A stretch of 64,000 nucleotides of DNA, taken from an uncultured Pirellula sp. (GTDB taxonomy: Bacteria; Planctomycetota; Planctomycetia; Pirellulales; Pirellulaceae). Of the stretch, positions 1 through 64,000 are shown one piece after another. The notes under the pieces were generated by a model. That model was not told where the DNA came from, did not search any database, and saw only the letters and a list, made by a program, of their open reading frames with translations. Both the position numbers and the translations under genes were made by a program. Location: the NCBI GenBank assembly GCA_903858115.1, contig CAIOHR010000033.1, positions 1 to 64,000 of the forward strand, written 5' to 3'. How positions within the stretch are numbered: position 1 is the stretch's first letter; every line of letters begins with the position of its first letter.

Positions 1-266
1 TGAATGTCTTGCGATCATGCTGTCCTGCGGCTTCAAAGAGCCAAGGCACTTTCGATCTACAAGACATTTGGAAACATCAGATTCCAAGCTTGATTCTAAT
101 CAACACGACTAATGCGTCGTTCACGCTAGATACTAGGCACAATGTAGTAGCTTGACCTTGACACAGCCGACAAAAGTCGGAGGAAAATATCGCCTTTCTG
201 AAAAGCTAGCTTTTGCGAAAGCTGTTTAAGGACTTTGGTTCAATCCGTTGTTAGGAGGTTAGTGCC
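1..266. other. Intergenic region, left flank of the transposase fragment
   Basis: I see no gene here. It carries a short hairpin (arms CCGAC and GTCGG, around 168-181) and, just before the transposase fragment, a good ribosome binding site (TAGGAGG about eight bases before the ATG at 267). Part of it is probably the left end of the insertion sequence whose transposase fragment follows. No terminal inverted repeat could be confirmed. Confidence 0.4.
139..160 (+). repeat. Direct repeat flanking the transposase fragment, left copy
   Basis: About 20 bases (CAATGTAGTAGCTTGACCTT) that recur with one mismatch near 639-658. The two copies bracket the truncated transposase. They could be the ends of a degenerate element or part of a dispersed repeat. 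Confidence 0.5.
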
Positions 267-647
267 ATGGTCCGGCTTTTGGTCGATCCAAATCAAGTTC
301 AATCTTCAAGCGAGTTCGGTAACATCCTCTCGCCAGTCGCGCTGCGGCGGCTTCAATCGTCTTGGCAATTTCTGTTTCGCAAGGTTATTTGGGAATTGAT
401 GCCTGCCGATGCATTGGCAGCACATTTTCATGACGTGATGGGGCGTCCTGCCAAAGAGCTCTACTCGGTTGCCGGACTGTTGTTAATCAAAGAGTTCATG
501 AATTGGACCAATGAGCGTCCGGCCGATAGCTACATGTTCGATGTTTCCATTCAGTATGCATTGAACCTGAAGCCGCATCAGCGCAACGGACAACGAAAGG
601 ACATGCACAGCGAATTGAGGACACAGAAAAGGACATGCACAATGTAG
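267..647 (+). pseudogene. Truncated transposase, N-terminal fragment (IS1182/DUF772-like)
   Basis: The first ~105 residues resemble the N-terminal DUF772 region of IS1182/IS5-type DDE transposases, with a GRPAKELYSVAGLL segment followed by DSYMFDVSIQYALNL. Homology stops near residue 105 and the rest of the 126 codons read into unrelated sequence with a repeated GGACATGCACA. The catalytic DDE domain is missing, so this cannot be an active transposase. The native start and ribosome binding site (GGAGG) survive, which suggests loss of the 3' part of the element rather than random decay. Exact family is uncertain. Transposase origin is fairly sure. Confidence 0.7.
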
Positions 648-660
648 GAGCTTGACCTTC
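637..660 (+). repeat. Direct repeat flanking the transposase fragment, right copy
   Basis: CAATGTAGGAGCTTGACCTT, the right-hand partner of the copy at 139-160 with one mismatch. It lies at the exact 3' end of the truncated transposase reading frame. The 11-mer GGACATGCACA occurs just before it and again about 30 bases further upstream. Confidence 0.5.
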
Positions 661-786
661 TTGAGTTTGGGCTCAAATCGATTCACGGTTGTCACAGCGA
701 CCAGCACTGACAAGGAAGATCAGCCAGCATTCGATCGTCAAAGGGGGCGAAGTCTATAGTTGCTACAGTACGAATTGAACACTCGC

Positions 787-799
787 GACGTACCGCTAC
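787..799 (-). repeat. REP-like motif downstream of RAYT, copy 1
   Basis: On the minus strand this 13-mer reads GTAGCGGTACGTC, a GTAG tetranucleotide followed by a small potential hairpin. Bacterial REP elements processed by RAYT proteins have this layout. An identical 13-mer lies beside the second, broken RAYT copy at 30786-30798. Its role as the cognate REP is inferred. Confidence 0.4.
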
Positions 800-878
800 C
801 TGAGCCGAACTTCTTCTTGCCGTTCGGAATTCGCTCAGCAGTAGAATTTGGCCAAGATTGGATCAGACGATCGAGACT

Positions 879-1916
879 TCAGCCGATGTTCGCAAGACGC
901 CGAACACCGATCTTGCCAGCCAGCGCGCGCAATCGATCGCGGCTGGCAGATAAGAATCGCCCCATCCAGGGCTTCGATTGCAACTTCTTTACGCGACTTG
1001 ACCAAATGTCGGCACTGCTACCAAGTCGCTCAAAGATCCCTTCCAATTCCTTCGATACCGACGCCTTCCCCTTGCGAATTGTTCGACTCGTGTAGTCCAC
1101 CAACAGCAGATACTGGCCAAACGTGAATCCTTCGCGCATCCCTTCGCGCTCTTCACCTAATCGCCGACGATCCTCAATCGGGATCAACCACAGTCCTTTC
1201 TCGACCTTGCCACTCACCTTCGAAGCCGCCACACTGCCATTGCGAATTTCCTCGACATCGCACATGCGTCCCTTTGATTTAGCATGGTCGACTCGTTCTT
1301 TGATCGAGGTGTGCGGACTCTCTTCGGGTAAACTCACAATACCAGCCGCTACAGGATTCAAGTCGATGTAAGCACACACGGTAAGCAGTGCTTCTTCATC
1401 CAAAATCGCGATCGATTTATAGCGTCCTTCGAAAAAAGCTCCTTTGCACTCATCTTGCTTATTGGCCATTCGAGAGAGTGGTTCTTTAAGGCACTTCATG
1501 AACCAACCCAAAGACGAGAGGCGCTTGCGAGCTTCCTCGACCCATTCCAGGTTATTGGCACGCAATTGCAAGAATTCGTCGGTCGGCTTCATGGGCTTTC
1601 GATCCGCCCCGCGAGGTGGGAACAACCGCGTCCATCGCTTGGCGATTTCGAGCGGCGACCAAGTTTTCGCTTGTTCGTCGTCGATCCGGACTAGAACGTG
1701 AAGGTGACTGTCCATGATGCTAAAACCACCTACGGACACTGCAAAAACTTGATCGAGTTCTTTAAGACGTTGATCGATCCAATCCTTCCGATTGTTAGTC
1801 CCGTCGTCTTGGAGGAGCCACGCGGAGCGTACGCATCTTGAGATCGAATGATACCAACGAGTCACTTTCGTATCCACAAGTCGAAACCGAGCCGTAGTCA
1901 TTGGTCCGTCCCCCAA
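879..1916 (-). CDS. REP-associated tyrosine transposase (RAYT), Y1/HUH family
   Basis: Probable single-strand DNA transposase of the IS200/IS605-related RAYT group, thought to mobilise short REP palindromes. The HUH metal-binding motif is visible as HLH at residues 71-73 in FSIMDSHLHVLVRID. The likely catalytic tyrosine is Y166 in GRYKS, followed by the YIDLNPVAAG signature of this family. At 345 residues it is longer than most RAYTs because of a ~120-residue C-terminal extension. An in-frame methionine at residue 6 is an alternative start. It appears intact. A decayed relative lies at 30.8 kb, sharing the NGSVAA and PIEDR blocks, so the family has been active in this genome. Confidence 0.8.
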   Translation of the reverse strand: MGDGPMTTARFRLVDTKVTRWYHSISRCVRSAWLLQDDGTNNRKDWIDQRLKELDQVFAVSVGGFSIMDSHLHVLVRIDDEQAKTWSPLEIAKRWTRLFPPRGADRKPMKPTDEFLQLRANNLEWVEEARKRLSSLGWFMKCLKEPLSRMANKQDECKGAFFEGRYKSIAILDEEALLTVCAYIDLNPVAAGIVSLPEESPHTSIKERVDHAKSKGRMCDVEEIRNGSVAASKVSGKVEKGLWLIPIEDRRRLGEEREGMREGFTFGQYLLLVDYTSRTIRKGKASVSKELEGIFERLGSSADIWSSRVKKLQSKPWMGRFLSASRDRLRALAGKIGVRRLANIG

Positions 1917-2032
1917 ACTGCAAAGGCATAAATCGTCCGAACAATCCGAATCCTACACAAAAACCAACCGCGGGTCAACAATAAAATGCCTGTCCTTTAT
2001 TGTTGTTCGCGCCACTCGTTGAGAATTGAGAG

Positions 2033-3934
2033 CTAAGCGAAGAATTCACTTGCGTCTTTGTATCGAATGCCCAGTCCGTCGGCGAAGTGGCGGTCGCTGT
2101 CCATGTCTCCTACCATGATCATTTCTTCATAGCTCAGTTGGTATTTGCGAGCCAGATAAACACCCAAGCCTGGCATCGGCTTTCGGCAGAAGCAACCGAC
2201 TGGGAATGCGGGATGCGGACAAAATGCAATCTCGGTTACCGGCAATTCCAATAACTCCGCTGTTCGCAGAAATGCCATCTGTGCGTCCATCAATGTAAGC
2301 TTGCCTGACGCAACACCGCTTTGATTCGACACAAAGAATAATTGATACCCATCTTCGATCCAGCGACTCAGCACCTTTTTGCGATTCGGTAGTAAAGTCA
2401 CATCGCTCGCGGATCGAGGATAGATTTCTCCGCTCTTCGTTATACGAAGCGTCCCGTCGACATCCAACAAGAGTCCTTTGTTTCTATGAAGCGGATCATG
2501 CTTTCGCACGAAGGGAATGCGATCGATTGCCGAGAATCCTTCGTCGCTGTCCGGAGCTTCTAACGAATCGAGCCATTTTTGCATGGCTGGCGGTGGAGGT
2601 AAATTCGGATCCACTTTCGCAAGCTCTTTCATATCACCGGGACCGAGCAAGCGTTCGTAGCGCGCAAGGGTTCGTAGCACAACGTTTCTTCTGGCTTCAT
2701 GAATTGGTGTGTCGACCCAACAACAACGGACGGGAACGCCCGCTTGATGGGCGACGCGAACGACACCGGCTCTTGAGACTCTCGTGGGATACGTGTTGTC
2801 GAGCACAACACGAGTGGATCCTGATGCCAGCAGCGTGGCCAAGCGAACGTTAAGATCTTCTAGCTTCCCACCAAGCTCGTCTCGATTCAATCGTGCATAG
2901 CCATGCTTTGTATAGGACCCAACCAATTCGGTTTTCCCAGCCCCTTGAATTCCCATGACGATCATTACCTCAGGCAGGTCGCTCGGTCCAGCGTTTGGCT
3001 CCAGAGTTCGCAGTGTTGTCGGTATCGCTTGGGGTAGGATGCTGGCGACCGCATCGGCATCGGGAGTGAACGAGTATTTTATATCGATGACAGTCTTGTC
3101 GCTTACATCCAACGGCAGTGACAACGCTCCGATCGACGACGCTATGCTAGAACATTGGGTTGCACCGATCAACGGAATGATGCGAGCGTCGGCTTGCAGC
3201 AATGCGGCTAGCGCGATTTCGTGAGGCGATCGTTGGTAGCGTTCTGCGATCGGTTTCAGGACACGATTGGTGGTGAGTTTTTCTACTTTGGCATAACCAC
3301 CCAGTGGCCGGTGCGCTAAGAACGGTATGCCAAGTTCTTTTGCGAGCAATAGCAACCCGTCCGCTGCGGACTTGCGCGAGACAAGGCTTAGTTCGCATTG
3401 CAACGCGGCAACTTGAAAATGTTGTTGCGATTGCCGAACCTCCGCTGGGCCCACGTTGCACAAGCCGAGATTTGCAACCAATCCTTCGGATTGCAATGTC
3501 GCCAGAGCCTCCAAGGTTTCATCGAATGGGACGCGGTTGTCTTTTGCATGCAATTGCAGCAAGTAAATTTGCTCGACATCCAAACACTTGAGTGCCGTTT
3601 CCACGGACTTGCGAATATGTTTCGCTGATCCATTCGGTATCCATTTTCCTTGCGGACGGACCAAGCCGACTTTGGTGAAGATGCGAACTGAATCGCGATC
3701 ACCGCTCCAGGAATCGATTGCTTTGCATGCCAACGTCTCGCCATAGTGGAAATCGGAGTTGTCCAAACAATACGAGTCGGCGGTATCAAGCAATCGGACT
3801 CCATGGTCCAGTGCAAAGTGAATGACCCGAATCGCTTCTGTTTCCTCTATGCGTCCTTCGGTACACAACCGCAGGAGGCCGAGTCCGAGACGATGTGTTG
3901 TGGTGCCGAATACGTCGATGATGTTGGGATACAT
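2033..3934 (-). CDS. Fusion: aldo/keto reductase + polynucleotide-kinase-like P-loop kinase + HAD-IIIA phosphatase
   Basis: A 633-residue protein with three enzymatic parts. Residues 1-300 form an aldo/keto reductase with the catalytic tetrad in place: D50 and Y55 (LLDTADSY), K88 (FTKVG), H129 (LLQLH). Residues 322-430 are a P-loop kinase (GIQGAGKT at 328-335) that closely follows the kinase domain of PNKP enzymes, including LNRDELG, VVLDNTYP and HEARRN. Residues 485-633 are a HAD phosphatase with D491/D493 (LLLDVDGTL), VSNQSG, a zinc-type CPHP...CFCRKP cluster and MVGDMDSD. Kinase followed by phosphatase is the T4 Pnkp order. No nucleic-acid substrate is proven. Small phosphorylated sugars or aldehydes are an alternative. 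It follows the alcohol dehydrogenase on the same strand. Confidence 0.85.
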   Translation of the reverse strand: MYPNIIDVFGTTTHRLGLGLLRLCTEGRIEETEAIRVIHFALDHGVRLLDTADSYCLDNSDFHYGETLACKAIDSWSGDRDSVRIFTKVGLVRPQGKWIPNGSAKHIRKSVETALKCLDVEQIYLLQLHAKDNRVPFDETLEALATLQSEGLVANLGLCNVGPAEVRQSQQHFQVAALQCELSLVSRKSAADGLLLLAKELGIPFLAHRPLGGYAKVEKLTTNRVLKPIAERYQRSPHEIALAALLQADARIIPLIGATQCSSIASSIGALSLPLDVSDKTVIDIKYSFTPDADAVASILPQAIPTTLRTLEPNAGPSDLPEVMIVMGIQGAGKTELVGSYTKHGYARLNRDELGGKLEDLNVRLATLLASGSTRVVLDNTYPTRVSRAGVVRVAHQAGVPVRCCWVDTPIHEARRNVVLRTLARYERLLGPGDMKELAKVDPNLPPPPAMQKWLDSLEAPDSDEGFSAIDRIPFVRKHDPLHRNKGLLLDVDGTLRITKSGEIYPRSASDVTLLPNRKKVLSRWIEDGYQLFFVSNQSGVASGKLTLMDAQMAFLRTAELLELPVTEIAFCPHPAFPVGCFCRKPMPGLGVYLARKYQLSYEEMIMVGDMDSDRHFADGLGIRYKDASEFFA

Positions 3935-3941
3935 GGAGTTG

Positions 3942-4148
3942 TTACTTCGCTTTCAAGCGAGCTTCGGTACCTTCGATCTGTTCAAGCTTTGCAAGCCGAT
4001 CGGACAATATATTGGTCGCGATCCTTTCTGGCACATCGCTAGGGTAAACCTCGCAGGGACGATTCTTCAGCGAGTTGCGAACTTCGCCGATGAGGTTTGC
4101 AACAATAAGATTGTTTTCACGACTACTTCCGCGAACCGATTTATCGTA
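3942..4148 (-). other. 68-codon open frame continuing in frame after the alcohol dehydrogenase stop
   Basis: Directly after the TGA of the dehydrogenase the same frame stays open for 68 codons and ends with TAA seven bases before the ATG of the fusion gene. The predicted peptide is rich in Glu, Lys and Arg, includes DVPERIATNILSDRLAKLE and looks like coding sequence. It contains no ATG. It could be a small gene with an unusual start, the product of stop-codon readthrough, or the remnant of a longer protein. I do not recognise a family. Confidence 0.4.
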
Positions 4149-5312
4149 TCAGATAGCAGCAGTGTAGAGTTCAATAAAGTCCGTTTTCGAAAGAGAGCGT
4201 GGGTTGAAGCTCGCTGTCCATTGCTTAGAGGCCATCTCCCCCAGTTTTTCAATAAAGGAGGCCGATTCTTGATGAGCCGGCCAACCGCTTAATGTCGTGA
4301 GATTCGTCGATAAACCCGCTTGCGTCAACCAGTTGGTAACGAGCTCGGAAAGTACTGTCGATGCATCCGAGTGCGTGTTTGCTGTCATGGAACAGCTCCG
4401 TACCAATCGAGCATATCGATCTCCTACGACCGGCGCGTTGAAACGAATGACATGGGGCATCATCAGGCCGACGGCTTGTCCATGCGGTGTTCCTAAATAT
4501 GCAGTCAAAGGGTTTGCCAATGCATGAGCAGCTCCCAGCATCGATGCCTCAATGGCCATACCTGCAAAACAAGCACCGAGTTGCATTTCGGATCGACCTC
4601 GAAGGTCGTTGGGGTTCTGTAGAACTGAGGGGAAGCCGACGATCAGACGCTCCCAAGATTCCAAAGAAAAGCACTCCGACATCGGAGTCCGCTTATTGCA
4701 AACATAGGTCTCCAAAGCATGCGTTATTGCATCAATACCGGTTAGCGCGGTCACTCGGTTCGGTTGTGTTACGGTAAGTTCAGGATCGAGGATCGCCACC
4801 TTGCAAGCTGCACCTGGATCTCCGCAGGCCATTTTGACATGCGTTTCGGCATCGCTGATAAGTGCGAATGACTGCGTTTCGCTCCCTGTGCCAGAGGTCG
4901 TCGGAACAGCGATCATGGGCAACATAGGACCTTTCGCTTTTCCAATACCCCAATAATCTTGCATTCGACCGCCACAAGAATAAAGGAAGTTAATTCCCTT
5001 GGCGCAGTCCATGCTCGATCCCCCTCCGAGACCAACGATCAGATCGGGTCTAAATCTTTGCGCGGCGCTCAGACCTAGTTTCACGTTGTTTGTATTTGGG
5101 TTTTCCGCAAAGTCATGAAACCCCTCGACAATCAATTGGGATTGTTCCAGGCTCGCTTTGCCTCGTTCAAAGAGACCTGCGTTCACAACTCCCAGGTCAC
5201 TGACGACCAGTATTTTGAGGGCTCCAAGTTCGCGGGCTAATTCCCCTAATCTTTGGATGGAACCCGCGCCAAAAACGATTCGCGGCCTGAGCCTAAAGTC
5301 AAATTCCTGCAT
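4149..5312 (-). CDS. Iron-containing alcohol dehydrogenase (group III)
   Basis: Predicted cytosolic NAD(P)-dependent alcohol/aldehyde oxidoreductase, 387 residues, the normal length for the family. The dinucleotide-binding GGGSSMDCAKG lies at 96-106 and the TTSGTGSE motif at 138-145. The metal ligands expected for group III enzymes are D194 and H198 (GIDAITHALE), H263 (AAHALANP) and H277 (GTPHGQA). The C-terminal NPRSLSKTDFIELYTAAI is a natural family ending, so the TGA at 4149 is probably the true stop. The fusion gene at 2033-3934 lies downstream on the same strand and may be co-transcribed. A 10-bp palindrome (ACAATATTGT) touches the start codon and could be an operator. Substrate cannot be deduced. 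Confidence 0.9.
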   Translation of the reverse strand: MQEFDFRLRPRIVFGAGSIQRLGELARELGALKILVVSDLGVVNAGLFERGKASLEQSQLIVEGFHDFAENPNTNNVKLGLSAAQRFRPDLIVGLGGGSSMDCAKGINFLYSCGGRMQDYWGIGKAKGPMLPMIAVPTTSGTGSETQSFALISDAETHVKMACGDPGAACKVAILDPELTVTQPNRVTALTGIDAITHALETYVCNKRTPMSECFSLESWERLIVGFPSVLQNPNDLRGRSEMQLGACFAGMAIEASMLGAAHALANPLTAYLGTPHGQAVGLMMPHVIRFNAPVVGDRYARLVRSCSMTANTHSDASTVLSELVTNWLTQAGLSTNLTTLSGWPAHQESASFIEKLGEMASKQWTASFNPRSLSKTDFIELYTAAI

Positions 5313-5839
5313 ACAATATTGTGATTCGAGTATTCATCTTTGGTCCCTCGCATTTCCATTGTCGTCTTGTGGTCATGGTCTTTCCATGGCAATTGTCCTT
5401 CTGAGGCGATGGCTATCCTGTTGAGGCATTGGATATAGCTAAAGACCATTGTTCGTTGGTGGAATCTCTTCCTCGATCTACCGGACGTAGCGGCCGAGAC
5501 CATTTTCCTTTGTTTAGCCAATGCTAGCACTGCCACGCAATCGAGAGGTTGATTGCTGGGGGGACGCTGCGGTAGGCAAACTTTCGCGGACCGGCACAGT
5601 TTACCAGATCGGAAGTGTTTTGGTTGTATTAGTCATGATGTCGGCCTGCCTTATTATCAATTCTTGGCGTCATGTCTACCGATACCCTTGTTGAGTACCA
5701 GTTCATGGAAGAACAAGCGGTTCCTACTTTGGCGGGAAGGATCCTAACTGTTCGTCCGTGAACACTGTCGGAGATTGGCCCAGGTTTGGCCGTTTCCAGA
5801 GCCAGCGTTCCATTCGTTCAGGATAGGAGTTCCAGAACT
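5313..5839. other. Intergenic region between divergent genes
   Basis: About 530 bases between the leftward alcohol dehydrogenase and the rightward porin. Short reading frames exist but have no ribosome binding site and no recognisable motif. It should hold both promoters, but I cannot pick out convincing -35/-10 boxes. The palindrome ACAATATTGT sits at 5313-5322. A GGAG box lies about ten bases before the porin start. Confidence 0.4.
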
Positions 5840-7204
5840 ATGAAAATAAGCAAATTCGCGCTCACAGCAATGATTGCAAGCGCATGCTTAGGGGGAACGG
5901 CCTTCGGTCAAAGCAACCGAACTGCTCCCCGTTATTACCCAGCGTCTTATTACAGCTATCAAGACGGAGCGAGCACACAAGCTCCAGCTCCTATCACTTC
6001 TGCGAGCGATTCGACGACAGGAACCACTGCGTCGGCTTGCTGCGATAATACCCCAGCTTGCGACGTAGCAGCGATTTGCGATGGCAAATCAAGCTGTGAC
6101 AGCATGGGCTGTGGTTCAACATCCGTAGGATGTGGTCTTGGTGGAGGCGGTCTGTTCGGCGATTGTTGCCTTGGCGATCCATGGAAATTGTTTCCATGTC
6201 CAGTCGCTGGCTTCAACATCGGTGGATGGACTAGTGTTGGATATCATTCCGCACGCAACCCAAACAGCTTCAACACCTACGACAGCCGAGTTCAGCTAGG
6301 TCAGCAATGGCTCTTTGCCGAAAAAGTTGCTGATGGAAGCGAAGGCTTGGGCCTAGGTGGACGTATCGATTACGTCTACGGTACAGACGCTCCTGACACC
6401 CAAGCATTCGGAACACCAGGCTTCTGGGATACCGGTTGGGATAACGGAACGCAGTACGGGCATGCGATTCCACAATTGTACGGTGAAGTGGCATCGGGCG
6501 ACCTCAGCGTAAAGCTTGGGCACTTCTTTACGATCGTTGGAAATGAAGTTGTTCAATCCACTGGCAATTTCTTCTACAGCCGTCAGTTCACATTCTACAA
6601 TGCCGAACCGTTCACCCACTCAGGTGCTTTGGCGACCTACAATTTGGATGATGCCACCCAATTGTACGCTGGCTATGTCATGGGATGGGACAGTGCGTTC
6701 GATGACAACGGCGATACCTACCTCAGTGGCTTCAAGCGAAAGCTGAGCGACGATGTGTCCTTCTTGTACACATCGGCATTGGGCCGGTTCGGCGATCGTA
6801 CCGCTGCTCGTGAGCGTGGCGGCGTACATAGCGCCATCCTCACAGCGAACTTGACCGATAACCTTACCTTCATCAACCAATCCGACGTTCTCTTCTCACG
6901 AGATCTCACCGGAGCTGCTCAACGTAATACGTTCGGCAACATTTCGTATCTGTTGTACAAGATAAACGATTGCGTTTCTTTCGGACAACGATTCGAGTGG
7001 TTCAACTACGGTGGTGCAGGCTTCAACAACGCAGTGAACAACGACTTGTACAACTACACCTTGGGTGTCAACTACAAGAAGAGTGCGAATTTGATGTTCC
7101 GACCTGAAGTTCGTTGGGTTTGGGACAAAGATAGATTCGGATTCAACGAAGATAACGCTGGTAGCCAAGCTGCTTTCGGCGGCGACATGGTCTTCACGTT
7201 CTAA
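5840..7204 (+). CDS. Outer-membrane beta-barrel porin (BBP2/OmpL-like) with Cys-rich N-terminal segment
   Basis: Secreted 454-residue protein resembling the planctomycete putative beta-barrel porin-2 family. The start at 5840 is chosen because it gives a classical signal peptide (MKISKFALTAMIASACLGG...AFGQ) and has a GGAG box; the frame is open upstream but only with a TTG start. Residues 67-120 contain ten cysteines in a Gly-rich stretch. Then comes a barrel of alternating aromatic/polar strands, from NIGGWTSVGYH through LYNYTLGVNYKKSANLMFRPEVRW to a C-terminal FGGDMVFTF ending in Phe, the usual barrel-insertion signature. The Cys segment may form intermolecular disulphides in the envelope. 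Specificity is unknown. Confidence 0.8.
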   Translation: MKISKFALTAMIASACLGGTAFGQSNRTAPRYYPASYYSYQDGASTQAPAPITSASDSTTGTTASACCDNTPACDVAAICDGKSSCDSMGCGSTSVGCGLGGGGLFGDCCLGDPWKLFPCPVAGFNIGGWTSVGYHSARNPNSFNTYDSRVQLGQQWLFAEKVADGSEGLGLGGRIDYVYGTDAPDTQAFGTPGFWDTGWDNGTQYGHAIPQLYGEVASGDLSVKLGHFFTIVGNEVVQSTGNFFYSRQFTFYNAEPFTHSGALATYNLDDATQLYAGYVMGWDSAFDDNGDTYLSGFKRKLSDDVSFLYTSALGRFGDRTAARERGGVHSAILTANLTDNLTFINQSDVLFSRDLTGAAQRNTFGNISYLLYKINDCVSFGQRFEWFNYGGAGFNNAVNNDLYNYTLGVNYKKSANLMFRPEVRWVWDKDRFGFNEDNAGSQAAFGGDMVFTF

Positions 7205-7231
7205 TTGGAACCGATCGACTTCAATTCATAT

Positions 7232-7264
7232 AAACACCTCGCTGCCCGGCGAGGTGTTTTCGTT
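7232..7264. terminator. Bidirectional rho-independent terminator
   Basis: A perfect GC-rich stem (AAACACCTCGC paired with GCGAGGTGTTT) with a six-base loop, flanked by a T-rich run on the right and an A-rich run on the left. It lies between the convergent porin and antiporter genes and can end both transcripts. Confidence 0.85.
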
Positions 7265-7302
7265 TTCGCAGCGTAGATTTCGCTTTGAGATTCCGTTTGG
7301 TA

Positions 7303-9039
7303 TCAGCCAAGTATCTCTGTACGTACCCGGTCTCGTTCACGATCGATCTGCTCAGGAGTCGCTCCGAGATCGCGTAGCAAGTATTCCGCCAATGCCATCG
7401 CCACCTCACTTTCCCCCGAAAAGACGGTATTGGCTCCCGATTTCAACAGTGATGTTCGTTCTCGCAACGATGCTGCTCGAACGATCACCTTGATCTCAGG
7501 GTTCAGTCGTCGTGCAACGCGAATAACCTCTTCTGCTCCGCGTATCGTCGATGCACCGAGTATCAAACTCGAACTGGTCTGGATCCCAGCCATTTTGAGT
7601 GTGTCGGCATGAGTTGCGTCCCCCAACGTGACCGGAAAACCCGCTTGCCGAACGGATTCGAGCGTAGCATGATTCATTTCAATGATCGAGGGCTGAACTC
7701 CATTTTCTGATAGTAGCCGCGCAACCGTCTTACCGACCGGACCATAACCGACGATCACCGCTCGATGCAATTCATCCGCATACACGGTATCCATAGGATT
7801 ATTCAATTTCACCTTTTTGCTAAAGGGTTCACGCATTACCAACAGTGGTTGGAGCATCGTCGATCGTTTGGCTACTCCAACCATCGGATCGACAAGCCGT
7901 TGCAGGATCGGTGAAATCGATATCGATGCAATCGAGACGGCCACCAAAACCTGCATCACTTCGGCTCGAATCAATTGAAGCTCCTGAGCGAGACTTGAGA
8001 TGATGAACGAGAACTCGCCAATCTGAGCCAAAGAAAAAGCGACCCGCAAACTGAGCTCGAGTGGATAGCCTAACGAAAGAGACAAGGTCATGCAGACGAA
8101 TGGCGTAATAAGCATGACAATTCCGAGGGTCGCCAAAAGCATGCCACGCGATTCTACGAGCACGTTTGGGTCAAACAGCATTCCAATCGAAACAAAGAAA
8201 AGGACCGCGAATGCATCTCGCATCGGAAGAGCTTCCGTAGCTGCACGCACGGCGAAGTCGGATTGTCCCACCACAACTCCCGCCATGAACGCCCCTAACG
8301 CGACGGATACACCAAACAGTTCCGACGAGCCGATGGCAATCCCGAGCACAATCACTAACACCGTAAGCGTAAACAACTCGCGTGAATGGGTTGCAGCAAC
8401 ATGCTTGAGAATGGTAGGAATGGCCCGCCCTCCAATCACTATAATGGCAGCAACAGCGATGGCAATCTTCAGCACCGTCATGGCAATAGCACCTCCGATC
8501 TCGGGGACAGTTAGCTGCTGCTCACCACCCATCGACGGTAACAACACCAACACAAGCACGGCCAGTACGTCTTGTACGATGAGCCACCCGATGGCGACGC
8601 TTCCAGTCAGTGACTGAACCTCGTTAGCGTCCGCCAGAACTCGCATGACGACGACCGTGCTCGCGAATGCGATCGAAATCCCAAAAACAACGGACGACGA
8701 AAATGACCAACCAAAGGAGTTAGCTGCCACCAATCCGGCCAAAAACGAAATGAAACATTGAACCAATGCGCCAGGAATGGCGATCCGTTTTACTCGTGAC
8801 AATTCCCCGAGATCAAAATGCAGCCCTACACCAAACATCAAGAGAATGACGCCAAGCTCTGCTAACTGTTTTGCAATCTCCGAGTTTGCGACGAAACCAG
8901 GCGAGTTCGGGCCCACCACGATTCCTGCCAATAAGTAACCAACGATCGGAGACAATCCTAGGCGATGCGTGATGTACCCCAAAACCAGCGCTGCACCCAA
9001 TCCGCCACCTAGCGTTATCAACAACTCCATGTCTTGCAT
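7303..9039 (-). CDS. Monovalent cation:proton antiporter, CPA2/KefB type with TrkA-N domain
   Basis: Inner-membrane cation/proton antiporter of about 578 residues. The N-terminal two thirds is a run of hydrophobic helices, beginning GYITHRLGLSPIVGYLLAGIVVGP and containing ASTVVVMRVL, characteristic of the Na/H exchanger fold. The C-terminal third is a TrkA-N Rossmann regulatory domain (AVIVGYGPVGKTVARLL) that binds NAD(H) in related proteins. The start at 9039 (MQDMELLITLGGG) is preferred over a 60-codon longer frame because it has an AAAGGA box and begins at the first membrane helix. It is divergent from the oxidoreductase at 9276. Ion specificity (K+ versus Na+) cannot be read from sequence. 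Role in pH or potassium homeostasis is inferred. Confidence 0.9.
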   Translation of the reverse strand: MQDMELLITLGGGLGAALVLGYITHRLGLSPIVGYLLAGIVVGPNSPGFVANSEIAKQLAELGVILLMFGVGLHFDLGELSRVKRIAIPGALVQCFISFLAGLVAANSFGWSFSSSVVFGISIAFASTVVVMRVLADANEVQSLTGSVAIGWLIVQDVLAVLVLVLLPSMGGEQQLTVPEIGGAIAMTVLKIAIAVAAIIVIGGRAIPTILKHVAATHSRELFTLTVLVIVLGIAIGSSELFGVSVALGAFMAGVVVGQSDFAVRAATEALPMRDAFAVLFFVSIGMLFDPNVLVESRGMLLATLGIVMLITPFVCMTLSLSLGYPLELSLRVAFSLAQIGEFSFIISSLAQELQLIRAEVMQVLVAVSIASISISPILQRLVDPMVGVAKRSTMLQPLLVMREPFSKKVKLNNPMDTVYADELHRAVIVGYGPVGKTVARLLSENGVQPSIIEMNHATLESVRQAGFPVTLGDATHADTLKMAGIQTSSSLILGASTIRGAEEVIRVARRLNPEIKVIVRAASLRERTSLLKSGANTVFSGESEVAMALAEYLLRDLGATPEQIDRERDRVRTEILG

Positions 9040-9275
9040 GATTTCGTTCCTTTCTTCATCGCTGGGGTTTGCTCCATGCTGTATTCTCAAGTTTTTCGTC
9101 GAATCTATCGAGTTGTGGGGATTGGCGTAACCCGAAACAACAGCATCGAGCTGGCTATCCAAACAAACATCTATTCCCGTTCCCCTTGCCCTTCCTTTTG
9201 GGCGAATTCCAAGCCACAATGGAACATCACACCAAAAGTGCCCCTTACCCGTTTTTCCCTCCTGGAGCTTTCCGC

Positions 9276-10616
9276 ATGACTCAGCAGACCCGCCGCAGTT
9301 TTCTCACAACCACCGCAGTTGCAACCGCTGCAGCCACCACCACCCCTTACTTTACGACCTCCTCGTCCGCACAAGACAAGACAACGTCCGCGAACGATAA
9401 GTTCAAAATTGGTTGCATCGGTACCGGAAGCATGGGGACCGGCGATGCTCAAGGACATGCAAACTTTGGTGATATCGTCGCTGTCTGCGATGTGGACTTC
9501 GATCATATGTATCGAGCCAAGTACCATCCAAGAATTGGCAAGGACAAAGCAGCAGCCTATCGTGATTACCGAAAAGTTCTCGATCGAAAAGACATCGATG
9601 TTGTGAGCATCGTGACCCCAGACCATTGGCATACCAAGATCGCTGTCGAAGCACTACAAGCTGGCAAGCATGTCTTCTGTCAAAAGCCACTAACCCTCAC
9701 GTTGGAAGAGAATCTTCTCATCCGCGCTGCTTGCAAAGCCAATCCGAAACTCGTTTTCGTTGTGGGTACACAACAACGTTCGGACAAAAAACTCTTCATG
9801 CGTGCCGTCAACATGGCTCAGAAGGGGCTCCTCGGAGATCTTAAGAAGATCACTTGCGGTATCAATGGCGGAGACGTTGGCGGTCCGTTCACGACCAGCA
9901 CGCCTCCAGAGAACCTTGACTGGAACATGTGGCAAGGCCAAACGCAACCGGTCGATTTCATCAAAGAACGATGCCACTACCAATTCCGATGGTGGTACGA
10001 ATACTCGGGTGGCAAGTTCACCGATTGGGGCGCTCACCACATCGATATTGCACTTTGGGCAGCCGGATTGACCGAACAAGGAACAGGCCCTGTCGAAATC
10101 GATGGTACCGACGCCAAGCACCCAGTGGAATACAAGGACGGGAACCCAACCGCCAACAACCACTACAACACGTCGCATGACTTCAACGTCATTCATCGTT
10201 TGGCAAACGGTCTCGAAATCCATGTCACCAGTCGTGGCGACAATGGGATCTTGATCGAAGGAACCAAGGGAAAGATCTTCGTGAACCGTGGCAAGATCAC
10301 GGGCGAACCGATCGAGCAAAATTGGGATAAAGACGTTTACACCGACGCGGAAGTCATGGCGCTCTACAAGAACAAAAAGTACGAAGGCCACAAAGAGAAC
10401 TTCTACACCTGTGTTCGTGAAGGTGGACTCCCCGTTTCGGACGTTTACTCGCACCTTCAAACGATGAACATGTGCCACTTGTCCGCCATCGCAGCCCGAT
10501 TGAATCGAAAGATCAAGTGGGATCCGAAGACCGAACAAATCGTTGGCGATGCACAAGCGGCAGCCATGCAATCGCGAACACGGCGCGCCGGCTTCGAAAT
10601 TCCAAAGCTCGGCTAG
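9276..10616 (+). CDS. Tat-exported Gfo/Idh/MocA family oxidoreductase
   Basis: Predicted periplasmic NAD(P)-dependent sugar or polyol oxidoreductase of 446 residues. A twin-arginine signal (TRRSFLTTTAVATAAA) opens the protein. The start at 9276 fits this and has GGAG at a good distance, whereas the longer open frame has no signal. The Rossmann motif is KIGCIGTGSMG. QKP in the VFCQKPLTLT segment takes the place of the usual EKP, as in many planctomycete members. The C-terminal half has the GGKFTDWGAHHIDIALW signature of the Tat-exported branch. A paralogue is at 42650-44023. Substrates are unknown; degradation of complex carbohydrates is the usual guess for the family. Confidence 0.88.
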   Translation: MTQQTRRSFLTTTAVATAAATTTPYFTTSSSAQDKTTSANDKFKIGCIGTGSMGTGDAQGHANFGDIVAVCDVDFDHMYRAKYHPRIGKDKAAAYRDYRKVLDRKDIDVVSIVTPDHWHTKIAVEALQAGKHVFCQKPLTLTLEENLLIRAACKANPKLVFVVGTQQRSDKKLFMRAVNMAQKGLLGDLKKITCGINGGDVGGPFTTSTPPENLDWNMWQGQTQPVDFIKERCHYQFRWWYEYSGGKFTDWGAHHIDIALWAAGLTEQGTGPVEIDGTDAKHPVEYKDGNPTANNHYNTSHDFNVIHRLANGLEIHVTSRGDNGILIEGTKGKIFVNRGKITGEPIEQNWDKDVYTDAEVMALYKNKKYEGHKENFYTCVREGGLPVSDVYSHLQTMNMCHLSAIAARLNRKIKWDPKTEQIVGDAQAAAMQSRTRRAGFEIPKLG

Positions 10617-10636
10617 TCTCGACGGATTGGCTAATC

Positions 10637-10699
10637 GTAGAACAGGCTGCTAGCCTGTTCCCTGCTACTTCACGAGCACAGGCGGCTTTGCCTGTGCTC
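10637..10699. repeat. Paired hairpin repeat (REP/BIME-like) upstream of rph
   Basis: Two perfect hairpins in 63 bases: GAACAGGCT/AGCCTGTTC with a 3-base loop, then GAGCACAGGC/GCCTGTGCTC with a 6-base loop. A GTAG overlaps the first arm and a CTAC lies between the hairpins, as in paired REP elements. It could also act as a terminator-like or mRNA-stabilising structure between the oxidoreductase and rph. Confidence 0.6.
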
Positions 10700-10725
10700 T
10701 CCACAAACCTGCTAACCATTATTTT

Positions 10726-11433
10726 ATGCACTCTCTTCGACCGGTATCGATCCAACGGCACTTTACGAAAACAACTCCGGGTAGCGTCCTGTACCGCTGC
10801 GGCGATACCGTGGTCCTATGCACGGCGAGTCTTGAAGATCGTGTACCGGATTGGATGGTCGGCCGCGGAAAAGGCTGGATCACAGCTGAGTACAATATGT
10901 TGCCTGGAAGCACTTCTCCTCGTAAATCGCGGGAGAGGTCCGGAAAGGTAGACGGACGTACTACCGAGATTCAACGCTTGATCGGCAGATCCTTTCGAGC
11001 CGTTGCCGATTTGTCCAAACTCGGTGAACGTTCGCTTACGATCGATTGCGATGTGCTTCAAGCAGACGGGGGAACGCGTACGGCTGCAATCACGGGTGGC
11101 TTTATTGCTCTCGTCGATGCAGTCAACACCGTATTCCAAGACGCAACATTGGATGCCTATCCCCTGCGTGCCAGCGTTGCTGCCATCAGCGTAGGCATTG
11201 TCGATGGAGCACCCACCTTAGATCTCGACTATGCTCGCGATGTGAAAGCAGATGTTGATATGAATGTTGTGATGACCGGCGGAGGTCGCTTCATCGAACT
11301 CCAAGGAACCGGCGAAGAAGCTACCTTTGACGATGCGGAACTTGCATCTTTGATCCAGCTTGCCAAGCAAGGGATCCGAGAGCTTACTCAAATTCAAAAA
11401 GAGACTCTCGGCGCGGGTTGGAAGTTTTCCTAG
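10726..11433 (+). CDS. rph: Ribonuclease PH
   Basis: Phosphorolytic 3'-5' exoribonuclease that trims tRNA precursors, forming a hexameric ring. The family core is well conserved: LRPVSI, GSVLYRCGDTVVLCTAS, GRGKGWITAEYNMLPGST, RTTEIQRLIGRSFRAV, LTIDCDVLQADGGTRTAAITG and a C-terminal acidic/QKETL segment. At 235 residues it is slightly short because the usual N-terminal RxDGRxxDxLRP is reduced to MHSLRP. No in-frame upstream codons restore the missing arginine and DGR. The paired hairpins end 26 bases before the start codon. Whether the enzyme is fully active without this segment is unclear, though the phosphate-binding and catalytic residues appear intact. Confidence 0.9.
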   Translation: MHSLRPVSIQRHFTKTTPGSVLYRCGDTVVLCTASLEDRVPDWMVGRGKGWITAEYNMLPGSTSPRKSRERSGKVDGRTTEIQRLIGRSFRAVADLSKLGERSLTIDCDVLQADGGTRTAAITGGFIALVDAVNTVFQDATLDAYPLRASVAAISVGIVDGAPTLDLDYARDVKADVDMNVVMTGGGRFIELQGTGEEATFDDAELASLIQLAKQGIRELTQIQKETLGAGWKFS

Positions 11434-11468
11434 CCCATTGCCGAGCCAGAAAACCAATCCTGCCAACT

Positions 11469-14024
11469 ATGATCAAACCATCTGTATTTCATGTTGTCTT
11501 TTCTCTCATTTACGCAGCCTTTGGTATCACGCAATGCGAAAGTATCGCGATTGCTGCGGAGAAGATCGAGTTCAATCGGGACATCCGGCCAATACTCTCG
11601 GACAATTGTTTCTTTTGTCACGGTCCTGACAAGAATCATCGCGAAGCAGATCTGCGATTAGACGTTCGCGAAGAAGCGATCCATCTCAAGGCGATCGTTC
11701 CCTCCAAGTCCGCGGAAAGCAAACTGATCGAACGAATCTTGTCGAAGGATGCGTCCGAAGTGATGCCACCTCCCGAGTCTCACAAGAAACTTACCGAACA
11801 ACAAAAGGAAACACTCCGGCTTTGGATCGAACAAGGTGCCGAGTACCAATTGCATTGGTCCTATGAAAAGCCTATCAAAGCGTCGATTCCACCAGGCAAA
11901 AACGCCATCGATACGCTCGTTCAAAGTCGCCTAGAGAAAATCGGTCTGAAACCGTCCGCCCCAGCGGATCGAAGGGTTTTGATCCGCCGTCTCTATGCCG
12001 ACCTTGTCGGTTTACCCCCGACGCCAGAGCAAGTTGCGGCGTTTGTGAACGACTCGTCTGCAAACGCATACGACAAGCTCGTCGAGCAATTATTGCAGAA
12101 CCCCCATTACGGCGAGCGAATGGCTATCGGATGGTTGGATGTCGTGCGCTTTGCAGACACCATTGGTTATCACAGCGACAATCCTCGCAATGTCTGGCCT
12201 TATCGCGATTGGGTAATCCAATCCTTCAATGAGAATAAACCCTTCGACCGATTTTCGATCGAGCAGATCGCTGGTGATTTGCTTCCCGACAAGAATCAGT
12301 CGACTCTCATTGGATCTGCCTTCAATCGACTGTTGCTAAGCACCGAAGAGGGTGGGGCCCAACCAAAAGATTACGAACAGCGAATGCTCACCGATCGCGT
12401 ACGCGCAGTGGGGGCCGCATGGCTTGGACAAACAACAGGTTGCGCCCAATGCCACGATCATAAATTTGATCCGTTCACCATGCGGGACTTTTATGCGCTC
12501 GGCGCATTCTTCGCCGATATCCAAGAGCCGATCATTGGCAAACGCGAAGACGGGATGGCGATCAAGACTCCGGACCAAGAGAAAAGTCTTGCCGATTTGG
12601 AAGCTTCGCTTGCCAAGGCTCAAAAAGAATACGATGCGATTCGAAAGCAACTCGACTCTGCGCAACAACAATGGGAGTCGGATATCGCTCGGTACTCGAT
12701 CACTCTCCCCGAACTAAAGGAGGATTCCAAAGCCAGCAAAGAAGCCAAAGACCGAGCCAAGATCGTTGCCAAAGCGCTGGAAAAATCGACAAAGGATCGC
12801 AAAAAGAATGAGACCGATACCGTCCGCGATTATTTCTTGTCGCAAGCGACTTCCTTGTTCCAAGAGCAACGCGACGCGCTCGCAAAAGCCCAATCGGCAA
12901 AGGATTCGCTCTACAATGCTCTTCCAAAATGCTTGGTCAGCACAAGCACAAAAGACAAACGCACCGTAAGGATTCTCCCGCGCGGAGACTGGATGGATGA
13001 AAGCGGCGAAGTGATGAAACCAGCGCTGCCGCAGTACTTAGTTCAATCGAAAGTGCAGTCGTCCAGCGGAGAAACGCAATTGACTCGCCTCGACTTGGCG
13101 CGATGGATTGTCTCCCGCGACAATCCTCTCACCAGTCGTACCGTGATGAACCGACTTTGGAAACAATTCTTCGGAATGGGACTGAGCAAAGTACTCGACG
13201 ATCTCGGCGCACAAGGTGAACCTCCTGTTAATCCGGAACTGCTCGATTGGCTCGCTTGCGAGTTCATGGATAGTGGCTGGGACATGAAACACATGGTTCG
13301 TGCAATTGTAACTAGCTCAACGTATCAACAGAGTTCCGTTGCATCGCCAGAAGCGTTGGCGACCGATCCGTACAATCGAGAACTTGCTCGACAAAGCACT
13401 TACCGATTAGAAGCAGAGCTGGTACGTGACAATGCCCTTGCAATATCCGGGTTGTTGGTTGCGAAGGTGGGTGGCCCCAGCGTGAAGCCGTATCAACCGG
13501 AAGACTATTGGGACAATCTCAATTTTCCGCGTCGGATTTATCCCGCCGATGCTGGAGAATCGCAGTATCGACGCGGCCTGTACACTTGGTGGCAACGTAG
13601 CTTCTTGCATCCCAGCATGCTCGCCTTTGATGCACCAACACGCGAAGAGTGCTGTGCAGAACGCAATCGCTCGAATATCCCGCAGCAAGCGCTCGTCTTG
13701 TTGAACGACCCAACGTATGTGGAAGCTGCCCGTGTCTTCGCAGCAAATGTACTACGTGAAAAATCGGGTAGCGATAATGAGTTGCTACGCCGCGCATGGC
13801 AACTTGCAGTACAACGTGAGCCCACGGAAAGCGAATTCGCAACCATTCAGAAACTGTTGATCGATCGCCGAGCCGCTTACCGCGACGATCCAAAATCCGC
13901 AGCTCAATTACTCAAGGTTGGAATTACACCGATTCCCGAGGGAACCGAACTCGCAGAATTGGCAGCTTGGACGCATGTGACTCGCGTCTTGCTCAATTTA
14001 CACGAGACGATTACGAGATCTTAG
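11469..14024 (+). CDS. Planctomycete cytochrome C-domain protein, DUF1549/DUF1553 (PSCyt1-PSCyt2-PSD1)
   Basis: Large exported protein, 851 residues from the ATG at 11469, chosen because it starts a signal peptide (MIKPSVFHVVFSLIYAAFGI). A PSCyt1 haem site follows at C47-F-F-C-H51. The DUF1549 region holds a second CxxCH (CAQCHDHKFDPF), a helical linker (about 375-500, rich in K and E, probably coiled coil) and then the DUF1553 block (NPLTSRTVMNRLWKQFFGMGL). In this phylum the family is nearly always paired with a DUF1501 gene, as here, 24 bases downstream. The reaction is unknown. Electron transfer linked to extracellular polymer breakdown is the common suggestion. rph lies 35 bases upstream but is probably functionally unrelated. 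Confidence 0.9.
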   Translation: MIKPSVFHVVFSLIYAAFGITQCESIAIAAEKIEFNRDIRPILSDNCFFCHGPDKNHREADLRLDVREEAIHLKAIVPSKSAESKLIERILSKDASEVMPPPESHKKLTEQQKETLRLWIEQGAEYQLHWSYEKPIKASIPPGKNAIDTLVQSRLEKIGLKPSAPADRRVLIRRLYADLVGLPPTPEQVAAFVNDSSANAYDKLVEQLLQNPHYGERMAIGWLDVVRFADTIGYHSDNPRNVWPYRDWVIQSFNENKPFDRFSIEQIAGDLLPDKNQSTLIGSAFNRLLLSTEEGGAQPKDYEQRMLTDRVRAVGAAWLGQTTGCAQCHDHKFDPFTMRDFYALGAFFADIQEPIIGKREDGMAIKTPDQEKSLADLEASLAKAQKEYDAIRKQLDSAQQQWESDIARYSITLPELKEDSKASKEAKDRAKIVAKALEKSTKDRKKNETDTVRDYFLSQATSLFQEQRDALAKAQSAKDSLYNALPKCLVSTSTKDKRTVRILPRGDWMDESGEVMKPALPQYLVQSKVQSSSGETQLTRLDLARWIVSRDNPLTSRTVMNRLWKQFFGMGLSKVLDDLGAQGEPPVNPELLDWLACEFMDSGWDMKHMVRAIVTSSTYQQSSVASPEALATDPYNRELARQSTYRLEAELVRDNALAISGLLVAKVGGPSVKPYQPEDYWDNLNFPRRIYPADAGESQYRRGLYTWWQRSFLHPSMLAFDAPTREECCAERNRSNIPQQALVLLNDPTYVEAARVFAANVLREKSGSDNELLRRAWQLAVQREPTESEFATIQKLLIDRRAAYRDDPKSAAQLLKVGITPIPEGTELAELAAWTHVTRVLLNLHETITRS

Positions 14025-14048
14025 GCAAAGCATCCCATCGGCACGATC

Positions 14049-15491
14049 ATGCAATTCGCAACCCAATCGACCCAAGCCATGAACCGACAATCGTTCCTGC
14101 GACGCTCGTCCAGTGTTCTTGGCTCCATTGCATTTGCGTGTATGGCTCAACCGTCTCTCGCGGTTCGAACGTTGGAGGATCGCACGCGGGGAGTGCTACG
14201 ATCTCTTCCCTACGCCCCGAAAGCGAAGCGAGTTATTTGGTTGACGATGGCAGGCGGACCATCGCAATTGGAGCTCTTTGATTACAAACCGAAGCTCGCG
14301 TCGATGGATGGCAAACCGATGCCAGAATCCTTCACGCGTGGACAACAGCTAGCACAACTCCAGGGACAGGCTCTCGTTTGCCAGGGACCGCAATTTCGAT
14401 TCCAGCGGTTTGGCAAAAATCAGACAGAAATATCGGAGCTTTTGCCTCACTTGGGATCGATGGTGGACGAGATTTGTATCGTCAAATCCATGACGACCGA
14501 AGCGATCAATCATGATCCAGCTCACATGTTCATGAATACGGGCTCTCAGATTGCTGGGCGTCCGAGTATGGGTTCATGGCTCACGTATGGACTGGGGGCA
14601 GAGACGGAAGATTTGCCAGGTTTCGTAGTCATGATCTCGACAGGGGAAGGACGCACGCCCCAACCGATTGCGGCTCGTCAATGGAACAATGGTTTCTTGC
14701 CGTCCAAGCATCAAGGGGTACTGCTGCGAAGCAAAGGAGACACAGTCCTTTATCTACAGAGTCCACCTGGTATCAGTGCTGAAATCCAGTCTCGCGATGT
14801 GGAAGCGATTGCCTCGCTCAATCGCCAACATGACTTGACCGCTCGCGACCCAGAGATTGCCACACGTATCGCTCAATATGAAATGGCATTTCAAATGCAG
14901 ACCAGCGTGCCCGACTTGGTGGATATTCGAAACGAATCATCTAAGACACTCGAGTCGTATGGTTGCCAGCCTGGGGATGGTTCCTTTGCTTCGAATTGTT
15001 TATTGGCTCGACGTCTTGCGGAACGGGGGACTCGATTTATCCAGTTGTATCATCGCGACTGGGATCATCACAGTTTGTTGCGAGAAGAGTTGCCTCTGCG
15101 AGCCAAAGAAGTAGACCGTGCATGTGCCGCGCTCCTTACGGATCTCAAGCAGCGAGGAATGCTCGACGAGACACTGGTTGTTTGGGCGGGAGAGTTCGGC
15201 CGAACGCCGATGAAGCAATCGAACAAAGGTCCTGCTGGCCGCGATCATCACAATAAAGCGATGTCTATTTGGCTTGCTGGTGCAGGAGTGCGGCCCGGCT
15301 TCGTCTATGGGGCAACGGATGAACTCGGATATGCAGCCAACGAGAACGTGATGACGGTTCACGATTTGCATGCCACGATGTTGTATTTGCTCGGAATCGA
15401 GCACACCTCCTTTAGTTACAAATTCCAAGGGCTCGATGCTCGATTAACGGGTGTCGAAGCATCGCGTATTGTGAAAGATATCTTACTATGA
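14049..15491 (+). CDS. DUF1501 domain protein, Tat-type signal (first copy)
   Basis: Exported protein of the DUF1501 family, related in fold to alkaline phosphatase/sulfatase enzymes. The N-terminus has a Tat-like signal (RQSFLRRSSSVLGSIAF). The family signatures are AKRVIWLTMAGGPSQLELFDYKP, HDPAHMFMNTGSQIAGRPSMGSW, DWDHH and WAGEFGRTP. The His/Asp residues in these blocks are the likely metal or active-site ligands. An internal start at MNRQS (14079) is possible. The last four bases overlap the next gene (ATGA), so the two DUF1501 genes are translationally coupled. They are close paralogues. Family assignment is firm; the substrate is unknown. Confidence 0.9.
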   Translation: MQFATQSTQAMNRQSFLRRSSSVLGSIAFACMAQPSLAVRTLEDRTRGVLRSLPYAPKAKRVIWLTMAGGPSQLELFDYKPKLASMDGKPMPESFTRGQQLAQLQGQALVCQGPQFRFQRFGKNQTEISELLPHLGSMVDEICIVKSMTTEAINHDPAHMFMNTGSQIAGRPSMGSWLTYGLGAETEDLPGFVVMISTGEGRTPQPIAARQWNNGFLPSKHQGVLLRSKGDTVLYLQSPPGISAEIQSRDVEAIASLNRQHDLTARDPEIATRIAQYEMAFQMQTSVPDLVDIRNESSKTLESYGCQPGDGSFASNCLLARRLAERGTRFIQLYHRDWDHHSLLREELPLRAKEVDRACAALLTDLKQRGMLDETLVVWAGEFGRTPMKQSNKGPAGRDHHNKAMSIWLAGAGVRPGFVYGATDELGYAANENVMTVHDLHATMLYLLGIEHTSFSYKFQGLDARLTGVEASRIVKDILL

Positions 15492-16918
15492 ACATGACTC
15501 CTGATGATTTGCAAGCGAGAAGACTTTTCCTCGGACGTACTTCTCAGGGGCTCGGGACGATCGCATTGGCTTCCTTGATTCAGCCAATGGGTTCAATCCA
15601 AAACGCGAACGCTGCTCCTCCGCGTGGCGTCTTGGAAAAACTCACTTTGCCTCAACGCGCGAAACGTGTGATTTGGTTGTCAATGGCGGGGGGGCCTTCG
15701 CAACTCGAGACCTTTGACCCGAAACCAAAACTAGCCGAGATGCATGACCAGCCCATGCCCGAGTCGATGACTAAAGGGCAACAGTTGGCGCAGTTGCAGG
15801 GCCAGAAGCTCAAGTGCTTTGCACCTCAACATCCGTTCTCCAAGTTTGGAAAGAACGGTACCGAAATTTGTTCGCTTTTTCCACACATCGGTTCCGTAAT
15901 CGATGACATCTGCCTAGTTCGGTCGATGACGACAGATGCCATCAATCATGATCCAGCCCACATGTTCATGAACACAGGCTCGCAGATCGCAGGTCGCCCC
16001 AGTATGGGTGCATGGGTTACGTATGGGCTCGGTTCCGAAGCGGAAGATTTGCCCGGATTTGTAGTCCTCACATCGCTCGGAAAAGGTGGGCAAAATCAAC
16101 CGATCGCCGGGCGGCAATGGAGCAGTGGCTTTTTGCCATCGAAGTATCAAGGAGTGCAGTTGCGGTCCAAAGGAGATTCGGTTCTCTATTTGAACAATCC
16201 CCCCGGCATCGTGCAGGACCGACAACAAGGAGACGTTGCCGCGATCAATGCACTGAACCAACACTACGAGTCGACCGTCCATGACCCTGAGATCGCGACA
16301 CGAATCGCGCAATATGAAATGGCATTCCGATTGCAATCCAGCGTGCCAGAGCTGATGGATATGCGAAACGAAGATGCAAAGATGCTGGAATTGTATGGTT
16401 GCACACCAGGCGATGGATCGTTCGGCTCGAATTGCCTATTGGCCAGACGACTTGCGGAACGCGGTGTTCGATTTATCCAGCTTTATCACAAAGATTGGGA
16501 CCATCACTCAGGTGTGAAGGAAGGGGTCGAACAAAAAGCGAACGAGATCGATCGACCATGTATGGCATTGATCAACGACCTCAAACAGCGAGGGATGTTG
16601 CAAGACACCTTGATCGTCTGGGCTGGCGAATTTGGGCGAACTCCGATGTCCCAAGGTAGTAACGGTCGAGACCACCACAATAAAGCCATGACCGTTTGGC
16701 TTGCAGGTGCGGGTATCAAGGGCGGCCTCGTACACGGAGCAACCGACGAGCTAGGGTATGGTGTTGTCGAGAACTTGACCACCGTGCACGATCTGCACGC
16801 GACGATGCTGCAACAATTGGGCATCGATCACAATGCATTCAGTTTCAAATTCCAAGGCTTGAATGCAAAACTCAGCGGCGTCGAAGGTGCCAAGGTCATC
16901 ACTGACATTCTGGCTTAG
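15488..16918 (+). CDS. DUF1501 domain protein, second tandem copy
   Basis: Close paralogue of the preceding gene, sharing long identical blocks such as INHDPAHMFMNTGSQIAGRPSMG split by few changes, and the WAGEFGRTPM motif. Signal region is RRLFLGRTSQGLGTIALASL, a Tat-like arginine pair. It begins inside the stop codon of the upstream gene (ATGA overlap). The first copy has an insertion (SNKGPAGRDHH versus SQGSNGRDHH), and the two differ most in the signal and in the TGEGRTPQ/LGKGGQNQ region, so they may recognise different substrates. Tandem duplication followed by divergence is the simplest explanation. Confidence 0.9.
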   Translation: MNMTPDDLQARRLFLGRTSQGLGTIALASLIQPMGSIQNANAAPPRGVLEKLTLPQRAKRVIWLSMAGGPSQLETFDPKPKLAEMHDQPMPESMTKGQQLAQLQGQKLKCFAPQHPFSKFGKNGTEICSLFPHIGSVIDDICLVRSMTTDAINHDPAHMFMNTGSQIAGRPSMGAWVTYGLGSEAEDLPGFVVLTSLGKGGQNQPIAGRQWSSGFLPSKYQGVQLRSKGDSVLYLNNPPGIVQDRQQGDVAAINALNQHYESTVHDPEIATRIAQYEMAFRLQSSVPELMDMRNEDAKMLELYGCTPGDGSFGSNCLLARRLAERGVRFIQLYHKDWDHHSGVKEGVEQKANEIDRPCMALINDLKQRGMLQDTLIVWAGEFGRTPMSQGSNGRDHHNKAMTVWLAGAGIKGGLVHGATDELGYGVVENLTTVHDLHATMLQQLGIDHNAFSFKFQGLNAKLSGVEGAKVITDILA

Positions 16919-17076
16919 GTCTTGGCAATTAGGTTGAAGGACCAGCGATGCTCTTCATAAAGCTTGGCCGAATTTTTCCAGAAACACGAGGACTGCCTGC
17001 TGTGCAATTCGTTCGCTCGGTTTCGACAAGTACACCCGTTCCTGTAAAGCTATTTCGACGAATGAACAGAATATCT

Positions 17077-19506
17077 ATGCGGAGCATCTGCTCATATCCA
17101 ATGGACTGGAAAATGTTGGTGTTTGGTCTTTTCTCGCTGCTTCCTAACTGTGTATCGGCGCAGATGGGGGACCCGTCATTACTTGGCAATCATCCATTGA
17201 ATCAAACGCAATCTGGGGAGTTACTCGTTGCAGAGCTTCGATGTGCCGCGTGCCATAAAGCTATTCCTCGCGATCCGTTGTTCGAAAAAGCGGCTCCTGA
17301 TTTGAAGGACGCTGGTTCGCGGATCTCGCCCGAGTACCTCCGGCGTTTTCTCGCCTCACCCACATCGATGCACGCGTCCACGACCATGCCAAACGTTCTG
17401 GCTGCTCGTCCTGCATCGGAAAGGGAGTCCATTGCCGAGTCGTTGACCCATTTCCTGGTCTCTCAATCAAAATCCACGTTTCAACCTGATGCCACCGACA
17501 AGTCTGATCTCAAAGTAGGTCGCGCACTCTATCATTCGGTTGGTTGTGTCGCTTGCCATGGTCCCCTGGAAGCTCATTCCGATGCGTCGTCGGCTACCGT
17601 TCAAAAGGAAGACCAGGACGAAGACGAGGATGAGGATCCAGCAAAGGTCAAGAAAAAGTTTCGGCCGATCTCCTACGGCCTCGACCATGTCTCGTTGAAG
17701 TACAGTACCAAGTCGCTAAGCGAATTTTTGTTCCAGCCCCTTCATGTTCGAAGCTCCGGTCGCATGCCGGACATGAAGCTGACGCCCGCAGAGTCTCTCT
17801 CGATTGCTGAATATCTCCTTGGCGATAAACCGCAGGAAGCAAAGGCACTGATTCCTCAACAGTCAATGATCACTAAAGGACGGCAGTATTTTGAAGAACT
17901 GCGTTGCGCCGCGTGCCATACGCTTCCCGGCATTGCAGCTCCTCCGCCCGTAAGCCCCATCAAAAACCTCGACGGTGCAATGGGGTGTCTTTCGCAAGAC
18001 AACGGACGAAGCCCGAAGTATCAACTCGAGCCGGCTCAGTCGCAAGCCATTCTCGCTTCGCTCAGGCAACAATCGAAGGCGAGACCCGTTGAAGTTTCAG
18101 AGGAAGTTGTTGTGGCAAAGACGCTCACAGCATTCAACTGTATCGCATGCCATATTCGCGGTGATTACGGAGGTGTGCACGAGATCCACAATCCATACTT
18201 CGAAACCAGCGAAAAGAATTTGGGTGAGGATGGTCGCATTCCTCCTCCACTCACGTTGGTCGGTGCGAAATTGCAACCTGCATGGTTGAAGAAAGTGCTC
18301 TTCGATGGCGAAAGCGTTCGACCCTATATGGCGACGCGCATGCCGCAGTATGGCGCTGACAACTTGAAGCACTTGCCCGATATCCTGGCGGGGATCGATG
18401 TCCTCGAAGGTGCGGAAATCGATATTCCCAAACCAGAAGGAAGAACGGAGAAGGAACGTGAACGGGAGAAACTGCTTCGTAGCGCGGGTCGAGAATTGTT
18501 GGGTGACAAGGGAGTGAACTGCGTTGCTTGCCACAATTTCAATGGGAAACCTTCTCCGATTAACAAGGGGATCGATCTCATGACTTCGTACCAACGGTTG
18601 CAATCCAAATGGTTTAATCGGTTCGTACGCAACCCGGGCTCATTACGTCCGCGGATCGTCATGCCCTATTCCTGGTCGGATGGTATCGCTGCGCACAAGA
18701 CGATCTTGGATGGGAATACCGACATGCAGATCGAAGCGATCTGGTACTATCTGTCGCTTGGTACTTCGGCAGCGGATCCATCCGGTATTCGAAACATCAG
18801 TACCAAACTCACGGTCGGCGAACAGACGCGAACGTATCGCGGACGAAGTCGCATTGCCGGCTTTCGCGGGATTGCAGTCGGCTTTCCTGAGAGGATAAGC
18901 TATGCGTTCAATGCCGAGACGGGAACGTTGTCTGCGATATGGGTTGGTGACTTTATCGGTGTCAATTGGAACGGCCAAGGGTCCGGCGATTTCAACCCTT
19001 CCAGCGAGCCAATTGCGTTGGCCCAAGATGTCTCGTTTGTGAAGCTTGCAGATGAGACTGCACCTTGGCCCCTCCTACCCGTGATGACCAAAGAAGCTCG
19101 CCTCAATCCAGACCCGCTGTATCCCAAGAATGTCGGCTATCAATTTCGAGGCTACTTCCTAGATGAAATATCTGTACCGACCTTTATGTATCGTAGCGGA
19201 ACTGTCGATATCGAGGACCGATCCGTGGCAACCAAATCTGGTGAACGTCTACAAATAAATCGATCTATTCGGCTCAGCTCTCCGGTGCAGCAATCTGTTT
19301 GGTTTCGAGCGTTGGTGGGTGACATCACCAAAGAGTCTGAGCAGCGGTTCCGATCAGGTCGTATGCAGTTAACCGTCCCTGCGATACAAACGAAATTGAG
19401 ACCCGTCGCGGACGATCCAAATCGCTTCGAATTGTTGTTGCACTTAGATATTCCCCAAGGCAAGTCATCACTCGAGTTACTCTATGAGCCTTATGAAAAA
19501 CGATAA
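17077..19506 (+). CDS. Exported multihaem c-type cytochrome with five CxxCH motifs
   Basis: Periplasmic cytochrome of about 809 residues. Five haem-binding motifs occur in order: CAACHK, CVACHG, CAACHT, CIACHI and CVACHN. A very acidic stretch (EDQDEDEDEDP) followed by lysines separates the second and third. The C-terminal ~230 residues contain no CxxCH and look beta-rich. The frame is open from 16948, but the signal peptide (MDWKMLVFGLFSLLPNCVSAQ) starts later, so 17077 was chosen; 17062 and 17101 are alternatives. It sits between DUF1501 and a propeller protein whose start overlaps its last 23 bases. This suggests it carries electrons for that cluster. Redox partner unknown. Confidence 0.8.
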   Translation: MRSICSYPMDWKMLVFGLFSLLPNCVSAQMGDPSLLGNHPLNQTQSGELLVAELRCAACHKAIPRDPLFEKAAPDLKDAGSRISPEYLRRFLASPTSMHASTTMPNVLAARPASERESIAESLTHFLVSQSKSTFQPDATDKSDLKVGRALYHSVGCVACHGPLEAHSDASSATVQKEDQDEDEDEDPAKVKKKFRPISYGLDHVSLKYSTKSLSEFLFQPLHVRSSGRMPDMKLTPAESLSIAEYLLGDKPQEAKALIPQQSMITKGRQYFEELRCAACHTLPGIAAPPPVSPIKNLDGAMGCLSQDNGRSPKYQLEPAQSQAILASLRQQSKARPVEVSEEVVVAKTLTAFNCIACHIRGDYGGVHEIHNPYFETSEKNLGEDGRIPPPLTLVGAKLQPAWLKKVLFDGESVRPYMATRMPQYGADNLKHLPDILAGIDVLEGAEIDIPKPEGRTEKEREREKLLRSAGRELLGDKGVNCVACHNFNGKPSPINKGIDLMTSYQRLQSKWFNRFVRNPGSLRPRIVMPYSWSDGIAAHKTILDGNTDMQIEAIWYYLSLGTSAADPSGIRNISTKLTVGEQTRTYRGRSRIAGFRGIAVGFPERISYAFNAETGTLSAIWVGDFIGVNWNGQGSGDFNPSSEPIALAQDVSFVKLADETAPWPLLPVMTKEARLNPDPLYPKNVGYQFRGYFLDEISVPTFMYRSGTVDIEDRSVATKSGERLQINRSIRLSSPVQQSVWFRALVGDITKESEQRFRSGRMQLTVPAIQTKLRPVADDPNRFELLLHLDIPQGKSSLELLYEPYEKR

Positions 19507-20992
19507 TTGCCTGCGACTCCTGGCGTTCTTGTTCCTGCTTTTGCCAATACAAACGGCGAAGTTACTAGCCGAAGAAGTTGGCGAACGTTGGGGTACGGAA
19601 GCACGAGAACGGGAGTTTTATCCCATTGTGAATATTCCGATGCCACCCGAACTTGTCATCGAAGCGGGTGCGTTTGCGGTATTGCCTGACCGCCGAATCG
19701 CGGTGGGGACGCGACATGGCGAGATCTATATTCTCGATGGAGTCGATGCGACGAAGCCTACACCATCGTTTCATCGCTTTGCAACAGGTTTAGATGAAAT
19801 CTTCGGGTTGGCTTGGAAAGACAACGCATTCCGAGTTACACAGAGTTGCGAGCTCACTCGCGTGAGTGATTCGAACAACGATGGTGTTGCGGATCGTTTT
19901 GAAACGATTTCCGATGCTTGGGGGTATGCGAACTATCATGAGTATGCATTCGGATCAAAACCGGACGCGGATGGAACTCAATTTGTAACCCTCGGTTTGT
20001 CGGAGTCCTACAATTCGTACGCGTTGAATCGCGGCTTTGTGATGAAGGTATCACCTGATGGCAAGTCGACGGCCTATGCCAGTGGATTGCGAAGCCCCGC
20101 AGGAATCGGTCGAGACGAACATGGTGCCCTTTTCTATATCGAGAGCCAAGGGCCATGGAACTGTTCTTGTAGTTTAAAGGCAGTATCGCCCGGTAGTTTT
20201 CATGGACACCCCGCTAGTTTCGAATGGTACAAGTATGCACCCGAATTGGGGCCAGTTCCTGAGAAACCCAAGCCCGGGAATCGCATTGCAACCGAGAAGA
20301 ACCGAGTCAAGCAACTGGTGCCGTATGCCGTGATTTTCCCCTACATTCGCATGGGGCGTTCGATCACTGGATTCACGGTCGATCAAACGCAGGGGAAATT
20401 TGGCCCATTTGAGAATCAATTATTCTTAGGTGATTATACGCAATCTATTGTGATGCGAGCCACCACGGAGCAGATCAATGGCGTATGGCAGGGAGCGTGC
20501 TATCCCTTTCGAGAAGGCCTTTCCACGGGTATTCTGAATGTCGAGTTTACATCGGAAGGAAAGCTGCTGTGTGGAGGTACGAATCGTGGATGGCCCGTGC
20601 GCGGGATCAAGCCGTATGCATTGGAAAGGATCGACTGGAGTGGCAAGATGCCGTTCGAAGTCAACCGCGTCACCATCGAACCGGACGGGTTTAAAGTCAC
20701 ATTTACGAAGCCAGTCGATAAGACTACGGGAGGCTCAAAAGAGACCTACGCTATCTCCGCCTTCACGCATCCTTATCATGGCGCGTATGGTGGCCCTGAG
20801 ATAGAGAAACAAAAACCTGCAGTTTTGGCTGTCATGCTGGCTGAAGACGGACTCTCGGCCCAAGTCAAGCTTGAAAAGCTAGAGCAAGGGTTTGTCTATG
20901 AATTTGATCTTGGGCTACTTCGTTCTATCAGCCAAGAAGAACTCCTGCATCGCAATGCATACTATACGGTGAATGAGATACCGAATCGGTAA
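19484..20992 (+). CDS. Exported beta-propeller protein, PVC-type (DUF7133/membrane-bound dehydrogenase-like)
   Basis: Secreted 502-residue protein. The signal peptide is LRLLAFLFLLLPIQTAKLLAE. The body consists of propeller blades with motifs such as FAVLPDRRIAVGTRHGEIYIL, GLAWKDNAFRV and GLRSPAGIGRDEHGALFYIESQG, resembling the sugar-dehydrogenase-like domains common in planctomycetes. A cysteine pair (CSC) lies mid-protein. It overlaps the multihaem cytochrome by 23 bases, which implies co-translation. Together they could form a dehydrogenase plus electron acceptor, but no cofactor ligands can be assigned from sequence. Start at 19484 is likely; 19493 (MKNDN) is possible. Confidence 0.7.
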   Translation: MSLMKNDNCLRLLAFLFLLLPIQTAKLLAEEVGERWGTEAREREFYPIVNIPMPPELVIEAGAFAVLPDRRIAVGTRHGEIYILDGVDATKPTPSFHRFATGLDEIFGLAWKDNAFRVTQSCELTRVSDSNNDGVADRFETISDAWGYANYHEYAFGSKPDADGTQFVTLGLSESYNSYALNRGFVMKVSPDGKSTAYASGLRSPAGIGRDEHGALFYIESQGPWNCSCSLKAVSPGSFHGHPASFEWYKYAPELGPVPEKPKPGNRIATEKNRVKQLVPYAVIFPYIRMGRSITGFTVDQTQGKFGPFENQLFLGDYTQSIVMRATTEQINGVWQGACYPFREGLSTGILNVEFTSEGKLLCGGTNRGWPVRGIKPYALERIDWSGKMPFEVNRVTIEPDGFKVTFTKPVDKTTGGSKETYAISAFTHPYHGAYGGPEIEKQKPAVLAVMLAEDGLSAQVKLEKLEQGFVYEFDLGLLRSISQEELLHRNAYYTVNEIPNR

Positions 20993-21008
20993 TCCTGCTA
21001 TCATTTTC

Positions 21009-21034
21009 GCTACCAGTTATTGAATATTGGTAGC
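21009..21034. terminator. Hairpin between convergent genes
   Basis: Perfect seven-base stem GCTACCA/TGGTAGC with an AT-rich loop, lying between the propeller gene and the convergent DUF1598-like gene. There is no T-run, so it is only a possible terminator. Confidence 0.35.
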
Positions 21035-21040
21035 TCCAAC

Positions 21041-22780
21041 CTATCGCCAAAAAGGCTCGCCTGTGACTGGCCCATTTGGCTCATTTAACTGAGATTGTTT
21101 CGCTGCTCCATCGTTCCAACTCTTCATGACGATCGGATTGGTTTTGGAACGGTCGCGTGTCATTTTTTTGACGACTCCCGACGTGGAGATAGACACGCCG
21201 CCACTCACCACGGCGAACGTGGTTCCGTTCTGCGATTTGTGCGTTGCGGCGATGGAATCCAATTCACGCGGGGCGCACGTCATTCTTGGCTGCATCTCGA
21301 GGTCGGATAGAACGGTAAACGGCTTACCCACCCCTGACTCGATCTGAGATCGGATAATCTCCATCGCGACTGCCAAGTCAAAGATGTGTCTCAATCTACC
21401 TTGGATCGAGTAGCTTTCCTGAATTTTGTCGAAGTGCTGTGTGAAGTTGCGAGCGAACGCATCTGCTGCCAAATCGGGCGACGTTGCTACGACGCGTTGC
21501 CCTTGTTCGTTGATTCGTTGAGCTTCACTTTGGACTTTGATGTTGCTCTTTTCTAGCACATAGATTTTTCGGTCCGGATCCATCGGTATCTTCACATCGG
21601 AGAGGGTATACCACCACCTCACCATACCACTATCGATTCGCTGCTGATGAATGTCTACCTCTTGCCAATACGACTTTACGGGAGCGGGCAATGAGTCGAT
21701 CCCCATCCCCATTCGCTTCATTTGGGCATCTGCTATCAGCAACGCAAAACCTGTGGGAGAGTCGGTAGACAGTCCGATGATATTGGCTTGTTGCATGCCG
21801 AGTTCTTTTCGCCAAAGCTCGACCCATCGATTCGCATTGCGTTGCAGGGCCCGTTGTGAGTTACTCGTATTGGCAAATTGATAAGCTCGCACGAGTCGTT
21901 CTCGATTCGGGTCGATGGAGCAACCGAACTCACCTCGGCCAGCGAAGACATGAGGTACGATACACAACAAATCTTCCAACAACACTGGAGGAAGCCGCAA
22001 CGATCGGTTCACGAGTTCGCCGTCTTCGTTGGTCACGAGATCGCCTGCGGGGCCACCTAACAACCACTCGTCTGCTTCGGCATCGAACGCGACATAATCG
22101 ATCCGGCAAAGACCAGCGAGCAACTCCATCGAAACGTTGGCCTTGGATCCAGCTTCATGATGCCTGGAGAGCATGGCATCGAGCTGATGCAGTGAAACCC
22201 AACGAAGATTGCTCGGCTCTTGCCAATCTCCCAGATACTTCAAATCGGCTTTGGGGCGGTTCTTTCCATGGAGCTGACGAGACGCTTGTCCATTAGGATC
22301 GATTCGCTCGATGATTCCCTCTGGATTGACCCGTACACCGTTGCGATAGGGTAGCATCGTCGATGTACCGCCGGCGTTGGCCCAGTTTCCATCGATGGTG
22401 GTTTGGATGAGATTCATGAGCTCATCGTAATTCGCAATCGCACCACCCCCAGCCGGAGGCATGCTAGGAGCGGATGCGCTACCAGATGAATCATTAGATG
22501 AGTAGCCCGAACCGCTCGATCTGCTCGATCTGTACGCGGGAGAATTTCGAAACTCGCTTAGCCATGGGAGGCGTTGTTCGGCGGGCAATTGGTTCAGCAA
22601 CTGCACGCTCGACTCGTATCGCCCCGATCGGAATTGATCTCGAAGACGTTCCGTTTTCTGAGTGTCAGTGCGAGTTTGGCCAAACACCAAGCTGGAGCAT
22701 GATGAAAATCCGAACGCCAATGCAACGGTCAACACTAACCTGCTGCGCAACACGAGGACCCAACGAGCTTGTAATACCAT
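21041..22780 (-). CDS. Secreted DUF1598-like planctomycete protein
   Basis: Exported protein of 579 residues with an N-terminal hydrophobic segment (VLTVALAFGFSSCSSLVFGQ). A Ser/Gly-rich linker (about 85-105) precedes a large globular domain without obvious catalytic motifs. Segments such as LRWVSLHQLDAMLSRH, GLCRIDYVAFDAEADEWLLGGPAGDL and MVRWWYTL resemble the DUF1598 family, which is almost restricted to planctomycetes and has no known role. The family call is by eye and moderate. The hydrophobic segment contains CSS, so a lipoprotein is possible. It is convergent with the redox cluster and divergent from the prolyl oligopeptidase. Confidence 0.6.
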   Translation of the reverse strand: MVLQARWVLVLRSRLVLTVALAFGFSSCSSLVFGQTRTDTQKTERLRDQFRSGRYESSVQLLNQLPAEQRLPWLSEFRNSPAYRSSRSSGSGYSSNDSSGSASAPSMPPAGGGAIANYDELMNLIQTTIDGNWANAGGTSTMLPYRNGVRVNPEGIIERIDPNGQASRQLHGKNRPKADLKYLGDWQEPSNLRWVSLHQLDAMLSRHHEAGSKANVSMELLAGLCRIDYVAFDAEADEWLLGGPAGDLVTNEDGELVNRSLRLPPVLLEDLLCIVPHVFAGRGEFGCSIDPNRERLVRAYQFANTSNSQRALQRNANRWVELWRKELGMQQANIIGLSTDSPTGFALLIADAQMKRMGMGIDSLPAPVKSYWQEVDIHQQRIDSGMVRWWYTLSDVKIPMDPDRKIYVLEKSNIKVQSEAQRINEQGQRVVATSPDLAADAFARNFTQHFDKIQESYSIQGRLRHIFDLAVAMEIIRSQIESGVGKPFTVLSDLEMQPRMTCAPRELDSIAATHKSQNGTTFAVVSGGVSISTSGVVKKMTRDRSKTNPIVMKSWNDGAAKQSQLNEPNGPVTGEPFWR

Positions 22781-22997
22781 AGCCGTAACTCATTTAGGAA
22801 TAGAAGCAGAAGATGCGATCCATCAAACGCCTGCAACGTCCATGATATCGCTTTTTGAATCGGGCCGCGAGACTTTTGTCGCACCTCGCGGAATCGCTTC
22901 CAGAAAACGCTACAATCAGCGTACTTTTGGAGACTTTTCGGTACTGTCTCTATTCCCAGTTGAACGTTGACTCCCCGCACTTTCGAGGGCTTACGAT

Positions 22998-25121
22998 ATG
23001 CATCGGTCTCGATTTCGATCTCTTTTGCTTCCCCTGGTTAGCATTGCTTCGTTGACACTTTCCGCATCCCCTGCCATGACTCAAGATTCCGCCGTGTCGT
23101 CTCAAGATCCTTTTGTTTGGCTAGAGGATGTCACAGGAGACAAGGCGATCGATTGGGTCAAGCAGCGCAACGAACGCTCGCTGAACAAACTAACCAAATC
23201 GCCAGAGTTCCAGAAACTGGAATCTGATCTTCTCGAGATCCTCGACTCGAATGCGAGAATTCCATTCGTCGGAAAGCAAGGTGACTACTATTACAACTTC
23301 TGGCGCGACAAAAAGAATGTTCGCGGTTTATGGCGTCGGACGACACTAGCAGAATACAAGAAAGCTGAACCGAGTTGGGAGATCATTCTCGATTTGGATC
23401 AACTCTCCAAAGAAGAAAACGAGAACTGGGTTTGGAAAGGGGCGAGCCTTTTGCGTCCCAAGTATGACTTAGCATTGATTACTCTCTCGCGCGGTGGGGC
23501 GGATGCCGATGTCACTCGCGAATTCAATGTGTCTACCAAGTCGTTTGTCAAAGATGGATTTTCACGTCCCGAATCGAAAGGGTCGATGGGTTGGATTGAC
23601 CGAGATAGCGTCTTTGTGCAAACAGACTTTGGCACCGGTGCAATGACCGACTCTGGTTATCCACGGATTGCTAAGCGTTGGAAGCGAGGAACGCCTATCG
23701 AAACAGCGGAGATTATCTACGAAGGCAAACAACAAGACATGTCGGTCATGGCGATGCATGACGATTCCCCAGGCTTCGAACGCAACTATGTCTCACGCAA
23801 TATCGCCTTCTACAACGATGAACTCTATGTCCTCGATGCGAATGCCAAGCTAATCAAAGTCGATGTGCCCAACACCGCAAACAAATCGGTGTCCCGAGGG
23901 ACTCTGGCCATCGAACTGCGAGATGATTGGGATTTGGGAGACAAAGTCTATAAAGCAGGTTCATTGTTGTTTACCAAGTTTGATGATTTTCTAGCCGGAA
24001 CTGGCAAACTGGAAGTGGTCTTCGAGCCTAGCCCGACAACCGCCTTGTCGAGTTTTGGCTTTACCAAAGATTTTGCCATCCTCAACATCCTCGAAGATGT
24101 GAAGAATCGTATCTTTGTCTTGAAGCCTACAGACAAAGGTTGGCAACGAGAACCGATGGTGGGTGCGCCCGCTTTCGGCACCGTCAATGTGTCTGCGATC
24201 GATAGCGACGAATCGAACGACTACTTTATGACGACGACCGACTATTTGACTCCAACGACACTCGCTATGGGAACGATCGGAAAAGCACCTGAGAAGATCA
24301 AAGAGCTGCCATCGTTCTTCGATGCCAAGGGATTGAAGATCTCGCAGCACTTTGCCAAGAGTGCCGACGGTACGCGAGTCCCATACTTCATGGTAGCGAA
24401 AGAGAGCATTGTGTTGGATGGTTCCAATCCTACGTTACTTTACGGCTACGGTGGATTCGAAATTTCGCTTCAGCCGAACTACAGCGCGTCGGTCGGACGA
24501 GCTTGGACAACACTCGGTGGCGTGTATGTCGTCGCGAATATTCGCGGTGGTGGAGAGTACGGTCCGAGCTGGCACCAAGCGGCACTCAAAGAGAATCGAC
24601 TTCGAGCCTACGAGGACTTTGCTGCCGTGGCAAAAGATCTCTTCGAACGAAAAGTGACCAAAGCCGAGAAGCTCGGCATCCAAGGAGGATCAAACGGTGG
24701 TCTGCTGGTTGGAAACATGATGACCCTGTATCCAGATCTCTTTAAGGCTGTTGTTTGCCAAGTACCGTTGTTGGATATGCAACGTTACAACAAACTCCTC
24801 GCGGGTGCCTCGTGGATGGCCGAGTATGGCAACCCAGATATTCCCGAGCAATGGTCTTACATCAAGACGTTTTCCCCTTACCATAATGTTTCTGCTGGCA
24901 AAAAGTACCCGAGAGTCCTATTCACGACGTCGACTCGAGATGACCGTGTCCATCCTGGGCATGCTCGCAAAATGATGGCTCGCATGGAGGAACAAGGTCA
25001 CGATGTTCTCTATTACGAGAATATCGAGGGAGGGCACGGCGGTGCGGCGAATAACAAACAGTCCGCGTTTATGCAGGCATTGGCATACGCATTTCTGAAG
25101 GAGCAACTCTTTGCAAAGTAG
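22998..25121 (+). CDS. Prolyl oligopeptidase family serine peptidase (S9A)
   Basis: Secreted peptidase of 707 residues that would cleave after proline in short peptides. Signal peptide: RSLLLPLVSIASLTLSASPAMTQ. The N-terminal part is the S9 beta-propeller that gates access (DPFVWLEDVTGDKAIDWVKQRN is its typical opening). The C-terminal alpha/beta-hydrolase domain has the catalytic triad: S565 in GGSNGG, D649 in TRDDRV and H680 in EGGHGG. Length is normal for the family. It is preceded by a promoter region shared with the divergent DUF1598-like gene. It probably works in the periplasm on imported oligopeptides. Confidence 0.9.
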   Translation: MHRSRFRSLLLPLVSIASLTLSASPAMTQDSAVSSQDPFVWLEDVTGDKAIDWVKQRNERSLNKLTKSPEFQKLESDLLEILDSNARIPFVGKQGDYYYNFWRDKKNVRGLWRRTTLAEYKKAEPSWEIILDLDQLSKEENENWVWKGASLLRPKYDLALITLSRGGADADVTREFNVSTKSFVKDGFSRPESKGSMGWIDRDSVFVQTDFGTGAMTDSGYPRIAKRWKRGTPIETAEIIYEGKQQDMSVMAMHDDSPGFERNYVSRNIAFYNDELYVLDANAKLIKVDVPNTANKSVSRGTLAIELRDDWDLGDKVYKAGSLLFTKFDDFLAGTGKLEVVFEPSPTTALSSFGFTKDFAILNILEDVKNRIFVLKPTDKGWQREPMVGAPAFGTVNVSAIDSDESNDYFMTTTDYLTPTTLAMGTIGKAPEKIKELPSFFDAKGLKISQHFAKSADGTRVPYFMVAKESIVLDGSNPTLLYGYGGFEISLQPNYSASVGRAWTTLGGVYVVANIRGGGEYGPSWHQAALKENRLRAYEDFAAVAKDLFERKVTKAEKLGIQGGSNGGLLVGNMMTLYPDLFKAVVCQVPLLDMQRYNKLLAGASWMAEYGNPDIPEQWSYIKTFSPYHNVSAGKKYPRVLFTTSTRDDRVHPGHARKMMARMEEQGHDVLYYENIEGGHGGAANNKQSAFMQALAYAFLKEQLFAK

Positions 25122-25194
25122 GAAATGACATTGACTCAGCAAACGATGAAATGCTATCACTCTCGCAAATCGATTCTGTCTTTTTGCGAGGTGA

Positions 25195-26097
25195 ATGATG
25201 AAACAACCCAAAAGCCGCAATGCGTCTTGGCCGTTGTTCATCGTCGTATTTAGCATCGCGCTCTGTCTCCTCGGTTGCAGTAGTGCGATCGTGGATCCGA
25301 GGATGAGAATTGGCGAACGATTGTCCAATGTATCGCCGTTTAAAAAGAAACAGGCGACGGCGACCAATCGCATATGGCGTCCTGATCTCGCGATTCTTCC
25401 GTTTGCGGAGTTTGATGGGAATCAAATCATCATCCGACATGTTCGCAACTGTCGTTATCGAACGGAAGAGGATTACGACGTACGTCACTACGACATGAGA
25501 TTCAAACTGGACGATGTGAAGACGATTGATTTCGTCGTAGTGCCGTTCAAAGAAACCACGTTGCTAGCGCACACGATGCTCAGCTTCGGATTGAGTGATG
25601 GACGTTATTTTACGATCTCCGTCGAAGCCAGGCTCGATCGCGGTGAGTCTTACTCACCCATCGGAGGCTTTACCGATAAGTTCGAGCTTATCTATGTGAT
25701 TGCCGATGAACGAGATGTGATTCCACTGCGTACCAACGTTCGAAACGTTGAAGTCTATCTCTATCGCGGGCGCGCTACACCGGACCAGGTCCAAGATCTG
25801 CTTGTCGATATGCTTGCGAGGACAAACAAACTACAACGCGAGCCAGAGTTTTACGATTTGATCGACAACAATTGCACCACGAATCTTGTCGATCACGTCA
25901 ATAAACTTAGGCCCGGTCGTATTCCGTTTGATTGGCGTGTCATCTTGCCAGGTCATTCCGACCGATTGGCTTTCGAGTTGGGCTTGATTGAGACCAACGA
26001 TGGTTTTGAGTTGACCAAACGTCGAGCGTATATCACCAATGTGGCTCGCCAGTATTCCGACAGCCCAGACCTGTCGAAACGAATTCGAGGATTGTAA
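25195..26097 (+). CDS. DUF4105-like lipoprotein
   Basis: Predicted lipoprotein of 300 residues: hydrophobic segment followed by a lipobox with C28 (LCLLGC). The C-terminal half contains YDLIDNNCTTNLVDHVNK, the NNCTT signature typical of DUF4105 and some cysteine-peptidase-like folds, where the Cys is a candidate nucleophile. The earlier segment VRHYDMRFKLDDVKTIDFVV agrees with that family. A GAGG box precedes two consecutive ATGs (25195 and 25198). Function unknown. It follows the prolyl oligopeptidase at 73 bases on the same strand. Confidence 0.7.
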   Translation: MMKQPKSRNASWPLFIVVFSIALCLLGCSSAIVDPRMRIGERLSNVSPFKKKQATATNRIWRPDLAILPFAEFDGNQIIIRHVRNCRYRTEEDYDVRHYDMRFKLDDVKTIDFVVVPFKETTLLAHTMLSFGLSDGRYFTISVEARLDRGESYSPIGGFTDKFELIYVIADERDVIPLRTNVRNVEVYLYRGRATPDQVQDLLVDMLARTNKLQREPEFYDLIDNNCTTNLVDHVNKLRPGRIPFDWRVILPGHSDRLAFELGLIETNDGFELTKRRAYITNVARQYSDSPDLSKRIRGL

Positions 26098-26253
26098 TTT
26101 CGGCTGAGCCAATCTCTGCTTCGAGGCAAGAATCTTCGAGAATTTGCAGAAACCGATCTTATGGACCGTTGAACTTCTTTCATGAGGAGTGACAATCGAG
26201 TCATCCTCTTTGCGATCCATCTCAGAACAGTTGCTTTAAGAATTGATTGTCCC

Positions 26254-29200
26254 ATGAAATTGTGGTTTGCTTCGTTCGTTCTTTGTTTATTCGCTCCGAC
26301 GTTCAGCTTGGCTCAAGAAGCATCGTCCACTCCGAAGCCGGACGAGAAGAAAGCAGATGTCTCGAAAACAGCGATGGAATCTCGAGTGCCCGAACTTTTG
26401 GGCTCGCTCAAGTTTCGGGGGATCGGACCTGCGTTGATGTCAGGCCGCATCGCCGATATCGCTCTGGACGCATCGAATCCAAATGTTTGGTACATCGCGG
26501 CCGGATCGGGGGGAGTTTGGAAAACGACGAACGCGGGTTCCACGTTCACTCCGATCTTCGATTCGCAATCGTCTTACTCGATCGGATGTGTCACGATCGA
26601 CCCCAATCGTCCCGATACGGTTTGGGTCGGAACAGGCGAGAACGTCGGCGGCAGACATATCGGATTTGGCGACGGCATTTACCGAAGCAACGATGGTGGC
26701 AAGTCATTTAGGAATGTCGGGCTCGCTCATTCGGAACACATCAGCAAGATCGTCGTTGACTCCTCGAATTCCGATACGGTTTATGTCGCCGTGCAAGGTC
26801 CCCTATGGTCCCCAGGAGGAGAGCGAGGGCTTTTTAAGACGACCGACGGAGGAGCAACCTGGAACAACATCCTGAGCAAAGGACCTTACTGCGGTGTAAC
26901 GGATATCGTGATCGATCCCAAGGATCCATCGGTGATCTATGCAGCGACGCATCAACGGCATCGGACCGTTTGGGCTTTGCTGAATACCGGCCCTGAATCC
27001 GGTATCTTCAAATCGACGGATGCGGGAGCCACATGGAAAGAGCTCACGAATGGCATCCCTGGTGGCGACAAAGGGAAAATTGCATTGGGTGTTTCCCCTC
27101 AAGAAAACAACGTCGTTTATGCTTCGGTGGAAACCGTCAACCGCGAAGGTGGATTCTATCGCAGCACCAATGCAGGTGAATCGTGGGAAAAGCGGAGTTC
27201 TTTCGTTTCCGGCGGGACGGGACCTCACTACTATCAAGAAATTTATTTGGATCCTCATCGATTCGATGTGATCTATCACGCGAACGATACGTTGGTACGA
27301 AGCCTCGATGGGGGAAAGACGTTTGAGCCTATTGAGCGAGGATCGAAACATGTGGACAACCATGCGGTCGTGTTTCATCCGAACGACAAAGACTTTCTGT
27401 TGGTAGGTTGCGATGGCGGTGTCTATCGTTCGAACGATTTCGGCGCAACGTATTCTTTCTTTGGCAATTTGCCCCTGACTCAGTTCTACAAAGTCGACGT
27501 CGACTACGATTTACCGTTCTACCATGTAGTGGGTGGCACCCAGGATAATAACTCCCAGTACGGCCCTGTGGCGACTCGTTTTGTTCAGGGGATCACGAAC
27601 GCCGATTGGCAAATTACGATCGGTGGCGATGGACATGACAATGCCATCGATCCGACCGATCCGAATATTCTTTACTGCGAGTCCCAGCAAGGGATGATTG
27701 CACGATTTGATCGAAAGACGGGAGAATCGATGTCCATCAGACCGCAGCCGGCAGCGGGGGAAGAGGATCTGCGTTTCAATTGGGATTCACCCATCCTCCT
27801 CAGCCCCCACAATCCCAAACGTATCTACTTCGGAAGCAAAAAACTGCACCGAAGCGATGACCGTGGCGATTCATGGACAACCATCAGTCCCGATTTGTCC
27901 AAAGGGCAAGATCGTTGGAAACTGCCAGTCATGGGAAGAGTCTGGGGGATCGATGCGGGCTATGACCTGTTGGCGATGAGCGCCTATGGCAACATCACTT
28001 CCGTCAGCGAATCACCCGTTGTCGAAGGTCTCTTGTACGTTGGTACAGACGATGGACTCATCCAGGTATCCGAAGACGCGGGCAAATCATGGCGAAAAGT
28101 CGATCGGTTCTTTGACATTCCGGAAGGAGCATTTGTCAACGATGTGAAAGCAGATCGACATGATGCAAACACCGTTTACGCCTGTCTGGATCATCACAAG
28201 ACCGGAGATTACAAACCGTATTTGCTCAAGAGCACGGACCGAGGTCGCACTTGGACCAGTATCGCTTCGAATTTGCCAGACCGTCATTTGGTTTGGCGTA
28301 TCGAACAAGATCATGTGAAGGCGAATCTGTTGTTTTTAGGAACCGAGTTCGGTGTCTTCACTTCGTTGGATGCGGGAGGAAAGTGGCATAAACTTTCGAA
28401 TGGCATGCCTACCATTCCGGTGCGTGATCTCGCCATTCAAAAGCGAGAAAACGACTTGGTGTGTGCAACGTTTGGTCGAGGATTTTATGTACTAGACGAT
28501 TACTCCGTGCTAAGAGAACTGGAACCGAACGCGCTCGAAAAGCCAGCCGTTGTGTTTCCCGTTCGCCGAAGCTGGTGGTATCGACAAGCGGATAAACTTG
28601 GCGGCCGCAGCGGCTTTCAAGGAGATAGCTTTTTCACTTCGGACAATCCGACGTATGGCGCTGTGATGACAGTGCATCTTCGAGATTCTTTCAAATCCCT
28701 GAAGTCCACTCGCAAAGAGGCGGAGCAGAAAGCGAAGAAAGAGAACAAAGATGCCATGGTGCCGAGCCTCGAAGAATTGGAGAAGGAACAAAACGAACCG
28801 TCACCGATGCGCTACTTGCAGATTACGGACGAGTCGGATGCATTTGTAGCTCGGGTCAATCTGCCAAACGAGAAAGGCCTTCATCGAGTGGCCTGGGATT
28901 TCCGCAAGGCTCCTTTGCCAGGTGCTCGCTTTCGACCATGGGCCTTCCCAGGCAAATACAAAGCGATCGTCATCGAATGGGATGGCAAAGAATCGAAGAA
29001 GCTATCGGATCCAATCACGTTTGTCGTAGAACCTTTGCAAACTCCAACCATGCAACCTGTGGATCGGAATGATATTGAGGAGTTCCAAAAGGCGTTGATG
29101 GCACAACAAAGTCGACTGACGAGTGTCAGCCGAAAACTCACCCGAGCTGTTAAAATGCTTGACGAGGCCAAGGGCATTGTGACGAGCAGCATTGCTGAGC

Positions 29201-29520
29201 CAGCAACTTACTTGGCAGAAATATCCGCCATGCAAGTGGAAGTATCAGCGTTCGAAAAGAGTCTCTTTGGCAGCCCGATTTTGAACGATCGTTTTATCGA
29301 GCAGATCCCCACGCCAGCCAACCGACTCTCCACGATCATGTTCAGCGCCTTTGGTTCTACCCATGGACCAACGAAGACACATCGCGAGCAGTTTGAGATT
29401 GCGAAGAAGGAGTTGTCCGAGTCGTTACCAAAACTCGAACAGTTTCTGACCGACCGGGTCAACGCGTTCAAGAAGAAGCTGGAAGGATTGGGCATCGAGT
29501 TAATCAACGAACCCAACTAA
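26254..29520 (+). CDS. Secreted VPS10/sortilin-like BNR-repeat protein (glycosyl-hydrolase-like propeller)
   Basis: Large exported protein of 1088 residues. The start at 26254 gives a clean signal peptide (MKLWFASFVLCLFAPTFSLAQ). It consists of many BNR/Asp-box repeats of the type SxDxGxxW (for example STDAGATW, TTDGGATW, STNAGESW, SEDAGKSW, STDRGRTW), separated by strands typical of ten-bladed sortilin-like propellers. A Lys/Glu-rich stretch near residues 800-850 and helical C-terminal region follow. Such proteins are often annotated as glycosyl hydrolases but catalytic residues are usually not conserved and a binding role is equally likely. Family assignment is firm, activity is not. Confidence 0.85.
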   Translation: MKLWFASFVLCLFAPTFSLAQEASSTPKPDEKKADVSKTAMESRVPELLGSLKFRGIGPALMSGRIADIALDASNPNVWYIAAGSGGVWKTTNAGSTFTPIFDSQSSYSIGCVTIDPNRPDTVWVGTGENVGGRHIGFGDGIYRSNDGGKSFRNVGLAHSEHISKIVVDSSNSDTVYVAVQGPLWSPGGERGLFKTTDGGATWNNILSKGPYCGVTDIVIDPKDPSVIYAATHQRHRTVWALLNTGPESGIFKSTDAGATWKELTNGIPGGDKGKIALGVSPQENNVVYASVETVNREGGFYRSTNAGESWEKRSSFVSGGTGPHYYQEIYLDPHRFDVIYHANDTLVRSLDGGKTFEPIERGSKHVDNHAVVFHPNDKDFLLVGCDGGVYRSNDFGATYSFFGNLPLTQFYKVDVDYDLPFYHVVGGTQDNNSQYGPVATRFVQGITNADWQITIGGDGHDNAIDPTDPNILYCESQQGMIARFDRKTGESMSIRPQPAAGEEDLRFNWDSPILLSPHNPKRIYFGSKKLHRSDDRGDSWTTISPDLSKGQDRWKLPVMGRVWGIDAGYDLLAMSAYGNITSVSESPVVEGLLYVGTDDGLIQVSEDAGKSWRKVDRFFDIPEGAFVNDVKADRHDANTVYACLDHHKTGDYKPYLLKSTDRGRTWTSIASNLPDRHLVWRIEQDHVKANLLFLGTEFGVFTSLDAGGKWHKLSNGMPTIPVRDLAIQKRENDLVCATFGRGFYVLDDYSVLRELEPNALEKPAVVFPVRRSWWYRQADKLGGRSGFQGDSFFTSDNPTYGAVMTVHLRDSFKSLKSTRKEAEQKAKKENKDAMVPSLEELEKEQNEPSPMRYLQITDESDAFVARVNLPNEKGLHRVAWDFRKAPLPGARFRPWAFPGKYKAIVIEWDGKESKKLSDPITFVVEPLQTPTMQPVDRNDIEEFQKALMAQQSRLTSVSRKLTRAVKMLDEAKGIVTSSIAEPATYLAEISAMQVEVSAFEKSLFGSPILNDRFIEQIPTPANRLSTIMFSAFGSTHGPTKTHREQFEIAKKELSESLPKLEQFLTDRVNAFKKKLEGLGIELINEPN

Positions 29521-29535
29521 AGAGAACGACCGGTT

Positions 29536-29611
29536 TAGTAACCCTACCCTGGGAGGTTGAGCCGATGGGCGCTAGCGGGCCCTAGCCCCGGTTGCTGCCC
29601 TGGGAGGGTGA
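29536..29611. repeat. Palindromic repeat with 19-bp unit shared with 45906-45924
   Basis: GC-rich region with several self-complementary segments: outer arms around ACCCT and AGGGT and an inner CTAGCGGGCCCTAG. The 19-mer at 29558-29576 recurs exactly, in opposite orientation, at 45906-45924. It follows the VPS10-like gene and may also help end its transcript. Confidence 0.6.
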
Positions 29612-29714
29612 CTTTTGTTGAAAATTCCTGCAAAAAACCGTACGATCTCCGAAGGAGAGTAGTATCTCTGACTGTCGAATGAACAATTACCATTCCATCC
29701 TTGAACGTATTACG

Positions 29715-30602
29715 ATGGACCACACTGTTGCATGGGTCTGTGGCTGTTCTTGTTGGGTAGCTGGTTTATCGTTGGCCGCCCAAGAGCCGCAGAGCCCATC
29801 GCCGATGGTGGAGCATGTTCGCGAACATCCGAGATTGGAGAAGCAACATCTAACGGGCGAGCGAATTCCTATATCGCTCGGTACTTTGACCATTCTTCAA
29901 TCATTGCGCGAATCAAAGGCGGTCGACGCTATTCCTTTGGTGATTGCTTTCCACTGTGGAGATTGGATCCCGGAAGTTGCCGTCAGTCGATTGCCCGATC
30001 CATGGCCTTGTTTGACGATCCAATTGGGATCAGGTTCTTCGAAGTACGCGAAGCCTTTTGCCGAGGACAATCGACTGCTGGATCGGTTGGTCGAGGAAGC
30101 TTCTCTGCATCTGAAAAGACCGATCGCGGAAGTCGTGCTAGTCGGTTGGTCAGCCGGTTATGGAGCCATTGGCCAGATATTGGGTCATGAGGAACGGCGC
30201 GTCAATGTATCGGCTGTCTTGTTGATTGACGGTTTGCATACAAGCTATGAAAACGGAAAGCCAGGCCCGAAAGAATCTTCCCTGCAGACCAAGTCGCTTC
30301 AACCTTATTTGGCATTCGCTCGCAAGGCTGTGGATGGCAAGCAGTGCATGATGATTGTTCACAGTGAGATATTTCCTGGAACCTATGCTAGTACGACGGA
30401 AACAGCCGATTGGCTATTGCAGCAGTTGAATCTGAAGCGGAATGCTGTTCTGCGTTGGGGGCCGATGAAGACTCAGATCTTAGGGGAGACGTTACAAGAG
30501 AGCTTCGTGGTTCGCGCCTTTGCCGGCAACTCAGCCCCAGATCATGTCGATTTGTTGCACGCTTTACCTGATCTATTGGCAGAAGTAATCAGCAAGCGCT
30601 AG
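29715..30602 (+). CDS. Secreted alpha/beta hydrolase-like protein
   Basis: Probable exported serine hydrolase of 295 residues. The signal region is VAWVCGCSCWVAGLSLAAQ. A nucleophile elbow GWSAGYG (GxSxG) occurs mid-protein, an acid residue candidate is in LLIDGLH, and the histidine candidate is in PDHVDLLHALP near the C-terminus, so a catalytic triad is plausible. The start at 29715 was chosen for signal-peptide fit; 29679 is an upstream alternative. Substrate unknown; esterase or peptidase activity could fit. Confidence 0.6.
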   Translation: MDHTVAWVCGCSCWVAGLSLAAQEPQSPSPMVEHVREHPRLEKQHLTGERIPISLGTLTILQSLRESKAVDAIPLVIAFHCGDWIPEVAVSRLPDPWPCLTIQLGSGSSKYAKPFAEDNRLLDRLVEEASLHLKRPIAEVVLVGWSAGYGAIGQILGHEERRVNVSAVLLIDGLHTSYENGKPGPKESSLQTKSLQPYLAFARKAVDGKQCMMIVHSEIFPGTYASTTETADWLLQQLNLKRNAVLRWGPMKTQILGETLQESFVVRAFAGNSAPDHVDLLHALPDLLAEVISKR

Positions 30603-30768
30603 AGCAATGCTTATTTGGCCGTAACGGCTGCCTATCATGGCGCTAAAGCCACCCACAGATAAAGGCTATCGGCGCTCGAACAGCGGCCGATGGAGCGTTT
30701 GTCTTCTCCACAACAGCAAATGCATCAAAAGATGGGGTTTCCCATGACTGACGCTGGGGAGTTCGAAC

Positions 30769-30812
30769 AGAATTCGATCGATTCGGACGTACCGCTACTT
30801 CGATCGAATTCT
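30769..30812. repeat. Perfect 13-bp inverted repeat carrying the RAYT-associated 13-mer
   Basis: Arms AGAATTCGATCGA and TCGATCGAATTCT enclose an 18-base loop. The loop holds GACGTACCGCTAC (30786-30798), the same 13-mer found next to the intact RAYT at 787-799. This links the hairpin to that transposase family. Confidence 0.6.
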
Positions 30813-30822
30813 TTCGTTCCGC

Positions 30823-31125
30823 TTAAGAGATGTTATTCGGTGCCGCGTTAACGAATCGAGCCGTCAGCCGATGTTCGCTAGATGCCGAACACCCAACTTG
30901 CTTGCCAACTCTCGCAGTCGATTGGCCTAACGTAAACCCTTTCACGATCCCCTTCCGCAGTGATCCTTGACGTTGGCGATCTTCGATCGGAACCAACCAC
31001 AACGCATCTTCGATATCGCCACTCACCTCTTGGGCAGCAACACTGCCGTTGCGAATTTGCTCGAAGGCTTCCATGCGCCCTTGAGCGACTGCGTTATCCA
31101 CCCGTTCTTGATACTGGCATGTGGA
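30823..31125 (-). pseudogene. Decayed RAYT transposase copy with internal deletion
   Basis: The readable part matches the C-terminal region of the intact RAYT at 879-1916: GRMxxxEQIRNGSVAA, VSGDIEDALWLVPIEDRQR and GFTLGQ align with that protein. After GFTLGQ the sequence jumps to unrelated residues. DNA similarity then resumes at the very 3' end (CAGCCGATGTTCGC, near 30864), which shows an internal deletion. The N-terminal HUH domain is absent, so the copy is inactive. It could at most act in trans as repeat sequence. Confidence 0.75.
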
Positions 31126-31351
31126 TGATCTGTAACTAAAGCGTGAGTTTTCGTTTGCTAGGCTTTCAGCATGCCAATCAGACTCGTCGTTCCTGCTTGA
31201 AAAATACTACCATCTGGATTGTCCACGTGGGATCCTAGCCGAAACCAGCACGGATACTAAAGTATTCGCATCACCACGTCGCTTGTCGACGTGGGATGGT
31301 GGCCAGTGCATGGATTTCACATCTCGACCACCGCTCCATGCCGACAAGCGG

Positions 31352-31411
31352 CTGATGGTGGCGTCTCAGTCCTGATGGTGGCGTCTCAGTCCTGATGGTG
31401 GCGTCTCAGTC
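31352..31411. repeat. Three perfect tandem copies of a 20-bp unit
   Basis: CTGATGGTGGCGTCTCAGTC is repeated three times without a mismatch, with no spacer. Perfect identity suggests recent slippage or amplification. It is not a CRISPR because no spacers separate the units. Confidence 0.9.
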
Positions 31412-31500
31412 CATTGCTCTTGATCTGGTTACGGCTATTGCCCGACGCAGGCAAGCTGCTTCGTAGCGTTATGTTATCGAGGTGATGTAGGAGGCTGACC

Positions 31501-32553
31501 CTAGGCAGCGAATCGGTCCGCCGCAGGAATGATCGATTGATTTGGTAGTCCTCTCGCAATCGATTGGACGATCTCCATCGCGATACTCAGTGCTGCTGCG
31601 CCTGAATGCCCGTTGACGGTCACGGGTTGACCTGACGTGATAGCCAACAAGAATTCGCGATGCTCAAGGGAAATGGCGTTTACGTTTGCTGGCTTGACTT
31701 CGGTCTTGGACAGCCACTCACCGAACAGTTGATCTTTTATTTTCGAACGCAAATCGGCAGGCAGTTCATCGGCTTGACGGCGTCCTGAAGCAACGTCTGC
31801 ATGAGGGTCTACCTTCACGAAAGTTCCAGCTGCAAAGTCGAGATAACAGATCCCTTCATCGGAATAGACCTGCATCGTTCGTTTCGGATTTTCGGCGATT
31901 CGCGAAGCTCGAAGCTGAGCTAATGTCCCATTGCGGAACCGTAGTTGTGCCATGGCAAAGTCCTCGTGTTTGCCTAACACATTCCAGCCGTACGCTTGAA
32001 CGTTATCGATAGGCGATTGGACTATGCTGAGAATCAGATCGATGTCGTGGATCATCAAATCCATGACGATACCGATATCCGTACTGCGCCCTGTGTAGGT
32101 ACCTTCGCGGGCTGCTTCGATGTAGCGAATCGAATCGCGTTTCCACGATGAAGAGGCTGCCGTCCAGACTGGATTGAATCGTTCCACATGGCCGACTTGG
32201 AGTGTGCAATGATTCTCATGCGCTAGCGCTACGAGACTATGCGATTCGTCCGTCGTGGCTGCGATCGGCTTTTCCATGAAGGTGTGAATGCCACGTTCTA
32301 AAGCCCACGAGCCGATTTCGTGGTGAAGAAACGTCGGGGCGGCTACGACCACGCCATCTACTTGGCTTTCGAGCGATCTATAGTCCTCAACTGTCGCCAG
32401 ATTAAGATCGTTTTCAACGATCGCTCGCGATTGAGGAGACGGATCTGCGACTCCGACCAGTGAGCATTCCGCGCTAGCCGATAGAAGCTTCGCATGGATG
32501 CGGCCAAGATGTCCTCCACCGATGACAGCAATGCGTGGACAGACAAGACTCAT
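31501..32553 (-). CDS. Cytosolic Gfo/Idh/MocA oxidoreductase in the lipid A operon
   Basis: NAD(P)-dependent oxidoreductase of 350 residues without a signal peptide. The Rossmann motif GGGHLGRIH lies at 12-20 and the EKP motif at 94-96 (TFMEKPIAAT). It is the last gene of a minus-strand series OmpH-LpxC-LpxA-this gene, 32 bases after lpxA. The context suggests action on a UDP-sugar, for example GnnA-like oxidation of UDP-GlcNAc at C3 in making GlcNAc3N-type lipid A. No GnnB aminotransferase is present in the window. Family is firm; the lipid A role is inferred from position. Confidence 0.8.
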   Translation of the reverse strand: MSLVCPRIAVIGGGHLGRIHAKLLSASAECSLVGVADPSPQSRAIVENDLNLATVEDYRSLESQVDGVVVAAPTFLHHEIGSWALERGIHTFMEKPIAATTDESHSLVALAHENHCTLQVGHVERFNPVWTAASSSWKRDSIRYIEAAREGTYTGRSTDIGIVMDLMIHDIDLILSIVQSPIDNVQAYGWNVLGKHEDFAMAQLRFRNGTLAQLRASRIAENPKRTMQVYSDEGICYLDFAAGTFVKVDPHADVASGRRQADELPADLRSKIKDQLFGEWLSKTEVKPANVNAISLEHREFLLAITSGQPVTVNGHSGAAALSIAMEIVQSIARGLPNQSIIPAADRFAA

Positions 32554-32585
32554 GGCAGATTCTCCGAATCAACTAGGTTTTGAAA

Positions 32586-33425
32586 TTAGGCTGCTTCACG
32601 TTCGCTTGCCGAATGTCCAGCCGATGAGCTTCTTCTATCTCGGCCGCGTCCATGCTTGCCTAGATTCGACTCATCGATGAAAGCGAAGAGTGTTTCTAAT
32701 TCCGGCATCAGCGAACCGTTCCCTTGAAGAATTTCACGCGCATGCTTCACACCAACTTTTGAACGATACAAAAGTTTGTGGGCTTCGCTAATCGCTCGGA
32801 TCGAGGGAGTGGAAAAATTCTTTCGTTTCAGTGCGACGACATTGACACAACGCGGCCGTGCTGGGAATCCTTCGGCGAGCATGAATGGAGGAATGTCTTG
32901 CAGTACCCGCGAGAGACCGCTGACAAAGGCATAGCAACCGATGGAAGCAAAATGATGAACTGCCACGCCACCGCTGAGAGTTGCATCGTGTTCGACACGC
33001 ACGTGTCCACCGAGCATGACAGTATTGGCCATGATGACTCGATCTTCGACGATACAATCGTGGGCCACGTGAGAATTGGCCATGAAGTAGCAGTTATGTC
33101 CGATTCGCGTTGTGCCTTCGTCTTTCTCTGTGCCTCGGTTCACGGTAACGCATTCGCGGAATACATTGCCGTCCCCGATGATTACTTGGGTCGGCGACCC
33201 TTGATAGGAGAGATCTTGCGGTTCGCCACCGATCACACAGCCGGGGAAAAATCGATTGTCCCTACCGATAGACGTATGACCCGTCAACGTTACGCTATTC
33301 TCGAGACGCGTGCCGCGTCCGATCTTTACATTGGCGCCTACGACGCAATGGTGGCCGATACGAACATCGTCGTCTAATTCGGCTCTAGGATCCACCACCG
33401 CAGTGTGGGCAATTATTGTTGGCAT
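32586..33425 (-). CDS. lpxA: UDP-N-acetylglucosamine acyltransferase
   Basis: Catalyses the first acylation in lipid A biosynthesis, transferring a hydroxyacyl chain from ACP to O3 of UDP-GlcNAc (or the N3 of UDP-GlcNAc3N in some species). The 279-residue protein is a left-handed beta helix with hexapeptide repeats (VRIGHHCVVGANVKIGRG). Diagnostic blocks are GGEPQDLSY, IGDGNVFRECVTVNRGT and the catalytic H122 in HVAHDC. The C-terminal helical domain is followed by an unusual Arg/Ser-rich tail. It is co-directional with lpxC and 64 bases downstream of it. Acyl-chain length cannot be judged by eye. Confidence 0.95.
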   Translation of the reverse strand: MPTIIAHTAVVDPRAELDDDVRIGHHCVVGANVKIGRGTRLENSVTLTGHTSIGRDNRFFPGCVIGGEPQDLSYQGSPTQVIIGDGNVFRECVTVNRGTEKDEGTTRIGHNCYFMANSHVAHDCIVEDRVIMANTVMLGGHVRVEHDATLSGGVAVHHFASIGCYAFVSGLSRVLQDIPPFMLAEGFPARPRCVNVVALKRKNFSTPSIRAISEAHKLLYRSKVGVKHAREILQGNGSLMPELETLFAFIDESNLGKHGRGRDRRSSSAGHSASEREAA

Positions 33426-33489
33426 TGGTCATATTCCTGGCAAAGCGTCATGCTTGTTTGGGAAACCGTTGAACTCGCTCGAGAGCGAT

Positions 33490-34395
33490 TCACGCAGCCT
33501 TCCTCACATTGTTTGATTTCCATTCTGAGCTATCCGACAATCGTTGTCGTTCAGCCAGCTCATTCAACTCAACAGCGAGCAAACCATTCAATCGATGGCC
33601 GCTCCTATGGGCGATAATCTTTCCTTGGATGCGGTAGCCGCACAAAGAGAGGTCACCTACAACATCCAGCAGTTTGTGTCGCGAGCATTCGTCTTCGAAT
33701 CGTAATGAATTATCGACAGGCCCGTTGGGACCAAATACGATAAGGTCACGATAGGTGACATGCGAGGCCACACCTTTGGATTGAAGCTGTCGTGCTTCGT
33801 GTTCTTCTAAAAACGTTCGTGCGGGAGCAATCGAGTCAGTAAACGTATCGCGTTCAATCATCAATGTTGAATCGCATTTGGGCACCGAACTCTCGGAACC
33901 ATAATCCAATTCGTAACGAATGGTGAGTCCGGGATCTCGGGAAGGGATCGCCATGACCCATTGATGTTCGTCACCGAGTCGGATCGGAGCGGTGACACTC
34001 ACGGTCTGACTTGGTAATAGCTGCCGTCGATGCCCCGCTCTTTCCAAGGCAATCGCAAATGCTAGTGCACTACCGTCCATGCCAGGCATTTCCGGTGCAT
34101 CGCATTCGACGATGCAGTTGTCAATTTCCAGGGCATAGAGTGCCGCTAGGACATGCTCGACCATCTCGACATGCGTACCACTATGCACCAACGTCGTACG
34201 CAGTTGAGTATCACGACGGTAAGCAACATGAGCCGGGACTTTCGGTCTATCCGGCAGATCGCTTCGACAGAAAACAATTCCAGAATTTGGCTCGGCTGGC
34301 AAAAACGTCAAGCTGACGGCGCGTCCAGACCAGTAGCCTCTTCCGCTAACGTGCGTCACATGCTCAATCGTTTGTTGAAACCGTAGTTGCTGCAT
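33490..34395 (-). CDS. lpxC: UDP-3-O-acyl-N-acetylglucosamine deacetylase
   Basis: Zinc deacetylase for the committed step of lipid A synthesis, 301 residues. Active-site residues are all visible: E80 and H81 in HVEMVEHVLAAL, H240 and D244 in RHKLLDVVGDL, and H267 in HRSGH. Unlike the Bacteroidetes form it has no fused FabZ domain, and fabZ is not adjacent. The gene follows ompH by 52 bases and precedes lpxA. Its presence, with LpxA and a Skp-like chaperone, supports a Gram-negative-type outer membrane in this organism. Confidence 0.95.
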   Translation of the reverse strand: MQQLRFQQTIEHVTHVSGRGYWSGRAVSLTFLPAEPNSGIVFCRSDLPDRPKVPAHVAYRRDTQLRTTLVHSGTHVEMVEHVLAALYALEIDNCIVECDAPEMPGMDGSALAFAIALERAGHRRQLLPSQTVSVTAPIRLGDEHQWVMAIPSRDPGLTIRYELDYGSESSVPKCDSTLMIERDTFTDSIAPARTFLEEHEARQLQSKGVASHVTYRDLIVFGPNGPVDNSLRFEDECSRHKLLDVVGDLSLCGYRIQGKIIAHRSGHRLNGLLAVELNELAERQRLSDSSEWKSNNVRKAA

Positions 34396-34447
34396 TCGGA
34401 ATTGTTTTCTACTTACAAAAAGTCCCTAACCGTCAGATGACGCAACT

Positions 34448-35146
34448 CTACTTGCGGTTTCCAGTCACAGGAGTTGCCATTCGATTCCCAGCGGTATTGG
34501 CTGTTGCCGTGGGAACTGCTGGAACACGCGACTTCAGTACGTAGAGAACGTAGTCGGTAACATCCAGTCCAGGGGCTTGGAACAATACGTCCCTTTGAAC
34601 ACCGAAACTAACCGATTGTGGATTCTTCGGATTCATTTCATTCTGCTCTTTGCTGTAACGCAGAACGAGATCGAACTTGTAGGCTTCGGCAACTGTGTTG
34701 ATCGCAGCGCTAACGTCTTGGTACGATTTGGCCATCACGGTTGCTCGCTTCTCAGCAAACTCTTTTTCTTGACCTAAGAAGTCAACTCGAAGCTTACTCT
34801 CTTGATTGAGCAATTGTTCCTGCTTCGCTTTGAAGTCGGGATGACTAGTATCGAACGCGCCAGCAGCCGCAGCCACTTTTTCACTTTCGGCTAACAACGA
34901 CGTTCGGCGTTGTTCGATTTGCTCCTGGGCGGTCTTCACCTCGGCATTGAGTCGTTCCATCTCTGCATTCAAGTTGGGATGATTCTTGATGATGTAGCCA
35001 ACATCAACCAATGCCACAGAAGTCGCGCCTGTCTTCGGAGGCTGAGACGGTGGCGTGTTGCCTGCCGCTGCAGGAGCTTGGGCTAGGGCGTTTGCTGAGC
35101 AAATCCCCATCATGGCGACGGTCGCGAGAGAAATTCGTAAACGCAC
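34448..35146 (-). CDS. OmpH/Skp family periplasmic chaperone
   Basis: Exported 232-residue protein with signal peptide (ISLATVAMMGICSANALAQ). The core from VALVDVGYIIKNHPNLNAEMERL to NTVAEAYKFDLVLRY is the OmpH fold: a short beta core and two long helices that form a coiled coil rich in Glu, Gln and Lys. It would bind unfolded outer-membrane proteins such as the porin in this window. Upstream of lpxC, as in the usual skp-lpx neighbourhood, though bamA and lpxD are not seen here. The Ala/Pro-rich N-terminal segment and Thr/Ala-rich C-terminus are extensions typical of planctomycete members. Confidence 0.85.
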   Translation of the reverse strand: MRLRISLATVAMMGICSANALAQAPAAAGNTPPSQPPKTGATSVALVDVGYIIKNHPNLNAEMERLNAEVKTAQEQIEQRRTSLLAESEKVAAAAGAFDTSHPDFKAKQEQLLNQESKLRVDFLGQEKEFAEKRATVMAKSYQDVSAAINTVAEAYKFDLVLRYSKEQNEMNPKNPQSVSFGVQRDVLFQAPGLDVTDYVLYVLKSRVPAVPTATANTAGNRMATPVTGNRK

Positions 35147-35164
35147 TTGTTAGCACTCCTTGCT

Positions 35165-35246
35165 AAATGACTGTGAATGTCGTGACTGTGATTGTCGAAT
35201 GACAATGGTTGTCGTGATGACAGTGTTGTCTGTGACGGTTTTGTTC
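35165..35246. repeat. Degenerate TGT/GAC-rich low-complexity tract
   Basis: Short words such as TGTCGTGA, TGACTGTGA and ATGACA recur imperfectly across 80 bases upstream of the chaperone gene on the minus strand. It lies in its presumed promoter/5' leader region. Confidence 0.5.
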
Positions 35247-35361
35247 ACATATTTTCAAGCGACAATCGATCCGTCGACCGCCGCAGTGTTTGTCTAGAGA
35301 GATATTTTCCCCTAGTACCGGCGGGATTCTGACAATTCGTGAAGCTCGCGTAAAGAGCGAT

Positions 35362-37176
35362 CTAATCTGACAAGACAACTTTCAATGTAACTTTCTCGCT
35401 TCCCCGTCGAACAATGATCACGAGTTCGTCACCCTTTTTCGACTTCTGCAATGATGCGTCCAGCTCATTTCGACTGGAAATCTCCTGGCCGTTGACTGCC
35501 ATCAAGGTATCGCCCGCTTGAATGCCAGCTTTCTCCGCAAGCGAGCGAGGCAAAACACGATCCACTACCATTCCATTGAGCCGCACCCCTAATCGAACAA
35601 CGCGTTGGCGATTCGATTGTGGGTTCGCTCGTCCAGTCACCTTGATAAACGAAGGCCGATTGGTGTCGGTCGCGATACGGTCAGTCAAATCGGTGACCAT
35701 TCCCGTAATGCGTTCCATCCCCTGCAAATTGATTTTGTCAAAATCGTCGCTGGGGCGATGGTAGTCGTCATGCAAGCCTGTAAAAAAATGAAGAACGGGT
35801 ATGCCCTTCCGAAAGAAAGACTCGTGATCGCTGGGCCCCAACCCTTCCGGCATACGTTGAATATTGAATGCTAGCTTTGAGTTCATGATATCCAGCATTC
35901 CGTCGAATTCGCTGGCGGTACCCGTTCCGTAAATGGTCAATTCATTGTTGGAAAGCCTACCCACCATATCCATGTTGAGCATCGCAACGGTTTGTTCCAA
36001 TTCGAAACGAGGGTGGTTGACGTAATAGATACTACCGAGCAATCCGCGTTCCTCACCGGAAAAAGCGATGAACAAAATGTTGCGCCGATCGCGTGTCGGA
36101 TTCTCCTTGGCAATACCCGCTAATCTTCTCGCACATTCCAGTAGAGAAACGGTCCCCGACGCATTGTCGTCTGCACCGTTATGCACGGCGATCGTTCCAG
36201 GTGCCAAAGACCCCGCTCCTCCCATCCCGACATGGTCAAAGTGAGCGCCGACGACAACATATTGAGTGGCCAACGTACCTTGGCCAGGTAGCAAACCTAG
36301 TACGTTTATTGATCGTAGCTTGGTCCGTTCGATGGCTACGGAACCTTTCGCTCGGAAGCCTGGGAGCACGAACGACTGCGGTTTCAACTCGCGGTCTATC
36401 GTTGATTCGATCTCTTCGAGCGACTGCCCAGCCGTTTTAAGCCATCCTTGAAGAATCGATCGCTTCATGAATAGAGTCGGAATTTGATCCTTTATCAATC
36501 CGCCGCCGGACGACAAGGGCAGCAAACTGTTGGGACTGGCTGCTTCACTGCTTGCATCGTTCACGAGAATCATCGCAGCAGCGCCATGTTTGGCTGCGTT
36601 AATCTCTTTGGTCGTAAAAAGAGCATGCTGCGAGGGTTCTGTTCCGTCGAATAGGCTTTTCGGATCGTTCGCTTGGGGTTCTTTGCGAAGGACGATCACA
36701 ACCTTTCCACGAACATCCATGTTGGCATAATCGTCGTAGTTCAATTCGGTTGCAGTGATCCCATAGCCGGCGAAGACCATTTCGGCATCGAAGGAGCCGT
36801 TCTTTCCAAGGGTTTGAGGTAAGTATTGTTCTTGGAGCTCCAGTGATTGGATCGCACCGCTGGCCTCCGAGATCGAGAGGCTATTCTTGGCTGCGGGCGC
36901 TTCGATCGAGCCATCCAAAGTGAATTCTTGGAATGCTTTGCCTTCAAAAAGATCGGTCTTGAGACCGAGTTCTGCAAATCGATTGGCGATAAAACCAGCA
37001 GCCATTTCCAGACCAGGATTCTCCGCCGCCCTCCCTTGAAGCTCATCCGAGGCCAAGTACTTGATATCTGCAATCAACCGAGCCTCGGCGGCGTCATCGG
37101 CTTGAGAGTTTGGGTTGAAATGCAACAGAATCGCAAAAAGCCAGGTGATTTGAAGAAACTTTGAACGATCGAGCAT
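35362..37176 (-). CDS. Secreted M28 family zinc aminopeptidase with PDZ domain
   Basis: Exported metallopeptidase of 604 residues. The ATG at 37176 is preferred over a TTG seven codons upstream and opens a signal peptide (FLQITWLFAILLHFNPNSQA). A PA-like insert spans about residues 140-280. The M28 zinc sites follow: H in GAHFDHVG, D in NGADDNASG, the Glu pair in SGEERGLLGS, D in NMDMVGRL and H in GPSDHESFF. The C-terminal ~90 residues are a PDZ domain (AGIQAGDTLMAVNGQEISS). Divergent from yajC. Function is probably degradation of peptides outside the cytoplasmic membrane. Confidence 0.9.
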   Translation of the reverse strand: MLDRSKFLQITWLFAILLHFNPNSQADDAAEARLIADIKYLASDELQGRAAENPGLEMAAGFIANRFAELGLKTDLFEGKAFQEFTLDGSIEAPAAKNSLSISEASGAIQSLELQEQYLPQTLGKNGSFDAEMVFAGYGITATELNYDDYANMDVRGKVVIVLRKEPQANDPKSLFDGTEPSQHALFTTKEINAAKHGAAAMILVNDASSEAASPNSLLPLSSGGGLIKDQIPTLFMKRSILQGWLKTAGQSLEEIESTIDRELKPQSFVLPGFRAKGSVAIERTKLRSINVLGLLPGQGTLATQYVVVGAHFDHVGMGGAGSLAPGTIAVHNGADDNASGTVSLLECARRLAGIAKENPTRDRRNILFIAFSGEERGLLGSIYYVNHPRFELEQTVAMLNMDMVGRLSNNELTIYGTGTASEFDGMLDIMNSKLAFNIQRMPEGLGPSDHESFFRKGIPVLHFFTGLHDDYHRPSDDFDKINLQGMERITGMVTDLTDRIATDTNRPSFIKVTGRANPQSNRQRVVRLGVRLNGMVVDRVLPRSLAEKAGIQAGDTLMAVNGQEISSRNELDASLQKSKKGDELVIIVRRGSEKVTLKVVLSD

Positions 37177-37339
37177 CGAAATGGGTTCCGTTTTCAAGAA
37201 ATAGGGCGCTGTCAGACATTGTTACCTAGCAAGATTGCTCAACAAGTCGACCAGTCTGGACTTGTGACGATTTTTTCCTCCACGTAAACTGCGAGGTTTT
37301 CCATGAAGTTGGACCGAGAAAGAGAGTCTTACCACCCAA

Positions 37340-37903
37340 ATGGGGCGATTTGCTGTTTCCATAGTCGTGATTTCAGTAGTGCTGGGGGCCGTCCCGACGG
37401 ACGTGTTCTTGATAGCCTATTGCCAAGAAGCGACGACAGGAACAGGCACAACCGCTCCGTCGGCACCTCAGCCTGCGGCAAGCACGCCGGAGCAGTTGCC
37501 CTCTGTATCAAAGCCGAGTTCTTCCGGCGAGATGCAATCCAGGCCCGAATCAGCGGCGGAGGATGTTGGGGCGGCGAGTTCGAGTACTGTGACCAAGAAA
37601 CCTGCAAATACAGGTTTTTTGGAAGCCTTCCTCAACAACCCGTTGAATTTGATTCTCGTTTTGTTTGTTGCATTTTATTTGTTTATGTTGCTTGTCCCCA
37701 AGGCTGGTCGCAAAGAACAAAAGCTACTGCAAGAACGTCTGTCCAATTTGAAGAAGAACGATCGCGTGGTTTTGTCCTCAGGAATCCACGGGATCGTAGC
37801 CAACGTCAATGCGGATGCAGGAACGGTTACGGTGAGAGTAGATGAAGGCACGAATGCCAAACTCACTGTCGATCGCGCTGCTATCCGTAGTGTCGAGGCA
37901 TAA
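37340..37903 (+). CDS. yajC: Preprotein translocase subunit YajC
   Basis: Small membrane protein of the SecDF-YajC complex, 187 residues, longer than the usual ~110. The extension is an N-terminal signal-like segment plus a Pro/Ser/Thr/Ala-rich region (about 30-90). The core is the transmembrane helix NPLNLILVLFVAFYLFMLLVP followed by RKEQKLLQERLSNLKKNDRVVLSSGIHG, highly typical of YajC. It is followed by secDF at 51 bases, as expected. The long Pro/Ser-rich N-terminus is unusual and would sit outside the cytoplasm if the first segment is cleaved. Confidence 0.92.
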   Translation: MGRFAVSIVVISVVLGAVPTDVFLIAYCQEATTGTGTTAPSAPQPAASTPEQLPSVSKPSSSGEMQSRPESAAEDVGAASSSTVTKKPANTGFLEAFLNNPLNLILVLFVAFYLFMLLVPKAGRKEQKLLQERLSNLKKNDRVVLSSGIHGIVANVNADAGTVTVRVDEGTNAKLTVDRAAIRSVEA

Positions 37904-37954
37904 ATACTGAGACTTGTATCCACTCGAGTCGAATAACTTGGTACGGACCTACCC

Positions 37955-40900
37955 ATGCTTGATCAATTGTCATTGTTGGCTCAAACATCTCTTGGAGATG
38001 GAGCATCTGCTTCCGCGGACTGGAAGTATGGACTGCTGAATGTCCTCCTCTTCGTCGGCGCGTTGGTGATCCCGTTCCTGATAGGGCAATTTCTTTCGAA
38101 ATCCCTGAAGATGCCGACGCATTCGGGCGGTTTCACCGTGATTGCCTTCTTCTTGTTGGTTACGGCGGCCATTTTGCTAATGCCGTTATTCAACTCGGAG
38201 GCACCGAAGCTGACCTATGGTCCCGACATCGCAGGTGGAACGAACTTGATCTATGAGATCAATCGAACCAACGAAGATAAGACTGGGCCACGCGTTACGG
38301 CAAGTCAGTTTCTCACCCCGTTGAAAAATAGGCTTAACCCGTCGGGTACATTGGAAATCAACATTCGTCCCAATGGCGAAGACAACATTGAAATCACGAT
38401 TCCTGCCGTGAACGATTCGGAAATTGCTGAGATCGAAAGACTCGTGACAGAAGCAGGTATTCTCCAGTTTCGAATCGTTGCCAATCGAAACGACCACCAA
38501 GAGATCATCGATCAAGCAAAGCTTCAAGCAAACTCCGACGATCAAAACATCCGCGTACGAAAGGATGTCAGGCTCACCGATAAGACGAGTGGCGAAGCAC
38601 GTGTCGTCGGTATTTGGCGCCGGATGGTGGCCAAAGAAACCTCGCCTGGAGTGAGGACATTCGATGGTTACGATTCGGGTGACACGATTCGGAATGGTAA
38701 AACAGGTCGGCTAGTGACGCCCCCTGGAGAAGACAAGCCAGGGGATCTCGCCCGCTGGTTCGATAGCCAAGGAATCGATACCGTCGATATCCTCTTGGCT
38801 CTGGAAAAGAAAGGAAAGCCATACCAGATTGTTGATGGTGTGGACTTGAAGTCCGCCAAGAAAGACATCGGCAGACAAGGAAACTATGAAGTTTCCTTTA
38901 CCATGTCCTCGGCTGGCGCCAACAAAATGCTCAAGATGACTAGCGCCAATCTGCCCGATCCTAGTGGCGATTTTAAACGTCGTATGGCGATCTTGCTCGA
39001 TGATAACGTTTTGTCCGCTCCCAACCTCAATGACTCGATCAGTAGCAATGGATCCATCACGGGCAATTTCTCCGAAAAGGATGTGCAACGGCTTGTCGAT
39101 ATTCTCAACGCCGGTGCTCTGCCTGGCGTGTTGTCGAAACAACCTATCAGCAAGAACGTGATCGGCGCGAATATGGGCAAAGATGCCATCGCGAAGAGTT
39201 TCTACGCGAGTATGCTGTCTCTGATCGTTACGATTGTTTTGGTCGTGGTCTATTACCGCTATAGCGGTTTGATCGCATCAGTTTCATTGGCTATCAATTT
39301 GCTCATGATTTTGGCGGTCATGATTTTGATTCGGCAGCCGTTAACCTTGGCCGGTGTCGCAGGTTTGGTTTTGTCTGTTGGGATGAGTGTGGATGCTAAC
39401 GTTCTCGTCTTCGAGCGAATTCGTGAAGAGCGAGAGAAGAAGGCGACGCCTCGATTGGCCATCCGAAACGGATTCGATCGAGCTTGGACTACTATCTTCG
39501 ATTCGAACTTAACGACGTTGATCACCGCTCTCGTTCTGTATTGGGTCGGTACCGAACAGATCAAAGGCTTTGCGGTCGCGTTGATCATCGGTCTCGTTAT
39601 TAGCTTGTTCACTGCAGTCTATCTTTCCCACAAGATGTTCGAAGTCGCCGAACGAACCAATTTGCTTTGGTTAGGAATGGCGGACTATGTCAACGGTGCC
39701 AAGCGTGCGATGTTCGGCAAGGGAGATGTCGACTTCATGGGCTATCAGAAGCTTGCAGTCGGGATATCTCTTGCCGTAATTGTTTTGGGTTTGGTGGCAA
39801 CTTTCTTCCGCGGAAGTCAGATTTTGGACATCGACTTCAACGGTGGAACCTCGATCGTTTTCTCGCTGGAGAAAGGTATGCCACCCGACGAAGTGCGGGA
39901 GATCTCTCGAAAGATTTTTGACGTAGACGAAGATGGGTTGCCAATTCAGTCCACGTTGACCAACGTCAAGCTTCAAGATGTCGAAGAGAACTCTGTTTAC
40001 AAGCTAGACGTTTCGCTTCGCGATCAAAATGAAGTGGCCAATCGACTTTTGAAGGGTTTTTCCGAAGCAAAGGCTAGACTTGTTACTTATGACTTAGACG
40101 TCAAGGTAGCGACCTCTCCTCAGTCCTCGTTGACGAACAAAAGTGGCGTCAAGCTAGTATCTTTCCAGGAACCTAGCACACCAGCGACGCCACCTCCAGA
40201 AGTGGCAATCCCGAACGCAGCAACAAAAGAAGCTACTGGTGGAAAAGAAGCCACTCCTGCAAAAGAAGCTACCGAGACTCCAACCGAAACGCCAACTGCA
40301 AGGTCAACGTTGAACTTGAATTTCCGAAAGAGCCAAGGGGCTGACATCGCGAAGATCAACGCAAAGCAACTTCGCGAAGCGTTGTCTAAGGCTGCAGAGA
40401 CCGATGGCAAGACCTTGGTCGATGCACAGATCGAACTCTTTCCAAAGAACCTAACCGATTGGACACCTGATTCTGCGTTGACCGATAGCGACTGGACCGT
40501 GTCTATTCCTTTCGACGGCGATGCTGCAGCATCGATTGGCGAAAAGCTCAAGGCTCAAATTCGGACTCAACCTGTTTGGCAATCATTGAGTAAGATCGAG
40601 GCGAGTGTCGCCGGCGATATGCAACGCCGAGCATGGGCTGGATTATTTCTGAGTTTGGTCTTCATCGTGGCCTATATTTGGTTCCGATTTCAGAAGCTCG
40701 CGTTTGGTATAGCTGCCGTGGTTGCGTTGGTGCATGACGTATTGGTTACGTTAACGTTCATCGCTATAAGCCATTGGTTATTCAAGCCACTAGCATTCTT
40801 GCAGATGGAAGACTTCAAGATCTCCCTCACGATTGTTGCAGCCTTCTTGACTATCATCGGTTATTCCTTGAACGACACGATTGTTGTGTTTGACCGCATC

Positions 40901-41179
40901 CGTGAAGTGAAAGGGAAGAGCCCTCGATTGACGCGAGAAATGATCAACACCAGCGTAACTCAGACCTTGAGCCGAACGCTTTTGACTTCGTCGACAACCA
41001 TCGTTGCGATTCTTCTCATGTACTTCCTCGGAGGTGAAGGAATTCATGGCTTCGCTTACTGTTTGTTTGTAGGTATCGTCGTCGGAACTTATAGCTCGAT
41101 TTTCATCGCGTCGCCGGTTCTACTTTGGATCGCCGAGTGGGAACAAGCAGCCAAGGCAAAGAATCCTCGTCGAGCTTAG
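37955..41179 (+). CDS. secDF: Fused protein-export membrane protein SecD-SecF
   Basis: Proton-driven accessory of the Sec translocon, 1074 residues with both halves in one chain. SecD half: PDIAGGTNLIYEI, then TMSSAGANKM and GVAGLVLSVGMSVDANVLVFERIREE. SecF half: LDIDFNGGTSIVFSL and VAAFLTIIGYSLNDTIVVFDRIREV. Each half has about six membrane helices. Between them is a soluble linker with KEA/TPTE repeats (about 740-780). There is an additional helix pair at the N-terminus before the SecD domain. The asparagine/aspartate residues of the two conserved helices (VDANVLVFERIRE, LNDTIVVFDRIRE) needed for proton coupling are intact. Confidence 0.95.
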   Translation: MLDQLSLLAQTSLGDGASASADWKYGLLNVLLFVGALVIPFLIGQFLSKSLKMPTHSGGFTVIAFFLLVTAAILLMPLFNSEAPKLTYGPDIAGGTNLIYEINRTNEDKTGPRVTASQFLTPLKNRLNPSGTLEINIRPNGEDNIEITIPAVNDSEIAEIERLVTEAGILQFRIVANRNDHQEIIDQAKLQANSDDQNIRVRKDVRLTDKTSGEARVVGIWRRMVAKETSPGVRTFDGYDSGDTIRNGKTGRLVTPPGEDKPGDLARWFDSQGIDTVDILLALEKKGKPYQIVDGVDLKSAKKDIGRQGNYEVSFTMSSAGANKMLKMTSANLPDPSGDFKRRMAILLDDNVLSAPNLNDSISSNGSITGNFSEKDVQRLVDILNAGALPGVLSKQPISKNVIGANMGKDAIAKSFYASMLSLIVTIVLVVVYYRYSGLIASVSLAINLLMILAVMILIRQPLTLAGVAGLVLSVGMSVDANVLVFERIREEREKKATPRLAIRNGFDRAWTTIFDSNLTTLITALVLYWVGTEQIKGFAVALIIGLVISLFTAVYLSHKMFEVAERTNLLWLGMADYVNGAKRAMFGKGDVDFMGYQKLAVGISLAVIVLGLVATFFRGSQILDIDFNGGTSIVFSLEKGMPPDEVREISRKIFDVDEDGLPIQSTLTNVKLQDVEENSVYKLDVSLRDQNEVANRLLKGFSEAKARLVTYDLDVKVATSPQSSLTNKSGVKLVSFQEPSTPATPPPEVAIPNAATKEATGGKEATPAKEATETPTETPTARSTLNLNFRKSQGADIAKINAKQLREALSKAAETDGKTLVDAQIELFPKNLTDWTPDSALTDSDWTVSIPFDGDAAASIGEKLKAQIRTQPVWQSLSKIEASVAGDMQRRAWAGLFLSLVFIVAYIWFRFQKLAFGIAAVVALVHDVLVTLTFIAISHWLFKPLAFLQMEDFKISLTIVAAFLTIIGYSLNDTIVVFDRIREVKGKSPRLTREMINTSVTQTLSRTLLTSSTTIVAILLMYFLGGEGIHGFAYCLFVGIVVGTYSSIFIASPVLLWIAEWEQAAKAKNPRRA

Positions 41180-41191
41180 TGAGCCTGTGTG

Positions 41192-42493
41192 ATGTACCTG
41201 ATTCAATTCGCAAGTGTTGTCGTCGTAACTTTCCAGTTAGTCGTAGCTTCAACATTTGCGTCCGAATGGTCCATCCCGATTGTCGGAAATGTTTTTCGAA
41301 CGTCACCTAGTTTAGGCAACGCTGGTATTCGAAAAGAGACACTGACTATCGGTGACTCCGCTGAGGTGTACTCTATTTTCTTTCGAGTCGATAAGCCCGC
41401 TCTCCTCGATCTTTCGATTCTAGGTCGGACATCGGCCGAACCGAACTCTCTTTCCGTCACCTACGGGGCAACGTCCTACGATGTTTCGTTGTCAGGGAAC
41501 GAGTTGGCGGTACAGCACGTTGGCAAGATCGATATCGCTGAAGCTGGATACTGCCGAATTGATCTGAAAGCGACCTCTCGAGAAGGTGCTGGCCGCACGA
41601 CCAAAGCGACTGCAGAGTTAAAGGAGTTGCGAGTTGCTTCTGAGACAGCAGGGCTAACACTGGATTTCGTAAAGACCAACGATGGCCAGATGTTCTATTG
41701 GGGCCGAAGAGGGCCATCGGTACATTTGAGATACGATGTACCTCGCGATTTGAAGATAGAGTACTCCTATAGTGAGATTACGGTTCCCGTTGGTCAGGAT
41801 CCCATCGGGTCGTACTTTATGGCCAATGGATTTGGGGAGGGTTATTTTGGGATCCAGGTGAACTCCGAGAAAGAACGTCGAGTTTTGTTTTCTGTTTGGA
41901 GCCCATTCCAAACAGATAATCCGAAAGATATCCCCCTCGATCAACGAATAGTTCCGCTCGATAAGGGACCTGAAGTGAAGCTCGGTGAATTTGGCAACGA
42001 AGGATCTGGTGGGCAGAGCTTCCTCGTCTATCCTTGGAAATCAGGCAAGACCTACAAATTTCTAACTCAGGTGAAACCAGATGGGGAAGGTAACACGGTT
42101 TACGCTTCCTGGTTTGGAGAAGCGGATTCGGAAGAGTGGCGATTGATTGCACGGTTTCGCCGCCCGAAAACGAATACCCACTACACGGGTTTTCACTCTT
42201 TCTTGGAAAACTTTGATCCGTCGCGAGGACATCTTGAGCGTCGCGGATTGCACGGCAATGTATGGGTTCGAGACATAGACGCGCAGTGGCATGAATGCAC
42301 CGGAGCTCGATTTTCGGTCGATCCGACGGGTAAAGGGCGACATCGGCTCGACTACGCTGGAGGCGGGGATGGCGATGCGTTCTATCTCAAGAACGGTGGT
42401 TTCTTCAACGAGACCACTTCGCCTGGGGCTGTCTTTCAAAGGAGCACAACGGCGGGGAAAAAGCCTAAGATTGATTTTCAATCCCTGCCTTAG
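41192..42493 (+). CDS. Secreted DUF3472 domain protein
   Basis: Exported protein of 433 residues with a signal peptide (VVVTFQLVVASTFAS). An N-terminal beta domain (residues ~25-140) resembles DUF5077. It is followed by DUF3472 with its typical blocks: YFGIQVNSEKERRVLFSVWSP, GEGYFG, EGSGGQSF and YKFLTQV. These domains occur in polysaccharide-associated proteins of Bacteroidetes and planctomycetes, suggesting carbohydrate binding or hydrolysis. A GTG immediately before the ATG is an alternative start. It follows secDF closely on the same strand but is probably a separate unit. Confidence 0.75.
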   Translation: MYLIQFASVVVVTFQLVVASTFASEWSIPIVGNVFRTSPSLGNAGIRKETLTIGDSAEVYSIFFRVDKPALLDLSILGRTSAEPNSLSVTYGATSYDVSLSGNELAVQHVGKIDIAEAGYCRIDLKATSREGAGRTTKATAELKELRVASETAGLTLDFVKTNDGQMFYWGRRGPSVHLRYDVPRDLKIEYSYSEITVPVGQDPIGSYFMANGFGEGYFGIQVNSEKERRVLFSVWSPFQTDNPKDIPLDQRIVPLDKGPEVKLGEFGNEGSGGQSFLVYPWKSGKTYKFLTQVKPDGEGNTVYASWFGEADSEEWRLIARFRRPKTNTHYTGFHSFLENFDPSRGHLERRGLHGNVWVRDIDAQWHECTGARFSVDPTGKGRHRLDYAGGGDGDAFYLKNGGFFNETTSPGAVFQRSTTAGKKPKIDFQSLP

Positions 42494-42649
42494 CGCCGTT
42501 AAGAGTTCTTTTCGGTGTGAAATCGATCTCGAATGGGTTAAGATGGCGAGGTCAAATGCGAAACACGCTGGTGCGGTTGGTCGTTGAATCGCAAGTGTTC
42601 CTTCCCGTTCTATTTCTACCCTTTCTTGGTTTCTGAGAGGATTTCCTTC

Positions 42650-44023
42650 ATGTCAATTTCTCGTCAAAGTACACGACGTCATTTTCTGCAAGGTGCAGCG
42701 GCAGTCGCTGGTGCCACATCGATACTGGGTCAATCAACCCAACGTGCGTTCGGCTATCTTTCCCCGAACGAGCGTCCTGTGTTTGCCACCATCGGTTTGA
42801 GGAACCAGGGGGCGCACATCACGGGCAAGTCGTACAAGTATGCCGACTTTGCAGCCTTGGCGGATGTGGATTCCAACGTTCTTGGCATCAATGTCGAGAA
42901 GGTTGAGATGGCTCAGAAGAAGAAGCCTGATGCTTACAAAGACTATCGAAGGATTCTGGATCGAAAGGATATCGATGCTGTCATGATCGCCACACCCGAT
43001 CACTGGCACACGAAGATCGCTGTTGAAGCGATGTACGCAGGCAAAGATGTCTACTGCGAAAAGCCTCTCACGCTCACCATCGCGGAAGGCAAGCTGATAG
43101 AGAAAGTCGTCAAAGAAACTGGCAAAGTGTTTCAGGTTGGGACGATGCAACGCACCGAATGCGATTCACGTTTCTTGATGGCGATTGCTCTCATCAAACT
43201 TGGTCGCATTGGCAAAGTTCAGAAAATCACATGCGGCATTAACGGCATGGAAGCTTCGCCGGTCATCCCTGTTGCTCCAGTACCGCAAGAGCTCGACTGG
43301 GACTTTTGGCTAGGACCTGCACCGAAGTGCGAGTATCGCGCGTTACCAAAACTGCGAGAGGGGTATGGTGGCGGAGTTCCGTTGGATAGCAATTGCCATT
43401 ATGCGTTTCGCAATTGGCATGAGTATTCCGGTGGAAAGCTAACCGACTGGGGCGCGCATCACGTCGATATCGCTTGTTGGGCGCTCGGAGCAACAGACAC
43501 GGGACCTAGCAAAGTGACACCTGTCGAGTTCTCTTTGCCTGTCGCTTACAAAGACGGTCACCCACTGGTCAACGATCAATACAATGCGGCGACCAGCTTC
43601 AAGATCAAGGTCGACATGCCGAACGATGTTGAGATGATCATTACAAGCGAGGGGGACAATGGTATTCTGTTCGAAGGTACCGATGGGCGATTCTTCGTGA
43701 ACCGAGGCAAGATCGTTGGCAAACCTGTGGAAGACTTGAAAGAGAAGCCGCTCCCAGACTCTGCCATTGAAGATATCTATGGTGGTAAAGTTTGTGAGAA
43801 CCACACCGAGAACTTTATTCAAGCGATGAAGTCTCGCAAGCAACCCATCTCGGATGTTTGGTCGCACAACCGCATGCTAGAGATCTGCCACTTGTCCAAC
43901 ATCGCGATGCGGCTGAATCGACCGTTGAACTGGGACGCCAACAAACGAGAGATCGTCGGCGACGCACAAGCAAACTCGTTCCTCGTTCGCGAGAATCGCA
44001 AGGGTTACGAAATCAACATGTAA
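42650..44023 (+). CDS. Tat-exported Gfo/Idh/MocA family oxidoreductase (second)
   Basis: Paralogue of the enzyme at 9276-10616, 457 residues. It carries a twin-arginine signal (STRRHFLQGAAAVAGA), and the start at 42650 fits this and has GAGAGG eleven bases upstream. The cofactor domain keeps EKP (VYCEKPLTLTI). The C-terminal half has GGKLTDWGAHHVDIACW, NGILFEGTDGRFFVNRGKI and GDAQANSF near the end, shared with the paralogue. The two differ at the EKP/QKP site. Probably a periplasmic sugar oxidoreductase. Followed by a large palindromic repeat. Confidence 0.9.
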   Translation: MSISRQSTRRHFLQGAAAVAGATSILGQSTQRAFGYLSPNERPVFATIGLRNQGAHITGKSYKYADFAALADVDSNVLGINVEKVEMAQKKKPDAYKDYRRILDRKDIDAVMIATPDHWHTKIAVEAMYAGKDVYCEKPLTLTIAEGKLIEKVVKETGKVFQVGTMQRTECDSRFLMAIALIKLGRIGKVQKITCGINGMEASPVIPVAPVPQELDWDFWLGPAPKCEYRALPKLREGYGGGVPLDSNCHYAFRNWHEYSGGKLTDWGAHHVDIACWALGATDTGPSKVTPVEFSLPVAYKDGHPLVNDQYNAATSFKIKVDMPNDVEMIITSEGDNGILFEGTDGRFFVNRGKIVGKPVEDLKEKPLPDSAIEDIYGGKVCENHTENFIQAMKSRKQPISDVWSHNRMLEICHLSNIAMRLNRPLNWDANKREIVGDAQANSFLVRENRKGYEINM

Positions 44024-44333
44024 GTTGGTTTTGGCAAGCTGCAGTTCGCCACCCTCCCGTTTTGGGAGGGTCGGCCAAAGGCCGGGGAGGGAGAACTGAC
44101 TTTGGCATTTGCTGCTTGCGATGCCCCTTATTTAACTCACGCCTCCCATCGTGAGGGTAACTGAACCACGCTACACTCGATCATGAATTATTAGCGAATG
44201 TCGCTTCACGTATAGAGCGAGCTGTAACAGAATGTTACCTCTGTGATGTGTGAAGTTCAATTCTAGCGTTCTTTACGCCCGTTACTGTCGGGTCAGTGAT
44301 CGCTCGAACAAAGATAAGGTTGGAAATACGACA
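44024..44333. other. Intergenic region with three-stem palindromic structure
   Basis: Around 44042-44099 nested inverted repeats form an outer stem (CAGTTC/GAACTG) enclosing two hairpins: ACCCTCCC/GGGAGGGT and CGGCC/GGCCG. It immediately follows the oxidoreductase gene and probably ends its transcript; the sequence also looks like a dispersed palindromic repeat. The remainder, up to the phosphodiesterase start, shows nothing recognisable. Confidence 0.55.
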
Positions 44334-45326
44334 ATGTCAAAGCGAAGCGTGGCGATGATGAAGATCCGACAGGGCGTGGTGTTTGTGCTTGCAGCGGTCT
44401 TTGGCGCGGATCTGTTGGCTGGCTCTCCGGTCGTCATCGCGCATCGAGGTGCCAGTGGGTACTGCATCGAACATTCCGAAGCAGCCAAAGTCTTGGCACA
44501 TGCCCAGAATGCGGACTACATCGAGCAAGATGTTGTCTTGACCAAGGATCGAGTGCTCATTGTTTCCCACGACGTCACGATGGAGGCCACGACGAATGTC
44601 GATGAAGTGTTCCCAATGCGCCGACGGGAAGATGGCAAGTTTTACTTTGCCGACTTCACTTGGAGCGAATTGCAATCCGTTTCCCTTCGTCCTCGCATGG
44701 AACGTTCGATTGGCCGAGTAGCTCCAGGTCCTGGAGTCGCGTGCGGTCAGAAAATATTGACACTGGAAAATGAAATCAAACTACTTCGAGGTCTTGATCA
44801 ATCGTTAGGCCGGAGTACGGGTCTTTACATCGAATTGAAAGGCCCCAGCTTTTACGAGAAAGAGATTGGAGTGAAGATGGGTGAGGTGCTTCTCGATGAG
44901 TTGAAGCGGCTAGAAGTATCGACCGATCCGAAAGACTGCTTGATTCAGTGTTTTGAAGAGAACGCATTAATCGATTTGAAGAACCGATTGAAGTGTCCAT
45001 ATTCTTTGATTCTGCTGATGGGGGGAAGAGGGACCGAGTTCGACTTTCAAAAGATCGCTTCCTACGCCTACGGAGTCGGCCCATCGTTGCAGATGTTAGC
45101 TCGCCAGGAAACGAACAAGATCGTGAGCACTGGCTTCGCCGAGAAGGCGAAAGCTGCTGGTCTGAAGCTTCATCCGTACACGGTTCGCAAAAATAGCCAA
45201 CCATCCTGGTCGCCCTCTCTCGAAGATACACATCGCTTCCTGCTAGATGAATTGCGAGTCGATGGATTCTTTACAGACTATCCTGATCTTGGAAGAGAAG
45301 CGGTTGATCGCATGGTAAAGCCTTGA
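44334..45326 (+). CDS. Glycerophosphodiester phosphodiesterase
   Basis: Hydrolyses glycerophosphodiesters from phospholipid turnover to glycerol 3-phosphate and an alcohol. The 330-residue protein has an N-terminal signal (VVFVLAAVFGADLLAG). The catalytic signature VVIAHRGASGYCIEHSEAA contains the general acid/base histidine and first metal ligand. DYIEQDVVLTKD and VSHD supply the other conserved His and acidic residues, and GLYIELK and GVDGFFTDYPDLG the later blocks. The start at 44334 was chosen to keep the signal near the N-terminus; 44355/44358 are alternatives. It is closest in layout to periplasmic GlpQ-type enzymes. Confidence 0.88.
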   Translation: MSKRSVAMMKIRQGVVFVLAAVFGADLLAGSPVVIAHRGASGYCIEHSEAAKVLAHAQNADYIEQDVVLTKDRVLIVSHDVTMEATTNVDEVFPMRRREDGKFYFADFTWSELQSVSLRPRMERSIGRVAPGPGVACGQKILTLENEIKLLRGLDQSLGRSTGLYIELKGPSFYEKEIGVKMGEVLLDELKRLEVSTDPKDCLIQCFEENALIDLKNRLKCPYSLILLMGGRGTEFDFQKIASYAYGVGPSLQMLARQETNKIVSTGFAEKAKAAGLKLHPYTVRKNSQPSWSPSLEDTHRFLLDELRVDGFFTDYPDLGREAVDRMVKP

Positions 45327-45352
45327 GGTTTGAGAGAAGACCTCCAATTCGT

Positions 45353-45371
45353 ATGCTCCAATTTGGAGCAT
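45353..45371. terminator. Perfect 9-bp palindrome after the phosphodiesterase
   Basis: ATGCTCCAA and TTGGAGCAT separated by one base, 26 bases after the stop codon. It may be a terminator stem without T-run, or an operator. Confidence 0.35.
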
Positions 45372-45414
45372 GAAGAGAACGAATCAACCCGACGCGGTAC
45401 GGCTTGTTGCTTTC

Positions 45415-45475
45415 AACCCGACGCGTTAGCGAGGGATTCTGTGGGATTGTACGTCCCTCGCTCACGCTTCGGGTT
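45415..45475. repeat. 22-bp imperfect inverted repeat
   Basis: Arms 45415-45436 and 45454-45475 match at 20 of 22 positions around a 17-base spacer. A partial copy of the left arm (TCAACCCGACGCG) also lies at 45384-45396. This looks like a dispersed intergenic palindrome. Confidence 0.65.
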
Positions 45476-45551
45476 GTGTTAAATATCAGCCTCTGAAGGA
45501 TGGAAGGGCGACGAGGACCGTAGCGAGTCTGAAAAACGTAAGGTTTGTGTC

Positions 45552-45593
45552 ACCCCTCCGGGGTTCAGACGTCAGGTGGGAACCGGTCACCTG
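45552..45593. repeat. Two adjacent GC-rich hairpins
   Basis: ACCCC/GGGGT with a short loop, then CAGGTG/CACCTG around nine bases. I do not recognise a known structured RNA here. Confidence 0.4.
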
Positions 45594-45678
45594 GGGTTGG
45601 CACCCTCATCATTACCTACATTTTGATTCAATCTAGAATTCTAACTCCCTTGAAATCAAACGAAAACCCTGCGATTTT

Positions 45679-45875
45679 CTCCCCCTCGCCCCTTTTAGGG
45701 GAGAGGGGGCCGGGGGGGTGAGGGGTAGAGTTGTCAGCAACAAATCTCCGGTTCAGTGACTTGTTCAGATCCTTTGAGCAGGGCAAGGCCTTGCGCGTGC
45801 AACTAAAAACCCAATCAAAACACAGCGCAAAACCCCTCACCCCCAGCCCCTCTCCCCTAAAAGGGGCGAGGGGAG
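45679..45875. repeat. MITE-like element with ~45-bp imperfect terminal inverted repeats
   Basis: The left arm (45679-45726) and right arm (45832-45875) are nearly reverse complements of each other, built on CCCCTCGCCCCTTTTAGGGG. Each arm is itself partly palindromic. They enclose 105 bases with no gene. The shape fits a small non-autonomous element or a large REP cluster. Confidence 0.65.
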
Positions 45876-45905
45876 CAAAAACAAAAAGATATGGGTAATG
45901 ACAAG

Positions 45906-45924
45906 GCTAGCGCCCATCGGCTCA
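45906..45924. repeat. Inverted copy of the 19-bp repeat at 29558-29576
   Basis: GCTAGCGCCCATCGGCTCA is the exact reverse complement of the 19-mer at 29558-29576, 16 kb away. It lies between the MITE-like element and the large haem protein. Confidence 0.8.
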
Positions 45925-45999
45925 GTCGATCAGCAGTTTCCCTAGGCGTCGGGAGGGGGACGTTGGTGGCAATCAGCGAGAAGTGTCCTTTTCCCCTGG

Positions 46000-48900
46000 C
46001 TATTTCTTTCGTAGGGTGGACAAATACTCGACGAGATCGACTAGCCCTTGTTCACTGACGAGCTCTGCCAAATTCTCTGGCATCAGCGATTTGTCAAGTT
46101 TCTTCAGTTCGGCAATATTGGCTTTCGGAACCGATCGATCGATTCCCTTCGCATCCTTGAGGGTGATCGCTTCTGCGGTTTCGGAAACCTTCAGTCCCGT
46201 AATGACCTCGTCATCCTCTGTCCTCACCGCATACGATTCAAAGTTATGACTGATGCCAGCACTCGGCGCTAAAATCGAAATGTACAAAGCATCCTTGGAT
46301 AGCTTGCTTCCGATTTCCGTCAAACTGGGGCCTACATTCTTTCCCTCTGTACCCACGACGTGGCACTGTGAACAAGTGGAAACACTGGAGTATAACTTTC
46401 TGCCTTCGGCGACATTTCCTTTCCGTTTCACCAACACTTCTACAGCTGGAAGCGAACTGCTGATCGACTTCACCGTAGGAAACAACTCCTCTGCCGCTTT
46501 CTTGATCGCCGGATTCGCAGAACTGCGGAGACTAGAACCGATGAGAAGCATGGCGTCCGTCGGAAGCTTGGATTGTTTGGCTAACGAAATGAGCGACTCG
46601 TGAAAGCCTTTATTGCGTGACATGGCGACAGCGGCCTCCACTCGGATCGACTTGCTAACCTCCTCCGATGCCAAGAGCGATTCTTGCAGTTCAAGCAGAT
46701 CTTTTCGATTGCTCAAAGCAATAATCCGACTCAACGCCAGCGTCGCTTCGTCTGGTTCCTTGACACTAAGCTGCTGCTTCCATTTCGCACGCGTACCAAC
46801 ATCCGATGCGGCCAAGTCAATCGCTTGAAGTGCATTCGTCGAAACGCCCCACGCTAATGCTTTCTCGGTCAAATGTTCCGAGAAGCCATTCACCTGGAGT
46901 TTGCTGATCACTTTGAGTTGAATTGGATCATCTGGAATGGTGGCCAAGTATCGTTTCACGGCGGCGCTGAGCTTTGGATCAGTACTGATGTCCACATTGT
47001 CGAGACGCATCAGGGCTTCGACGACAATCTTATCTTTTGTCTGTAGTTGATCGCTGTTGGCGAGACTCAATAGTGTCTTCAAAGCGGGATCCCTAAACTC
47101 TTTCGCTTGAAAATCTAAAGCTCGGAAGAATGCAGGGACAAACTCCTGTTGGATCTTTGGATTGCGCAAAGCGTCAGCCTGCAATTGTGACGCCCGACTT
47201 CCTCTCGCTCGCCAAATAACTTGTTCTCTCGCTTCGAGAGACATGGCACGACTGACTTTCTCCCACGCTGCCATGCATTCGTCCCAACGATCCATCGCAG
47301 CAATTCCTAGGCTCTCAAGGAACCATCGGTCTTTTCCATCGTGCTTGGTGGCGAGGCTCGCCCACAGTGCCGGCATTTCTTCGGACTTATCTTCGCGAAG
47401 AGCGACGCAAAGTTCTCGAAGAACGGCAGACTCTTTGTCTTGTAACAATTTCGAAGCAAAACTTGCGGGAGCCATTTTTGCTTGACGGGCGATTCGGATT
47501 CCGGTGATGCGAACATCTCGATCACCATCAGCCATCGCCTGTTGTACCACTTCGGATGGAGTCATGATCTTTGCCAGAACCCAGAGGGCACGGGCGCGAA
47601 TTCTCGGGTTGGAATCTGAAGACAATTTTTGTAGGTCAGGCACGGCGGATCTACCCATCTTGACCAACGCTTGAAACGCCATAAACCTGGCCGAATGATT
47701 TGGGTTCTTCAGGGAAAGACATGCGCCAGCGGCCGTGGTGAAGTCAAATGTTGGAACATCATAGGTGGTGCCGGGTGGAGCGATGCGGAAGAGTCGTCCA
47801 CGTTCCATATCTTCCATGGCATGGCCACCCACCCCTGGATCGTACCAATCGGACACGAATAACGATCCATCGGGAGCGACACACACATCTGCCGGCCGGA
47901 ACCATCGATCGAATTCACCGACTGCAATGTTCTCAATCTCTGCTGAGTAACCCGCACCCTCTGGCTTTGCAATGTACGCGCGGACGACATTGGGACCGGC
48001 ATCGCAATGAATCACTTGGTTCCTGAACTTCTCAGGAAGGAGCGAACCCTCATACACGGTGATTCCTGTCGGCGAGCCTGCCCCGGTGATCAGTAGATTG
48101 GGAACGACGCCAGGATCATTGAGATGCCAATGCCGTCTCGGGATCTCCGGTTCCCAATTCGCTCGTTCGGCTTGCCAACCTGCGCCCGTCAATTCATCCA
48201 CATAACCATAGTTGCCGAACTCCATCACATAGTTGATTCGCGTGGCTCGATTTCCGTCATCATCGTTGTCGGATTGCCACAACGAGCCAAAGGAATCCAA
48301 GGCTACTTCGTAGTTGTTTCGGAAATTATGACCGAGCACTTCCATATTGCTCAGATCTTCATTGCAACGAAACACCATGCCTTGTCGATAGGGTTTTCCT
48401 GAATCGTTGATGTCTCGCCCCCAACGATCTTGAATAGGATTTCCGTTCGCATCGCATAGTCGATGCCCCGTGTTTCCATAATTGAAATAAAGCTTGCCAT
48501 CCGGACCAAAAACAAACGAGTGCACCGAATGGTCGTGCTGCGGATCTCCTGTTTTTGTCAGGATAGCGGTCTTCTTGTCTGGTACATCATCGCCATTTTC
48601 ATCCACGAACTCCCAGACATACGGAGCAGCGCTCACGAGAACTCGATTGCCCATAACGCACAAACCCAATGCTGAATCAATGTCTCGTCCCTGATAAAAA
48701 ACCTTGGATGTATCGACAACACCGTCGTGGTTGGTATCCTCCAATATCAGGATTCGATCTCCTTCTTTGCGATCGTCTTTGTGGCGTCGATAATTGACGA
48801 CCTCGCATGCCCAGATTCTACCTTTATGATCGATATCGATATTGGTAAGGCTCTTCAGCATCGGTTCCGATGCAGCCAAGGAAGCTTGCAATCCTGGCGC

Positions 48901-50385
48901 AACCAATAGACCTGCGACGGCGTTTTCTGGAGCGTGTCCTGGTGATGCGACCTCTCCTCCCCAATCGTTGAGTCCTTGAGGAACACCCTCAGCAGCAATA
49001 TGAAATCGCACCGATGTGACGGATCCATCGTTTTGGGAAACCCCACCATCATCTAGGGCACACGACACGGAGAGTTTGTCATACCCCTCCGGGAGTTCGA
49101 AACCGATCACGCTGGTTGCATGCGTCCCGATGCCATTGACTGATTTGTTACGAACGAGCATCGGACCGCCGCCAGCATTTGCGTTTTTGCGGACATTGCC
49201 CCATTCAGAACTTGCCTCAAACCAATTCAAATCGAGAAGCGACTTCTCACCCTTTGAACCCACCAGTTTCGGTTCCACCCAATTGGCCCAGTCGAATCCC
49301 ATGCCATCTCGTCCAGCCGTTACGATCAAATAGAGTTTCTTCACTCCACGGATATCCGCTTCCACATCGATCTGATGCCTCGATGTTTTGTTGTTGATTG
49401 TTTGCGAGGTGAAAAGCACTTTTCCTTTTGCATCTGCTTTCGGTTGCGAGTTTGTGGAAATCAGCTTGAATTCTTCCGCAATCTGCTTTGCATCAAACTT
49501 CGCGGGTACCGATTCGTCTTGGTTCTCTTTCAATTGCTCGACGGTAAGAGGCGCAACCAGCGCGCCATCTGTAGGAATGTTTGCATGGGCAGCCCATAAG
49601 ATCGCGTTGGCGACCAATTTCGTTTGCTCGGTTCGTCCCCAATTCCAATGGAAGTGTCCTCCGGTGAAACCAAAAGATCGGCCGCCGTTCGGTCTCTCGG
49701 TCGCCCAAGCGACGTGTTGCAATTCTCCGCGTGCAACCTCTGCGCGTACGGTCGGATTACCGCTATGAGGTCCATCTGGGCGATTCATGGTGCTCGCAGG
49801 AGGGACGGCCGAAAGAATGGGAGTCACATTCTTCATTCCTTCTGGGAACCGCATATGGAAGTACCATTCGTCTCGCGTTTCAAAGGGCTTCACGCCAGAC
49901 GTTATCGGGTGAACGGGAAGTTTTTCGAACTTGGCATCCCAATGAGGATTCACCGACCAGTGCGTTTCAAAGTATCCGCCCAACCATTGCAAAAATTCCG
50001 GGCCACCACGATCCTTCGGCACTTCGACTCCATAATGGAGGCAAATGAAACCTACCCCTCGATCGATCTGTTGCTTTAATCGCGGCAGATGAGCCAACGA
50101 AGGATGACCGCCACCACCGTCCGAATAAATCACGATCGCATCTGCACGATCCAACGCAGAATCGTCTTCGGGCCAACCATTTCGAATCACTTCGCAACGA
50201 ACATTTGGGTCTGTGCGTTGCACGACTTCGGCCAGAACTTTTGAACCGGCAAAGTGTTCATGCGAGCCATAATTGTGACTGGGTTTTCCCGCGATAAATA
50301 CAATGTTCTTGGGTTTTGCTTGGGAATAACCTATGGTCGGTAGCAAAACCGTGGCAACGAACGCGAAACAGAAAATGGTTCTCAT
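46000..50385 (-). CDS. ThuA - NPCBM - beta-propeller - HEAT - cytochrome c multidomain protein
   Basis: Very large exported protein, about 1461 residues from the ATG at 50385, which opens a signal peptide (MRTIFCFAFVATVLLPTIGYSQ). Order of domains: ThuA (about 25-290, with the HNYGSHEHFAGS and GHFHWNW blocks); NPCBM-like carbohydrate-binding domain (about 320-480); PVC-type propeller dehydrogenase region (about 500-890); HEAT-like helical repeats (about 900-1290); and a C-terminal haem-binding domain with CSQCH. The architecture is typical of planctomycetes and joins a sugar-processing part to an electron-accepting haem. The exact reaction is unknown. Transcription opposes the phosphodiesterase across the repeat-rich gap. 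Confidence 0.85.
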   Translation of the reverse strand: MRTIFCFAFVATVLLPTIGYSQAKPKNIVFIAGKPSHNYGSHEHFAGSKVLAEVVQRTDPNVRCEVIRNGWPEDDSALDRADAIVIYSDGGGGHPSLAHLPRLKQQIDRGVGFICLHYGVEVPKDRGGPEFLQWLGGYFETHWSVNPHWDAKFEKLPVHPITSGVKPFETRDEWYFHMRFPEGMKNVTPILSAVPPASTMNRPDGPHSGNPTVRAEVARGELQHVAWATERPNGGRSFGFTGGHFHWNWGRTEQTKLVANAILWAAHANIPTDGALVAPLTVEQLKENQDESVPAKFDAKQIAEEFKLISTNSQPKADAKGKVLFTSQTINNKTSRHQIDVEADIRGVKKLYLIVTAGRDGMGFDWANWVEPKLVGSKGEKSLLDLNWFEASSEWGNVRKNANAGGGPMLVRNKSVNGIGTHATSVIGFELPEGYDKLSVSCALDDGGVSQNDGSVTSVRFHIAAEGVPQGLNDWGGEVASPGHAPENAVAGLLVAPGLQASLAASEPMLKSLTNIDIDHKGRIWACEVVNYRRHKDDRKEGDRILILEDTNHDGVVDTSKVFYQGRDIDSALGLCVMGNRVLVSAAPYVWEFVDENGDDVPDKKTAILTKTGDPQHDHSVHSFVFGPDGKLYFNYGNTGHRLCDANGNPIQDRWGRDINDSGKPYRQGMVFRCNEDLSNMEVLGHNFRNNYEVALDSFGSLWQSDNDDDGNRATRINYVMEFGNYGYVDELTGAGWQAERANWEPEIPRRHWHLNDPGVVPNLLITGAGSPTGITVYEGSLLPEKFRNQVIHCDAGPNVVRAYIAKPEGAGYSAEIENIAVGEFDRWFRPADVCVAPDGSLFVSDWYDPGVGGHAMEDMERGRLFRIAPPGTTYDVPTFDFTTAAGACLSLKNPNHSARFMAFQALVKMGRSAVPDLQKLSSDSNPRIRARALWVLAKIMTPSEVVQQAMADGDRDVRITGIRIARQAKMAPASFASKLLQDKESAVLRELCVALREDKSEEMPALWASLATKHDGKDRWFLESLGIAAMDRWDECMAAWEKVSRAMSLEAREQVIWRARGSRASQLQADALRNPKIQQEFVPAFFRALDFQAKEFRDPALKTLLSLANSDQLQTKDKIVVEALMRLDNVDISTDPKLSAAVKRYLATIPDDPIQLKVISKLQVNGFSEHLTEKALAWGVSTNALQAIDLAASDVGTRAKWKQQLSVKEPDEATLALSRIIALSNRKDLLELQESLLASEEVSKSIRVEAAVAMSRNKGFHESLISLAKQSKLPTDAMLLIGSSLRSSANPAIKKAAEELFPTVKSISSSLPAVEVLVKRKGNVAEGRKLYSSVSTCSQCHVVGTEGKNVGPSLTEIGSKLSKDALYISILAPSAGISHNFESYAVRTEDDEVITGLKVSETAEAITLKDAKGIDRSVPKANIAELKKLDKSLMPENLAELVSEQGLVDLVEYLSTLRKK

Positions 50386-50669
50386 AAATAACTCGCCGGA
50401 GGGGACGCTGACGGAAACGTTTTGGTAGGGTGCAGCCAGTGCTGCCATGGATCAGCCGCAATCGATCGCGGAAGGGAAATTGTCATCCATTAAGCTGCAA
50501 CGTGCAACGGATCGCGAGGCTGAATCGCTGGCTTTCCAACACTTTCTGGTATTCGATTTTTTGCTCTAGCATCTCCGGGCTGTACTTTGATATCGTCACT
50601 CAGGCTTGTATTGACCGATGTCAGTACGCATAACGCATATCGACTGCTACGTCCGGAACCGATCTGAGG

Positions 50670-51413
50670 ATGGATTTACCCTCCGTGCAGAAAACCTCCA
50701 AAACAAAACTATCTCGGACAGTTTCCGGAATCGCGCTGGCGTTCTCGATGTACTGCACTGGTTGTATGGACGGTCCGTTCTACGAGCTGAAAAAGCTGAA
50801 CCCAATCATTCGCGAGCAATGGCGAAAAGATCGCGAACGAGGTATTCCTCTTTTTCACGATCGACTCGAAGACTATAGAACGTTGCAAACGTCGATTCGC
50901 AATTATTCCGACGAGGAAAAAGCTCGCTACGTCCAATTATTGAACGATACCGCCAAAACAGAAACCAGCCCAGAGATTCGGCGAAACATCGCACTGACTC
51001 TTGCAGAGGTTATCGATCGAGAAGACGCATTGGACGGCGTGCTCCGGTTGTCTCAGGACAAAACGGAGAAAGTTCGAATGGAAGCCGCCAAAGCGCTTCG
51101 TGGCAGCGGCACAGCCAAATCGAAAGACGCATTGCTAGCCATGGCGACTAGCGATAGGAGCAATGCCGTCAAGCTACTAGCGATCGAATCCCTAGGTACC
51201 CATCAAGCGGACGACGTCAAAGCGTTTCTGACGAAACAACTCAGTGCACCATCGCCCGCAACGCAGCATCATGCCATCCTCGCGCTTCGTGACTACACAG
51301 GTACAGACCTGGGTGGTGATGTCGCCAAATGGAAAAAATACATGAATGGCGAAGAAGTTGAACCCGACGAACCGTCGTTTATCGCCAATCCTCTCAAGTA
51401 TATCTGGCGTTAA
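50670..51413 (+). CDS. HEAT-repeat lipoprotein
   Basis: Probable lipoprotein of 247 residues with a lipobox-like Cys at position 32 (SMYCTGC). The rest is alpha-helical with HEAT-like units, for example ETSPEIRRNIALTLAEVIDREDALDGVLRL, KVRMEAAKALRG and NAVKLLAIESLGTH. Such repeats form a solenoid for protein binding. No enzymatic motif. It is divergent from the large haem protein, which also contains HEAT-like repeats. Role unknown; scaffold in the envelope is a guess. Confidence 0.7.
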   Translation: MDLPSVQKTSKTKLSRTVSGIALAFSMYCTGCMDGPFYELKKLNPIIREQWRKDRERGIPLFHDRLEDYRTLQTSIRNYSDEEKARYVQLLNDTAKTETSPEIRRNIALTLAEVIDREDALDGVLRLSQDKTEKVRMEAAKALRGSGTAKSKDALLAMATSDRSNAVKLLAIESLGTHQADDVKAFLTKQLSAPSPATQHHAILALRDYTGTDLGGDVAKWKKYMNGEEVEPDEPSFIANPLKYIWR

Positions 51414-51500
51414 ACGCAATACAGTTCAATGAATGTAGTGGAAGTCGCCCGACTTCCTGTAACGCTGGGATCTCTGGCGCGACTTCTAAGAAGAAGTGGG

Positions 51501-52679
51501 CTATGGCAGTCTGTATGTTTCCTGGAGTTTGTCCGCTCCGCCCGTCAATGCTTCGAGGGTAAAGCGTACAAATCGAATCTCCGAATGACCAGGTTCATAC
51601 AGTACACCGAAACTACCGTCGCGAAGTACAGTGATTTCAGAATAGGCTGAATCGCCGGGATCGATGACCCTTCCTTCGCTCCAGGATTCACCTCCGTCGT
51701 AGCTGATTCGAGCCGCTAGGTTCTTGCGGCCTTTGATCGATGCTGCATTGCAAAAGATCAGCCGATCTTTGGAGTATCCATCTCTCTGCGAAGTGTATTG
51801 AAGAATACAAGCGTTGCACTGAGGGTCGGGCAAATGCAATTCATCGGAACCCTTCCAGGTAAGTCCATTGTCCAAAGAGCGATGCACGAATCGCTTGCCA
51901 GGAACGATTCGGGAGTTGACTATCAAGGAACCGTCGTGCAATTGCACGACTTTGGATTCGTCACCGGGGCTTACTTCGCAAAACGACTTCCACGTGTTGC
52001 CATGATCGAGGCTTGCGAACAAAGTAACTCCTTTACCGACCCGAACATAGTTATGAAGCAACACACCGTCGAGTGTTTGAATACCTCGACCTGAGGTTAC
52101 GAATTTAAAGCTGCTCTTTAATTCGGGGCCTGCCACTTGGTCGGTAAAGTCGATCGGCTTCTCCCACGTCTTGCCATGATCGGAGCTCTTTTGAACGTAA
52201 AACCGAAACTCCTGATTGGCGATGTCGCGAACCATGTAATTGTAAAAACAGAAGATGTTCCCGTTGCTTGAATCGAGCAACAGTGATGGGTCGCTACACC
52301 CGCCGTCCTCGACATGCTCTAGCAATTCGATCGGGGTCCAAGTGATTCCATTGTCGATACTTCGGCGAAAGACGATATCGATCGATCGCTGCGGTTTGAG
52401 GTCCGCAGCTGACTTTCGACGCGCATCACACGCTGCGATCAAGTCCCCATTCTTTGCCGTGATGATCGCTGGGATCCGATAGGTATGAGTTCCCTCGGTC
52501 CCAGAAACAAACAATGCCTTGCTATCCGAAAGCTCCAAAGGTTCCTTCGGCAGTTGGTTGGTGGTACTAGGGGGCGAAGTTGGCGGTTTTTCCGCTAGCA
52601 GTGACGTGCACCCGAAGAGAGACCACGTGGCGATGGCAAGAAAGGTGGTTGGGCAAAGCTGGCAATTTCGTGTTCGCAT
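51501..52679 (-). CDS. Lipoprotein exo-alpha-sialidase (GH33-like)
   Basis: Predicted envelope lipoprotein of 392 residues with lipobox C24 (WSLFGC). It has the sialidase layout: THTYRIPAI with R68 as first of the arginine triad, and D85 in CDARRKS as candidate acid. Five Asp boxes of type SxDxGxTW occur: SIDNGITW, SSDHGKTW, SLDHGNTW, SLDNGLTW and a weaker SYDGGESW. They mark the six-bladed propeller. It would release terminal sialic or related nonulosonic acids from glycans. Its nearest neighbours are not sialic acid catabolism genes, so it may act on environmental glycans. Confidence 0.82.
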   Translation of the reverse strand: MRTRNCQLCPTTFLAIATWSLFGCTSLLAEKPPTSPPSTTNQLPKEPLELSDSKALFVSGTEGTHTYRIPAIITAKNGDLIAACDARRKSAADLKPQRSIDIVFRRSIDNGITWTPIELLEHVEDGGCSDPSLLLDSSNGNIFCFYNYMVRDIANQEFRFYVQKSSDHGKTWEKPIDFTDQVAGPELKSSFKFVTSGRGIQTLDGVLLHNYVRVGKGVTLFASLDHGNTWKSFCEVSPGDESKVVQLHDGSLIVNSRIVPGKRFVHRSLDNGLTWKGSDELHLPDPQCNACILQYTSQRDGYSKDRLIFCNAASIKGRKNLAARISYDGGESWSEGRVIDPGDSAYSEITVLRDGSFGVLYEPGHSEIRFVRFTLEALTGGADKLQETYRLP

Positions 52680-52803
52680 AATCGGTAAATTTATGGGATC
52701 TTGGCATTTCGCGCGCGTGATTTTTTAAAAAAGAATGAAAAACCCGCAAATCGTGATAGTCTCTTCGGTGAAATCTCGCTGGTGTTAGTAGGAGGTTATG
52801 AGG

Positions 52804-55800
52804 ATGAACGAAGAAGAACTTTTTGAGCAGGCATTAGAAACGCCAGAGGCTGATCGAGCGGCGCTGCTCGATCGATTATGCGCTGACAACCCAGCATTGC
52901 GGGAACGCATTGAGAAGCTGCTTGCCGCGCACATGTCTTCCGCATTCAATTTCGATCCGACCTTGCAGGGCCCAAGTGATGGAACTGCGGCCGAAGATGT
53001 CAGAACGTTTGCAATGCCAACGAATTCTACCGACCCGAATCTTAACGCGGTTCTTGGAGAAAAGTACAAGCTGCTCCAATCCATCGGTGAAGGTGGAATG
53101 GGCAATGTCTATCTCGCCTCGCAAACGCAGCCCGTGAAGCGAATGGTCGCGGTCAAGGTCGTTAAGGCTGGCATGGATTCGAAAGCCATATTGGCTCGGT
53201 TCGAAGCCGAACGTCAAGCGTTGGCCATGATGGAACACCCCAACATCGCGAAAGTGCTGGATGCAGGTAGCACCGAACAAGGGCGTCCGTACTTTGTGAT
53301 GGAGTTGGTCAAAGGAACACCGATCACTCAGTTTTGCGATGAACACAAACTGACACCGAAGGAGCGTTTGGAACTTTTCTTGCCCGTTTGCGAAGCGATC
53401 CAACACTCTCACCAAAAGGGGATCATTCATCGCGACATCAAGCCTTCCAATGTTTTGGTCGCGATGTACGACGATCATGCTGTACCCAAGGTGATCGACT
53501 TTGGAGTTGCCAAGGCTACAGGTCAATCGCTCACCGATTTGAGCATGGTCACAGGATTTGGCGCTTTAGTGGGTACGCCGGAGTATATGTCTCCGGAACA
53601 GGCTAGCCTCAACAACATGGATATCGATACACGATCGGACGTGTACTCTCTGGGAGTTTTGCTCTACGAGCTGCTCAGTGGACATACGCCGGTTGATCGA
53701 AAGAGCCTTGAGAAGGCCGCTATCTACGAGATCCTTCGAATCGTACGAGATGTCGATGCGCCACGGCTGAGTGCTAAACTGAGTTCGATTGATACATTGC
53801 CAAACGTTGCCGCGAATCGAAAAACGGAACCAAGAAAACTCACGAACATTTTCCGAGGCGAGCTCGATTGGGTTTTGCAAAAGGCCTTGGAGAAAGATCG
53901 ATCACGCAGATATGCAACAGCCAACGGCTTAGCACGGGATATTCAACGCTATTTGGCTGATGAAATAGTGGAAGCGCGTCCGCCGAGTACAGCCTATCGA
54001 CTGACAAAGTTTGTGAGGCACCATAAGGGGCAGGTACTCGCAGCGAGCCTCGTGTTCTTGGCTTTGATGGCAGGCATGGCTGGAACGACCTGGGGATTGT
54101 TTCGCGCAGAAGAACGCAGAGTCGAGGCCGAGAGAGCACGCGCGAACGAAGCTACACAGCGCGTTATCGCCGAAGCGAACGAGGCCAAAGCGATCGAGGC
54201 AAAGGAAGAAGAAGCTCGGCAACGCACTCTAGCGGATGCTGCTAAGATGCGGGCCATCGAGTTCAAGAATAAAGCCCTCCAAGCACTTCGAGCCACAACA
54301 AGCGAGGATGTTGAAAAGCTGATCGGCGAGAAAAAGGAACTGACAGCGAACGAAAGAGCCTATCTGGAAGCGATCGCCAAACGGTGGCAAGCATTTGCCG
54401 CACAGGAAGGTACCGATTTGGAAGCAAGAAGCCTCAGTGGTGAGGGACACTTTCGTGTTGCGGACCTATGGGACATTCTTGGGAAGCAAGAAGAATCTGT
54501 CGATGAGTTAGAGAAGGCGGAAACAGTTTATTCGAAACTCATGGAGGAGTTCCCGGCTTCAGTGGAAAGCTCCATGTCATTGGCCAGCACCTACAACAAC
54601 CTCGGGATTTGGCTCAAAAACCTTGGACGTAATGAGGAGTCGTTGGACAAGTATCTGAAAGGGCTCGCGATTCAAAAGAAACTGACTGCCGAGTATCCTG
54701 ACGACCCCGATCATCGTGAAGGTTTAGCGAACACCTATAGCAACTTGGCAGTGTACTACGAGGCTCTAGGTAAATCCCTTGAAGCGAGCGAGAGTTTTCG
54801 TGAGTCATTACTCTTGGAAGAGAAGCTCGTTGCGGACTTTCCTGGACGGACCATCTACAGAAAGAATCTTGCTACTACCTTCAGTAACCTTGGTTCGACA
54901 CTGATGAAAAATGGAAAGCTCGACGAGGCCAGGGAACAATGCCGAAAGGGATTAGCGATTCGCGAGAAGTTACTCTCGGAGTTTCCCAAACAGTTAGAAT
55001 TCCAAAAAGATCTAGCAGCGAGTCACAATAACTACAGCAACTTACTCAGTCTAATGGGAAACGCGACGGAATCGGTTGAGCAAGTACGCAAGAGTGTTGC
55101 TATCTCGAAGAAGCTTTCCATGGACTACCCATCGATTCCTAGTTACAGCGAGTCGTTGGCACGTGGTTATAGCAATATGGGAATCGAGCTAGTCAAGCTC
55201 GGTAAATCGAATGAGGCAGAGTCTGCCTATCGAAACGCTTTGGAAATCAAGGAGGATTTAGCAAGAGATTTTCCCAAGGTACCAGAATATCAACAAGAGT
55301 TGGCAGTCACGCATCGAAAGTTTGGCGAACTTCTTACGCGAAGGGACAAAGACCGAGAGGCACTTGAGCAGTATCGCAAAGGATTGAAGGTCATTGAAAA
55401 ACTGGCCCTCGAACACACCAACGTTCCGGACTATCAGAGAGATCTTGCCGCGACATGTTACGTGTTGGGGAATTTCGTCAATGATTTCAAGGATGGTCCC
55501 AAGAGATCCGAACCCTATTATCGATTAGCGTTATCCACGTATGAGAAGCTCACCGCGGAGTTCCCTGAGCAACGTTTGTACCGTGACGATATCGCCAAGG
55601 TGCATTATGAATTGGGGAATGCTTTGTTCAGCATGCAAAAGAGAGCAGAGGCAGAAGAACAATACCTCAAGGGAATTGCAGTCAGAGAGAAGCTCGTCTT
55701 GGACTTTCCTGATTACCCAGACTACAGAGTTGATCTCACGAAACGCTATGTTTCGTTCGCCGAAATGAAGCTGGAAGCCAAAGACGCGACCTCCAGTCTC

Positions 55801-56373
55801 CTTTGGTTTGAGAAAGCGTTTGAATCACTCAAAAAGGTACAGGAGTTTGAGTCGCAGTTAGCTTCGTATCAGAGGTACTTGGTGCGAAGTTTTCAAGGTC
55901 GTGGCAAGGCATACGACCAACTTCGAATGGAAACTAAAGCGGATGCAGACTGGCAAAAGGCAATAGAACTCAGCTCTGAAGAAGATCAACATCGTGTTCG
56001 GACCCGGCGAGCTATCCATCTCGTTTTCGAAGGGCAGGTCCCCAAAGCGATTGCAATGGTAGAGGAATTGGCAAAGCTACCGATCAAGGAAGCCAAGCGG
56101 TGGTATGAAATGGGGAGTGTTTATTCGCTCGCAAGTAAATTGAATTCGGACCAAGATCAAAAATACTCCGATCGAGCCATGGAGTTGCTAAAAAAGGCAG
56201 CTAAACTGGAATTCGGTGAGGTTGAAGCCATGACCAAGGATACGAATCTCGATTCCGTCCGTGAGAGAGACGACTTCAAACAACTCGTTGAAGAATTGAA
56301 AGAGAAGAAAAAAATGTCGAGTAAGAAGAAGGGAAGTACAGAGGCTTCGGCGACCACGGAGTCCAAAGATTGA
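52804..56373 (+). CDS. Membrane serine/threonine protein kinase with TPR sensor region
   Basis: PknB-type kinase of about 1189 residues. A GGAGG lies eight bases before the ATG at 52804, and only two bases before the ATG at 52798, so 52804 was chosen. The kinase domain covers about 88-370: GEGGMGNVYLA loop, catalytic K118 in VAVKVV, HRDIKPSN with D211 and DFG-type IDFGVAKA with D232. A membrane helix follows at about 412-432 (VLAASLVFLALMAGMAG). Then a long coiled coil and about ten TPR-like repeats on the far side, probably periplasmic. The last four bases overlap the sigma factor gene, so the kinase and sigma factor are co-translated. The signal sensed is unknown. Confidence 0.92.
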   Translation: MNEEELFEQALETPEADRAALLDRLCADNPALRERIEKLLAAHMSSAFNFDPTLQGPSDGTAAEDVRTFAMPTNSTDPNLNAVLGEKYKLLQSIGEGGMGNVYLASQTQPVKRMVAVKVVKAGMDSKAILARFEAERQALAMMEHPNIAKVLDAGSTEQGRPYFVMELVKGTPITQFCDEHKLTPKERLELFLPVCEAIQHSHQKGIIHRDIKPSNVLVAMYDDHAVPKVIDFGVAKATGQSLTDLSMVTGFGALVGTPEYMSPEQASLNNMDIDTRSDVYSLGVLLYELLSGHTPVDRKSLEKAAIYEILRIVRDVDAPRLSAKLSSIDTLPNVAANRKTEPRKLTNIFRGELDWVLQKALEKDRSRRYATANGLARDIQRYLADEIVEARPPSTAYRLTKFVRHHKGQVLAASLVFLALMAGMAGTTWGLFRAEERRVEAERARANEATQRVIAEANEAKAIEAKEEEARQRTLADAAKMRAIEFKNKALQALRATTSEDVEKLIGEKKELTANERAYLEAIAKRWQAFAAQEGTDLEARSLSGEGHFRVADLWDILGKQEESVDELEKAETVYSKLMEEFPASVESSMSLASTYNNLGIWLKNLGRNEESLDKYLKGLAIQKKLTAEYPDDPDHREGLANTYSNLAVYYEALGKSLEASESFRESLLLEEKLVADFPGRTIYRKNLATTFSNLGSTLMKNGKLDEAREQCRKGLAIREKLLSEFPKQLEFQKDLAASHNNYSNLLSLMGNATESVEQVRKSVAISKKLSMDYPSIPSYSESLARGYSNMGIELVKLGKSNEAESAYRNALEIKEDLARDFPKVPEYQQELAVTHRKFGELLTRRDKDREALEQYRKGLKVIEKLALEHTNVPDYQRDLAATCYVLGNFVNDFKDGPKRSEPYYRLALSTYEKLTAEFPEQRLYRDDIAKVHYELGNALFSMQKRAEAEEQYLKGIAVREKLVLDFPDYPDYRVDLTKRYVSFAEMKLEAKDATSSLLWFEKAFESLKKVQEFESQLASYQRYLVRSFQGRGKAYDQLRMETKADADWQKAIELSSEEDQHRVRTRRAIHLVFEGQVPKAIAMVEELAKLPIKEAKRWYEMGSVYSLASKLNSDQDQKYSDRAMELLKKAAKLEFGEVEAMTKDTNLDSVRERDDFKQLVEELKEKKKMSSKKKGSTEASATTESKD

Positions 56374-56864
56374 CTCCAGCCGAGATATTGCCACTCGTCT
56401 ATCAAGAACTGCGAAAGATGGCTGCGTCGAAGTTAGCGAGTGAACCATCGGGCCAGACACTTCAAGCCACAGCCTTGGTCCATGAAGCGTGGCTAAGGCT
56501 TGCGGAGGCATCTGTGGATTGGAGCGACAAGACTCACTTCATTCGTACCGCAGCGACAGCCATGCGTCGGATTTTGGTGGACCGCGCACGAGCAAAGCTT
56601 GCCGCCAAACGAGGCGGGGAGAATGTTCGCGTTGAACTTTCGGAGATTGAAGCCCCCCTCCCCGATTCCGAACTTCTCTCACTCGATGAAGCTCTGGAGC
56701 GATTTGCTGAGATCAAGCCTGATCATGCAAAGCTTATGGAACTCCGTTACTTTGCAGGCATGACGAACGATGAAGCAGCCGCAATCCTTGATGTTGCACC
56801 CGCGACAGCTCATCGCATGATGCAGTATGCAAAAGCTTGGTTGAAATTAGAAATGACCCGCTAG
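56370..56864 (+). CDS. ECF-type sigma factor, planctomycete subfamily
   Basis: Alternative sigma factor of 164 residues. Region 2 carries LLPLVYQELRK-type sequence (ILPLVYQELRKMAASKLASE), GQTLQATALVHEAWLRL and DWSDKTHFIRTAATAMRRILVDRARA; region 4 has ELRYFAGMTNDEAAAILDVAPATAHRMMQYAKAWL with a helix-turn-helix. The start is a TTG inside the stop of the kinase gene (TTGA overlap), and no ATG or GTG is available upstream before a stop, so the usual ~20-residue N-terminal lead is absent. No anti-sigma gene is seen. The kinase probably controls it, perhaps by phosphorylation. Confidence 0.9.
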   Translation: MTPAEILPLVYQELRKMAASKLASEPSGQTLQATALVHEAWLRLAEASVDWSDKTHFIRTAATAMRRILVDRARAKLAAKRGGENVRVELSEIEAPLPDSELLSLDEALERFAEIKPDHAKLMELRYFAGMTNDEAAAILDVAPATAHRMMQYAKAWLKLEMTR

Positions 56865-56906
56865 GGAATTCAGGTCCTGCTCCAACCCATCGTCTCCATC
56901 CAATGG

Positions 56907-58370
56907 TCATTCTGGTGCTTCAGGGGTAACAATCGGCTGTGACTGTTCCAGCCAAACTTCACCTACGGAATGATTCTGCGACGCGGCTATCTCTTCGATG
57001 TTTTCGCGTTGATGCAAGATGAGCCGAGTCAATTGATTGCGTGCGTCATTCACCAATGCGAGGAAACCATGAATCAGACCCTCACCCTCGAGTTTCCCGG
57101 CCGCAAACCTACTGACTGCTTCCGATTTCAAAACAGCAAGCTCTCGTTGCAATCGAATCAACGTAGCCAGGTCCAGTTGGGCAGCTAGTTCATTTTGCAT
57201 CGACTCATTTTCAATTTGAATAACGCGTTTCATGTAGCTGGCGAAACTGGCTTCCCTTCTTCTGCGATTGGATCGGAGACACCACTGAACGACAAAGAAA
57301 GTGCCACCAGCTACGGTAGCAGCAATTGCGAGAACTTTTTCAAGATAGTCGATAGCATCTCCAGCGATGATCGGTTTGTTTCTCTGTCGATATAGTTCGG
57401 CCCCTGGGTGCAATGGAAACTCTGGAGGAAGATCGAGAAGATTATTTTCCAGTGACCGATCCGATGGAATGAAGCTGGAATCATACAAGCATTCGAGGAT
57501 TCGCTTCACCGCCTCACCAGGAACCCGCTCGTGCACGACCAATAAAAGTCTTGTCCCAACAGTCTTTAGAGATTCGGCAGGCGATGCAGGCTCAACGCGA
57601 TAGGTGAATGCAGGAATCGTCGTCGGATAAACATGCCGTTTGTCGATCGCTCCTTCTTCTGGTTTCGTCCCTAATTCCGAGAGAGCTTGGAGTGAAAAGG
57701 CCTCGCCGAAAGGGATCGGAACCAATCGAAAATCATGCTTATCGGTCAAAAAATCTGCAATGGGAGATGGCAAACTTGAAACGGTGAAGACGGCATCGGG
57801 CAGCCTGCCTATCTCTGCCGTTAGTATTTCTGCATAGTTCATTGCGTTGGGATGATAAAGTGCATCGCCTTGTTCGGAATCTGTTCGCAAACCAGCAAAC
57901 CGTAGGACCGACGATGCGAGGGAATGCGTACCACTTCCAATTGCACCCAAGTTGATTTTTCGTCCAGCGAGTTGCGACAGTCCTTTTTCGTTTACCAAAG
58001 ACTGGAGCTCTGGCTTCACCAGCAAATGGAGAGGTTCAATATGCAATGCGCTAATTTGGCGAATGGGCCAAACCTGGTTATTGGTGAGACCTCCCTGAAC
58101 CAACGCGATATCGAATTCGCCTTGGCGCAACTTTTCTAAGGCCGCTTCCGAACCATCCGTGGGTTCCAAGGCAATTTGAATTCCAGACTTTGCGGCTTCC
58201 TGGGAAAACTCTGTTGCCAGCCGATGTCGCAGCCCAGACCCGTCGCCCGCTGTCATCTTTAACGTTATCGTCTTTGGTTTGTTCGAGGGCCGGAACCAAA
58301 GCGTTGCGCCTATTGCAACGAAACCAATCGCAAAAGCGAGCATCGCCAAGTCTTTGAGGTAACGGGGCAT
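56907..58370 (-). CDS. TAXI-type solute-binding protein fused to membrane helix and cytosolic tail
   Basis: Membrane-anchored protein of 487 residues. An N-terminal hydrophobic helix (LAMLAFAIGFVAIGATLWF) precedes a TAXI/NMT1-like binding domain (about 35-340) with LKMTAGDGSGLRHRLATEF and LGAIGSGTHSLASSVLRFAGL. A second hydrophobic helix (about 345-370) is followed by a charged helical tail. This is not a free periplasmic receptor but a receptor-plus-tail layout, possibly a sensor. It follows the PiT gene by four bases and no TRAP-transporter membrane genes are nearby, so a link with phosphate transport is suggested by position. Confidence 0.75.
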   Translation of the reverse strand: MPRYLKDLAMLAFAIGFVAIGATLWFRPSNKPKTITLKMTAGDGSGLRHRLATEFSQEAAKSGIQIALEPTDGSEAALEKLRQGEFDIALVQGGLTNNQVWPIRQISALHIEPLHLLVKPELQSLVNEKGLSQLAGRKINLGAIGSGTHSLASSVLRFAGLRTDSEQGDALYHPNAMNYAEILTAEIGRLPDAVFTVSSLPSPIADFLTDKHDFRLVPIPFGEAFSLQALSELGTKPEEGAIDKRHVYPTTIPAFTYRVEPASPAESLKTVGTRLLLVVHERVPGEAVKRILECLYDSSFIPSDRSLENNLLDLPPEFPLHPGAELYRQRNKPIIAGDAIDYLEKVLAIAATVAGGTFFVVQWCLRSNRRRREASFASYMKRVIQIENESMQNELAAQLDLATLIRLQRELAVLKSEAVSRFAAGKLEGEGLIHGFLALVNDARNQLTRLILHQRENIEEIAASQNHSVGEVWLEQSQPIVTPEAPE

Positions 58371-58374
58371 AGAG

Positions 58375-59784
58375 CTATCCGAAAAGCGAACGGAAGATAA
58401 GGAACAATGTACCTGACATCGTCAAGCAAACCGGCAGCGTAAGCACCCATGCAAGGAGGATCTTGGTAATCGTATTCTTCTCGAGATTTTTCACTCCTCC
58501 CGAAGCAAACATGGCGCCCGCGATTCCAGACGACAGAACGTGTGTCGTGCTGACCGGCAGGCCGAGATAGGTCGAGGCTGCAATCGTACTAGCGGCCACG
58601 ATTTCCGCTGATGCGCCTTGGGCATAGGTGAGGTGAGTCTTGCCGATCTTCTCTCCGATCGTGACCACGATTCGCTTCCAGCCGATCATGGTCCCTATTC
58701 CAAGTGATAGAGCAATCAAGACGATGACCCAAGTGGGGGAATAGTCGGTGTAACGCTTGAGGGATTCAACCTGTTCGAAGAGTGTTTTCATTGTCATGGA
58801 ACTGGAATATTCGGCATGATCCTTGAGCTTTTTGGTAGCGTTTCGAAGCAAGAGAATACCCTTACGAATTTCGAATGCAGGTACTTTCTCGATGGTTGCC
58901 TCGCTACTCTTTGGATCGGTTAAGTCCACAAGTCGTTGTAGTGGTTCTCGCACCTTTTCAAGCGAAGCCTGAAAGGGTAACGCGGACGTATCGGTAGTCG
59001 CCTGTTGGAAGTGCTCCTGAATCAAGGCGACGGTTTGCTTGACTTCTTTTTTCGCGATCCGTTCATCCAAGGCGAATTTGGCTGGTACGATACCGATCAA
59101 GATCAACATCATCAGTCCGATTCCTTTCTGTCCATCATTAGAGCCGTGTGAAAAAGAGACCAGCCCACATGTTGAGATGAGGATAGAACGAATCCACAAT
59201 GGAGGTGGAGCGTCCCCCTCCGGCGCCTTGAATAGGTTGGTACTTCTGCGAAAAACCCATCCGAGCAAACTCAGCAGGGTAATCGCCAGCATGAATCCAA
59301 ACAGCGGTGATACTAGAAGGGATAGGCCCACCTCACCCGCCTTATGCCAGTTGACGGCCGCCTCACCCGTTCCGGGTAACAAACTATACGCAATGCCGAC
59401 ACCCAGGATGGAACCCACGAGTGTATGCGAACTCGATGCCGGAATTGAAAGCAGCCACGTTCCAAGGTTCCAAAAAATGGCCGTCAAAAGAATTGCAGCG
59501 ACCATTCCAAGGCTGTGGACTGTGTTTTGATCGACCAGTGTTTCCACGGGTAGCATGTTAATGATTCCCATGGCAACTGCCGTTCCGCCGACGAACACCC
59601 CCAATCCGTTCAAGACCCCTGATAGAACAACCGCATGCCAAGGCTTCATCGAATTGGTATATATCACAGTCGCAACGGCATTGGCGGTGTCATGAAATCC
59701 ATTGATGAACTCAAAGGCACAGACACAAAGCAGACAGAGCAAAAGCAAAATCGAATAACCGAAATCGAGTCCGAACACTGGCAT
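58375..59784 (-). CDS. PiT-family inorganic phosphate transporter
   Basis: Inner-membrane low-affinity phosphate/cation symporter of 469 residues. Start at 59784 (MPVFGLDFGYS) is preceded by AGAGGAG at five bases; a longer frame has a weaker Cys-rich leader. PiT signatures: FEFINGFHDTANAVATVIYT near the N-terminus and the matching STTHVLSSGIAGAMFASGG in the C-terminal half. Between these lies a large cytosolic loop (about residues 230-360, charged), which is normal for long bacterial PiT proteins. The next gene starts four bases after its stop, so the two form an operon. Phosphate is the likely substrate; sulphate is less likely. Confidence 0.92.
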   Translation of the reverse strand: MPVFGLDFGYSILLLLCLLCVCAFEFINGFHDTANAVATVIYTNSMKPWHAVVLSGVLNGLGVFVGGTAVAMGIINMLPVETLVDQNTVHSLGMVAAILLTAIFWNLGTWLLSIPASSSHTLVGSILGVGIAYSLLPGTGEAAVNWHKAGEVGLSLLVSPLFGFMLAITLLSLLGWVFRRSTNLFKAPEGDAPPPLWIRSILISTCGLVSFSHGSNDGQKGIGLMMLILIGIVPAKFALDERIAKKEVKQTVALIQEHFQQATTDTSALPFQASLEKVREPLQRLVDLTDPKSSEATIEKVPAFEIRKGILLLRNATKKLKDHAEYSSSMTMKTLFEQVESLKRYTDYSPTWVIVLIALSLGIGTMIGWKRIVVTIGEKIGKTHLTYAQGASAEIVAASTIAASTYLGLPVSTTHVLSSGIAGAMFASGGVKNLEKNTITKILLAWVLTLPVCLTMSGTLFLIFRSLFG

Positions 59785-60052
59785 TTCTCCTCTTGACGAA
59801 TACAGCTCTGATTTGCAGGATGCATGGCATACGGTGAAGGGCCGACATGCTTTACAACTCGAGGCGCTACACATGTTAATGTCTAGTTAAGCTTGAGCCA
59901 GACCGAATTCGAGGAAACCGAAGCCAGAACATCTCCATCCGTCTCATTGATTTGGAAGAGTTTTGATTCGGCGATTCACTCAAGTTTCTAGCGGAATTCT
60001 CCGCGGTGTTATAATGCTGCAATGAGTCTAGCGCCTACACCCTGGCCTCCGT

Positions 60053-60661
60053 ATGACAAGAGTGCACACGATGGACGAAAAAGCTTTCGAGACAAAAGTG
60101 ATTGCGGTGACAACCGCTTGGATAGAAAACGTGGTGATCGGGTTGAATCTATGCCCATTCGCGAAAGCGATTCATGTCAAGCAGCAGCTTCGCTATTCCG
60201 TAAGTTTTGCAAACAACGGCGAGGCACTGCTGGAAGAGTTCAAAAGAGAATTGAAGAAGTTGGTTGCGGCACGTCCGGATCATATAGAATCGACACTACT
60301 CATCCACCCGAACGTGCTCGACGATTTCCAAGACTATCTCCATTTTCTTTTGCTTTGCGATGCAACTCTCGAGGAATTGGAACTAGAGGGCATTGTGCAA
60401 GTAGCGAGTTTTCACCCGAACTATCAGTTTGCCGGGACCGCACCAGACGACGTAACAAACTACAGCAATCGCTCCCCATTCCCGACGCTTCACTTGCTTC
60501 GCGAGTCTAGTGTAACGAGGGCCGTGGAGAGCCTGCCAGATGCCGCCGCCATTTACGAATCGAATATCGCTACATTGAAACGAATTGGAGAGTCTAGGAT
60601 GAAAGCCATCACTGCTGCTCTGTTGGATCGTGCTGCCACAAAACCCGGCAACGATGCTTAA
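60053..60661 (+). CDS. DUF1415 domain protein
   Basis: Cytosolic protein of 202 residues matching DUF1415: WIENVVIGLNLCPFAKA near the N-terminus and LEGIVQVASFHPNYQFAGTAPDDVTNYSNRSPFPTLHLLRESS in the middle, both diagnostic of that family. It contains a conserved Cys in LNLCPF. No function is known. ATG at 60053 or 60071 could start it. Stands alone between the divergent PiT operon and the FHA operon. Confidence 0.85.
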   Translation: MTRVHTMDEKAFETKVIAVTTAWIENVVIGLNLCPFAKAIHVKQQLRYSVSFANNGEALLEEFKRELKKLVAARPDHIESTLLIHPNVLDDFQDYLHFLLLCDATLEELELEGIVQVASFHPNYQFAGTAPDDVTNYSNRSPFPTLHLLRESSVTRAVESLPDAAAIYESNIATLKRIGESRMKAITAALLDRAATKPGNDA

Positions 60662-60842
60662 GCTAGAGTCATCTCGGGGCTTCGAAAAAAAATCCGAACC
60701 GATGGAAACAAGAATAGCGTAGGCAATTACAACCTCTACTTCCAGTCGAGCAGCGTTGGCCCCAAATTTGCAGCGGTTGAGAAGCTTGGATTTTTTGCCG
60801 CGCATCCTAGCACCCAAATGCCCTTAATAGTAAGTTTGCTTA

Positions 60843-61355
60843 ATGCAAGACCCAAGTATATCGTCTGACGCGGGCAAGATTTCGATTCATTTGCTCGATC
60901 CTTCGTCTGGAACGCCGATCAATTCGTGGACGTTTCAAAATAAAGTTCATATCTCCATCGGACGGGCACCGGACCAAGATGTAGCGATCGGAAATCCTTA
61001 TGTTTCTCGCAATCATGCGAACATTGAACATCGCGAAGGAAGCTGGCTCCTGATCTCGACAGGGCGCAATGGAGTGATCGTGGCGAATGAGTATGTTAAA
61101 GAACTGATTCTCGAGAACGATTTGCAATTCAGAATGGGGGTCGAAGGGCCGACGTTAAGGTTTTCGGACCGCAGCGAAAAATCTGAATTTGGCGCTACCA
61201 TCGATTTTCCTTCGGAGCTGTGCCCGCACTTTGAGTTGGATCGAATTAACTTATCGCGCGATGTCCAGGAGGTGGAACAAGGCGAGTACTTTCAGAATCT
61301 ACAGCGCATGGCCAAATTGCTTCGATTGCAAAGAAATGCATCTGAAAGTAGTTGA
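60843..61355 (+). CDS. FHA domain protein
   Basis: Short protein of 170 residues. The N-terminal ~100 residues form a forkhead-associated domain that binds phosphothreonine: HISIGRAPDQDVAIGNPYVSRNHANIEH contains the conserved Gly-Arg and Ser-Arg-Asn-His residues. The C-terminal ~60 residues are charged and helical. It is followed by a ParA-like ATPase after 72 bases and then a glutaminase, all on the plus strand. It is probably the phospho-reader of that operon, responding to a Ser/Thr kinase such as the one at 52.8 kb, though that is inferred. Confidence 0.85.
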   Translation: MQDPSISSDAGKISIHLLDPSSGTPINSWTFQNKVHISIGRAPDQDVAIGNPYVSRNHANIEHREGSWLLISTGRNGVIVANEYVKELILENDLQFRMGVEGPTLRFSDRSEKSEFGATIDFPSELCPHFELDRINLSRDVQEVEQGEYFQNLQRMAKLLRLQRNASESS

Positions 61356-61427
61356 GTGTCATCGACTTGGTCAAGAGCTTCGTTACTATAGTCAAATTGT
61401 TTCATCACTGGATCTGGAATCGTAATA

Positions 61428-62216
61428 TTGGCAAGAATCATATCGACGCACTCTTTTAGGGGTGGCACTGGCAAATCAAATACGACAGCCAATATTGCGG
61501 TGTTAACGGCAAAGGCGGGCTTTCGCGTTGGAGTGATTGATACCGACATTCAATCTCCTGGAATTCACGTGTTGTTCCGGATGGAGGAACGCGAGATGGC
61601 CTACTCGCTTAATGACTATCTATGGAACAAATGTAGAATCGAACAGGCGGCATTTGATGTAACGTCGAAATGTATCGGTAAGATATCGACCGATTCGGAC
61701 AGCCCTAAACTGTTCTTGATTCCATCCAGTCTGAAGACGGGCGAAATTGCAAGGATTCTCCGCGAGGGATACGATGTCGCTCGCCTCAATGATGGATTCC
61801 AGGAATTGATCCGGCAATTGAGATTGGATTTTTTGTTCATTGATACACATCCGGGTGTCAATGAAGAGACATTGTTGTCGATTGCCATTTCCGATGCATT
61901 GATATTGTTAGTCCGACCTGATCAGCAGGATTTCCAAGGGACGGCGGTTGCAGTCGAGCTAGCAAGAAAGCTCGATGTTCCAGAGCTATTTGTTGTGGTA
62001 AACAAAGTGCCTGCAGGCATGGACCCGACAGTATTGTGTATGCAAGTAGAAGCGATGTACTCCACGGAGGTCCTTGCCGTTTTGCCTTTGAGTATTGAAA
62101 TGGCTCGTACAGGCAGTGGCGACATCTTTTGCAATCGATACCCTGATCATCCCTTGACGCACGGGCTGAAATCGGTCGTTGAGCGTCTCATCGGTCCGAT
62201 GAAATCATCCATCTGA
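61428..62216 (+). CDS. ParA/MinD-like P-loop ATPase
   Basis: Protein of 262 residues in the SIMIBI class. The deviant Walker A motif is RGGTGKSNTTANIA at about residues 11-24. RVGVIDTDIQSPG holds the switch Asp, and FLFIDTHPGVNEETLLSIAISDALILLVRPD gives the Walker B region; VVNKVPAG is the nucleotide-base motif. Starts at TTG. No ParB or partition site is seen, and it is separated from the plasmid-type layout, so it is more likely a regulatory or localisation ATPase. It lies between FHA and glutaminase genes. Confidence 0.87.
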   Translation: MARIISTHSFRGGTGKSNTTANIAVLTAKAGFRVGVIDTDIQSPGIHVLFRMEEREMAYSLNDYLWNKCRIEQAAFDVTSKCIGKISTDSDSPKLFLIPSSLKTGEIARILREGYDVARLNDGFQELIRQLRLDFLFIDTHPGVNEETLLSIAISDALILLVRPDQQDFQGTAVAVELARKLDVPELFVVVNKVPAGMDPTVLCMQVEAMYSTEVLAVLPLSIEMARTGSGDIFCNRYPDHPLTHGLKSVVERLIGPMKSSI

Positions 62217-62259
62217 AACCGAGATCTCATTTATTTCGTAGAGCCAGGAGTTTCCAGTA

Positions 62260-63306
62260 GTGTCAACGGGTTCCCAAGAGAACGAGCTGGATCAACTGCT
62301 CGGACGCATCAAGAGTGCGACCGCTCCTTTGCGGGAGATCATTCGCGATCTCCATTCCCGTTATGCGGGAAACATGGATGGTAAGGTCGCCGACTATATT
62401 CCGGAGCTATCCAAAGCAGATCCAAAGTATTTCGGAATTACGATCGTAACTGCTGATGGTCAGATTTTTGAGTTTGGGGATTCCAGCCAAACCTTTACCA
62501 TCCAATCGATCTCCAAGCCGTTCGTTTACGGATTGGCCCTCGAAGATCATGGCTTAGAGAATGTTTTGAAAAAAGTTGGTGTAGAACCAACGGGTGAGGC
62601 TTTCAATTCAATCGTATTGGATGAAGTATCCAATCGGCCGTTTAATCCGATGATCAATTCAGGCGCTATCGCGGTCGCCGATTTGATTCTGGGTAAAGAC
62701 TACCCTGAGCGGTTGAATCGGGTGCTAGCGATGTTTCGGCGATACACGGGACGCGATAACATCTTCATCGACAATTCGGTGTTTATGTCGGAAAGAATGA
62801 CAGGCCATCGAAATCGCGCGATAGGAAATCTGATGCTTAATTTTGGGATGGTGGGTTCGAACATCGAGAACTCTCTTGAATTGTATTTTCAACAATGCTC
62901 GGTGCTGGTCAATTGCCGGGACCTGGCTGTGATGGGAGCAACTCTTGCCAATGGTGGCCGTAATCCGCTCACCAGCGAGCAAGCGATTGAGCAACGTTAT
63001 GTCAAATATCTCTTGAGCGTCATGCTCTCCTGCGGAATGTACGATTATGCTGGAGAATGGGCATACCGAGTCGGTATTCCGTCGAAAAGCGGTGTCTCTG
63101 GAGGAATCGTTGGTGTGGTGCCTGGCCAGTTTGGCATCGGTGTTTATTCACCTCTGCTCGACGCAAAAGGCAACAGCGTGCGAGGCATTGAAGTCTTCCG
63201 AGAGTTATCTGAAACCTATGGGCTGCATGTTTTCGAAGTAGGATTCGGTGGCACGACATTGCAGTCGCAAACTTCACTACGCGGCAAATCAAAGCCGATG
63301 CATTGA
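62260..63306 (+). CDS. glsA: Glutaminase A
   Basis: Hydrolyses glutamine to glutamate and ammonia, 348 residues against about 310 for typical bacterial enzymes; the extra is mainly at the ends. Beta-lactamase-like serine fold with S83-I-S-K86 (SxxK motif, TIQSISKPF), [25 protein letters not shown] and a KSGVSGGI motif near the end. Starts at GTG with AGGAG at eight bases. It is the third gene of an FHA-ParA-glutaminase series with gaps of 72 and 43 bases. Such context suggests the enzyme is controlled or positioned by the ATPase and FHA protein. Confidence 0.93.
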
Positions 63307-63326
63307 ATGAGCAATGGAACAGAGGA

Positions 63327-63902
63327 CTACGCAGGAAATTCAACTTTGTCGTAGATATCCGACAGCTTTACGCTCGCGTCATCGAGGCTCTCTAAGCGGA
63401 TCGATTGTTCAGGACCGATGATTTCTCGCAGCAGCCAGAAACCTTCTTTGGTTTTCGTATGTTGCTCGATTCGAGCGCAATCTTGCCAAACCACAAGGTA
63501 CTCTCTTAGTGAAGGGATAGTTCGATAATGTCCGAACTTGGTACCACGATCAAAGTCTTCGGTGCTCGGCGAGAGAACTTCGGCCAAGAGGATTGGGTTG
63601 CTGATGACGTGTTCCGAGTCCCCTTCGACGGGCGGGCAGACGACGGACACGTCGGGATAGGCTTGGTACCCCGTCGCTTCGACGTGCACGCGCATGTCGC
63701 TTCCATGGGCTTGGCAGGGATGGCCCACTAATAGATTTCCTACGGAACGTAGAAGATTCGAGCCGACCAAGCTGTGCCGACGCGTTCCACCGGCTTGCGA
63801 GAAAACTTGCCCCGCCCAAAACTCGTGTTTCTCCGTTTGGAGAGGCTCCCACTCGAGGTACTCGGCCAACGTCATGGGCATTCGTTTTTCTGCACTGCTC
63901 AT
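63327..63902 (-). CDS. Uma2 family endonuclease-like protein
   Basis: Protein of 191 residues in the Uma2 family of PD-(D/E)XK nuclease-like proteins, common in cyanobacteria and planctomycetes and often in many copies. MTLAEYLEWEPLQTEKHEFWAGQVFSQAGGT is the characteristic N-terminus; YPDVSVVCPP and ISNPILLAEVLSPSTEDFDRGTKFGHYRTIPSLREYLVV are the core, with the Asp/Glu/Lys candidates. The start at 63902 has GGAG nine bases upstream; the frame is open further upstream. Converges with the glutaminase gene. Biological role unknown. Confidence 0.85.
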   Translation of the reverse strand: MSSAEKRMPMTLAEYLEWEPLQTEKHEFWAGQVFSQAGGTRRHSLVGSNLLRSVGNLLVGHPCQAHGSDMRVHVEATGYQAYPDVSVVCPPVEGDSEHVISNPILLAEVLSPSTEDFDRGTKFGHYRTIPSLREYLVVWQDCARIEQHTKTKEGFWLLREIIGPEQSIRLESLDDASVKLSDIYDKVEFPA

Positions 63903-64000
63903 TGCTTTGCTCCTCTCCATCGGTTGAACGCAAAAGTTGATCGATGTGTTCTGGGGATCCTCAACTCGCACTCTTTAATATATCAGCCCAAACTTGATCG

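Follow-up and report, generated by a model that had tools for sequence, protein, structure and literature searches.

The window, the whole 64,000-nucleotide stretch of Pirellula sp. DNA that was analyzed, encodes a protein in which an aldo/keto reductase (AKR), a P-loop kinase resembling that of polynucleotide kinase/phosphatase (PNKP) and a zinc-type HAD phosphatase follow one another in a single chain, and the question raised by this locus is what a reductase contributes to a kinase-phosphatase pair. Among the titles and abstract openings of the open-access literature searched, none describes a fusion between an AKR and a polynucleotide kinase, and within that scope the statement of a preliminary description of this DNA, that no report of the AKR-PNK-HAD combination is known, stands.

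Domain architecture of the fusion protein

The three-domain fusion is confirmed as real, and the composition given in the preliminary description is borne out by Pfam and NCBIfam matches together with the active-site residues (Table 1). The Pfam matches to Aldo_ket_red (residues 15-285, E 1.7e-44), AAA_33 (residues 323-425, E 1.2e-10) and PNK3P (residues 490-632, E 2.1e-11) all exceed the curated cut-offs, no FHA domain is among the Pfam matches, and the expected active-site residues are found in all three domains of the 633-residue chain. The fusion is not a chance read-through, because in 45 of the 49 loci returned by a genome scan the AKR and kinase-HAD profiles match in a single frame (the scan covered a single genome for each species, queried with the kinase-HAD alignment) and six relatives align along the length of the fusion at 56-92% identity. 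The remaining four scan loci comprise three that run past the start of the available stretch (L034, L050 and L054) and one with an AKR remnant there (L023). Structure prediction of the domains and linker, proposed at the outset as a check, agrees with these assignments. The AlphaFold2 model of the whole chain (46 aligned rows) has a mean pLDDT of 92.2 and a pTM of 0.78; when the kinase-HAD part is modeled by itself (39 rows), these values are 96.6 and 0.91. The linker between the AKR and the kinase has mean pLDDT values in the full-length model of 86 (residues 291-300), 80 (301-310) and 90 (311-320), and in L014 it contains an insertion of 13 alignment columns.

Table 1. Features of the fusion gene, with positions in the window
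Feature	Positions	Strand	Basis
Complete gene of the fusion (633 aa), with AKR, PNKP-type kinase and zinc HAD phosphatase in this order	2033..3934	-	ORF from ATG; Pfam and NCBIfam
Aldo/keto reductase domain, residues 15-285; tetrad D50, Y55, K88, H129	3080..3892	-	Pfam E 1.7e-44; AKR13B2 structural match
AKR-kinase linker, about residues 290-318	2981..3067	-	pLDDT of full-length model
PNKP-type P-loop kinase domain, residues 320-478	2501..2977	-	Pfam, profile and structural match to mouse PNKP kinase
HAD-IIIA phosphatase domain, residues 485-632; DVDGT, SNQ, VGDMDSD	2039..2482	-	Pfam, NCBIfam, structure comparison
Putative zinc-loop ligands CPHPAFPVGCFC, residues 572-583 (C572, H574, C581, C583)	2186..2221	-	Family alignment

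The AKR domain scores 152.5 bits against PF00248 (gathering threshold 24) and, as originally claimed, has a complete tetrad, the residues of which we take to have the catalytic roles of their AKR counterparts. The tetrad is complete in 45 of the 46 rows of the family alignment, the 46th (L060) being cut inside the AKR by alignment trimming, and all 46 rows match both AKR and AAA_33 in Pfam. The modeled domain superposes onto AKR13B2 (PDB code 8hnq) with a Z score of 34.4, an rmsd of 1.7 and 33% identity over 265 residues, and identity to perakine reductase, also among the members with a solved structure that were compared, is 26-27%. AKR nomenclature sets the threshold for placement in a family at 40% identity to one of its members. 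Resemblance extends to pyridoxal reductase, and structures of Kv-beta subunits are among the matches with Z scores of about 29. Position 260 is basic in 41 of 46 rows and is a lysine in the aligned AKR13B2, with a glutamine in the window's protein; a basic residue at this position may favor NADPH.

The kinase domain contains the P-loop GIQGAGKT, RLNRDELGG, VVLDNTYPTRVSR, Arg-421 and a tail of the form E-x-P...EGF...F, and the eleven kinase residues checked are kept in all 46 family rows. The domain is of the PNKP type, with homology over its length and with the P-loop, NRD, DNT and C-terminal EGF...F segments present. In NCBIfam this stretch matches positions 361-504 of TIGR01663 with an E value of 6.4e-28, the 97.4 bits obtained lying well below the 502.8-bit cut-off of this PNKP equivalog. 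A search of solved structures with the kinase profile returns mammalian PNKP (E 7e-26), two fungal kinases (1e-11 and 5e-11) and then only Clostridium thermocellum Pnkp (CthPnkp, 0.005). The model superposes onto the mouse PNKP kinase with a Z score of 20.0 and an rmsd of 1.5 over 145 residues (34% identity), followed by CthPnkp and the fungal kinases at 16-17, the tRNA kinase PSTK at about 14 and gluconate kinase at 13-14. The kinase is nearer to PNKP than to any small-molecule kinase listed.

The phosphatase domain belongs to HAD-IIIA (TIGR01662, 70.7 bits against a cut-off of 44.6, E 1.3e-19), with the DxDG, N and D motifs present. Scores for narrower families fall below their equivalog thresholds for DNA 3'-phosphatase (TIGR01664, 59.4 bits against an equivalog-domain cut-off of 107.65) and for the heptose bisphosphate phosphatase GmhB (PRK08942, 62.6 bits against 178), the NCBIfam score for histidinol phosphatase is 64.4 bits, and the T4-type PF25109 (HAD_PNKP) has no match to the window's protein at E 0.01. 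The structural neighbors are GmhB (Z 20.3, 24% identity), HisB-N (Z 19.0, 22%) and the PNKP phosphatase (PDB code 3u7h, Z 18.9, 32%). Identity leans toward PNKP and the NCBIfam scores lean toward HAD-IIIA, histidinol phosphatase and GmhB, and therefore the HAD domain does not decide the substrate. GmhB and HisB-N are small-molecule enzymes carrying a C-x-H...C-x-C loop. The corresponding loop of the fusion, C572-x-H574...C581-x-C583, is intact in all of the 46 rows but L051, where the frame ends early; by analogy with GmhB and HisB-N these four residues probably bind zinc.

The HAD motifs are full in 31 of the 46 family rows, including the window's, lost in 14 and truncated in L051, and PNK3P is likewise matched in only 31 rows. 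The 14 rows without the catalytic motifs still keep the zinc ligands, and the clade with the degenerate HAD keeps the AKR tetrad and the kinase residues. Mean distances for 12 degenerate rows are 0.62 in the HAD, 0.47 in the kinase and 0.49 in the AKR domain, and for the 31 other rows 0.39, 0.40 and 0.44, respectively. Because the HAD decays where the AKR and kinase sites persist, the AKR and kinase look, from these alignments, like the core of the fusion, with the phosphatase dispensable. The preliminary description had named loss of activity in any domain as counting against a three-enzyme protein; such a loss of catalytic residues is seen in the HAD of one clade, and the window's own protein keeps its HAD motifs.

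Distribution, origin and genomic context

Fusion loci carry record titles from the Planctomycetota, Myxococcota, Gemmatimonadota, Acidobacteriota, Verrucomicrobiota, Lentisphaerota and Pseudomonadota, most of them in metagenome-assembled genomes (MAGs), for which taxon labels can be wrong. Two loci titled Klebsiella pneumoniae (L045) and Proteobacteria (L063) are identical in lengths and scores to copies in G455 and G329, which are genomes of the phylum to which the Enhygromyxa genome belongs. Two titles bear no MAG mark, those of Sorangium cellulosum So0008-312 (L046), with a full HAD, and of Enhygromyxa salina SWB005 (L061), with a degenerate one. The distribution is patchy: among 60 relatives nine have the fusion, made up of eight of the 27 genomes of the window's genus and one from another genus of the family. 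In one relative (G016) the fusion is split over two contigs, another (G015) shows only the kinase-HAD end at a contig edge, and the tenth match (G051) is an AKR alone. Across 246 genomes of the window's phylum a strong kinase match occurs in three and only weak matches (40-46 bits) in seven, and across 188 genomes of the phylum of the Enhygromyxa genome (G304) a strong match occurs in 14 and a weak one in one. The latter set yields 18 strong copies, of which 16 have the AKR in frame; the other two are L105, which appears to run past the contig end, and L106, a stand-alone bacterial kinase-HAD of 313 amino acids whose 3.5-kb locus gives no match to an AKR in any frame. A plasmid search matches 1006 records, none over 80% of the query, and among the 15 matches listed essentially the AKR part is aligned, the one inspected being a stand-alone AKR. 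No PADLOC family is assigned to the window's protein or to one phage copy. One fusion group has an additional N-terminal domain of ~170 amino acids, for which Pfam gives no match (L112) and a profile search of the PDB up to E 10 returns a ribosomal protein at 0.28 as the sole match; a helix-turn-helix suspected by eye in this domain was dropped.

In a phage-rooted tree of 71 kinase-HAD sequences (quick method, SH-aLRT only, many rows with odd letter make-up) every row with a seen AKR falls within a single starred clade of 52 rows (97), which also contains the truncated L050, L054 and L105, where no AKR is seen. L106 branches just outside this clade, and a starred branch (98) separates the 18 phage rows from the others. 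A single starred group (100) unites the 17 rows labeled HAD-degenerate. L105, labeled intact in the tree, by eye also lacks the HAD nucleophile, and so decay of the HAD was not, strictly, a single event. The tree is most simply read as a single fusion of an AKR with a phage-like kinase-HAD, followed by transfer across phyla and a single main decay of the HAD. Among 43 of the 46 rows (L051, L058 and L060 omitted) pairwise distances correlate at r 0.90 for AKR-kinase, 0.86 for AKR-HAD and 0.83 for kinase-HAD. Common descent is by itself enough to produce correlations of this kind; they show that the parts of the fusion have travelled together.

The kinase-HAD module occurs without an AKR on 34 IMG/VR contigs and in two large GenBank phages, giving 33 distinct loci after removal of three duplicates (L117/L118, L146/L147 and L145/L095). 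The AKR profile finds nothing in the available flanks of these loci and does find the AKR in two control loci. With a fusion-derived profile only three matches are obtained on viral contigs, all HAD-only, and a protein search of a phage collection gives five records, two nearly full and three HAD-only. In PHROGs the window's kinase-HAD has no match, and three of the phage copies are assigned to phrog_505 (polynucleotide kinase). Identity to the window's kinase-HAD is 38-43% for six IMG/VR rows, 40% for L094 and 29% for L095. The neighborhood of L125 contains, by Pfam, RlaP, two PF09414 ligases, one T4 Rnl1-type ligase and a second, T4-type kinase-phosphatase matching PF25109 at 2.4e-47. Of the 36 phage loci (training loci included), profiles built from neighbor genes match 17 for RlaP, 13 and 13 for Rnl2-like ligases and 15 for Rnl1-like ligases. 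PF09414 is present in 21 of the 22 phage records searched whole and lies over cut-off within 8 kb of the kinase in ten, compared with 2.2 expected and a maximum of nine in 5000 random placements; within 10 kb the count is 11 (2.7 expected, maximum nine) and within 15 kb it is 11 (mean 4.0, random maximum 11). The phage ligase link amounts to about two independent observations, because nine of the ten records belong to one syntenic group, the tenth being L128. In 12 of the 22 records there is no PF09414 match over cut-off within 8 kb. Sets of kinase-HAD, RNA ligase and RlaP are described as RNA-repair sets of jumbo phages in PMC7824862, the text of which contains no word beginning with "aldo."

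The arrangement of an RNA-repair operon, with RNA ligase or RlaP adjoining, is found at part of the phage loci and, within short flanks, at none of the bacterial ones. The phage-derived RNA-ligase and RlaP profiles match none of 66 bacterial loci within flanks of at most 6 kb or 1.5 kb (49 from the scan and 17 from the phylum of G304, including L106, the unrelated weak kinase L108 and some duplicates), and the T4-type Pnkp profile gives a single weak match (L110, 18.6 bits). Clustering of the open reading frames around the 49 scan loci reveals no conserved neighbor among the 45 largest clusters, which by eye consist of shadow frames, synteny between near relatives (L020/L022 and L021/L024/L034) and a few scattered common genes, and no repair, metabolic or NAD gene is seen to recur in them. 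The iron-containing alcohol dehydrogenase upstream in the window is absent beside the 92%-identical relative, where a gyrase-B-like protein lies upstream (by eye). PF09414 exceeds its cut-off in two of the nine fusion genomes and in nine of the 51 others among the 60 relatives, showing no association, and is not found in the window's own genome.

Proposed mechanism and alternative functions

The preferred reading, held tentatively as possible rather than probable, is that of a single-chain enzyme healing oxidized nucleic acid strand breaks by three sequential activities, in which for the fusion enzyme we infer both the substrate and a role of the AKR in repair. The AKR would use NAD(P)H to reduce the nucleoside aldehyde that C5' oxidation leaves at a 5' terminus, giving a 5'-hydroxyl, which the PNKP-type kinase, to judge from its strong family match, would phosphorylate with ATP; the zinc HAD phosphatase would remove the 3'-phosphate from the facing end, and the break, now ligatable, would be sealed by a cellular ligase encoded elsewhere. 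In the HAD-degenerate clade the phosphatase step would fall to another enzyme, with the AKR and kinase acting in series on the same end. The termini that the three activities would address are those reported for C5'-oxidized breaks, which may be one natural lesion needing just this set. Resolution of 5'-aldehydes at enediyne double-strand breaks is called "essentially unknown" in PMC3825254. Against this reading, 5'-aldehydes are termed unstable in PMC3950721, and non-specific removal routes are named in PMC3825254 and PMC12564780, the latter giving long-patch repair in vitro, itself non-specific, as the only route. It is possible, though doubtful, that the fusion would be the first dedicated enzyme for the direct reversal of nucleoside 5'-aldehyde ends, making a C5'-oxidized break ligatable without loss of a nucleotide.

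End healing is favored because the kinase is PNKP-like by both profile and structure, because jumbo phages carry this kinase-HAD module without an AKR, in some of them beside RNA ligases and RlaP, and because the AKR joined once and its distances co-vary with those of the kinase as those of one fused unit would. That the AKR and kinase sites persist despite decay of the HAD is what would be expected if these two enzymes act on a 5' end and the HAD on the other; HAD loss also fits readings other than two enzymes acting on one end. The repair of nucleic acid ends suggested in the preliminary description gains support from the kinase and from the phage module, which in part lies beside RNA ligases and RlaP; the bacterial loci, at which no repair genes are seen within short flanks, speak against it. 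The phage context suggests RNA repair and not DNA repair, whereas it is in DNA that the cited papers describe 5'-aldehyde ends. The closeness of the modeled HAD by Z score to GmhB and HisB as much as to PNKP counts against a strand end as the substrate. AKRs are promiscuous, and a small aldehyde would fit as AKR substrate too.

The phage islands bear on RNA end repair, in which the kinase-HAD would heal ribotoxin-cleaved RNA in the manner of phage Pnkp and the AKR would remove some other RNA carbonyl or aid the NAD(P)H-dependent processing of modified nucleotides. This is unlikely: the adjoining ligases and RlaP, and the RNA-repair sets described for jumbo phages, speak for it in part of the phage relatives, but the 66 bacterial loci give no match to the ligase and RlaP profiles within their short flanks and PF09414 is not found in the window's own genome. 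We know of no RNA carbonyl that requires reduction by an AKR. A place in small-molecule metabolism, with the AKR making a polyol or sugar alcohol, the kinase phosphorylating it and the HAD removing another phosphate as in phosphosugar salvage, would account for the proximity of the HAD to GmhB and HisB-N, for the likeness of the AKR to AKR13B2 and pyridoxal reductase and for bacterial surroundings in which no repair genes are seen. It is nonetheless distinctly unlikely, as the phosphosugar alternative raised in the preliminary description is weakened by a kinase that resembles PNKP above the small-molecule kinases; the sister module stands alone in the RNA-repair islands of part of the phages, and conserved metabolic neighbors are not seen either.

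The Kv-beta structures among the AKR matches, together with the co-divergence of the domains, would suit an AKR acting as a redox sensor or scaffold that switches Pnkp on under oxidative stress and does not itself act on the strand. Such a role is improbable given a tetrad kept in every row but the trimmed one, although a sensor that still turns over would also suit this. In the very improbable case that the kinase acts on NAD(P) or on a derivative of nicotinamide or ADP-ribose, the AKR would be its partner in a nucleotide cofactor pathway. AvrRxo1 has a PNK-like fold. It is reported to phosphorylate NAD, and phage loci lie near NAD synthase (L094, with a homologous neighbor in L114) or NADAR (L095, from the phage that also gave L145); however, this link is confined to two phage lineages, the kinase is of the PNKP type and no NAD gene is seen to recur at the bacterial loci. 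If healing of oxidized breaks is the function, the three matching activities in a conserved protein make the question of 5'-aldehyde resolution approachable, and if the RNA or the small-molecule reading is true, there is still a widespread architecture, with one clade whose phosphatase domain lacks catalytic residues.

Comparison with known systems

AKR13B2 and similar reductases share the AKR fold and tetrad with the fusion, but AKR13B2 is a stand-alone enzyme, and its cofactor motif GTGK...EEN is replaced by GAT-(R/K)...SS in most fusion rows. GmhB and HisB-N (PDB codes 2gmw and 2fps) have the HAD-IIIA fold in common with the fusion at Z scores of 19-20, with the window's HAD scoring below both the GmhB and HisB equivalog cut-offs. 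The kinase is of the same subfamily along its whole length as that of eukaryotic PNKP (TIGR01663; mouse PDB codes 1yj5, 3zvn and 3u7g), in which the E-x-P...EGF...F tail is also present. The domain order differs, the phosphatase coming first in PNKP, and the fusion has the AKR added and no FHA domain found. Neither PNKP nor T4 Pnkp is known to have the zinc loop. T4 Pnkp (PDB codes 2ia5 and 1ltq), the top Foldseek match, has a kinase followed by a HAD phosphatase in one chain as in the fusion, whereas identity is only 13-16%, the two domains are not superposable together (rmsd 12.4 over 260 residues for 1ltq) and there is no AKR. The jumbo-phage kinase-HADs (L094, L095 and L114-L147) have both the domain order and the zinc loop of the fusion and differ from it in having no AKR in frame or in the available flanks and in lying, in part, within RNA-repair islands. 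Kinase-phosphatase end healing is known, and the comparison suggests that the built-in reductase and the pseudo-phosphatase clade are the new part.

Copies of the fusion and decay of the phosphatase domain

Two strong copies are present in each of four genomes (G309, G318, G435 and G455) drawn from the phylum of the Enhygromyxa genome. The G309 copies (L047/L109 and L062/L089) comprise one with full HAD motifs and one that is degenerate. The truncated copy L105 lies outside the degenerate clade and, judged by eye, also lacks the HAD nucleophile, which by that inspection would be a second HAD loss. The early stop in the L051 fusion may reflect a broken gene or an assembly error. The fusion also occurs in L045, from a genome record labeled as a Klebsiella pneumoniae MAG, a label that is probably wrong because a counterpart of equal length and scores is found in G455, a genome from the Enhygromyxa phylum.

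Additional N-terminal domain

An additional N-terminal domain of ~170 amino acids with the pattern LSNxELSxGL...GR..S...R..A.PD is carried by fusions L044, L048, L097, L102, L104, L107, L109 (the same as L047), L110, L111 and L112, with source genomes mostly from the Enhygromyxa phylum. The domain had no Pfam match in L112, the copy tested, and its profile gave no convincing match in the PDB.

Genes flanking the window fusion and the phage kinase-HADs

The iron-containing alcohol dehydrogenase adjacent to the window fusion is absent beside a 92%-identical relative (L009/L019), and the protein with the transposase match is possibly a REP-associated transposase. The split phage kinase-HAD of L146 and L147 is apparently broken. 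The two kinase-phosphatases of the L125 jumbo-phage island are one of the zinc-HAD type and one of the T4 type.

Features of the fusion and phage kinase-HAD loci
Feature	Position	Strand	Remarks
Iron-containing alcohol dehydrogenase	window 4149-5312	(-)	directly upstream of fusion, same strand, 214 bases apart
Protein with IS200-like transposase match	window 879-1916	(-)	weak, 17.7 bits (cut-off 23)
Fusion frame	L051:4912-6621		stops within HAD domain, zinc loop missing
Jumbo-phage island	L125:7986-16162 and syntenic phage loci		two different kinase-phosphatases, three RNA ligases, RlaP
RlaP	L125:646-1803		upstream
Phage kinase-HAD in two ORFs	L146 and L147, about 7986-8920		identical sequence
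NAD synthase	L094:7898-9577		near phage kinase-HAD
NADAR and APS-kinase-like genes	L095:7040-8467		near another phage kinase-HAD
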